Below are positions 1-35,268 of a stretch of DNA of 35,268 bases, piece after piece. The notes under the pieces are model-generated. The model searched no databases. It worked only from the letters and a program-made list of their open reading frames with translations, and had not been told where the DNA came from. The stretch is taken from contig JAPKYX010000161.1 of the NCBI GenBank assembly GCA_026394075.1, positions 1-35,268 on the forward strand, in the 5' to 3' direction. The stretch is from Acidobacteriota bacterium (GTDB lineage: Bacteria > Acidobacteriota > Terriglobia > Bryobacterales > Bryobacteraceae). How positions within the stretch are numbered: position 1 is the stretch's first letter; every line of letters starts with the position of its first letter. The position numbers and the translations under genes were made by a program.

Positions 1-2475
1 CACCGCGCGCACTACTGGTTGGACGCGGCCCGCTATGGTGACACGCACGGCATCCACGTCGACAACTACCGCGAGATGTGGCCCTACCGCGATTGGGTGA
101 TCCAGGCCTACAACCGCAACCTGACCTTTGACCAGTTCACCGTTGAGCAACTGGCCGGCGATCTGCTGCCTAACCCGACTCTTGAGCAACGCGTCGCCAC
201 CGGCTTCCACCGCAACAACGTCACCACCAACGAAGCCGGCTTGATCGAAGACGAGTATGCCGAGATCTACGCCAAGGATCGCGCGGACACCACCGGCGCC
301 GTCTGGCTGGGCATGACGGTGGGCTGCGCCACCTGCCACGATCACAAGTTCGACCCCATCCCGCAAAAGGACTTCTACGCCCTGGGCGCCTACTTCCGCA
401 ACACCACCCAACGCGTGATGGACGACAACATCCCCGATACACCGCCCATCGTGCTGGTGCCGGCGCTTGAGGATCGCGAGAGGTGGCCGCAAGTTAGCGC
501 GCGTTTGGGAGAGCTCCGCACCACCATGGCCAAGGCCCGCCAGCAGGAGCCGGCCGCCTTTGCGCAGTGGCTCTCTAGTGCACGGCCCACGGACGCCCGG
601 CCGCTTGACGCGGCCAGCGAGTGGTTCACCGCCAACCTGGCCAAGTTGGCCGACGGAGCCAAGCAAGCCAAGATGGCCGAATCGAACATCGCGGGCCGGA
701 CCGCGCTCACCTTTGTCGAAAACGAAGGCTTGCCTGTACCCAATAGCCCCAAGCTCGACGCTGACAAGCCGTTCACCATCGCCATTGACTTCCTCTTCCC
801 TAAGGCCGAACAAGGCTACACGCTCGCCTCGCAACAGGTGACCGTGAAGGACCCGGTGTTGGGCGACAAGACGCAAGGCTGGGTGATCAACGTCGGTGGC
901 CGCGTGGTGGGCATGAATATCTGGGGCGACAACGGGCAGAACATTGAGATCCGTGCCGCGCACCTGGAGCAGATCAAGCACGGCACCTGGAACCACCTGG
1001 TGGTCACTTATGACGGCAGCCGCCACCAATCCGGCTTGGGCATGTTCCTGAATGGCCGCGCCATCAATACGCAAGGCCGCGGCAATCAGAACGTGGTCCT
1101 GAAAGGCGCCATCGCCATTGACCAACCGCTGCTGCTCGGCCGGTCTTTGAAAGACGGCGCGATTGCTGACTTCCGCGTCATCAACCGCGTCATCAATGAG
1201 AGCGAAGCCTACCTGCTGAGCCGCTGGACCGCGATTGAAGCCGCGCTCCGCCGCCCGGCATCGAGCGCTGCGGACCGTGAGGCGCTGCTGGTCTACTACT
1301 TGTCCAAGCAAGACCCGGCGTTCGGCAAACTGGCCGGCGAGCTGACCACATTGAACCTGGAAGCCCGCGCCATCACCCGCCGCGGCGCAATCACGCACGT
1401 CATGAATGAGCGGATGGACCAGATGCCGTCCGCCAACATCCTCTTCCGAGGCGCCTATGACCAGAAGCGCGCCAAGGTGGAAGCGTCCACGCCGACCGTG
1501 CTGCCGCCCATGCCCGCCGATCTGCCGAACAACCGGCTGGGCTTTGCGAAGTGGCTGATGCGCCCCGAGAATCCGATGACCGCTCGCGTCACCGCCAACC
1601 GCATGTGGCAGGAAGTCTTCGGCACGGGCATCGTCAAAACCACCGACGATTTCGGCAGCCAGGGCGAACCGCCGACGCACCAGGAACTGCTCGACTGGCT
1701 GGCGGTGGACTTCCGCGAGAACGGCTGGGACATGAAGCGGTTCTACAAGCAACTGCTGCTGTCGGCCACCTATCAGCAGGCCGCCGTGACCACGCCGGTC
1801 AAGCTGGCCAAGGACCCCGAGAACCGGCTGCTCAGCCGTGGGCCGCGCTTCCGCATGGATGCCGAAATGATTCGCGACTACGCGCTCTCCTCCGGCGGCT
1901 TGCTCAACCTGAAGGTAGGCGGCCCCAGCGTCAAGCCGTATCAGCCGGAAGGCGTTTGGGAAGCGGTGGCGATGGTGGGCTCAAACACCCGCTTCTACCA
2001 GCGTGATGGCGGCGACAAGCTTTACCGCCGCAGCCTCTACACGTTTATCAAGCGCAGCGCTCCGCCAGCGAGCCTCGATATCTTCAACGCCCCTTCCCGC
2101 GAATCCTGCACGGTTCGCCGGGAGCGCACCAACACGCCGCTGCAAGCGCTGGTCACTATGAACGATACGCAGTTCATGGAAGCTGCTCGCAACCTGGCGC
2201 AGCAGGCTTATGTGGCCGCGCCGGTGCTGGATGGGCGGCTGGATTTCATGACCGCCAACCTGCTCGCCCGGCCGCTGGAAGGCGCAGAACGGCAGGTGGC
2301 GATGAAGGCTTACCGCGAATACGCCGCCTACTACGACACGCATCCCAAGGATGCGATGAAGCTACTGCAGGTAGGCGAGAAGCCCGCTGAGCGGGCGCCG
2401 GACATGATCGTTTCCGCCGCGCTCACCATGCTGGCGCATCAGTTGTTGAACCTGGATGAGGTGCTGACCAAGTGA
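1..2475 (+). CDS. DUF1549/LamG/DUF1553 domain protein (PSD1-type), 5' end outside window
   Basis: The open frame is already running at base 1, so the start and any N-terminal cytochrome-like domain lie upstream. The first ~150 visible residues match DUF1549: a conserved RYGDTHG start, then YRDWVIQAYNRNL, FDQFTVEQLAGDLLP and a CATCHDHKFDP motif, which is a CxxCH as in a haem site. Residues ~220-400 look like a concanavalin/LamG domain (WVINVGG, WNHLVVTYDG, MFLNGRAI). From ~510 to the end it matches DUF1553 (NRLGFAKWL, NPMTARVTANRMWQEVFGTGIV, RRSLYTFIKR, RRERTNTPLQALVTMND). Such proteins are abundant in Planctomycetes, Verrucomicrobia and Solibacter-type acidobacteria, are exported, and pair with DUF1501 proteins; the substrate is unknown, though polysaccharide use is often suggested. 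Its stop overlaps the next start by 4 nt, so the two are coupled. Family assignment is firm, function is not. Confidence 0.93.
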   Translation, partial: HRAHYWLDAARYGDTHGIHVDNYREMWPYRDWVIQAYNRNLTFDQFTVEQLAGDLLPNPTLEQRVATGFHRNNVTTNEAGLIEDEYAEIYAKDRADTTGAVWLGMTVGCATCHDHKFDPIPQKDFYALGAYFRNTTQRVMDDNIPDTPPIVLVPALEDRERWPQVSARLGELRTTMAKARQQEPAAFAQWLSSARPTDARPLDAASEWFTANLAKLADGAKQAKMAESNIAGRTALTFVENEGLPVPNSPKLDADKPFTIAIDFLFPKAEQGYTLASQQVTVKDPVLGDKTQGWVINVGGRVVGMNIWGDNGQNIEIRAAHLEQIKHGTWNHLVVTYDGSRHQSGLGMFLNGRAINTQGRGNQNVVLKGAIAIDQPLLLGRSLKDGAIADFRVINRVINESEAYLLSRWTAIEAALRRPASSAADREALLVYYLSKQDPAFGKLAGELTTLNLEARAITRRGAITHVMNERMDQMPSANILFRGAYDQKRAKVEASTPTVLPPMPADLPNNRLGFAKWLMRPENPMTARVTANRMWQEVFGTGIVKTTDDFGSQGEPPTHQELLDWLAVDFRENGWDMKRFYKQLLLSATYQQAAVTTPVKLAKDPENRLLSRGPRFRMDAEMIRDYALSSGGLLNLKVGGPSVKPYQPEGVWEAVAMVGSNTRFYQRDGGDKLYRRSLYTFIKRSAPPASLDIFNAPSRESCTVRRERTNTPLQALVTMNDTQFMEAARNLAQQAYVAAPVLDGRLDFMTANLLARPLEGAERQVAMKAYREYAAYYDTHPKDAMKLLQVGEKPAERAPDMIVSAALTMLAHQLLNLDEVLTK

Positions 2476-3956
2476 GAAACCACGACGCGATTGACGTGAT
2501 CGCCGCGCAGATGGCGCAGGAAGAATCGCGCCGCCAGTTCTTTGGGCGCGGCATCCAGGGCATTGGCGCTCTGGCGCTCGGCAGCCTGCTGGGGCAGGAA
2601 GCACGCGGAGCAACAGAGGCGAAGGTGATCGGTGGCCTGCCCGGCCTGCCGCACTTTGCGCCCAAAGCCAAACGCTGCATCTACCTCCACATGGTGGGCG
2701 CGCCGCCGCAGATCGACCTGTTCGACTACAAGCCCGGCATGAAGGACTACTTCGACAAAGATCTGCCGGAGTCGATCCGCCAGGGCCAGCGCCTCACCAC
2801 CATGACCAGCGGCCAAAGCCGCTTCCCGATTGCACCGTCGGTGTTCAAGTTCGCCCAGCACGGCAAGAGCGGCACCTGGCTCTCGGAGCTGCTGCCCTAC
2901 ACCGCCAAGATGGTGGACGACATCGCGCTGATCCGCACCATGCACACCGAGGCGATCAACCACGAACCGGCCATCACGTTTTTCCAGACCGGCAACATGA
3001 TCGCCGGTCGGCCCTGCATCGGCAGTTGGGTCAGCTATGGCTTGGGCAGCATGAACTCCGACCTGCCTTCGTTTGTGGTGCTGCAAGCCAAGCACACCCA
3101 TCCGCGCTCCAATGTCCAAGCCATCTCAGCCCGCTTGTGGAGCGCTGGCTTCTTGAGCGGCCAGTATTCCGGCGTCGGCCTCCGCAGCGGTGGCGATCCG
3201 GTGCTGTTCATCAACAACCCCGATGGCGTGCCCATGGAGATGCGCCGCAAGATGCTGGATGCGCTGGGTGAGATGAACCAGCAGACCTTCCAGAAGCTTT
3301 CTGATCCCGAAACCAAGACGCGTATCGCGCAGTATGAAATGGCGTTCCGCATGCAATCGTCGGTGCCGGAGTTGACCGATGTGACGAAGGAGCCCGACAG
3401 CACCTACGCGCTCTACGGCGAAGAAGCGAAGAAGCCCGGCACGTTCGCCCAAACCTGCCTGATGGCGCGGCGGCTGGCGGAGCGCAACGTGCGCTTCATC
3501 CAGGTCTACCACCGCGGCTGGGATGTGCACGGCAGCTTGCCGGAAGTATTGCCCAGCCAGTGCAAGGACGTCGATCAAGGTGCCTACGCGCTGGTGCAGG
3601 ATTTGAAACAGCGCGGCATGCTGGACGACACGCTGGTGATCTTTGCCGGCGAATTCGGCCGCACCATCTATTCGCAAGGTAAGCTGACGGCCACCGATTA
3701 CGGCCGCGACCATCACCCGCGCTGCTTCAGCCTCTGGATGGCCGGCGGCGGCATCAAGGGCGGCGTGGTCCACGGCACCACCGACGAGTTCAGCTACAAC
3801 ATCACTGAAAACCCCGTCCACGTGCGGGATTTCCAGGCCACCATCATGCACCTGTTCGGCCTGGACCACGACCGGTTCTCCTACAAGTATCAGGGCCTGG
3901 ACGTAAAACTGACCGGTGTCGAAAAGGCGTCGGTTGTGAAAGCAATTCTGGCGTAG
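2472..3956 (+). CDS. DUF1501 protein, Tat-exported sulfatase-like
   Basis: A 494-residue protein starting at a GTG that overlaps the TGA of the preceding gene (GTGA), indicating translational coupling. The N-terminus carries a twin-arginine signal, SRRQFFG at residues 19-25, followed by a hydrophobic stretch (GIGALALGSLLG), so export through Tat is likely. The body matches DUF1501, distantly related to the alkaline phosphatase/sulfatase superfamily: YLHMVGAPPQIDLFDYKP near residue 70, HTEAINHEPA, a central DVHGSLPEV segment, and the C-terminal VIFAGEFGRT, GRDHHPRCFSLWMAGGGIKGG and HLFGLDHDRFSYKYQG motifs. DUF1501 proteins almost always accompany a DUF1549/DUF1553 protein, as here. The catalytic activity of the family is not established. 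Residues that could bind metal (GEFGRT, RDHHP) are present, so nothing suggests a broken copy. Confidence 0.93.
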   Translation: MRNHDAIDVIAAQMAQEESRRQFFGRGIQGIGALALGSLLGQEARGATEAKVIGGLPGLPHFAPKAKRCIYLHMVGAPPQIDLFDYKPGMKDYFDKDLPESIRQGQRLTTMTSGQSRFPIAPSVFKFAQHGKSGTWLSELLPYTAKMVDDIALIRTMHTEAINHEPAITFFQTGNMIAGRPCIGSWVSYGLGSMNSDLPSFVVLQAKHTHPRSNVQAISARLWSAGFLSGQYSGVGLRSGGDPVLFINNPDGVPMEMRRKMLDALGEMNQQTFQKLSDPETKTRIAQYEMAFRMQSSVPELTDVTKEPDSTYALYGEEAKKPGTFAQTCLMARRLAERNVRFIQVYHRGWDVHGSLPEVLPSQCKDVDQGAYALVQDLKQRGMLDDTLVIFAGEFGRTIYSQGKLTATDYGRDHHPRCFSLWMAGGGIKGGVVHGTTDEFSYNITENPVHVRDFQATIMHLFGLDHDRFSYKYQGLDVKLTGVEKASVVKAILA

Positions 3957-4225
3957 GCCGAAGAAGCTCCCAGCTGACCGCACGGAGCTGGACCTCTTCA
4001 ACGCAACGAAGCGCTTAAATCACAAGCGGTGGCTGATCGTTAGCAAAGGCACCCGCGTTCACTGCACCTACGGCGCCGCAGCAGGGGCGTAGCGCCAATA
4101 CTTGCTGCTTCTTTATTCGTTCAAGCCATTCACTCGGCGGAGCGTGCCCGGTCGGTTTCACGTCCTGTTCTGCCCCCTCATGGCCGATTTTGGGGGCCCG
4201 CCCGGGGTGGTAATTTTAGTACAGA
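3957..4225. other. Intergenic region with an unexplained open frame
   Basis: This 269-nt gap separates the DUF1501 gene from the cytochrome gene. One plus-strand frame (3940-4092) is open for 50 codons and reads like protein (for example TELDLFNATKRLNHKRWLIV) but has no ATG, GTG or TTG start, so it may be a gene remnant or chance. A weak GGCGC/GCGCC inverted repeat lies at 4072-4096. Just before the next ATG is TAATTT (4211-4216), a possible -10 box about 9 nt from the start codon, with no convincing -35 or Shine-Dalgarno. I see no RNA gene here. Confidence 0.4.
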
Positions 4226-5692
4226 ATGATGCGATTTGCGGTTGGGTTATCGGTGTTGGTTGTGGTGGCGAACGGGCAAGGTTTTAAGCCTGAGATTCCG
4301 AAGGTCTGGGATGACGAAGCGGTGGAGCGGTTTGAGTTGCCGCTGGCCCACCGGGATCGCTCGCCGAAGCACATGAGCTCCCAGGAATACTATGCGCTGA
4401 AGGTGCGACCGATCTACAAAACCTACCCGATGTATGAGCCGGGCAAGGAACCGTCCGGGTATCTCGAATGGCTGAAGCAGCAGGAGCCGCAAGTGGTGTT
4501 TGACCCGGCCCAGCTGAAGTCCAAAGAAGACTGGATTGCCGCCGGAAAGCTGGTGTTTGAGCACGAGCCCCTGGTGTTTCCGTACCGGCCGGGTGAGACG
4601 TTTTTCAGGAATCCATTGCCGGCTTCGAAGGAAGGGGTCCTGCCGCCGTTTATCCCGGGCAACCAATTCATCATTCGCAAAAAGGGCGTGCTGGAGATTG
4701 GCATCAATTCTTGTGCCGGTTGCCACACGCGGGTGATGCCGGATGGGAGCTATCTTGCTGGCGCGCAGGGGGTGGTGGATTTCCGTCGGGATGAAGCGGC
4801 GATTCAGCGGGCGAAGGATGTGAAGCCGGAAGTGCTGGCGCGGCGGCAGGAGGCGGCCTGGGTTCTGTATGGCACGCCCTGGTTAGAGAGCAAAGAAAAG
4901 TTCTTGGAACGGATGTCGAAAGAAGAGTTGGCGCGGCAAGTGGCTGCGCTGCATTCGGGCGTGATTGCGCGGCAAGGGACCAGCGGTAGCCACCCGCCTC
5001 ATATTCCGTCGTTGATTGGCGTGAAGAATCACAAGTATCTGGACTCGACTGGATTTGCGCGGCATCGCTCGATTGGCGACTTGGCGCGTTATGCGGTGAC
5101 CAATCAGGGTCTCGATACGCTGGCCCATTATGGCGGTTTTCAGCCGAGTGCGAACGAGACTCCCTTTAGCGCAGAGAAGGGGACGCGCTACAGCGATGAG
5201 CAGCTGTATGCTTTGGCACTCTACATCTATTCGCTGGAGGCACCGAAGAATCCGAACCCGGTGGATGATTTGGCCAAGCGTGGGCAGAAGGTGTTCTCGC
5301 AACAGGGTTGTGCTGGGTGCCACAATCCTCCGCTTTATACGAACAACAAGCTGACGGTGGACAAGGGATTTGTGGTGCCGGCGGACTTGCGCAAGAGCGA
5401 TGACATTCTCGATGTGAGTGTGGGCACGGATACGACGCTGGCGTTGAAGGCCCGGCGCGGGACGGGTTTCTATAAGGTGCCTTCGTTGCGCGGTGTCTGG
5501 TATCGCAATGCTTTTGGGCATGGCGGGTGGGCAGACACGCTGGAGGAATGGTTTGACCCTTCACGCGTCAAGAGCGACTATGTGCCGAAGGGCTACTGGA
5601 TGCAGCCGGGGCCGATCGAGGGCCACGAGTTCGGCTTGAAATTGTCGGCGGAGGACCGCAAGGCGCTGATTGCGTTTTTGAAGACGCTTTAG
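4226..5692 (+). CDS. Di-haem cytochrome c / cytochrome c peroxidase-like protein
   Basis: A 488-residue exported c-type cytochrome. The N-terminus is a short hydrophobic signal (FAVGLSVLVVVANGQG). Two CxxCH haem-binding motifs are visible: CAGCH in SCAGCHTRVMPDG near residue 166, and CAGCH in GCAGCHNPPLYTNN near residue 371. After the second motif comes KVPSLRGVWYRNAFGHGGWADTLEEWFDP, which parallels the KTPSLRNV...PYFHDG...TLEE signature of the C-terminal haem domain of di-haem cytochrome c peroxidases and MauG-like proteins. Here PYFHDG is altered to AFGHGG. It is longer than classical CcpA (~330-350 residues). A role as periplasmic peroxidase or electron carrier is plausible but the substrate is unknown. 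ATG 4226 is directly followed by a second ATG. It converges on pepA with only 9 nt between stops. Confidence 0.85.
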   Translation: MMRFAVGLSVLVVVANGQGFKPEIPKVWDDEAVERFELPLAHRDRSPKHMSSQEYYALKVRPIYKTYPMYEPGKEPSGYLEWLKQQEPQVVFDPAQLKSKEDWIAAGKLVFEHEPLVFPYRPGETFFRNPLPASKEGVLPPFIPGNQFIIRKKGVLEIGINSCAGCHTRVMPDGSYLAGAQGVVDFRRDEAAIQRAKDVKPEVLARRQEAAWVLYGTPWLESKEKFLERMSKEELARQVAALHSGVIARQGTSGSHPPHIPSLIGVKNHKYLDSTGFARHRSIGDLARYAVTNQGLDTLAHYGGFQPSANETPFSAEKGTRYSDEQLYALALYIYSLEAPKNPNPVDDLAKRGQKVFSQQGCAGCHNPPLYTNNKLTVDKGFVVPADLRKSDDILDVSVGTDTTLALKARRGTGFYKVPSLRGVWYRNAFGHGGWADTLEEWFDPSRVKSDYVPKGYWMQPGPIEGHEFGLKLSAEDRKALIAFLKTL

Positions 5693-5701
5693 GCGAATAG
5701 C

Positions 5702-7138
5702 CTACCAGTGCAGCGCGAGGTCGACAAAGGTGCGGACACCATAGCCGGTGGGGCCTTTGGCGAGGAAGGGCTTGGCTTCAGTGCTCCAGGCGGTGCTGGC
5801 GATGTCGAGATGCACCCAGGGCTTGCCTTCGGTCCACTCTTCCAGGAACTTGGCGGCGGTGATGGCACCGCCCGCGCGGCCGCCCGAGATGTTGGGCATG
5901 TCGGCATAGGCGCACTTCAGCAGTTCCTTGTACTCGTCATCCATCGGCATGGGCCACATCTTTTCGCCCTGCATCTTGGCTGACTTCAGCACGCGGTCGA
6001 GCAAAGGCTGATCGTTCGTGAACGCCCCGGCATTGACGGCTCCGAGAGCCACCCCAATGGCGCCCGTGAGTGTGGCGGCGTCAATCAAGTGCGTCGCGCC
6101 CTGGCGGATGGCCCAGGTGATGGCATCGATCAGGATCAGGCGGCCTTCAGCGTCGGTGTTCAGCACTTCCACCGTCTTGCCCGACAGAGACTTGACGATG
6201 TCGCCCGGCCGCTGCGCGCGGCTGCCGGGCATGTTTTCGACCGACGGAATGAAGGCGGTGACCGGAATGGAGGGCTTCAACTGCGCGATCGCCTGCATGG
6301 CCCCAAGGGCTGCCGCGCCGCCGCACATGTCGTACTTCATCTGCTCCATGCCGTCCGACGGCTTGATGGAGATGCCGCCCGTGTCGAAGGTGACGGCCTT
6401 GCCGACCAGCGCCAAGTGCACGCCTTCAACGGGCGCGGCCGGCGTGTAGCGGATCACCATGAACGTGGGCGGCTCGGCTGAGCCCTGCGCGACACCCAGC
6501 AGCGAGCCGAAGCCCAACTGCCGCATCCGGTCCTCATCCAGCACTTCACAATCGAGACCATAGGTGGCCGACATGGCGCGCGCCCGGGCAGCGAGCACGG
6601 TGGGCGTCAACAGATTGCCCGGCTCATTGGCCAGGTCGCGGGCGAAGTTCTGCGCTTCGCCGATGATGCGCGCGCGGTCGAGCGCAGCTTCAAGCGTGGG
6701 CGCGCCTTCCGGCACCACCGCCGTGAAGGTCTCCAGGTGCTTCGAATCCTTGTTCAGCTTGTGGATATCGGCTTCCCAGTCGCCCAGAATCGCCCCTTCG
6801 ACGGCCGCGCCCACATGCCCGGCTTCCGTCACGAGGGCAATCGATTTGATGGAGCGGGCCTTCAGCGTCCGCACCACGGAACCGGCCAGCTTGCGGGCAT
6901 CCGCGCTGGTGAACTTGTCCAGCTTCCCTGCCCCGGCCAGCACCAGCCGCTTGGCGGCGAATCCGGCGGGTTGCGGAATGACGGAAAGCTCTGCCGGCTT
7001 GCCGGTGAATTCGCCGGATGATTCCAGCTCGGCGATCCAGGGGTGCAGCGCGGTGGGCAGCTCTCCCTCGAAAACAGGGATCACCAGGGCATCAGCGGCA
7101 ACGCTAGCCGCGGCGGCGAGAGATAGTTGGACGTTCAT
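5702..7138 (-). CDS. pepA: Leucyl (cytosol) aminopeptidase, M17 family
   Basis: A 478-residue M17 aminopeptidase that removes N-terminal residues from peptides in the cytoplasm using two metal ions. The C-terminal catalytic domain is intact: the metal-binding Lys and Asp in VGKAVTFDTGGISIKPSDGMEQMKYDMCGGAA, and the family signature NTDAEGRLIL with its Asp, Glu and Arg. The N-terminal ~160 residues form the less conserved macro-like domain. Length is close to the usual ~480-500. No signal peptide is seen. It is the last gene of a minus-strand run after the pseudouridine synthase and smpB, 35 nt downstream of smpB, so cotranscription is likely. Some PepA proteins double as DNA-binding regulators; nothing here shows that. 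Confidence 0.97.
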   Translation of the reverse strand: MNVQLSLAAAASVAADALVIPVFEGELPTALHPWIAELESSGEFTGKPAELSVIPQPAGFAAKRLVLAGAGKLDKFTSADARKLAGSVVRTLKARSIKSIALVTEAGHVGAAVEGAILGDWEADIHKLNKDSKHLETFTAVVPEGAPTLEAALDRARIIGEAQNFARDLANEPGNLLTPTVLAARARAMSATYGLDCEVLDEDRMRQLGFGSLLGVAQGSAEPPTFMVIRYTPAAPVEGVHLALVGKAVTFDTGGISIKPSDGMEQMKYDMCGGAAALGAMQAIAQLKPSIPVTAFIPSVENMPGSRAQRPGDIVKSLSGKTVEVLNTDAEGRLILIDAITWAIRQGATHLIDAATLTGAIGVALGAVNAGAFTNDQPLLDRVLKSAKMQGEKMWPMPMDDEYKELLKCAYADMPNISGGRAGGAITAAKFLEEWTEGKPWVHLDIASTAWSTEAKPFLAKGPTGYGVRTFVDLALHW

Positions 7139-7173
7139 CGAAAGTGTTCCTCGAAAATTTGCCGGCCTGGAAA

Positions 7174-7644
7174 CTACTGGCGGTTCTTTTGGGCCATGGC
7201 TTGTTTGGCCTCGTCATTGGCTTCCTTGGCACGCTCAGAGGCGCGCTTGTCGTGAAGCTTTTTGCCCCGGCCGACGGCCAGTTCAATCTTGATTTTGCCG
7301 TTCTTCAGGTACATCTTGGTGGGGACAATCGTGAGCCCCTTTTGCTGAATGGCGGTGTGTAGCTTTTCAATCTCAGCCCGGTGCAGCAGCAACTTGCGCT
7401 CCCGCACGGGCAGGTGGTTGTAGATGTTGCCGTGGGAGTATTCGCTGATGTGCGCGTTTTTCAACCACGCCTCGTCCTTCAGGATGTCGGCGTAGGCGTC
7501 ACGCAGCTGGATGCGGCCCAGTTTGGCGGCCTTCACTTCGGTGCCGGTCAGCACCATGCCGGCCTCGTACTTGTCGATCAGCTCGTACTCGTGCCCGGCG
7601 CGGCGGTTGTCAGCGAGAATTTTGATGCCGGTAGCAGACTTCAA
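7174..7644 (-). CDS. smpB: SsrA-binding protein SmpB
   Basis: SmpB binds tmRNA and delivers it to stalled ribosomes for trans-translation. The protein shows the family pattern: [35 protein letters not shown] at the start, then [62 protein letters not shown], and the basic tail [20 protein letters not shown] needed for ribosome binding. The frame is open upstream to 7791, but that would overlap the preceding gene. I chose TTG at 7644 because it gives 156 residues, the normal SmpB length, and sits 16 nt after the upstream stop. Only a weak GGTG precedes it. pepA follows 35 nt later. The tmRNA gene (ssrA), often near smpB, is not seen here. Confidence 0.95.
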
Positions 7645-7660
7645 TACACCAGGATAGCGC

Positions 7661-8272
7661 TCAGCGGCGGAAACTGCGCTTGGGCGGACCTTTCCGGGCC
7701 TCCGCTGCCTGCGGGCGAAGGGCCGCCATTTCGGGTGGAGTGAGGTGCCGCCATTTCCCCGGAGCCAGATCAGCCAATGCCAACGCTCCAATGGCGCACC
7801 GGATCAGCCGCAGCGTGGGGAAGCCGACAGCGGCGGTCATGCGCCGCACCTGGCGATTGCGCCCTTCAGTAAGCGTCAGCGCGATCCATCCATCTGGAAT
7901 TGATTGCCGGACACGAATCGGCGGATCTCGCGGGGCCACCGGCGGCGGTGGAATCCTGGCGGCCTGGGCGGGCCGGGACACGTAGTCTTGCACGGCCACC
8001 CCGCGTCGCAGCTGATCGAGCGCCCCATCGGTGATCTCGCCTTCCACCTGCACCCAGTAGGTCCGCGGGTGGGCAAACTTCGGGTCCGAGAGCCGGTGCT
8101 GCAGCGGGCCATCGTCGGTGAGCAGCATCAGCCCCTCGGAATCATGATCCAGTCGACCGACGGGATAGACGTCTGGAATGGCGATGAAATGACGAAGGGT
8201 CGGGCGCGTGCCGTCGCCCGAAAACTGGCTCAGGACGCCATACGGCTTGTGGAAAAGGAGATAAGTATGCAC
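7661..8272 (-). CDS. RsuA/RluE-family rRNA pseudouridine synthase
   Basis: An enzyme that isomerises a specific uridine in rRNA to pseudouridine. The catalytic Asp lies in [17 protein letters not shown], the RsuA/RluB/E/F signature. The N-terminal [18 protein letters not shown] and the later [22 protein letters not shown] are also typical. The protein starts directly at the catalytic domain with no S4 domain, as in RluE, which modifies 23S rRNA; RluE is the best guess but the exact target is not provable here. The frame is open to ATG 8350, which would run into the divergent secretin gene; GTG 8272 gives a family-like start ([12 protein letters not shown]). The C-terminus is a basic tail ([10 protein letters not shown]). 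It is first in the run with smpB and pepA. Confidence 0.9.
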
Positions 8273-8338
8273 GCCCGTGGACTTTGGCTCGTCAAATGAT
8301 ACGTGAAGCTGCGAGGACCCGTGACCGAGAATCTGACA

Positions 8339-10846
8339 GTGAAGCTGCAAGTGTATCGTCTGACAGCCCTCCGTTGCCTGGCGCTGGCCGCCCTGGCCCT
8401 GGTGGTGATGGTGGGCATCGCCCAGGCCCGCAACAAGAAGGGCGACAAGTTTGTCAAGGAAGGGGACTTCGCCGAAGCGACGCAGGACTATTCCACCGCG
8501 CTGGAGCGCTACGAAGAAGCCTTGAAGACCGAGCCGCGCGATCCGGGCTACATGCTGCTGGTCCGCAAGTCGCGCTTCCGTGCCGGGCAGGCGCGCGTCG
8601 ATGCCGGGCAGAAGCTCCGCAGCGAAGGCAAGCTGGAAGAAGCGCTGCGGGAGTTTCAGCGGGCGTTTGCTCTCGACCCGTCGTCCTCGATTGCCGAGCA
8701 GGAGCTGAGGCGCACGTTCCAGATGATCGAGAAGCTGAAGAGCGGTGAGACCAAGCAGGAAGACGCCGCGCTGACGCCCGCCGCCATTTCACGCAAGGAT
8801 ACCGAGGAACGGATGGCCTCGCTGCAATCGGTCCCGGAGCTGAAAACCAGTTCGCGATTGCCCGCCAATCTGAAGATCAACAACCAGCCCGCCAAGACGC
8901 TCTATGAGACGGTGGCCAAGCTGGCCGGGCTGAATGTGCTGTTTGACCAGGACTACATCAACCAGAACCAGGGCAAGAACTTCTCGCTCGACCTGAACAA
9001 CTCGACGATTGACGAAGCGCTGGAGTATCTGTCCGTGCTGACCAAGGCCTACTGGAAGCCGCTGTCGGCCAATGCCATCTTTGTCACCCAGGATCAGCAG
9101 ACTAAGCGCCGCGAGTATGAAGACAACGTGGTGAAGGTGTTCTATCTCACCAACGTCACCTCGCAACAAGAGCTGAACGAGATCGCGGGCGCCATTCGCG
9201 CCGTCACCAATCTGCGCCAACTGCTGACCTACACCGCGCAGATGGCGATTTTGGCGCGCGGCACGGCGGACCAGATCGGCCTGGCGCAGAAGCTGGTGCT
9301 GGATCTCGACAAGCCTAAGAGCGAAGTGGTGATCGACATCATCGTGATGGAAGCCAACCGCACCCGGACCCGTTCGCTGGCGGCGACGTTCACCACCAGC
9401 GGCAAGCCGGGCATCAACATCCCGGTTTCGTTTGGCACCACTACCGCCTCAACAACAACGACTCCCGGCACCACTCCCACGACGACCACCACACCCGCGT
9501 CCAACTTGACCTTAAACCGGTTGGGTACTTTGTCGACCAACAATTTCTCGATCGCCGGACCGGGCGCGCTGGTGCAGGCGTTGCTGGATGACCGCCAGAC
9601 GCGCGTGCTACAGAATCCGCAGATCCGGACGCTGGACAACGTGAAGGGCACGCTGAAGATCGGTGACCGGTATCCTTACGCGACGGGCAGCTTTCAGCCC
9701 GGCATGGGCGGCGTCGGCGCGGGCTTCAACCCGCTGGTTTCGACGCAGTTCCAGTTTGCCGAAGTCGGCGTCAACGTCGACATCACGCCCAAGATCCACG
9801 GCAGTGAAGAAGTGTCGATGCACATCGAAATTGAAGTCTCGAACATCCGCGATCAGGTGGATGTCGGCGGCTTGCGGCAGCCCGTCATCGGCCAGCGCAA
9901 AGTGTTCGAGGACGTTCGCCTGCGCGAAGGCGAGGTGAGCGTCATCGGTGGCTTGTCCAGCTTGAACAACACCAGAACGCTGGGCGGCGTGCCGGGACTG
10001 GCCAGCATTCCAGGCTTTGGACTCTTGTTTGGCAGCCAGGGCAGTGACCGGAGCGAATCGGAGCTGCTGATTGCACTGGTGCCGCGCATTGTGCGGTCGG
10101 CTGACATCACCGAAGTGAACCTGCGCGGCGTGGCGGCTGGCAATGACCAGAATGTGAAGCTGACCTACGGCCCGCGTCCGGAGCCCAAAGTAGCCACGCC
10201 AGCACCGGCAGCGGCGGCAGCGGCCGGAATGGCCCCTGTGCCGGGCGTGGCTGTTCCTGTGCCGGGCATGCCGGTTCCCGTGGCGCCCAAACCAGTTACG
10301 CCAGTTCCGGCGGCTCCGGCTCCAGGAGCAGCAGCGCCCACCAATCCCCAGCCCGCACCGGGCGTTCCCCTGGGGCTGAACACGCCCCTGCCCACGCCCG
10401 GCGGGCCGCCACCCAACGCTGTTCCGCAATTGATCCCCCCGGGCGCGCGGCTGGATCTCCGGACGATAACCCCGGATGCGACGCTGAGCGGAACGGTCAC
10501 CATCACGGTGGAGGCCTCCAACATGCATGACTTGGTGAGCGCGCCGTTCCGGGTGAACTTTGACAAGAACAAACTGCGCTTGATTGAAGTGGTGCGCGGC
10601 CCCGCGATGACGTCCGACAATCAGCCTGTTTCGTTCTCCCGGGACATTGCCAGCGGTGGCGTCAAGCTATCGCGCGTCACGGCTGGAGTGGCTGGCTTTA
10701 CGGGTAGCGGAACGCTGGTGACGTTGACGTTCCAGACGCTGCAAAAAGGACCGGTGACGGTCTCGCTGGAAGATGTGCTGCTGGAGAATTCAAAGAAGGA
10801 GTCGATTCCCGTCACGCGTAACTCCGTGACGGTGAATGTGAACTAG
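8339..10846 (+). CDS. gspD: Secretin (GspD/PilQ-like) with C-terminal cohesin-like domain
   Basis: An outer-membrane secretin, the exit channel of a type II secretion or type IV pilus-like machine. Domains in order: signal peptide ([23 protein letters not shown]); TPR-like helices (~25-130); an STN domain ([26 protein letters not shown]); a NolW/secretin-N repeat ([26 protein letters not shown]); a Thr-rich insert (DNA ~9436-9500); the secretin core with [34 protein letters not shown] and [17 protein letters not shown]; a Pro/Ala-rich linker (DNA ~10171-10445); and a cohesin-like beta domain ([17 protein letters not shown] to the end). The frame opens at GTG 8303; GTG 8339 gives the best signal peptide (835 residues), GTG 8351 is a close alternative. 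Two pseudopilin genes follow after 2 nt. No gspE or gspF is nearby. Confidence 0.92.
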
Positions 10847-10848
10847 CA

Positions 10849-11337
10849 ATGTCCGCCCGAATGGCACAACGCTCGCACCGGCAGCGCGGCCTCACTTTGA
10901 TCGAGCTGATTGTGGCCTTCACCATACTGGCGCTGCTCACCTCCATGGCCGTACCGCTGGCCAAGTACCGCGTCCGGCGGGAGCGGGAGAAGGAATTGCG
11001 CTTTGCGCTGCGCGAGATCCGCACGGCGATCGACAAGTACAAGGACGCCTCCGATCAAGGCCTGTTGGGCCAGGTGAAGATTGGCTCCGAGGGTTATCCC
11101 GAAAAGCTGGAGATCCTGGTTGAAGGGGTGAAGGTAGCCCAGGCGGCGACCGACAAGAAGATCCGCTTCCTGCGGCGCGTCCCCAAGGATCCCTTTACCG
11201 GCAAAGCGGAGTGGGGCTTCCGGTCCACCAATGATGACCCCAAGTCACAAAGCTGGGGTGGGCAGAACGTGTTTGATGTCTATTCCAAGACCATGGAGAA
11301 AGCCGCCGATGGAACGCCCTATGCCGAATGGGACTAG
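10849..11337 (+). CDS. GspG-like type II secretion pseudopilin (first copy)
   Basis: A 162-residue prepilin-like protein. The prepilin peptidase site is clear: QRG|LTLIELIVAFTILALLTSMAVPL, with Gly at -1 and Glu at +5 after a short basic leader. The mature protein starts with Leu rather than Phe. After the long N-terminal helix (YRVRREREKELRFALREIRTAIDKYKDAS) comes a small C-terminal domain ending in DPFTGKAEWGF and DVYS, as in GspG major pseudopilins. ATG 10849 lies 2 nt after the secretin stop, so coupled translation is likely; ATG 10861 is an alternative start. It works at the inner membrane as a pseudopilus subunit. The 3' end overlaps the next pseudopilin. Confidence 0.9.
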   Translation: MSARMAQRSHRQRGLTLIELIVAFTILALLTSMAVPLAKYRVRREREKELRFALREIRTAIDKYKDASDQGLLGQVKIGSEGYPEKLEILVEGVKVAQAATDKKIRFLRRVPKDPFTGKAEWGFRSTNDDPKSQSWGGQNVFDVYSKTMEKAADGTPYAEWD

Positions 11338-11752
11338 TGCGGGCCCGTCCGCAACGGCCGTCACCCGGCGCCGGGCTGGCTTTACGCTGATTGAGTTGCT
11401 GATTGTGATGGCTATCGTCTCCATCATCGTCTCCATCGCCGTACCTCTCTACCAGAAGTCGATTATCCGGGCCAAGGAAAGCGTACTGCGCAACAACCTG
11501 TTCACGCTGCGCACGCTGATTGACGAGTACACCTACGACAAACAGAAGGCCCCACAGACGCTGCAGGATCTAGTCGAGGCCGGTTATCTGCGACAGATCC
11601 CAATGGACCCTATTGCCGGTTCCAGCTCGGCCTGGCGGATCATCATGGAAGACGGCATGACCAGCGCCAGCCAAACCGAACCCGGCATCTTCGACGTCCG
11701 TAGCGGGTCCGACAAAAAGAGCTTGGAAGGCACCGCCTACAACGAGTGGTGA
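11309..11752 (+). CDS. GspG-like type II secretion pseudopilin (second copy)
   Basis: A second pseudopilin, overlapping the end of the first by about 29 nt. The prepilin signature is textbook: RRRAG|FTLIELLIVMAIVSIIVSIAVPLYQKS, with Phe +1 and Glu +5. The globular part contains LFTLRTLIDEYTYDKQKAPQTLQDLVEAGYLRQIPMDP, typical of GspG, and ends FDVRSGSDKKSLEGTAYNEW, echoing the Ser/Asp-rich end of GspG. I chose ATG 11309 because GGAGAA lies 8 nt upstream; ATG 11321 is also possible. It differs strongly from its neighbour outside the helix, so the two are paralogues rather than a recent duplication. It converges on the M28 peptidase gene with 12 nt between stops. Confidence 0.9.
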   Translation: MERPMPNGTSAGPSATAVTRRRAGFTLIELLIVMAIVSIIVSIAVPLYQKSIIRAKESVLRNNLFTLRTLIDEYTYDKQKAPQTLQDLVEAGYLRQIPMDPIAGSSSAWRIIMEDGMTSASQTEPGIFDVRSGSDKKSLEGTAYNEW

Positions 11753-11764
11753 GCGGGCAAAGGT

Positions 11765-12601
11765 TCAGTTCGGACCAACTGTGACGCCTTCAGGCTGAGC
11801 GGAGTCGAGGTAGGCCAGAAAGGCCGCGATCAGCCGGAAGCTGTCATAGAAGTCATCCCGCCGGACTGCCTCCAGGCGGTCCATGGGCGAGTGCAGAATC
11901 CGCAACGTTGACGAAGTGACGGAGTGGAAGTCGATCACCGGAATCTTCCGATCGGCAAATGGATGGGAGTCGCTATCTCCCACCTGATCGACATTCACTC
12001 CGCTAACGGGTAACTGTAGGGCGTTGGCAACCTGGAGCACTTGCCGAACCTGTTGTTGATTGGCGCGCCGCACCCAGATCTTGGTGGGCGAAAGGCCAAG
12101 AGAATCGATGTTGACCATCGCCCTCACTTGGGCCGGGTCCTGCTGCTTGGCAAAAGCCCGGGCCCCGTGCGAGCCCGTTTCTTCTTCGGTGAAGGCCACA
12201 AAAGCAAACGTCAACGCACGAGGATGAGCGCCAAGCGCCTGATAGAGGCTGGGCAGCAGTGACACGCCCGTCCAATTGTCAACCGCTCCACTGCCTACGT
12301 TCACCTTGTCAAAGTGAGCCCCGACGATTACCTTGACGGCTGAACTGCCGGGCAGAGTGCAGACCAGATTGGGAGTCTGAATCCGCTTGACCGGGGCCAC
12401 TTGAAGTCTATCCCCCGTGCAGCCAGCCTCTTCAAACAAGCGCTGCACTTGCTCAAACCGCGACTCATTCACACCCGGCAGGCTGTCCAACCGGCGCTCA
12501 ACGACCGGACGATCCAGGCTGCGCAAACGGATTGTTTGGGCATGAGCGGTAAGTATCCACAGAACCAGCCCGAAGAGCTTGAGAGTCATGCTTCGCAGCA
12601 T
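11765..12601 (-). CDS. Secreted M28-family zinc metallopeptidase
   Basis: A 278-residue exported aminopeptidase-like enzyme. A signal peptide is seen at the start (MTLKLFGLVLWILTAHA). The two-zinc ligand set of M28 is visible: H96 and its partner Asp in VGAHFDKV, D108 in GAVDNWTG, the Glu pair at ~139-141 in FTEEETGSHGA, D166 in NIDSLG, and the last His in LHSPMDRLEAV. These are spaced as in M28 peptidases, so the enzyme looks active. It probably cuts peptides in the periplasm or outside. M5 is an alternative start and gives the more compact signal. It reads in the same direction as the TonB-dependent receptor 125 nt upstream but is separated from it by a strong hairpin. Confidence 0.92.
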   Translation of the reverse strand: MLRSMTLKLFGLVLWILTAHAQTIRLRSLDRPVVERRLDSLPGVNESRFEQVQRLFEEAGCTGDRLQVAPVKRIQTPNLVCTLPGSSAVKVIVGAHFDKVNVGSGAVDNWTGVSLLPSLYQALGAHPRALTFAFVAFTEEETGSHGARAFAKQQDPAQVRAMVNIDSLGLSPTKIWVRRANQQQVRQVLQVANALQLPVSGVNVDQVGDSDSHPFADRKIPVIDFHSVTSSTLRILHSPMDRLEAVRRDDFYDSFRLIAAFLAYLDSAQPEGVTVGPN

Positions 12602-12669
12602 AACTCAGCAGATCGCCCTATAAGTGGACACCGTGCGACACACCCCGGCCGGGAGCGAGATAGGCCGGC

Positions 12670-12708
12670 GGCCCGAAGAAGCCACGACGGAGTGGCTATC
12701 TTCGGGCC
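12670..12708 (-). terminator. Strong stem-loop downstream of the TonB-dependent receptor
   Basis: A near-perfect inverted repeat of 16 base pairs with one bulged base and a short GACGGA-type loop: GGCCCGAAGA-AGCCAC pairs with GTGGCT-A-TCTTCGGGCC. It starts 19 nt after the receptor stop codon on the minus strand. No run of T follows on that strand, so it is either an unusual terminator or an mRNA 3'-stabilising hairpin. Confidence 0.6.
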
Positions 12709-12726
12709 CTGCGGTCTAAACAGCTT

Positions 12727-15700
12727 TTAGTAGACGAAGCGCAACCCGAACTGGATATTGCGCGGGTTGCCGCCGGTGACAATCTGGCCGAACAGCGGGC
12801 TGGCTACGTCCACGGTGGCACCACGGGCATCGAGCGCCGGGCGGTTGGAGATGTTGTACATCTCGGCCCGGAACTGGATGTTGTAGCGCTCACGGAACGG
12901 GTTGTTCTTGATCACCGAGATGTCGAAGTTCACACGGCCCGGGCCACGGAGGCTGGGCTGTGAAAGCGAGTCAGTGGGAATCGTAAATGGTGCCGCGCGT
13001 TCAAACGCGGAGGTGTCAAACCACTTGGTCAGCGTCTGGCCGGAGGAAAGCTCTGGATCCTTCAGCCGGTTGGCGCGGCCGTTGGTGGAGGAGAAGTTGA
13101 GCAGGTTGGTCTGATCGGGAGCGGTGATCAGCACGGGCCGGCCCTTCTGCAGCACGGTGATGCCGGAGAACTGCCAGTTGCCCGCGACGCGGCTGGCTAG
13201 GCCAGTGGTCATGTACTTGCGGCCGCGACCAAAGGGCAGATCGTAGAGATAGCTGACCACGACGCGCTGCGGGATGTCGTTGGCCTCGATGCCTTTGTTG
13301 TAGCGGGCGTTATAGAGGCTGTTGGAGGGGCCCACCACCCAGGTGTTCGATTGGGCGGTGGAAGCGATGGTCTTCGAGATGGTGTAGCCCACCGACACCG
13401 TCATGCCTTGCGAGTACTGCTTTTCCAAGCGGAAGGTCGCGCTCTGGTAGCTCAAGTCGCCGTAGGGGTCGCGGAAGATCAGCAGGTCCAGGTATTGCGG
13501 GAAGGGCCGCAGCGCCTGACGCCGTTGAATGGTGGGTCCGGACAAGGCGCCGGTCGAGATTTTGCCAAAGAAGGGATTGGGCACCGGCTGCAACAGGGAC
13601 GCACCAAGAGTGGCATCTTCCGGATTGTTCTGGTTCCGCTGGCGGTTCCAGTAAAGGTGGGTGGTCTTGGAGCCAACGTAGGCGGCTTCAAACATCGTGT
13701 TGGAGCTGAGCATCCGCTGGATCGACAGCGACCAGTTGCCCATGTAGGCGTTGGGCCGGTAGCGCGTATCGGCGCGGACGTTTTGGCCCGCAAAATTGGT
13801 GTTGCGGTCCGGCACCGTGATGCCTCCGGCGAACGGGTTGGACCAGGAGCCACCGACGGGCGGCGTGTTCGGCAGCGCGTTGGGCTGCCCCAGGAACAGG
13901 GCGTTTGAAAGGAACCCGCCGTTGCCAAAGTCCGTCGCCGCGGCGTTGACGCCCAGGTAGGAGGCGTAGAAGATGGCGGCACCGCTGCGGATGACGGTCT
14001 TGTCGTTCAGCTGATAGGCGAGGCCGAGGCGCGGCGAAAAGTTCTTGCGGTTGGGATCGCTCTGATAGCCGCCGGGCTCGATCAGCTTGAAGGCTCCGCG
14101 AGCGCCGGTGACAGCGTCGTTCGTGTTCCAGTCAATATAGCCGATCTGGCCGAACTTTTCGGCATAGGGCGAGGTGTATTCGTAGCGCAGGCCCAGGTTC
14201 ATGGTTAAGCGGTTGGTGACGCGCCAATCATCCTGGAAGTAGCCGCTGTAGTACCACTGCCACAGCATCAAGGGACGCGTGATGGTGATGGCACCGGTCT
14301 GCGGCACGCCCAGCAGGAAGCTGGCGAAGCCGTGGCCGCCATTTAGGGTGGTGGCCGTCGGGTCCGGACCCTGGGTGTAGAGCCGGTCAAAAATGTACTG
14401 GCCGGAGGACTGCTGGGAGTTGAAGGCGTTCAGCTTGATCAACTGCTGCTCATACCCCATGCGGAACTTGTGCCGGGACTTGATCACGGTGAAGTGATAT
14501 TGGAAGTGCCAGGAATCCTGCGGCGCCAGGGTGCGGCCCACGCCGCCCAACTGGTCAAACTCATTGGGAGCCGCGCCGGTTACGGCCAGGCCCGCGCCCT
14601 GTGCATAGGTCTGCACTGAGATTTGCGGGAACTGGTCGAACAGCACGTTCCGGGTGACCGCCGGCGAAAAGCCCAGTGAGGCCAGCTTGAAGCCTTCGCT
14701 TAAGGGGCTGGAATCAAACTGCAGCCGCGTGTAGCTGACACGCCCTTCACCCAACACGTTCGGCGAGAACGTAGAGGTGAAACTGATCAGCGCGCTGTTG
14801 GCCGGGTTGGAGCTGAGCGTGCGCGGGGGAAAGCCCGGGTTGACCGCCACGGAGGTGGTGTTCTTCTGCTCGCGCCCGCCGTAGCGGCCATAGACGCGGT
14901 GCTTGTCGTTGATGATGTGATCGATGCGGCCCAGCCAAGCGTCCTGGTTCGAGACCGACTTGCCACCCCGGAAGTAGTTGTTGACCAGCGCCGCGCCCTC
15001 GCCCGGACGGTTGGATTCAGCCCAGAACGGGGTGACGTTCCGTGAGATCGGGTGGATGCGATCGGTGGGGATGCGATTGCCGGGGAAGGCGTCGCGGATA
15101 AACTGCCCAGGGCGGCTGGGATCGGCGCGCGTGGTCAGGTAGTCGTAGACCACCGTCAGCCGACCGGTCCGGTCCAGCGTCTGCGAGAAATCGCCCTGGC
15201 GTTGCGGTGCCGTCGGCACGGAGGCCAACGCCTGGTCCGGGCTGCCTTGCCGGATGCCTTCGTAGGTGACGAAGAAGAACGAACGGTTGCGCTTGATGGG
15301 GCCGCCCAGCGTTGCGCCAAACTCATTGCGCTGAAAGAGGCCTTTGGGGACGTTGTTGCGATTGTTCTGCCAACTATTGGCGTTTAAGTGATCGTTGCGA
15401 AGAAACTCCCAACCGACGCCGTGGTAGCTGTTGGTGCCGTATTTGGTAGTCATGTTGACGATGCCGCCGGCGGCACGGCCAAACTCGGCGGAGTAGTTGG
15501 AGGTCTCCACCTTAAACTCGCCGACAGCCTCGATCGGCACTGTGTAGGCATTGCCCGATTCCGTGCTGCCGCGGCTTTCGCCGCCATCGATCAGCACGCC
15601 ATTCTGTTGCGCCAGGCCGCCGTTGATCTGGGCCGTGGTGCTGACGCCCACGATATCTCCGCCCGTGGGCCGCTGGCCGGAGGTGGGCAGCACGCCCGCC

Positions 15701-16167
15701 GCCGTGGCCGCTAGAGCCAGTGGGTTGCGCCCGAGAATCGGTAGCTCCACCACTCGCCGGGCCTCCACCACTTTGCCCAGTCCGGAAGTCTGCGCTTCCA
15801 ACTGAACTTGCGACGCCTTCACTTCGACGGCCTCGGTGACCGTGCCCACTTCCAGCGTCAGGTTGATGGTGGCGGTCAGGCCCACGGTCAAGGTCAGCCC
15901 GGAGACACGGGCCGGACGGAAGCCGCTGCTATCGGCAGTCACCTCATATTGGCCGGGAGCCAGTGCGGGCACGTAGTAGAGGCCCGCGGCATTGGCCGTG
16001 GTCTTGGAGGCGATATTGGTTTGGATGTTCCGCACCGTCACCCCCGCGCCAGGAATAACGGCACCGCTGGAGTCGGTCACACTGCCCGTGATGGTGCAGC
16101 GCTCACCTTGGGCGAAGGCCAGGGCGGTTGCCGCGCAGGCCAGGAGAAAAGTCCGGGAGACGATCAT
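12727..16167 (-). CDS. TonB-dependent receptor with carboxypeptidase-regulatory-like N-domain (Oar-like)
   Basis: A 1146-residue outer-membrane protein. A signal peptide (MIVSRTFLLACAATALAFAQ) is followed by a carboxypeptidase D regulatory-like beta domain at ~22-110 (GSVTDSSGAVIPGAGVTV, AGLYYVPALAPGQYEV). Next is a plug domain (VVELPILGRNPLALAATAAG, QINGGLAQQNGVLIDGG, YSAEFGRAAGGIVNMTTKYG), and then a long beta-barrel with alternating hydrophobic strands. The protein ends in FGLRFVY, the aromatic C-terminal signature recognised by the BAM machinery. Solibacter-type acidobacteria carry many of these, generally thought to import glycans or other large substrates; the ligand is unknown here and no SusD-like partner is adjacent. 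A good promoter and a ribosome binding site (AAGGTGG three bases before ATG) precede it. Confidence 0.93.
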   Translation of the reverse strand: MIVSRTFLLACAATALAFAQGERCTITGSVTDSSGAVIPGAGVTVRNIQTNIASKTTANAAGLYYVPALAPGQYEVTADSSGFRPARVSGLTLTVGLTATINLTLEVGTVTEAVEVKASQVQLEAQTSGLGKVVEARRVVELPILGRNPLALAATAAGVLPTSGQRPTGGDIVGVSTTAQINGGLAQQNGVLIDGGESRGSTESGNAYTVPIEAVGEFKVETSNYSAEFGRAAGGIVNMTTKYGTNSYHGVGWEFLRNDHLNANSWQNNRNNVPKGLFQRNEFGATLGGPIKRNRSFFFVTYEGIRQGSPDQALASVPTAPQRQGDFSQTLDRTGRLTVVYDYLTTRADPSRPGQFIRDAFPGNRIPTDRIHPISRNVTPFWAESNRPGEGAALVNNYFRGGKSVSNQDAWLGRIDHIINDKHRVYGRYGGREQKNTTSVAVNPGFPPRTLSSNPANSALISFTSTFSPNVLGEGRVSYTRLQFDSSPLSEGFKLASLGFSPAVTRNVLFDQFPQISVQTYAQGAGLAVTGAAPNEFDQLGGVGRTLAPQDSWHFQYHFTVIKSRHKFRMGYEQQLIKLNAFNSQQSSGQYIFDRLYTQGPDPTATTLNGGHGFASFLLGVPQTGAITITRPLMLWQWYYSGYFQDDWRVTNRLTMNLGLRYEYTSPYAEKFGQIGYIDWNTNDAVTGARGAFKLIEPGGYQSDPNRKNFSPRLGLAYQLNDKTVIRSGAAIFYASYLGVNAAATDFGNGGFLSNALFLGQPNALPNTPPVGGSWSNPFAGGITVPDRNTNFAGQNVRADTRYRPNAYMGNWSLSIQRMLSSNTMFEAAYVGSKTTHLYWNRQRNQNNPEDATLGASLLQPVPNPFFGKISTGALSGPTIQRRQALRPFPQYLDLLIFRDPYGDLSYQSATFRLEKQYSQGMTVSVGYTISKTIASTAQSNTWVVGPSNSLYNARYNKGIEANDIPQRVVVSYLYDLPFGRGRKYMTTGLASRVAGNWQFSGITVLQKGRPVLITAPDQTNLLNFSSTNGRANRLKDPELSSGQTLTKWFDTSAFERAAPFTIPTDSLSQPSLRGPGRVNFDISVIKNNPFRERYNIQFRAEMYNISNRPALDARGATVDVASPLFGQIVTGGNPRNIQFGLRFVY

Positions 16168-16189
16168 GATCCACCTTTCTTAAGCGAGC

Positions 16190-16217
16190 ATCATATCTCA
16201 AAACATACATCCGTCAA
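16190..16217 (-). promoter_or_regulatory. Sigma-70-type promoter of the TonB-dependent receptor
   Basis: On the minus strand, TTGACG (16212-16217) and TATGAT (16190-16195) are separated by 16 bp. This is close to the housekeeping consensus. The expected transcript start lies about 15-20 nt before the ATG at 16167, leaving room for the AAAGGTGG ribosome binding site at 16171-16178. An A/T-rich stretch lies upstream of the -35 box. Confidence 0.65.
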
Positions 16218-16351
16218 GTATTTTCTTCAGTGCCAATGAAACGGTCCATTTTGGGGGCTTTCGCCGCCCACTGGCCCGGGGCAACGACAGGCCGGGCGGT
16301 GGACCGCGGGTGATGACGCAATGGCCGGTTGGGCGCGGTACTATTCAGAAA

Positions 16352-17635
16352 ATGCGCTTTGCCCCTCGTCCCTTGCTGCTGGCCCTTCGTTTCCCGGTGA
16401 TCACCCTAGGTCTAGCGGCGGGGCTACTTGCACAATCGGCTCCTCAAACCGTGGCCGCCCGGCCTGACGTGCAGCGGGCGTTTGCGCACATTGAGAGCAA
16501 CCAGGAAAAGATCTTTTCGGAATGGATCCGGGTGACGGAAATCTCATCGCCCTCCAAGCAAGAGCAGGCACGGATGGCCTATATGAAGGCGGCCATGGCG
16601 CGGATCGGACTTGAGGATATTCAGCAAGACGAGATCGGCAATACGTGGGGCGTGTGGAAGGGCTCCGGCGGCGGGCCGGAGACGGTGCTGGCCGCGCATA
16701 TGGACACGGTGTTTCCGATGGAGACCAAGATCAAAGTGCGCGAGGACAACAACATCTATTACGCGCCTGGCATCGGCGACGACACGGGCAATCTGGTGGC
16801 GACCCTGCACTCGATTGACGCGATGAAGAAGGCGGGCCTGAAGCCCAAGGGCGACATCATTTTTCTGGCCACCGTCCAGGAAGAGATCGGCCTGCGCGGC
16901 GCTCACCATTGGTTGACCAAACGGGCCCGGAAGCCCGATCTGTTTGTGGCCGTCGACGGCGGCTTGGGTCAGGTTTCCTATGGAGCGTTCCGCATTGAGC
17001 AGTACCGGTTTGTGTTTGAGGGCGCACCGATGCATACCCTGTCCAGCCGGGGCCAACCCAACTCGGCCCGCGCGGCGGCAAAAGCCATTGTTCGCCTGGG
17101 CGAGATGAAACTGCCGGAACCGGAGGCGGGGTCGCGGATGCGGCTGCCGGTGGTGAATGTGGGAGTTGTCGGCGGGGGTACCGTTGTCAATGCCGTGCCC
17201 GCCAGTGTCTTCTTCACGGCCGACATCCGGTCACTCGACAGCCCGACGGAAGCCAAACTAGTCGCTGAAGTGAAAGCCATCGCCGAACAGGCGGCTCGCG
17301 ACGAAGGCGTCCGCCTCCGCATCGAGCCGCTGATGGAGCCGATCGACTATTCGCAAGCCAAACCAAAGGAGGACCGGTTGGCCCACCCGCTGGTGCAGAC
17401 CGCGCTGGCCGCCTCCGACCACCTGAAGCTGACCGGCGACCTGAAAGCCGAAGCCTACGACGCCGGCGCGGCCGACCACAACATCGGCGTCTCACTGGGC
17501 GTTCCGGCGATCAATGTGGGAGCGACGCGGACGCGGGGAGCACACTCGTTGGACGAGAGCGCCGAGAAACTCTCGATCATTCCCGGCGCTAAGTATCTGA
17601 TTCTGCTGATGGCGTCGCTGGCGGGAGTAAACTGA
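16352..17635 (+). CDS. Exported M20-family metallopeptidase (PepT-like)
   Basis: A 427-residue di-zinc peptidase. A signal peptide (LLLALRFPVITLGLAAGLLAQ) suggests a periplasmic or secreted enzyme. Metal ligands and catalytic residues of M20 are visible: H116 and D118 in AAHMDTVFP, D144 in IGDDTGN, E177-E178 in TVQEEIGLRGA, D202 in VAVDGG, and the last His in TRGAHSLDE. The middle segment (~210-330) is the peptidase dimerisation domain. It most resembles tripeptidase T and related M20B enzymes, although these are usually cytoplasmic. ATG 16352 was chosen because it begins the signal peptide; an upstream ATG at 16310 would add a non-signal stretch. TACTAT ends 7 nt before this ATG and may be a -10 box of a leaderless transcript. 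Confidence 0.9.
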   Translation: MRFAPRPLLLALRFPVITLGLAAGLLAQSAPQTVAARPDVQRAFAHIESNQEKIFSEWIRVTEISSPSKQEQARMAYMKAAMARIGLEDIQQDEIGNTWGVWKGSGGGPETVLAAHMDTVFPMETKIKVREDNNIYYAPGIGDDTGNLVATLHSIDAMKKAGLKPKGDIIFLATVQEEIGLRGAHHWLTKRARKPDLFVAVDGGLGQVSYGAFRIEQYRFVFEGAPMHTLSSRGQPNSARAAAKAIVRLGEMKLPEPEAGSRMRLPVVNVGVVGGGTVVNAVPASVFFTADIRSLDSPTEAKLVAEVKAIAEQAARDEGVRLRIEPLMEPIDYSQAKPKEDRLAHPLVQTALAASDHLKLTGDLKAEAYDAGAADHNIGVSLGVPAINVGATRTRGAHSLDESAEKLSIIPGAKYLILLMASLAGVN

Positions 17636-17654
17636 CCGGCGGCGGATTAGTTTC

Positions 17655-17668
17655 GGCAGCGCGCTGCC
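17655..17668. repeat. 14-bp perfect palindrome between convergent genes
   Basis: GGCAGCGCGCTGCC reads the same on both strands. A second inverted repeat, AGCTAC (17669-17674) with GTAGCT (17690-17695), follows at once. They lie in the 58-nt gap between the convergent M20 peptidase and lptD genes and may act as a bidirectional terminator, although neither strand has a clear T-run. Confidence 0.4.
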
Positions 17669-17693
17669 AGCTACTTTCTGCGCCGGAACGTAG

Positions 17694-20102
17694 CTAGAAG
17701 TAACGTTCCTGACGCCGCAGAGTGCCGAAGCTGCCGATGTTGGCAATCGACAGGGCAAGCCGGAACTGGTTTTCGTTGCGGGTGCCGAAGCTGAAGCGGC
17801 GGTACTGCACGGAGAACCCGCAGCAATCGGTGTTGTAAGTGATCTGGGTATTGGCGAACTGTAAGATACCCAGGCGGTAATCATAGATCGCAAAAAAGCC
17901 GGTGTTCCAGCCGCGGCGGTTCTCCTTGCCAAAGCCAACCAAGCCCCGGAACTGGTTGGCGGGGGGCGACAGAAACGTATCAGTCTTGACCTGATTGTGG
18001 CCCAGCGACAGGAAGAAGTTATCCAGGCGGCCATCGGCGGTAACGCCAGAGTTGATCACGCGCCCCTGCAGTGGATCATAGTCGGCTCGCCATTCGATGC
18101 CCAGGCCAGGCACCGGCTCCATGCGGAGGGCGGAGACGATCGGCGAGTAGCGTCGCTGGAGACCCAGAAAATTATAGGCCGACAACGAGGCTGTCGATTC
18201 GATGACGTTGCGTTGACCCGGTGTGACGGCACCGCCGAAAGTGGGATCGAAATAGCGCCGGTGCCAGACTTGCCACGACAGTAGCTCCCGCGTCACCGTG
18301 CCCTTTTTCGAGTAGAGCCGGTTAGTAAGAGACAGCTCGACTTCATTGGTATTGTTCAGCAGTTCGGTTTCATCAAACCGGATGATTCGTTTGAAATCCG
18401 AGACGCCCGTCACGTACCGGTGGCTCACCCGCGGTTCAATGACGTGCTTCACCTTCTCGCCCAGCCAGCCGTGTGCCTGGTAGACACGGGCGAGCGGCGG
18501 GAGGATGATCTCCAGGCCCGTCTCAAACGCATTCCGGACCACCATGTCGCCAATGGGATTCAACGGCCGGGCGGTATCGAGGCTGCTGCCCCAGATAGAG
18601 CCGCGGAGAGCGGCGCTGGGAATGATGGAGATGGGGCCCAACCGCAATGAGGTCATGATGCGGGGCGCGATATCGAAGCGTTCTACGAACTGACGGGTTT
18701 GGAACAATGGCTGGCTGCGCCGCACGGCAGCCGCGCTGCTCTCAAACGAGACCCAGACCGGCAGCGTGGAGCGAAGTTGGCGATCGGCCGACAGAAATTC
18801 CACTTGCGGGGCTTTCCGGACCGAGATCTTGTCGTTCTCATTGACACTCTGGAAGTTGTCGACACTCTGGAAGACGGCGTTGATGCCGTAGCCATTCCAG
18901 TGCTTGGCCACCACGGCAGTGGAGCCAACTTCGGAGAATACGGCTTCGTTAAACGTCTCGGTAAAGGCCTGGCGGAAGCGGAATGAACTGAGGTAGTTCA
19001 ACAACGCCGTGGCGGTCCAGCCTCGGCCCAGGTCCGCTTTGCCGATAAAGTTTGCCGACACGCCGCCTTCTTTGCGTCCCCGGGTTCCATCGTTGAGCAA
19101 CAGGCCCTTGTCGTTGACGCCGTAGACCAGCAGGTTGAAGTCCGATTTCTGGGTCGGTTTGCCACGGAAGTCACCCATATGCGCGAAGCCGCGCTGGGTG
19201 AAGTACTGGCCACGATAGGTGAGGTCGTAGCTGCGGTTGATGGCCCAGTAGTAACCCGCGCCCACCATCAACCCGCGGCGGGAACTGTTGCCCAGGTTGG
19301 GCATCAGGAAGCCGCTGCGGCGGGGCATTTTCTCGAGCGACTTGTAGAAGTACGGGACAAAGAAGAGCGGCACCCCCTTCAGCCGGAACATCGAGTTGCG
19401 CGTGATCACTCGCTGGCCAGGGATAATGTCGAACCGGGGGCCATGCAAGCGCCACCAGGGCTTGGGCAGCTTGCAGGAGGTGACAAAGCCGTCATAGAGG
19501 ATGTAGCGGGTCTCGATGCGCTCCGCCCATTTGCCCTCAAACTGAAACGGATTGTCGGAGGTCATCACGCCGGGGCGGGCCTGGATGGTGGCCGGAATGG
19601 TGCCGGAAACTTCGTAGAACTTTCCGGTCTCCGTCTTGACGTCGTAGACAGCCCGGGCGCAGCGCAGCACTTCCCCGCCACTGAAGTTGCGATAACGGAC
19701 GTTGCCCCGCGCTTCGGCGTCGCCCGTATCCTCGTTGTAATCGATCTCGTCGGCTTGCAGGAGCCCTTCAGCAGTTTCCACTTCAGCCGACCCACGGAGG
19801 TGATAAATTTTGCCCTCCACCTCGCTACGCAGGTAACGGACCAGCACTTCATCGGGAGCCGGCGCGTTGGGCCGGATCACCTTTACCCTTTTGTTTGGTT
19901 GAGGATCGCCGGAAGCAGCTCCAGGCCGGGGGATACCGAGGAGATTGGGGTTCAGTTGCCCCCAAGCGAAGTTGCCTGTTAACAATAGAGTAGCCAGGCT
20001 AAGTTGAACTAGCCGATGAGAAAAAAGCCCGTGACAACTAGTGCTGAATATGTTAAGCAAAGAAGCGGGGTATTTTGCGCGAGCCAGGAAATGAGACCCC
20101 AA
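17694..20102 (-). CDS. lptD: LPS-assembly protein LptD
   Basis: LptD is the outer-membrane barrel that, with LptE, inserts lipopolysaccharide into the outer leaflet. The ~800-residue length fits. After a signal region (LVQLSLATLLLTGNFAWG) there is an LptA/OstA-like domain at ~65-160 (GSAEVETAEGLLQADEIDYNEDTGDAEARGNVRY), then the barrel. A Cys pair (TDCCGFSVQYRRF) near the C-terminus matches the conserved CC of LptD; partner cysteines (CARAVYD, SCKLPKPWW) occur in the N-terminal half, consistent with the inter-domain disulphides that activate LptD. The last residue is Phe, a BAM signal. The called start is a TTG at 20102 with no Shine-Dalgarno; TTG 20060 would place the signal peptide nearer the N-terminus, so the start is uncertain. 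Confidence 0.9.
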   Translation of the reverse strand: MGSHFLARAKYPASLLNIFSTSCHGLFSHRLVQLSLATLLLTGNFAWGQLNPNLLGIPRPGAASGDPQPNKRVKVIRPNAPAPDEVLVRYLRSEVEGKIYHLRGSAEVETAEGLLQADEIDYNEDTGDAEARGNVRYRNFSGGEVLRCARAVYDVKTETGKFYEVSGTIPATIQARPGVMTSDNPFQFEGKWAERIETRYILYDGFVTSCKLPKPWWRLHGPRFDIIPGQRVITRNSMFRLKGVPLFFVPYFYKSLEKMPRRSGFLMPNLGNSSRRGLMVGAGYYWAINRSYDLTYRGQYFTQRGFAHMGDFRGKPTQKSDFNLLVYGVNDKGLLLNDGTRGRKEGGVSANFIGKADLGRGWTATALLNYLSSFRFRQAFTETFNEAVFSEVGSTAVVAKHWNGYGINAVFQSVDNFQSVNENDKISVRKAPQVEFLSADRQLRSTLPVWVSFESSAAAVRRSQPLFQTRQFVERFDIAPRIMTSLRLGPISIIPSAALRGSIWGSSLDTARPLNPIGDMVVRNAFETGLEIILPPLARVYQAHGWLGEKVKHVIEPRVSHRYVTGVSDFKRIIRFDETELLNNTNEVELSLTNRLYSKKGTVTRELLSWQVWHRRYFDPTFGGAVTPGQRNVIESTASLSAYNFLGLQRRYSPIVSALRMEPVPGLGIEWRADYDPLQGRVINSGVTADGRLDNFFLSLGHNQVKTDTFLSPPANQFRGLVGFGKENRRGWNTGFFAIYDYRLGILQFANTQITYNTDCCGFSVQYRRFSFGTRNENQFRLALSIANIGSFGTLRRQERYF

Positions 20103-20170
20103 CTTTGAACGCTATCACGGGATCTACCCTGGAGCAACTGAAGCCAGCGGCCGAATAAAAGACATCGACC

Positions 20171-21055
20171 ATGAACTGCCGCTACTGTGGGGCACAAAAC
20201 GATACGGAGGAGAGCCGCTGCGGGCGGTGTGGCCGCCGCCTGGACGTAGCAATTGCACGGCCTGCTGAATCGTTCGTGCGTGGTACCGCTGATCTGGGTC
20301 CGCGTAGCGCCTCGGCGGTGGCGGTGAAGATGGCGCGGGTAGCCCAGCCACTTTCGTCCCCGCAAGTATCGCTTTTCCCCACAGCGCCGCCCAAGGCTCG
20401 CGTGGTGCCCATCACCGGACACCCGGCCGGACCGGACTCACCGGAAGCCCCGTCGGCACCCAAGCCGGCCCGGACGGCCCGCAAGATCACCAGCGTTGCG
20501 CCGTCGGCCCAGCAACCGCTGGCATTCTCTGCGCCGGGTTCCTTCCCGGCAGCGGGTGAGTTTGCCAAGGAAAGCGGCAACGGCCGCCCGGCGGCGAGTC
20601 AGGAATCAGAGATTTTTACCCAGGCACCCGTGGCCACGGCGGCTCACCGGTCACTGGCCATGTTGGTGGATGCCGGCCTGGTGGCGGCGGGCGTGGGAGT
20701 GATGTTGGCGCTGTTTGTCTATGGCGTCAAGACCCCGGTATCGCTGGACCGGACGACGGCCATCGGCGCGGTGGGCTTGACGGTGATTTCGACGATCCTC
20801 TACCAAAGCCTGCTTGTGATTGGGAACCGCGATTCCGTGGGCCTGCGCTTTGCCCGGCTCCGCTTGATCGATTTTGATGGCCGCTCACCTTCGCGCAAAA
20901 AGCGATTGGCGCGCATGGCGGCCAGCTGGCTGAGCTCCGCACCGGGCGCGTTGGGCATCGTCTGGGCACTTCTGGATGAGGAACACCTCACCTGGCATGA
21001 CCACATCTCCAAGGTGTTCCCGACGCCGATTGATGTGCCCCGGATCGGGCGCTAA
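20171..21055 (+). CDS. Zinc-ribbon and RDD-domain membrane protein
   Basis: A 294-residue protein with three parts. Residues 1-25 form a zinc ribbon with two Cys pairs (CRYCGAQND and CGRCGRR). Residues ~26-145 are a Pro/Ala-rich, probably disordered linker. From ~150 comes an RDD membrane domain: AAHRSLAMLVDAGLV carries the first Arg and Asp, two hydrophobic helices follow (VAAGVGVMLALFVYG and AIGAVGLTVISTILYQSLLVI), then DSVGLRFARLRLIDFDG and the last helix near ASWLSSAPGALGIVWALL. RDD proteins are integral inner-membrane proteins, some proposed as transporters; the function is unknown. It is divergent from lptD with about 68 nt between starts and converges on hpnD (10 nt gap). No good Shine-Dalgarno precedes ATG 20171. 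Confidence 0.85.
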   Translation: MNCRYCGAQNDTEESRCGRCGRRLDVAIARPAESFVRGTADLGPRSASAVAVKMARVAQPLSSPQVSLFPTAPPKARVVPITGHPAGPDSPEAPSAPKPARTARKITSVAPSAQQPLAFSAPGSFPAAGEFAKESGNGRPAASQESEIFTQAPVATAAHRSLAMLVDAGLVAAGVGVMLALFVYGVKTPVSLDRTTAIGAVGLTVISTILYQSLLVIGNRDSVGLRFARLRLIDFDGRSPSRKKRLARMAASWLSSAPGALGIVWALLDEEHLTWHDHISKVFPTPIDVPRIGR

Positions 21056-21065
21056 GCGACTTCCG

Positions 21066-21938
21066 TCAGTCGCGACGGCCGGCCCAGGTGGCCAGCAGAG
21101 ACCGGATCATCACCCAGGTCTTCTCCGCCCCGCTCAACCGGATCCGTTGGGTTAGGACGTCATAGTCCGCAGCCTCAATGCGATGCAGCAGCGTCGAGTA
21201 GATCTCGATCAAAGCTCGCAGCGAGGCCCGGCTGGCGGGATGGATCATGTCGAGCAGCGGGCGGGATTCGTCGAAGTAGCCGCGGGCTCGCTGCCCTTCC
21301 AGGCGGAGCAGATCACGGAACGCCGGGGAGTCCGCCATCTGGGTGACGCCAAACCGGTCCAGGTCTGCTTGCGGCAGATAGACGCGCCCGCGGTCGAGAT
21401 CTTCCTGGACGTCGCGCAGGATGTTGGTTAGCTGAAAGGCGAGGCCACATTTTTCCGCCAGCAGTGGCGCGCGGGGATCGGTGAACCCAAAGATGTGGAT
21501 GACGCTGATGCCGACCACACTGGCCACCTGGTAGCAGTAACGGTAAAGCTCATCAAAGGTGGCGATGCGGCGTGGTTCCAGATCGCTGACCATGCCATCG
21601 ATCATGTCTTCAAAGACGTGATGGGGGATCGAGTACCGCTGAACCGCGTCGGCGAAACCGGGCCAGAGCGCGTGCGGTGGAAGCTGCCCGGCCAGCGCAC
21701 TACGGGTGTCCCGCCGCCACGCGGCCAGCGCCTCGCGCTTCTGGTCCACCGTCCGGCCGGTGTCGTCCGCCAGGTCGTCCGAGATGCGGAAGAAGGTGTA
21801 CACCGAACAGATGGCCCGGTGCTTTTCCGGCGACAGCAGGCGGAAGGCGTAGTAGAAGTTTCGCGCTTCCCGCTTCGCCTCGGCGGCACTCCAGCGGTAT
21901 GAGTCAGCCACAGTGACGGGCAAAGCAACGGTGGCCAT
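21066..21938 (-). CDS. hpnD: Squalene/presqualene synthase HpnD
   Basis: A 290-residue head-to-head prenyl synthase. In the HpnC/D/E route, HpnD joins two farnesyl diphosphates into presqualene diphosphate. The N-terminal NFYYAFRLLSPEKHRAICSVYTFFR matches HpnD rather than HpnC. The two Asp-rich metal-binding motifs are present: ISDDLADDTG near residue 53 and ILRDVQEDLDRGRVYLPQ near residue 173. The nearby hpnC is a distant paralogue. HpnD and HpnC lie at the 3' end of the hopanoid operon, 20 nt apart. The third enzyme, HpnE, is not in the window. Phytoene synthase is a related alternative, but the neighbours make hopanoid synthesis far more likely. Confidence 0.93.
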   Translation of the reverse strand: MATVALPVTVADSYRWSAAEAKREARNFYYAFRLLSPEKHRAICSVYTFFRISDDLADDTGRTVDQKREALAAWRRDTRSALAGQLPPHALWPGFADAVQRYSIPHHVFEDMIDGMVSDLEPRRIATFDELYRYCYQVASVVGISVIHIFGFTDPRAPLLAEKCGLAFQLTNILRDVQEDLDRGRVYLPQADLDRFGVTQMADSPAFRDLLRLEGQRARGYFDESRPLLDMIHPASRASLRALIEIYSTLLHRIEAADYDVLTQRIRLSGAEKTWVMIRSLLATWAGRRD

Positions 21939-21958
21939 GGCAGTGCGGGAGGTGGCGG

Positions 21959-22891
21959 TCAGGCGGCCCGGGACACAGCCCAGCCCGCCAATCCTTTCAG
22001 TAGCAACATGACGCGCTCCAGCTTGCTGATGCGGGGACGCGCTTTCAATACATCATAGCCCTGGCGTTCGATCTTGCTGAGGATCGCCAGACCGCCGCGC
22101 GTGAATAGCTCAATGTCGAGCGCTAGGCGCGGGTCGAGCGATCGGGCCAGTGGCGCGCCTTCGGAAAAGCTTTGCCGGGCGTGCTCCACGGCCTCGCGCA
22201 TGGCGGCCTGAAAGCCCGGAGAGAAGCGCCGGGCGGCAATGTCGGCTTCGACTACGCCGTGCCGCGCCAGCAGGTCCTGCGGCAGATAAACGCGATCCTT
22301 GGCCCAATCAACCGTCACATCCTGCCAGAAGTTGGCCAGCTGCAGGCCGGTACAGGTGGCGTCGGACTGGCGGAACCGCTCGGCGTCCCGGTAACCACAC
22401 AGCAGCAACACCAGACGCCCCACAGGATTGGCGGACCGCCGGCAGTAGTCCTCCAGTTCGGCCCAATCGGCATACCGGGATTTCACCTGATCCTGCTCGA
22501 AGGCCTGGATCAGATCATCAAACGGCTCGACCGGAAGATCCCGGCGTTGCGCGGTACCCCGAAGGGCGACAAAGACCGGGTGCTGCACTTCGCCCCGGTA
22601 CATCGCCTGCAACTGCTGGCGCCACCAGGCCAGCATGCGGAGACTTTCCTGGCGATCACCCAACTCATCACCCAGATCATCCGCCCACCGGCAGAACGAG
22701 TAGACGTTGTAGAAATCCTGGTGCAGGTGCGGGGGCAGCAGAAAGCTGACTACGTGAAAATTTTCGTAGTGATGCGTGGCCAGCCAACGGGTGTAGGCTT
22801 CTGCTTCGCTCAGCGAATAGGCGCGCTGAAGCAGCTGGGGCTGACGGACAAAATCCTTGGGTTCGAGTTGCGGCGCGGGTCCGGCGGACAC
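21959..22891 (-). CDS. hpnC: Hydroxysqualene synthase HpnC
   Basis: A 310-residue member of the squalene/phytoene synthase family. HpnC converts presqualene diphosphate to hydroxysqualene. HYENFHVVSFLLPPHLHQDFYNVYSFCRWADDLGDE is the HpnC form of the first motif (ENF...LLPP, DDLGDE); the second Asp motif is ANFWQDVTVDWAKDRVYLPQ. The start codon is GTG. The gene lies 5 nt after the second dehydrogenase and 20 nt before hpnD, inside the operon. Both metal-binding motifs are intact, so an active enzyme is expected. The N-terminal ~35 residues before the catalytic fold are unique to this protein. Confidence 0.93.
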   Translation of the reverse strand: MSAGPAPQLEPKDFVRQPQLLQRAYSLSEAEAYTRWLATHHYENFHVVSFLLPPHLHQDFYNVYSFCRWADDLGDELGDRQESLRMLAWWRQQLQAMYRGEVQHPVFVALRGTAQRRDLPVEPFDDLIQAFEQDQVKSRYADWAELEDYCRRSANPVGRLVLLLCGYRDAERFRQSDATCTGLQLANFWQDVTVDWAKDRVYLPQDLLARHGVVEADIAARRFSPGFQAAMREAVEHARQSFSEGAPLARSLDPRLALDIELFTRGGLAILSKIERQGYDVLKARPRISKLERVMLLLKGLAGWAVSRAA

Positions 22892-22896
22892 TGGCT

Positions 22897-23952
22897 TTAC
22901 GGGATGATGGCCGTCTTCAAGTGGCCATTGTGCGACATCAGGTGCTTAAACACATCAAGCAGCTTCGACAGCGGCTCTTCGCGGTTTACAAACTGACGCG
23001 CGGTGACATGGCCGGCGGAGATCATGTCCAGCGCGGCCCGGATGTGCTTGGGCGTGTGGTGGAAACTGGCCTTCAGCGTGATCTCGGAATAGTGCAGATG
23101 CTGCGTGTCGATGGGGACAGTGGTGTCGGAGGGGCAGCCGCCGAAGAAATTCACCGTGCCACCGCGGCGGACCATCTGTACCGCTTCCTGCCAAGTCTGG
23201 GGTGACCCGACGGCTTCAATGGCGACATCGGCGCCATGATCCTTGGTCACATCGCGGACGGCGGTCACCAGGCTGAGCGAATCGTCGGCGGTCAGCAGTA
23301 CCTGGGCACCCAGCGCCCCGGCACGCTCCAGTTGAGTGGGCCGGCGGCCGATCGCGATCACCCGCGCGCCACGGAGGGCAGCCACGCGGACAAACATCAA
23401 CCCAATCGGCCCCAGACCAATCACCACGACGTTGTCGCCCGGATTGATCACCGTTTCCTCGACACCGCGCAAGACACAGGCCAGCGGTTCCGCTAGTGCC
23501 GCGTCCTGATAGCTGACATGCGGGGCCAGTTCATAGGTGTTCCGTTCGACAATGCGCGAGGGGATGCGAATGTATTCGGCGTAGGCACCATTGTTGAAGA
23601 GCAGGTCCTCGCAAAGGTTCTCAACGCCCTTCTTGCAATAGAAACAGTGGCCACAGGGGGCCGAATTGGCCGCCATGATCCGCTGTCCCGTGTGAAAACG
23701 CGTCACCTGATCGCCGGTAGCCACAACGTCGCCAGCCAGTTCATGCCCAAACAAGGCGGGCGGAACAATCATCCGGGCGTGGTAGCCACGCCGGAAGACC
23801 TTGACGTCAGTGCCACAGGTAAGGGCGGCCTTCACCCTGACAAGCAGATCTCCGGGCCCAATTTGGGGGACGGCTACGGGTTCGACTTTGACTTGCTCTT
23901 TGCCGTACAGCACTGCGGCGAGCATCTTGTTGGTGCGAGGTGAGATATCCAC
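22897..23952 (-). CDS. Zinc-dependent MDR alcohol/polyol dehydrogenase (second of pair)
   Basis: A ~351-residue medium-chain dehydrogenase. Catalytic zinc ligands are the Cys of ALTCGTDVK and the His-Glu of FGHELAG. The four structural-zinc cysteines are in APCGHCFYCKKGVENLC. The nucleotide-binding fold shows VVVIGLGPIGLMFV. It resembles the sorbitol/threonine dehydrogenase branch. The frame is open to 24051 inside the upstream gene; I chose GTG 23952 because AAAGGGG lies 6 nt upstream, and it overlaps the upstream TAG by one base (TAGTG). ATG 23925 (MLAAVLYG) is the alternative and looks like a common MDR start. It is translationally coupled to its paralogue and sits between hpnG and hpnC, suggesting an oxidoreduction step on hopanoids; the substrate is not known. 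Confidence 0.88.
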   Translation of the reverse strand: MDISPRTNKMLAAVLYGKEQVKVEPVAVPQIGPGDLLVRVKAALTCGTDVKVFRRGYHARMIVPPALFGHELAGDVVATGDQVTRFHTGQRIMAANSAPCGHCFYCKKGVENLCEDLLFNNGAYAEYIRIPSRIVERNTYELAPHVSYQDAALAEPLACVLRGVEETVINPGDNVVVIGLGPIGLMFVRVAALRGARVIAIGRRPTQLERAGALGAQVLLTADDSLSLVTAVRDVTKDHGADVAIEAVGSPQTWQEAVQMVRRGGTVNFFGGCPSDTTVPIDTQHLHYSEITLKASFHHTPKHIRAALDMISAGHVTARQFVNREEPLSKLLDVFKHLMSHNGHLKTAIIP

Positions 23953-25064
23953 TACAAGCCCCTTTGAGGCTGTACTACGATTTTCAATGATTCCCCGGTC
24001 GGATGCAACGCCAGATCGAAGCCTTCTGCAATCCGCTCGAGCGGCAGGCAATGCGAGATCAACTCAGCCACCGGCAATTCTCCACTGAAAACAAGGTCCG
24101 CGGACTCCTTTTGCAGATCGACTGATGCTGAGTAACAACCATACAACAATCTCTCATCTTTGCAGATGTCGGCCCCGGACAAATCGATTCTTTCCTGATC
24201 AGAAGTTTGCGCAAATAACAGAATTTGGGCACCGGGACGCGACGCCCGGACAGCCTGCTCCACCAAACCAGGCGCGGAAGTGGCCAAAATCACCAAATCC
24301 ACACCGCGTCCGTCGCTCATTTGTTTGGCCAGGGCGGCTACGTCCTGCTCGCGCGGATTGACAGCCTGCTCGGCACCAAAGCGGAGCGACAATTCCAGAC
24401 GGCGAGGCATGGTATCGGTGGCCAGGATGCGGCAGCCCAGGCGGCGGACCAACATCGTGAAGATGAGCCCGATCGGCCCTTGACCGAGAATGGCCACGGT
24501 GTCGCCAGGTTGAGGCCGGGCCTGATGGATCGCCTTGACGCAGGTATTGACCGGTTCGACGAACGAAGCCTGCTCAAATGACACGCCATCGGGGATCTTT
24601 TCGACGCCCCGCGCCACAATCCAGTCCATCACCCGGACGTACTGCGAAAAGCCGCCGCCTGCCGCTTCAAAACCAGCCGTGACGCCAACCCTTTTGTAGA
24701 CAGCACATTGGGCGTACAGCTTGCGCTGGCAATAGAAACAATCGCCGCAGGGGATGTGATGGAAAGCGATCACCCGGTCACCCGGCGCAAAGCGCGTGAC
24801 ACCTGCGCCTACCTGGGCCACGACACCCGCGGTTTCGTGACCGTATACCCGGGGCGGCGGCAGCAGGTCGTACTCCACCTTTTTCAGGTCGGTATGACAG
24901 ATACCGCAGGCTTCCACCCGAATCAATATCTCGCCCGGGCCGATCTCAGGCAGCGCGATGGACTCCAGGCGGACTTCGCCCTGGCCACGATAAACGGCAG
25001 CCTTCATCAGCGCCGGAGTGGCGATAGCGGCCAGCTGTTCCGGCTCAGATTGAGCAGTTGACAA
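23952..25064 (-). CDS. Zinc-dependent MDR alcohol/polyol dehydrogenase (first of pair, next to hpnG)
   Basis: A 370-residue medium-chain dehydrogenase. Catalytic zinc ligands are C53 in ACGICHTDLK and H76-E77 in YGHETAG. Structural-zinc cysteines are C106, C109, C112 and C120 (PCGDCFYCQRKLYAQC). The cofactor site has VAILGQGPIGLIF, and a DTMPRR segment after beta-2 (acidic Asp) suggests NAD rather than NADP. The sequence resembles sorbitol and related polyol dehydrogenases. The start is TTG 25064 with GGGAG 6 nt upstream, overlapping hpnG by 20 nt; ATG 25007 lacks a binding site. Being coupled to hpnG, it could act on the product of HpnG, reducing the ribose-derived aldehyde of ribosylhopane; this role is inferred from position and family chemistry only. 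Confidence 0.88.
   Translation of the reverse strand: MSTAQSEPEQLAAIATPALMKAAVYRGQGEVRLESIALPEIGPGEILIRVEACGICHTDLKKVEYDLLPPPRVYGHETAGVVAQVGAGVTRFAPGDRVIAFHHIPCGDCFYCQRKLYAQCAVYKRVGVTAGFEAAGGGFSQYVRVMDWIVARGVEKIPDGVSFEQASFVEPVNTCVKAIHQARPQPGDTVAILGQGPIGLIFTMLVRRLGCRILATDTMPRRLELSLRFGAEQAVNPREQDVAALAKQMSDGRGVDLVILATSAPGLVEQAVRASRPGAQILLFAQTSDQERIDLSGADICKDERLLYGCYSASVDLQKESADLVFSGELPVAELISHCLPLERIAEGFDLALHPTGESLKIVVQPQRGL
23959..23965 (-). promoter_or_regulatory. Ribosome binding site deciding the start of the second dehydrogenase
   Basis: AAAGGGG on the minus strand lies 6 nt before GTG 23952, inside the last codons of the upstream dehydrogenase. It favours the GTG over the internal ATG at 23925, which has no Shine-Dalgarno sequence. 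Confidence 0.55.
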
Positions 25065-25761
25065 TGAACTCTCCCAAGTTTTCCGCTGCTTGCCGGCTGC
25101 GGCCTTGCAACCGCCACAATTCCGGCAATCCTTTCAAGGGCTTACGTAGAGCATCCCACAAAATATGGCTGGTCCGGAATCGTCCGTCAGAGCCCCGGGC
25201 GGCGTTGAGATCCACCTGAAACCCTTCGCTGGCCAAGTCACTGACGGCCTTCACGCACCCAAAGGGGACTTGAGCCCCCAGGGCCACGCGAGCCACGGCC
25301 GCGGCTTCCATTTCCACCACGGCACCTAGTGAACGCAAACCCCGCTTCTCGTCCGCCGTGGACGCGACACGATCCTGGCTTACTACCACGATGGGTTTAC
25401 CCGTCTCCTTCTTCCCGTTACGGCGGCTGGCAGGCGATCCACCGGCCGGGTATCTTGCCCCGCTCGATGCGTGAACCACTTCGGTGGCCGTCAAAACCTC
25501 CCCGGCAACCAGAGCGTCATCCAACGCTCCACAAAGGCCCACGCTCCAGATCAGGTCCGGTTGGAACCGCTCCAAAGCCACTTCGGCTGCCTTACCCGCC
25601 AACTCCGATCCCGGTCCATCGGCAGCACAGATCAACCGGTGTTTCCCCCATTGTCCCACGCGCACGAACCGGATGGGCATCCCCTCCGTAGGGGAGTGCG
25701 GCACCCGGCTGAGGACCCCCGCCAACTCGCGAGCCTCGGCCGCAATTAACACAATTGTCAT
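25045..25761 (-). CDS. hpnG: Hopanoid-associated nucleosidase/phosphorylase HpnG
   Basis: A 238-residue member of the MTA/SAH nucleosidase (PNP/UDP) family. HpnG removes adenine from adenosylhopane, giving ribosylhopane on the path to bacteriohopanetetrol. The family start IVLIAAEARELAGVL is present, followed by LIWSVGLCGALDDALVAGEVL. The purine-site region VVEMEAAAVARVA and the catalytic-Asp region VKAVSDLASEGFQ are intact. No signal peptide is seen. It lies 30 nt after hpnA, and its 3' end overlaps the first dehydrogenase. Its presence implies that adenosylhopane is made, which needs the radical-SAM enzyme HpnH; that gene is not in this window. Sequence alone would also fit a generic nucleosidase, but the neighbours decide. 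Confidence 0.9.
   Translation of the reverse strand: MTIVLIAAEARELAGVLSRVPHSPTEGMPIRFVRVGQWGKHRLICAADGPGSELAGKAAEVALERFQPDLIWSVGLCGALDDALVAGEVLTATEVVHASSGARYPAGGSPASRRNGKKETGKPIVVVSQDRVASTADEKRGLRSLGAVVEMEAAAVARVALGAQVPFGCVKAVSDLASEGFQVDLNAARGSDGRFRTSHILWDALRKPLKGLPELWRLQGRSRQAAENLGEFIVNCSI
25071..25075 (-). promoter_or_regulatory. Ribosome binding site for the TTG start of the first dehydrogenase
   Basis: GGGAG on the minus strand lies 6 nt before TTG 25064, within the 3' end of hpnG. It supports a TTG start overlapping hpnG by 20 nt, rather than the internal ATG at 25007. Confidence 0.5.
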
Positions 25762-25791
25762 TGCGCAGTGGCCTCTTGGATCCCCACGCGG

Positions 25792-26763
25792 CTAAGTGTA
25801 GCCATGCTCGCGAAACCATTCCACCGCGCGGCGCAGCGCCTCCCGAGCCGGGCCGGGCCGATAGCCTAGCTGCTGCGAGGCCTTCTCGTGCGAGACCCAC
25901 ATTTTCTTGGCCGACATGCGCACCGCGTCGATAGGCACGCGCGGCGGCTCACCACTGACTGACGCCCAGGCGGAACTGGCGTAACCGGCCAGGTAAGCCA
26001 CCCAGAGCGGAATCCTGAGTTTCGGCGCGGGCCGCCCGCTGACCTCTTCCAGGATCTGGCAGATGCCCTCCAGCGTCAGGTTTTCCGCGCCCAGGATGTA
26101 GCGCTCCGCCGATCGGCCGTGGTTCAGCGCCAGCAAGTGTCCCTGGGCGACATCCCGAACATCCACCAGATTCAGGCCCGTGTCGACGAATGCGGGCATC
26201 TGACCGGTGAGGTAGTCCACCGTAATCTTGCCAGTGGGCGTGGGCTTAAAGTCATGGTCGCCAACCGGGGCCGTGGGATTGACGATCACCACCGGAAACC
26301 CGGTGTGGGCGAAGTTGATGACCGCCAGCTCGGCCAGATACTTCGACCGCTTGTACGCCCCGTGCATGCCGTCGAGCGTAGTGGCCGCCTCCTCCGTGCC
26401 CGCGGCGTGTCCCTCGACGCCGATGCAGCCAACCGTGGAAGTGTAAACGACCCGGTCCACCAGTGCATCGCGCGAGGCTTCCAGCAAGTGCATCGTGCCA
26501 TCGACGTTGGAGCGGTAAAGCTCCTGCGGATCCTTGGCCCACAATCGGTAATCCGCCGCCACATGGAAGACGGCACCGCAACCGGCCACCGCGCGGTCGA
26601 GCGACGCCCGATCCCGCAGATCACCAGTGACCACTTCGACATCCAGCTCCGGCACGGGTTTGCCGCGGGTGAGCGCGCGGACCCGATGGCCGCGCTCCAG
26701 TAGAGTGCGGGCCACGTGCCAGCCGACAAAGCCGGTGGCTCCGGTAACGAGAGTAGGCTTCAC
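25792..26763 (-). CDS. hpnA: Hopanoid-associated sugar epimerase/dehydratase HpnA
   Basis: An extended short-chain dehydrogenase/reductase. The Rossmann glycine motif is at the start (TLVTGATGFVGWHVA, G8-G11-G14) and the catalytic Tyr/Lys pair is in AYKRSKYLAE (about Y137, K141). Other family marks are VFHVAADYRLWAKDP, NVDGTMHLLEA and VYTSTVGCIGV. This pattern is characteristic of HpnA, a protein constantly found in hopanoid clusters whose exact reaction is unsettled. GTG 26763 gives the usual start directly before the Rossmann strand; the frame also allows TTG 26784, seven codons longer, and neither has a strong binding site. shc ends about 66 nt upstream and hpnG starts 30 nt downstream. 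Confidence 0.9.
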   Translation of the reverse strand: MKPTLVTGATGFVGWHVARTLLERGHRVRALTRGKPVPELDVEVVTGDLRDRASLDRAVAGCGAVFHVAADYRLWAKDPQELYRSNVDGTMHLLEASRDALVDRVVYTSTVGCIGVEGHAAGTEEAATTLDGMHGAYKRSKYLAELAVINFAHTGFPVVIVNPTAPVGDHDFKPTPTGKITVDYLTGQMPAFVDTGLNLVDVRDVAQGHLLALNHGRSAERYILGAENLTLEGICQILEEVSGRPAPKLRIPLWVAYLAGYASSAWASVSGEPPRVPIDAVRMSAKKMWVSHEKASQQLGYRPGPAREALRRAVEWFREHGYT

Positions 26764-26829
26764 AGGAAAAAAGTGTGTGGCCAAGCACCAGGGCGAGTCA
26801 AGGCCCCGGTTGATTGGCCCGCTGGCTAC

Positions 26830-28782
26830 CTAGTCGGAAGGCGGCCGCCGTTTCAAAAATTCACCCAACGCCAGCACAGGGAACGAGTTCCGGTAAAGGT
26901 GGTAGTTGAGGTAGAAGACACGCGGGAAACCCGTGCCCGTCGCCAGGGCTTCGCGCCACAGCCCGTCAGCTTGCTGGGTTTCAGAAAGATGCTGTACGCC
27001 CTTCAGCACGCTAGAGGAGGTTTCGTCGCCGCCGGCGAGCAATCCCAGCACGGCCCAGGCGGTTTGCGAAGGAGTGGAGGGCGCGGGGACAAAGGAATTC
27101 TTGTCGTAGGATTCGCAGCTTTCGCCCCAACCGCCGTCGGCGTTCTGGATGGAGCGCAGCCATTCCCCCGCCCGCAGCACCGGAGCCTCGCGGTCGCTGT
27201 AACCCGCCGCCTTCAAGCCTCGCAGAGCCAGGAAGGTGCCATAGACGTAATCGACACCCCAGCGGCCATACCAACTGCCGTCCGGTTCTTGCGTTTTCAG
27301 CAGATACTCAACACCTCGCTGGATCGCTGGGTGCTCAGTCGGGACACCCCAGCGGCACAGTGCTTCGATGACGCGGCCCGTGATGTCCGGGCAGGTGGGA
27401 TCCAGCATGGCATTGTGGTCGGCAAACGGCACGTCACTGAGGAACTGCCAGTTGTTGTCCACGTCAAACGCCGCCCAACCGCCATCGGAGGACTGCATGC
27501 CGAGCAGCCACTTCTTGGCCCGGTCGACGCAAGCATCCAGCGCCGCCTGATCGGACGCGCCCGTGTGCCACAGCGCCAGCAGCACCATGGCGGTGTCGTC
27601 GATGTCGGGATAAAATTCGTTCGCGAACTCGAAATACCAGCCCGAGGGCTCTAGTTCAGGCCGCTTCACTGACCAATCGCCCTTGCGGCGGCACTCTTTG
27701 GTCAGCAGCCAGTCACCACATCGGCGCATGGCGTCGGTGGGGGCCACCCCGGTTTCACCCAACGCATAGGCGGCGATGGCGGTGTCCCACACCACTGAAA
27801 AGCAGGGCTGGAAAAAGAACTTCGCCTCGGCGTCCATGCCGCCCGGCGCGGGTTCCTGATCCTCAACAATCAGCGCCTCAAACTGCCGCACCGCTTCCAC
27901 CACCGCCGGATGATCGGCCGGGTAGCCCAATACATCGAGCGCCATGATGGCGTACATCATCGGCGGATAGATCGCCGCCAGGCCTTCGGAATGCGCGAAC
28001 CGCTCCAGCATCCACTCTTCGGCCTTCTTGATTGCCTTGCGGCGCAGTTGCTCAGACCCGAAACGCTCCCAGAGCTTGAAGACTCGATCCACTTTGTGGA
28101 ACAGGCTCTTCCAGGAGAAGAGGCTATCGGCCGGGGCAAACGCGGTGGAAACACCAGGAGCAAAGATCTCGCTTAGATCAAAGCCGGTGGGCGCGGGGCG
28201 GCCCGTGTTGAGGCTTTGAGTAATGGCCAGCGGGATCACGATCGCCCGCGTCCAGGAACTCATCTCATAGATGACGTCGCCGAACAGCATCAACTCCGGC
28301 GGCACGCTGGGCACATGCTCACGCGGGTAGAGGTTAAACAGCGAAAGGTTCAGCTTGGTGTAGCTATTGGCGGCCTGGATGCCACCGAGCGCCAGAATGC
28401 GCTGCCGCAGCCGCACCATGGGCTCAGCATCCACGTCCTGCCCGGACAGTTTCAGCGCGAAATAGGCCTTCACGCTGGCGCTGATTTCCGAAGGTCCAGC
28501 GACGTAGATATTGAAGCCGCCATCCGGCAACTGACGCGACAGGATGGACCGGACGGCCTTTTCGATTCTGGCCTTGGAAGGTGGGTTCCAGACGCTACCC
28601 TGCGGCGGGTGACGCCACAGTTCCAGCAGAATGTAGTCCGATTCGAGTGTCGTGTCCGCCGTGAGATCAGCCCACCAGAAGCCTTGCGGGTGCTGCTGCG
28701 CCATCAAGGCATCGACCGCGCGGAGGGAGGTTCGAGAGGCTCCGGCGGAGACCAGATCGCTTAAGTGGAGCGAGGGGCTCAT
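26830..28782 (-). CDS. shc: Squalene-hopene cyclase
   Basis: A 650-residue membrane-associated cyclase (HpnF) that folds squalene into the five-ring hopene or hopanol. The catalytic acid motif DIDDTAM lies at residues 393-396, the DxDD hallmark. Several QW repeats are visible: QLPDGGFNIY near 85, QSSDGGWAAFD, QEPDGSWYGRWGVDYVYGT, QNADGGWGES and QQADGLW. The DNA-to-protein length matches known bacterial enzymes (about 630-680). The ATG overlaps the TGA of ispH (ATGA), so it is translationally coupled to isoprenoid precursor synthesis. It is the defining gene of the hopanoid operon. Hopanoids act like sterols, ordering the membrane. Confidence 0.97.
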   Translation of the reverse strand: MSPSLHLSDLVSAGASRTSLRAVDALMAQQHPQGFWWADLTADTTLESDYILLELWRHPPQGSVWNPPSKARIEKAVRSILSRQLPDGGFNIYVAGPSEISASVKAYFALKLSGQDVDAEPMVRLRQRILALGGIQAANSYTKLNLSLFNLYPREHVPSVPPELMLFGDVIYEMSSWTRAIVIPLAITQSLNTGRPAPTGFDLSEIFAPGVSTAFAPADSLFSWKSLFHKVDRVFKLWERFGSEQLRRKAIKKAEEWMLERFAHSEGLAAIYPPMMYAIMALDVLGYPADHPAVVEAVRQFEALIVEDQEPAPGGMDAEAKFFFQPCFSVVWDTAIAAYALGETGVAPTDAMRRCGDWLLTKECRRKGDWSVKRPELEPSGWYFEFANEFYPDIDDTAMVLLALWHTGASDQAALDACVDRAKKWLLGMQSSDGGWAAFDVDNNWQFLSDVPFADHNAMLDPTCPDITGRVIEALCRWGVPTEHPAIQRGVEYLLKTQEPDGSWYGRWGVDYVYGTFLALRGLKAAGYSDREAPVLRAGEWLRSIQNADGGWGESCESYDKNSFVPAPSTPSQTAWAVLGLLAGGDETSSSVLKGVQHLSETQQADGLWREALATGTGFPRVFYLNYHLYRNSFPVLALGEFLKRRPPSD

Positions 28783-29768
28783 GACGCCGAAACGCGGGGC
28801 GCGGCGGAGATCTGCATGAGTTCAGGTGGCAACGAGAAGCGGACGTCTTCCTCCTTCACGTCCATCTGCTCCAAGGCGCTATATCCGCGGCCCTGGAGAG
28901 ACGCCACCAGTTCCGCCACCAGATTTTCCGGGGCCGAAGCACCCGCGGTCACAGCCACCGTGTTGACGCCAACGAGCCAGGCTGGATTGACATCGTGCTC
29001 ATCGTCCACCAGATAGGCCGGCACGCCGGCTTTCTCGCAAACTTCCACCAGACGCCGGGAATTCGAACTATTCTGGCTGCCGACCACTAGCAGCAGGTCA
29101 CACAGCGGGGCCACGGCCTTGACGGCGATCTGCCGGTTCTCCGTCGCGTAGCAGATATCCTGCGACTTGGGCCCGACAATGGCGGGAAACCGCTCATGCA
29201 AACGGGCCACGATGTCACGGGTTTCATCCAGTGACAGTGTGGTCTGGGTCAGGTAGGAGACCTTGGTGGGGTTGGCCAGTTCCAGTTCGTCCACGTCGGC
29301 CACCGTCTCCACCAGCACCATGGAATCCGGCTCTTCGCCCATCGTGCCGGCCACTTCTTCGTGGTGCTTGTGGCCAATCAGAACAATGGTGAAGCCCTGG
29401 CGAGCAAATTTCTTTGCCTCCAGGTGGACCTTGGTGACCAAGGGGCAGGTGGCATCGATGACGTTCAACTGGCGGGCGACCGCTTCCGCCCGGACGGCCG
29501 GCGAAACGCCATGGGCCGAGAAGATCGCCCGGGCTCCCACCGGCACTTCATCCAGTTCCTCGACGAAAATCGCCCCGGAAGCGCGGAGGTCGTCCACCAC
29601 ATGCTTGTTGTGGACAATCTCACGCCGCACGTAGATGGGTGCCCCGTAGGCTTCCAGTGCAATCTTGACGACATCGATCGCTCTGACAACACCAGCGCAG
29701 AATCCGCGCGGGCTTAACAAAACAATCCGTTTATCCGCAGTGCGGGCAGCGGTCCCCGTGGTGCTCAT
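28779..29768 (-). CDS. ispH: 4-hydroxy-3-methylbut-2-enyl diphosphate reductase IspH
   Basis: The last enzyme of the MEP pathway, an iron-sulphur reductase giving IPP and DMAPP. The three cluster-binding cysteines are present: C24 in SPRGFCAGVVRAID, one in DATCPLVTKVH, and one in VAPLCDLLLVVGSQNSSNS. Other marks are REIVHNKHVVDDL, FSAHGVSP and the final GASAPENLV. I chose ATG 29768 because GGAAGG lies 9-10 nt upstream; an ATG at 29786 would sit inside the probable -10 box. It heads the hopanoid operon and overlaps shc by 4 nt, so precursor supply and cyclisation are translated together. It may be the only ispH of the genome or an extra copy dedicated to hopanoids; the window cannot tell. Confidence 0.96.
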   Translation of the reverse strand: MSTTGTAARTADKRIVLLSPRGFCAGVVRAIDVVKIALEAYGAPIYVRREIVHNKHVVDDLRASGAIFVEELDEVPVGARAIFSAHGVSPAVRAEAVARQLNVIDATCPLVTKVHLEAKKFARQGFTIVLIGHKHHEEVAGTMGEEPDSMVLVETVADVDELELANPTKVSYLTQTTLSLDETRDIVARLHERFPAIVGPKSQDICYATENRQIAVKAVAPLCDLLLVVGSQNSSNSRRLVEVCEKAGVPAYLVDDEHDVNPAWLVGVNTVAVTAGASAPENLVAELVASLQGRGYSALEQMDVKEEDVRFSLPPELMQISAAPRVSAS

Positions 29769-29773
29769 ACGAG

Positions 29774-29793
29774 TGATACCTTCCATTGTATCA
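29774..29793 (-). promoter_or_regulatory. Extended -10 promoter and inverted repeat ahead of the hopanoid operon
   Basis: On the minus strand TGATACAAT (29785-29793) fits an extended -10 box (TGnTAnAAT), 15 nt before the ispH ATG; no -35 box is evident. The same bases form an inverted repeat, TGATAC (29774-29779) and GTATCA (29788-29793) with an 8-nt spacer. It lies in the 42-nt gap between divergent ispH and ogt, so a regulator bound here could affect both. Confidence 0.45.
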
Positions 29794-29810
29794 GTAACGG
29801 GAAAAATCCC

Positions 29811-30371
29811 ATGGCTTCGATGACTAGTACGTTTGATCGAGACACTCCGTTCCCAATAGAACTCACGGCAACGCCGGCGGGCCTGACCAGAATTCGCATC
29901 CTATTGAAAAACAATGAGTACGATAAAACTCCGCCCACTCCGGAGGATAGCCAAAGCCAGGAAATTCTGACCGGGGCGCAACGCCAATTGGTGGAGTATT
30001 TCGCCGGACGCCGGCAGAGTTTCGATCTACCGTTGACCCCGGCCGGAACGCCGTTTCAGCAGCAGTGCTGGCAGGAACTGCAACGGATCCCCTTCGGCAC
30101 CACCATCTCCTACGCTGAGTTGGCCCAGCGGGTGGGCAACCCCAATGCCTGCCGCGCGGTGGGTGCGGCCAATGGCCGCAACCCGCTGCCAATTGTCATC
30201 CCCTGCCACCGCGTCATCGGGTCCAGCGGCAAGCTGCACGGGTTTGCCTACGGCCTGGACATCAAGCGGCTGCTGATCGACCTGGAGATCGCCGCCAGCA
30301 GGTCTTCCGGCGACGATGTTTGCCCGCCCATCGAGACGGTATCCGGGCAGCTGTCGATCTTCAATACGTAG
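29811..30371 (+). CDS. ogt: Methylated-DNA--protein-cysteine methyltransferase
   Basis: A 186-residue suicide DNA-repair protein that transfers alkyl groups from O6-alkylguanine to its own cysteine. The active site is C132 in PIVIPCHRVIGSSGKLHGFAYG. The helix-turn-helix region is FGTTISYAELAQRVGNPNACRAVGAANGRNPLP, including the Arg finger (CRAVG). The N-terminal ~75 residues are the poorly conserved ribonuclease-H-like domain. After the conserved LLIDLE there is a tail of ~25 residues (SSGDDVCPPIETVSGQLSIFNT) that most homologues lack, and the last 124 nt of the gene overlap the convergent waaA-lpxK gene. ATG 29811 has a GGGA-AAAA-TCCC hairpin-like repeat just upstream (29800-29811) and a second in-frame ATG at codon 4. 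Confidence 0.93.
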   Translation: MASMTSTFDRDTPFPIELTATPAGLTRIRILLKNNEYDKTPPTPEDSQSQEILTGAQRQLVEYFAGRRQSFDLPLTPAGTPFQQQCWQELQRIPFGTTISYAELAQRVGNPNACRAVGAANGRNPLPIVIPCHRVIGSSGKLHGFAYGLDIKRLLIDLEIAASRSSGDDVCPPIETVSGQLSIFNT

Positions 30372-32371
30372 ACCTCCGGCGCCCCGGGCGGCAGATTGGC
30401 GGCGTCTTTCTCGGTGGTGATCAGGGGTCCGGGGAGGGCACGTAGCTCCTCCAAGCGGTAGACGTGGTGATCCGGGAAGACGTGGGTTTGGCCCACCTCC
30501 ACCCCGCATTCGCGCAGGGTGGCGAAGAACGACCCCGGATTGCCGATCCCGCAGAACGCCGTGTAGCGTCCGGGCGGCGGAGGGTTAACCGCCTTCTTGC
30601 GGACAGTCACCACCGCTCCGGCACGGGCGAGCGCCGCCATCGGCTCCCGCAACAGCCCGGCCGGGAAAACGCCGCCGCCCGCGAATGGGTCCAGCGGATC
30701 CAACAGGACGATATCGAAATCCCGTTCCAGTGCCCAGTGCTGAAAGCCATCGTCCAGCAGGAAGACGACCGCCCGGTTGGGTCCCACGCCCACGTGCGCC
30801 AGTCCTGACCGGACGAACAACTGCGCCTCGTCACCCGTCAAGGCAGCCGGAGCCGGGTCTCCGGGGGCGAAGGCGGCGGGTGTACGATCCTGCCGTCCAT
30901 AGCCGCGCGTCAGAATGCCCACTCGATGGCCCCGCTGGCGCAGTTCACGGGCCAGCCAGAGCACCAGCGGCGTCTTCCCCACGCCCCCCATCGCCAGGCC
31001 ACCCACCGAGATCACGGGCTTCGAAAGCAGGACCGGAGTGGTGAAAAGCCGGTCGAGCGTAACCCCGGCGCGCCACACCCAGGCGAGCATCTGCCAGACT
31101 GCGGCAAGCGGCCGGTGCGTCAGCGGAGCACCCAGAGTGATCTGCTCCACCGCGCGCCGGGTGGCACCGCGCTTCGATTCCGCCAGCGCCGCCGCACGGG
31201 TACCCAGTTCACTGCCCAGTTCACTGCGTCGTTCGAGAATCTCCTTCACCGCCTGGGCCAGTTCCGCCGCATCCCGGACAATGCGCACCGCCCCGGCCTC
31301 GCGAAACTCGCGGTCCATTTCGGCAAAGTTCTGCATGTGCGGCCCGGTGAGAATGGGCCGTCCGAAGAAGGCGGGTTCCAGGATGTTGTGGCCGCCCCAG
31401 TTCACCAGCGATCCACCGACAAACACGACCGCGTCGAGAGCAAACAGCCCAGCCAGTTCGCCGATGGTGTCCAGCAACAGGACCCGCTCCGGCCCCGGAC
31501 GGAACTGGCTGCGGCGGATAAACGGGATCTGAGCGGCCTCGAGCAAGTCCGCGGTCAGGTCAAACCGCTCCGGTCGCCGCGGAGCCAGGATCATCCTCGT
31601 TCCCGGCGGCAGTTGCCGGTAGGCGTCAATCACCTGCTGCTCTTCGTCCGGCGGCATGGTGCTGGCCGCGATCAGCAACGGAGCACCGGCCACCCAAGCG
31701 ACAATCTCCGGCGCGGGGGGCGCGGGGGGCATGAAATCGTACTTCAGGTTGCCGTGGTTGATGGCGTGCGTTGCGCCCAGTTCAATCAGCCGCTGCTGGT
31801 CCTGCCTGCTTTGCGCCAGCACTCCATCGGGCAAGCGAAGCAACGGCTGAAAGAACCAGCGCAGCTTCCGGTATTGGGCAATCGTGCGGTCCGCAATGCG
31901 GCCGTTCACCAGGTAAAGCGTGCAGCCGAAGCGCTTGGCCTCGTGCCACAAGTGAGGCCAGATCTCGGTTTCCAGCACCATCACGGACGCCGGCCGTAAC
32001 GCCCGCAGCACCCGGCGGACGAACCAAGGATAATCGAAGGGAGCGTAGAAGACATGGTCGGCCAAGCCCGTCAGGCGCTGGTCGGCCATCTTGCGGCCCG
32101 CGACGGTGCTGGTGGAGACATAGACGGGACGGCCCGGGAAGCGATCGCGCAGTTCACGAACCAGCCCGGCAGCCGCAATCACTTCGCCGACGGAAACAGC
32201 GTGCAACCAGATGCCGCCTGGAATCGTCTGGCGGTAGGAGAGCTGGCCGAAGCGTTCCGCCAAGTGCGGACGCCAATCGGGCCGCCGGACCCAGCGCCAC
32301 GCCACGTAAAGCGCAAACAGGGGAAACCCCAGCCAGAGCAGCAACCGGTAAAGGAACAGAATGAAAAACAA
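30248..32371 (-). CDS. waaA-lpxK: Fused Kdo transferase WaaA - tetraacyldisaccharide 4'-kinase LpxK
   Basis: One 707-residue polypeptide with two lipid A enzymes. Residues ~1-410 are WaaA (KdtA), which adds Kdo to lipid IVA: N-terminal membrane helix (FFILFLYRLLLWLGFPLFALYVAW), HAVSVGEV with the catalytic Glu (E63), VLETEIWPHLW, NGRI, and the donor-site GGSLVNWGGHNILEPAFFGRPI. Residues ~420-690 are LpxK, the 4'-kinase that makes lipid IVA: VISVGGLAMGGVGKTPL with the P-loop (~462-468), ILTRGYGR, VFLLDDGFQHW, DHHVYR and TEKDAANL. The separate LpxK N-terminal membrane helix is mostly missing; the WaaA helix can anchor both. The frame opens at 32464, but TTG 32371 fits WaaA starts (MFFILFLYR). 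It overlaps its divergent neighbour by 11 nt and the convergent ogt by 124 nt. Confidence 0.92.
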   Translation of the reverse strand: MFFILFLYRLLLWLGFPLFALYVAWRWVRRPDWRPHLAERFGQLSYRQTIPGGIWLHAVSVGEVIAAAGLVRELRDRFPGRPVYVSTSTVAGRKMADQRLTGLADHVFYAPFDYPWFVRRVLRALRPASVMVLETEIWPHLWHEAKRFGCTLYLVNGRIADRTIAQYRKLRWFFQPLLRLPDGVLAQSRQDQQRLIELGATHAINHGNLKYDFMPPAPPAPEIVAWVAGAPLLIAASTMPPDEEQQVIDAYRQLPPGTRMILAPRRPERFDLTADLLEAAQIPFIRRSQFRPGPERVLLLDTIGELAGLFALDAVVFVGGSLVNWGGHNILEPAFFGRPILTGPHMQNFAEMDREFREAGAVRIVRDAAELAQAVKEILERRSELGSELGTRAAALAESKRGATRRAVEQITLGAPLTHRPLAAVWQMLAWVWRAGVTLDRLFTTPVLLSKPVISVGGLAMGGVGKTPLVLWLARELRQRGHRVGILTRGYGRQDRTPAAFAPGDPAPAALTGDEAQLFVRSGLAHVGVGPNRAVVFLLDDGFQHWALERDFDIVLLDPLDPFAGGGVFPAGLLREPMAALARAGAVVTVRKKAVNPPPPGRYTAFCGIGNPGSFFATLRECGVEVGQTHVFPDHHVYRLEELRALPGPLITTEKDAANLPPGAPEVYVLKIDSCPDTVSMGGQTSSPEDLLAAISRSISSRLMSRP
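31203..31226. repeat. 12-bp tandem duplication near the WaaA/LpxK junction
   Basis: CCCAGTTCACTG occurs twice in a row with no gap. It is in frame and encodes a doubled SELG on the minus strand (RRSELGSELGTR), in the C-terminal helix region of the WaaA part, shortly before the junction with LpxK. Confidence 0.7.
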
Positions 32372-32951
32372 GTGCCTGTTGGTTATCTTAAGTGTTTCCG
32401 CGCTGGCGGCTGACAAACCCGCCTTCAAGCCTCGCCCGGTGGCAGAGTATGCCAACAAGGTCACGCTGGATCAAGTGACCATCGCGATTGAGCCCTTTGA
32501 CGACGACGAGAAGCGCGCAGCGGCGTTTGGCAAAGTCCCGCTCGGCAAGTTTGACGTGATGCCCATGCTGGTGGTGATTGAGAACAACCGCAAGAATGCG
32601 TTGGACCTGAAGCGCGTCAAGATCACCTACCGCCCCCGTGGCAGCTCGGAGATCGAAGCCACGCCAGCCGTGGATGTCCGCTTCCTCGATGGCCCATCCC
32701 GTCCTTCGATGGGAGCCAGCCCTTTCCCGATCCCGCTGCCGGCGCGGGTAAAGAAGAGCAAGCTGAACGACCCCGTCATCGAAGAGCGCGCCTTTTCGGC
32801 CAAGATGGTGGCTCCGGGCGAAACCGCCAGCGGCTTTGTCTACTTCTGGACCAGCTTCCATGGCCAGACCACAGTGACGCTCACCGGCCTGCGCGATGCT
32901 CTGGCGGCGCAGGATCTGTTCTTTTTTGAGGTTCCGCTCAACCATCGCTAG
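32361..32951 (+). CDS. Exported protein of unknown function
   Basis: I do not recognise this 196-residue protein. A short signal peptide (MKNKCLLVILSVSALAA) is followed by a probable beta-rich body with alternating hydrophobic positions (FDVMPMLVVIENNRKNALDLKRVKITYRPRG is the clearest stretch, resembling an Ig-like strand pair), a Pro-rich middle (FPIPLPARVKKSK), and SGFVYFWTSFHGQTTVTLTGLRDA near the end. No catalytic or metal-binding motif stands out. ATG 32361 is well supported by AAAGGAA (32350-32356) five bases upstream. It is divergent from waaA-lpxK with overlapping 5' ends, so its promoter must lie within the waaA coding sequence. It might be an envelope protein because of its position; this is a weak inference. 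Confidence 0.75.
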   Translation: MKNKCLLVILSVSALAADKPAFKPRPVAEYANKVTLDQVTIAIEPFDDDEKRAAAFGKVPLGKFDVMPMLVVIENNRKNALDLKRVKITYRPRGSSEIEATPAVDVRFLDGPSRPSMGASPFPIPLPARVKKSKLNDPVIEERAFSAKMVAPGETASGFVYFWTSFHGQTTVTLTGLRDALAAQDLFFFEVPLNHR

Positions 32952-32986
32952 AGCGTAACCTCCTGAGCTACTTACGCAGCCGGTAA

Positions 32987-33856
<870 letters not shown>

Positions 33857-33864
33857 CAGTCACA

Positions 33865-33893
33865 ATTATAGAGATGCGATTTCCAATTGTCGC
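33865..33893 (-). promoter_or_regulatory. Promoter of the cyclophilin gene, nearly leaderless
   Basis: On the minus strand TATAAT (33865-33870), a perfect -10 box, is preceded 17 bp upstream by GCGACA (33888-33893), four of six matches to TTGACA. Only 8 nt separate the -10 box from ATG 33856, so the predicted transcript start is within one or two bases of the start codon. The promoter overlaps the 5' end of the divergent nucleotidase gene. Confidence 0.6.
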
Positions 33894-35268
33894 GCTGCTC
33901 TCACTGGCTGCTGGAGGCCAGAGTCCGGACATCCAGACGATCGACATCCAGATCCTGGCCACTACGGATCTCCACGGTCACGCCCTGCCATGGGACTACT
34001 ACGCCGCCCAACCGGCTCCGCGCGGTTTGGCGAAGATCGCCAGCCTGATCCGCGAGGCCCGCACGGCCAACCCCAACTCACTGCTGATTGATGTGGGGGA
34101 CACGATCCAGGGGACGCCCATGGTGGGCCTCCACGCCAACCGCGTGCGCAGCGGCCAGCCCTTAGGTGCCGACCCGATGATGCGGGCCATGAACGAACTG
34201 GGCTACGCCGCCATGACGGTGGGCAACCATGAGTTCAATTTTGGTTTGAAGGTGCTCAACAAGGCCCGCGATGAGGCGAAGTTTCCGTGGCTGGCGGCGA
34301 ACATCCTGCCGTCCGGCGTGGCCCGCCCGTTTGACAGCTTCATCGTCCGCAACGTGGGTGGCGTCAAGGTGGGCGTGTTCGGCATCATCACGCCCAATAT
34401 CCCGATGTGGGAGAAGCCGGAGAATTATGCCGGATACACCTTTGAGTCGCCCATCGACGCGGCCCGGCGCGCGGTGGCGCAGTTGAGGGCGCAGAAGGTG
34501 GACCTGGTCATCGGTGCCGTCCACGCGGGCCTGGCCTCCCCCAACGGCGACAAGAACGAGGACATGGCCGACACGATTGCCCGCGAAGTGCCGGGGATCG
34601 ACGCCATCTACTACGGCCACACGCATCAGGTGGTGACCGATATCCGGGTGGGCGACGTGATGTTGGTGCAACCCCGCAACTGGGGCGGCTCACTGGCGCA
34701 ATCTGTATTCAGCTTCGCCAAACAACCCGATGGCTCTTTGCGCCTGGTGGCCAAGAAGAACAAGCTGGTGCCGGTGACCGAGACCACCGTGGTGGATGCC
34801 GCCGTCGCCAGAATTTTTGAGCCCTACCATTCAGCCGCTGAGCGCTGGCTGACCACGCGTATCGCGACGGCCCCCGTCGCCCTCGACGCCGCCCGCGGCC
34901 AGATTGAAGACTCCGCACTGGTCGACGCCATCCACCAGGTGCAACTGCACTACGCCAAGGCGGATGTTTCCTTGACCGCGCTGTTCAACTCGAAACTGAA
35001 GATCGCTGCCGGACCGGTCACCATCCGCGACGCGGCCGGGCTTTACCTGTATGAGAACGAACTCTACGCCATCGAAGGCACCGGAGCGATGCTGAAGGCG
35101 GCGCTCGAAAACGCGGCCCGCTTTTTTAACTCCTGCGCTGAACCCACCTGCACCGTCGCCCCGCTGATCAACCGGCGCATCCCGGGCTACAACTACGACA
35201 TGGCCCAGGGTGTCGAGTATGAGGTTGATCTACAGGCCCCGGCCGGCCAGCGCATCAAGAATCTCCGC
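33874..35268 (+). CDS. UshA/CpdB-type metallophosphoesterase/5'-nucleotidase, 3' end outside window
   Basis: The first 465 codons of a periplasmic nucleotidase; the frame is still open at the last base. A short signal region (MRFPIVALLSLAAGGQ) is followed by the two-metal calcineurin-like domain: TTDLHGH (D32, H34), DVGDTIQGTP (D76), TVGNHEFNFG (N118, H119), GAVHAG and YYGHTHQVV. From about residue 330 comes the start of the 5'-nucleotidase C-terminal substrate domain (EDSALVDAIHQVQ, ADVSLTALFNSK, YLYENELYAIEGTGAML). The sequence TTDLHGHALPWDYY is most like 2',3'-cyclic-nucleotide 2'-phosphodiesterase/3'-nucleotidases (CpdB), so phosphate or nucleoside salvage from extracellular nucleotides is likely. 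The gene is not preceded by a good Shine-Dalgarno. Confidence 0.92.
   Translation, partial: MRFPIVALLSLAAGGQSPDIQTIDIQILATTDLHGHALPWDYYAAQPAPRGLAKIASLIREARTANPNSLLIDVGDTIQGTPMVGLHANRVRSGQPLGADPMMRAMNELGYAAMTVGNHEFNFGLKVLNKARDEAKFPWLAANILPSGVARPFDSFIVRNVGGVKVGVFGIITPNIPMWEKPENYAGYTFESPIDAARRAVAQLRAQKVDLVIGAVHAGLASPNGDKNEDMADTIAREVPGIDAIYYGHTHQVVTDIRVGDVMLVQPRNWGGSLAQSVFSFAKQPDGSLRLVAKKNKLVPVTETTVVDAAVARIFEPYHSAAERWLTTRIATAPVALDAARGQIEDSALVDAIHQVQLHYAKADVSLTALFNSKLKIAAGPVTIRDAAGLYLYENELYAIEGTGAMLKAALENAARFFNSCAEPTCTVAPLINRRIPGYNYDMAQGVEYEVDLQAPAGQRIKNLR

Follow-up and report, generated by a model that had tools for sequence, protein, structure and literature searches.

Two zinc polyol-type dehydrogenases linked to hpnG as candidates for hopanoid side-chain chemistry in Acidobacteriota

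Gene order at the hopanoid locus

The window, the whole 35,268-nucleotide stretch of DNA that we analysed, comes from an acidobacterium near Bryobacterales and carries on its minus strand the gene run ispH-shc-hpnA-hpnG-MDR1-MDR2-hpnC-hpnD. The run begins with ispH (28779..29786; profile match), the squalene-hopene cyclase gene shc (26830..28782; 615 bits against a cut-off of 431) and hpnA (25792..26784; 443 bits, cut-off 368), which encodes a hopanoid-associated SDR with a sugar epimerase name. Downstream of hpnG (25045..25761), which encodes a hopanoid-associated phosphorylase/nucleosidase, lie the zinc polyol-type medium-chain dehydrogenase genes MDR1 (23952..25064) and MDR2 (22897..23952), followed by the squalene synthesis gene hpnC (21959..22891; 358 bits, NCBIfam cut-off 250) and an hpnD-like presqualene diphosphate synthase gene (21066..21938; 254 bits, below the cut-off of 279). 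HpnG is divergent: it scored about 106.5–106.7 bits with TIGR03468, its best model, under the curated cut-off of 187.1, which HpnG reached in none of 297 genomes of the phylum. We regard it as the local HpnG despite this score because of its context and its best model. The idea that HpnH of this genome is also divergent was rejected, as contig C179 ends within its gene.

MDR1 has its TTG start at 25064, which gives a 20-nt overlap with hpnG, and a GGGAG lies six bases before that start; the MDR2 GTG start (23952) has one base in common with the MDR1 stop. The overlaps described in the first-pass annotation are thus present with the called starts. However, an in-frame methionine lies downstream of each, M20 in MDR1 (about 25007; conserved in all 19 aligned rows) and M10 in MDR2 (about 23925; all 18 aligned rows), so translation may really begin further in, with shorter overlaps or none at all.

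On the pathway described in the papers cited here, HpnG is assumed to free ribosylhopane, a 5-substituted ribose. The same annotation held that the enzyme converting ribosylhopane to bacteriohopanetetrol (BHT) is not well established, and a 2025 paper still lists it so (PMC12583986); the passages of the literature searched name no ribosylhopane reductase gene.

Zinc sites, fold and cofactor motifs

Both dehydrogenases contain ADH_N and ADH_zinc_N domains above the Pfam gathering scores. The residues that we take, from family knowledge, to be zinc ligands are complete in both: the catalytic C-H-E with the E of EPL/EPV, and four structural cysteines. They are invariant in 135/135 MDR1 homologues and in 122 MDR2 homologues, with C46D in one as the sole exception. 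Open reading frames, domains and ligands therefore confirm two tandem zinc dehydrogenases with intact sites between hpnG and hpnC, as first proposed. A GxGxxG motif is likewise invariant (G194/G196/G199 in 19 MDR1 rows; G179/G181/G184 in 18 MDR2 rows). The cofactor position is acidic (D/E; D217 in the window), of NAD(H) type, in 135/135 MDR1 homologues, and non-acidic, of NADP(H) type, in 121/122 MDR2 homologues (G202-R203-R204 in the window).

The closest folds to MDR2 include an NADP-bound zinc dehydrogenase, a ketose reductase and sorbitol dehydrogenases (Z 43.5 to 40.7; rmsd 1.7–2.2 over 334–337 residues), with other alcohol dehydrogenases nearly tied. MDR2 resembles the NADP(H)-dependent ketose reductase/sorbitol dehydrogenase structures 1e3j and 1pl6 (Z 41.6 and 40.9) in fold, zinc ligands and polyol-type architecture, but identity is 27–31% and the likeness does not give its substrate. 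The top structural match of both enzymes is a putative zinc-binding dehydrogenase of Sinorhizobium (4ej6/4ejm; Z 41.9 for MDR1 and 43.5 for MDR2; 29–32% identity), which has no stated function and for which we know of no hopanoid context. The nearest solved structures share 21–33% identity with the pair, and such matches indicate fold, not substrate. The earlier assignment of both proteins as sorbitol-dehydrogenase-like, polyol-type zinc enzymes is supported.

Narrower assignments were rejected. L-threonine 3-dehydrogenase (TIGR00692; 159 and 154 bits for MDR1 and MDR2, cut-off 458) and the scyllo-inosose 3-dehydrogenase IolM (NF041097; 154 and 177 bits, cut-off 450) were among the top-scoring NCBIfam models, yet both enzymes fell far under their cut-offs. 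A recent tandem duplication was also discarded, as the pair share only 29% identity and differ in cofactor motif.

Linkage and distribution across the phylum

Surveying the linkage of these dehydrogenases to hpnG, as had been suggested, we found hpnG directly upstream of MDR1 in 57/57 hpnG-positive genomes (of 61, that of the window included; from coordinates). Among the matches listed from a profile scan of contigs (the best 80 of 507, a named set overlapping these relatives), hpnG directly preceded MDR1 in 75 of the 78 loci that had room for it and MDR2 directly followed MDR1 in 73/73. In the fetched loci MDR2 came after MDR1 in 49/49, and where hpnG and MDR1 were on one strand MDR1 lay −80 to 500 nt from hpnG in 40/42, at a median of −20 nt and with 36 overlapping by script-chosen starts, an arrangement beyond what chance would give. 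The linkage spans many genera in seven families (f1, f2, f3, f4, f7, f8 and f56), so we rejected its confinement to close relatives; in f8, hpnG adjoins MDR1 in all 24 genomes with both matches, with a gap of up to about 0.8 kb. It is absent in f34 and f45. An apparent loss of hpnG from f34 (no TIGR03468 match at E ≤ 1e-20) was dropped because a better profile, A1, with two of its rows from f34, matched elsewhere in 11/12 genomes, one match being only a fragment.

The linkage itself is not new, having been published as ug1/ug2 in 2017 (PMC5462960): in acidobacterial hopanoid clusters an unknown gene, ug1, follows hpnA-hpnG, and ug2, whose product of about 350 aa is often called an alcohol dehydrogenase that binds Zn, precedes hpnC. 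We equate these with MDR1 and MDR2 by position rather than accession, ug2 also by product. In the passages of that paper drawn on here, ug1 has no product, and cofactor type, a stand-alone trio and retention without shc do not feature. What is new here is the conserved cofactor split predicted from the motifs, MDR1 being of NAD(H) type and MDR2 of NADP(H) type.

We surveyed 297 genomes of the phylum, counting MDR1 as strong at E < 1e-100 and as without a match when nothing appeared at E ≤ 1e-60. MDR1 is co-inherited with shc, which was present in 43/46 genomes with strong MDR1 vs 33/251 others (not corrected for relatedness). Strong MDR1 was nevertheless absent from 33/76 shc genomes. Nine genomes from nine other acidobacterial families (G089, G131, G159, G179, G212, G251, G305, G318 and G337) carry shc-hpnH-hpnA-hpnG and matched neither MDR1 nor MDR2 at E ≤ 1e-60, which argues against the dehydrogenases as the general missing enzyme. 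Eighteen other shc genomes without strong MDR1 had only weak matches, at 38–44% identity, which may or may not be orthologues. Weak matches (E 1e-60 to 1e-100) were set aside (MDR1-like in 16 genomes, MDR2-like in 19), and the one weak MDR2-like locus read (G156) had no hpn neighbour. Thus, the pair does not occur wherever shc, hpnH and hpnG do, and is not universal among genomes with BHT genes.

Another enzyme might make BHT, either HpnA or one encoded elsewhere, with MDR1 and MDR2 tailoring a side-chain hydroxyl afterwards, for example by inverting it through a keto group with one NAD+ oxidation and one NADPH reduction. The conserved NAD(H)/NADP(H) pairing would suit such chemistry, and hpnA stands beside hpnG in 13 of 20 hpnG loci read in families without strong MDR1, and one further locus has it nearby. 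Against tailoring, we know of no altered bacteriohopanepolyol stereoisomer from this group. HpnA has been proposed for the step in PMC5462960, but the same paper cites evidence that Burkholderia cenocepacia makes BHT without hpnA and that some BHT producers do not have the gene. We consider this explanation unlikely.

Four genomes, three of one genus (G048, G049 and G050) and G280, keep the MDR pair, and neither shc nor hpnH was detected in them; hpnG is also missing from G048, G050 and G280. The pair is therefore not missing wherever shc and hpnH are, and has some role that persists without them, which argues against ribosylhopane reduction as its only job; tailoring after HpnA leaves this retention unexplained too. 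Between G048 and G050, MDR1 is under purifying selection (dN/dS 0.17, Fisher P = 1.5e-7), and MDR2 has a dN/dS of 0.46 (P = 0.08), not significant alone. Searches for an hpnG remnant before MDR1 gave marginal profile matches in these two genomes; about 105 bp of G048 align with the 3′ end of the G049 hpnG, and in G050 the alignment to G049 begins only inside MDR1. One further genome (G192) also counts against the hopanoid reading, with a strong MDR2 and no shc, hpnH, hpnG or hpnC/D match. In its favour, G058 and G059 are without shc, hpnH, hpnG and both MDRs. In G067, hpnG, MDR1, MDR2 and hpnC/hpnD are jointly missing beside an IS630 transposase, which makes that genome uninformative.

G049 retains hpnG-MDR1-MDR2, and the same three genes form a stand-alone trio in 7/7 g37 loci and the single g40 locus read, where the neighbours are other genes such as GlnE, SDR and sensor genes. 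That the trio holds together also favours the side-chain reading given below. Both observations would, however, fit a hopanoid-independent module for 5′-modified nucleosides, in which the nucleosidase frees a 5-substituted ribose that is turned over by a polyol pathway of NADPH reduction and NAD+ oxidation. Against this, G049 is 93% complete and still has hpnC, hpnD and hpnE, and the other three genomes keep the MDRs without hpnG. The g37 HpnG is also nearer to TIGR03468 (137–161 bits vs about 106.5 in the window), which suggests an ordinary HpnG role in g37. We judge this module rather improbable. Equally improbable is a variant in which a self-standing module of nucleosidase, NADPH reductase and NAD dehydrogenase was recruited by hopanoid makers for the C35 side chain and would take other 5′-substituted nucleosides as substrates in lineages without squalene-hopene cyclase.

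MDR2 lies apart from MDR1 in 19/28 f8 genomes. In both separate MDR2 loci read (G096, and G332, in which MDR1 was not found) it precedes hpnC-hpnD-hpnE, a position that speaks against the HpnG product as the substrate of MDR2. Instead of the side chain, the dehydrogenases might serve the branch of squalene or isoprenoid alcohols; ug2 is associated with hpnCDE in PMC5462960, and both lineages with MDRs but without shc/hpnH keep hpnC, hpnD and hpnE in the genome. Yet HpnC, HpnD and HpnE suffice for squalene (Pan et al. 2015, cited in PMC5462960), G059 has hpnC-D-E without MDRs, MDR1 remains with hpnG where the cluster splits, and the G280 pair is on a different contig from hpnC-D-E. We give this branch the lowest weight of the alternatives. 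No carotenoid-type genes were found among 10 proteins scanned beside hpnC-D-E in G048, G280 and G059.

Candidates for the ribosylhopane-to-BHT step

Many bacteriohopanepolyols derive from BHT, and with them a large part of the hopane fossil record. The first-pass suggestion that one of the pair is the ribosylhopane reductase stands in part: polyol-type family and hpnG linkage favour it, and nine genomes, of nine families, without an MDR match and four genomes with no shc or hpnH detected count against it. The two are candidates rather than the proven enzyme because some relatives without the core hopanoid genes keep them.

On the best reading, MDR1 and MDR2 are a lineage-specific redox pair whose substrate is a sugar or polyol resembling the hopanoid side chain. 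Gene order, co-inheritance, zinc sites and cofactor motifs are shown here, and we infer substrate, reaction direction and product. In the window's class, and in a few acidobacterial families close to it, the pair would form part of the hopanoid locus. MDR2, read as NADPH-dependent, would most likely form the polyol bacteriohopanetetrol by reducing the aldehyde of the opened ring. MDR1, read as NAD(H)-dependent, would oxidise or reduce an adjacent hydroxyl on that side chain, or would itself be the reductase. Predicted cofactor type favours MDR2 as the reductase, and position favours MDR1. We put the probability of this explanation as a whole at roughly one in three. G048–G050 and G280 are natural counterexamples that need explaining before either enzyme is called the reductase, and the locus offers two testable candidate genes, with predicted cofactors, for the ribosylhopane-to-BHT step.

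Two tandem dehydrogenases behind hpnG

The minus strand of the window carries ispH, shc (squalene-hopene cyclase), hpnA, hpnG, MDR1, MDR2, hpnC and hpnD in one run, in agreement with the first-pass annotation, which had placed two tandem zinc medium-chain dehydrogenases (MDR1, 23952-25064; MDR2, 22897-23952; both minus strand) between hpnG and hpnC. Both zinc sites are complete in each protein, as it had read them, and for the called starts hpnG and MDR1 overlap by 20 nt and MDR1 and MDR2 by 1 nt. Those starts are uncertain, because downstream of each lies one methionine common to every aligned row. The two proteins share 29% identity. Their AlphaFold2 models have mean pLDDT of 92.4 (MDR1) and 91.2 (MDR2), and the nearest solved folds, many of them tied, include 4ej6/4ejm, ketose reductase, sorbitol and threonine dehydrogenases, and several alcohol dehydrogenases.

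We identified matches to MDR1 in 59 (E ≤ 1e-60), MDR2 in 58 and hpnG in 57 of 61 related genomes, the window's own included. By coordinates, hpnG is followed by MDR1 on the same strand in 57/57, with a widest gap of about 380 bp. In a set of 80 loci, which partly overlaps these genomes, hpnG lies directly upstream of MDR1 in 75 of the 78 loci with room; the others are L150 (about 570 bp between the genes) and L175 and L176 (no hpnG; their contigs are as long as those of G048 and G050). MDR2 directly follows MDR1 in 73/73 of these loci, and hpnC is within 2.5 kb in 67/68; the figures for hpnA, shc and hpnH are 66/70, 59/64 and 33/64, respectively. The complete order ispH-shc-hpnH-hpnA-hpnG-MDR1-MDR2-hpnC-hpnD-hpnE occurs in G231 (family f8) and in G044 and G054 (f3), and the same order minus ispH in G155 (f56) and G060 (f7). 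The MDR2 homologue of G060 (L053, 9680-10726) has D in place of C46, the first catalytic zinc ligand. At locus L098, MDR1 is 92% identical to that of the window over MDR1.

The window's genome comprises 5.77 Mb in 302 contigs, of which the window is C136. hpnH is missing between shc and hpnA (26784-26830), its frequent place in relatives; this genome's match to hpnH is truncated by the end of contig C179 (L079). No hpnE adjoins hpnC-hpnD (20102-21066). Contig C80 (L078, 4209-9855) carries a cluster of FPP/GGPP-synthase-like, CrtI-type desaturase and CrtB-like genes, with an HpnB/CruG-like glycosyltransferase.

Linkage of these dehydrogenases to the hopanoid cluster was already known: in the available text of PMC5462960, ug1 comes after hpnA-hpnG, and hpnC is preceded by ug2, for which Zn alcohol dehydrogenase is a frequent annotation; we equate ug1 and ug2 with MDR1 and MDR2 by position. 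That text suggests HpnA for the ribosylhopane step. The available text of PMC12583986 describes the enzyme of this step as not established, with no obvious candidates beyond HpnA, B, L and M near hpn clusters of the Alphaproteobacteria studied. Our analysis adds the cofactor split, the stand-alone hpnG-MDR1-MDR2 trio and retention of the pair without shc.

Cofactor residues, gene position and the candidate reductase

We compared distinct sequences from the fetched loci with at least 45% identity and more than 300 aligned residues, dropping the rest. The residue ending the second Rossmann-fold strand, which usually tells NAD(H) from NADP(H) use, was D or E in 135/135 MDR1 sequences and non-acidic (mostly G-R-R) in 121/122 MDR2 sequences. 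By this rule, MDR1 is predicted to be NAD(H)-dependent and MDR2 NADP(H)-dependent. In the classical polyol pathway an NADPH-type polyol dehydrogenase works with an NAD-type one, and by analogy such a predicted pair behind an aldose-releasing nucleosidase is classical polyol-pathway logic. Cofactor favours MDR2 as the candidate ribosylhopane reductase, and genome position favours MDR1. Together these lines single out neither enzyme. The first-pass proposal that one of the two may reduce ribosylhopane to bacteriohopanetetrol (BHT) is partly supported, and is opposed by genomes that keep the pair without shc and hpnH (G048-G050, G280). A hopanoid substrate for either enzyme is putative.

The cluster is split or rearranged in several families. 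Among 28 f8 genomes with strong MDR1 (E < 1e-100, a cut chosen after seeing a gap between 1e-107 and 1e-70), MDR2 lies elsewhere in 19; hpnG and MDR1 stay together in all 24 f8 genomes with both matches. At the two separate MDR2 loci examined (G096, G332), MDR2 heads hpnC-hpnD-hpnE; MDR1 was not found in G332. Eleven of 12 f34 loci read ispH-hpnA-MDR1-MDR2-hpnD and the twelfth shc-hpnH-hpnA-MDR1-MDR2-hpnC-hpnD-hpnE; hpnG was absent between hpnA and MDR1 from all 12 examined, and a match lies elsewhere in 11 of 12 f34 genomes, one of them a fragment. The f45 pair stands apart from hpn genes. The hpnG-MDR1-MDR2 trio stands alone among other genes in genus g37 (7/7 loci) and g40 (1 locus). These stand-alone loci are L083, L084, L086, L089, L090, L091, L092 and L093, and their hpnG scores nearer the HpnG model TIGR03468 than the window's does.

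Retention and loss of the pair without shc

Several genomes count against the reductase reading. Three of one genus (G048, G049 and G050; 98, 93 and 99% complete) had no shc at E ≤ 1e-10 and no hpnH was found; hpnG remains in G049 only, with about 105 bp of G048 alignable to its 3' end. All three keep MDR1-MDR2-hpnC-hpnD-hpnE. Between G048 and G050, MDR1 had a dN/dS of 0.17 (Fisher P = 1.5e-7) and MDR2 one of 0.46 (P = 0.08, alone not significant); between G048 and G049 the values were 0.06 and 0.08, with dS near saturation. G280 (100% complete) keeps MDR1-MDR2 and hpnC-D-E, with no shc, hpnH or hpnG found, and dN/dS against G126 was 0.22 for MDR1 and 0.35 for MDR2. G192 had a strong MDR2 match, and none of shc, hpnH, hpnG and hpnC/D was found. 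Its two MDR2-like genes (L047, L048) have 49 and 45% identity, and a 30% MDR1-like gene follows one of them.

In G058 and G059, shc, hpnH, hpnG, MDR1 and MDR2 are all missing together and G059 retains hpnC-D-E, which fits a side-chain role. In G067 (100% complete), hpnG, MDR1, MDR2 and hpnC/hpnD were not found; its contig C102 (L038) carries ispH-shc-hpnH, then an IS630-type transposase match.

Distribution across the phylum

Across 297 genomes sampled evenly from the phylum, shc was present in 76, MDR1 in 62 at E ≤ 1e-60 (46 strong), MDR2 in 67 (48 strong) and hpnG in 71 at E ≤ 1e-20. Of the 46 strong-MDR1 genomes, 43 have shc, the others being G270 (84% complete), G341 (88%) and G280. The conserved linkage that the first-pass annotation proposed surveying in shc/hpnG genomes held among relatives (57/57). 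Strong MDR1 is lacking from 33 of the 76 shc genomes, and 31 of these belong to families other than f1, f8, f34, f45 and f56. Among the 33, a weak match (38-44% identity) to either MDR1 or MDR2 occurs in 18 (MDR1-like in f32 and f54, MDR2-like in f38, f53 and f83), G332 has strong MDR2, and in 14 neither gene was matched at E ≤ 1e-60. The nine of these 14 examined (G089, G131, G159, G179, G212, G251, G305, G318, G337) carry shc-hpnH-hpnA-hpnG.

Of the 20 hpnG loci examined from families without strong MDR1, 13 show that order, and none of the 20 had an MDR1 or MDR2 match within five genes of hpnG except L184, with a 28% MDR2-like gene before shc. G156, G183 and G225 have shc, hpnH, hpnG and an MDR2-like gene (42-43% identity), with MDR1 absent at E ≤ 1e-60; in G156, which has contigs of 2.66 and 1.00 Mb, that gene is unlinked to hpn genes. 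According to the available text of PMC5462960, which gives ug2 as absent from Chloracidobacterium thermophilum, BHT and the cyclitol ether of BHT have been reported from that organism. The curated TIGR03468 cut-off was reached by 0/61 relatives and 0/297 phylum genomes, so annotation by it would under-call acidobacterial hpnG.
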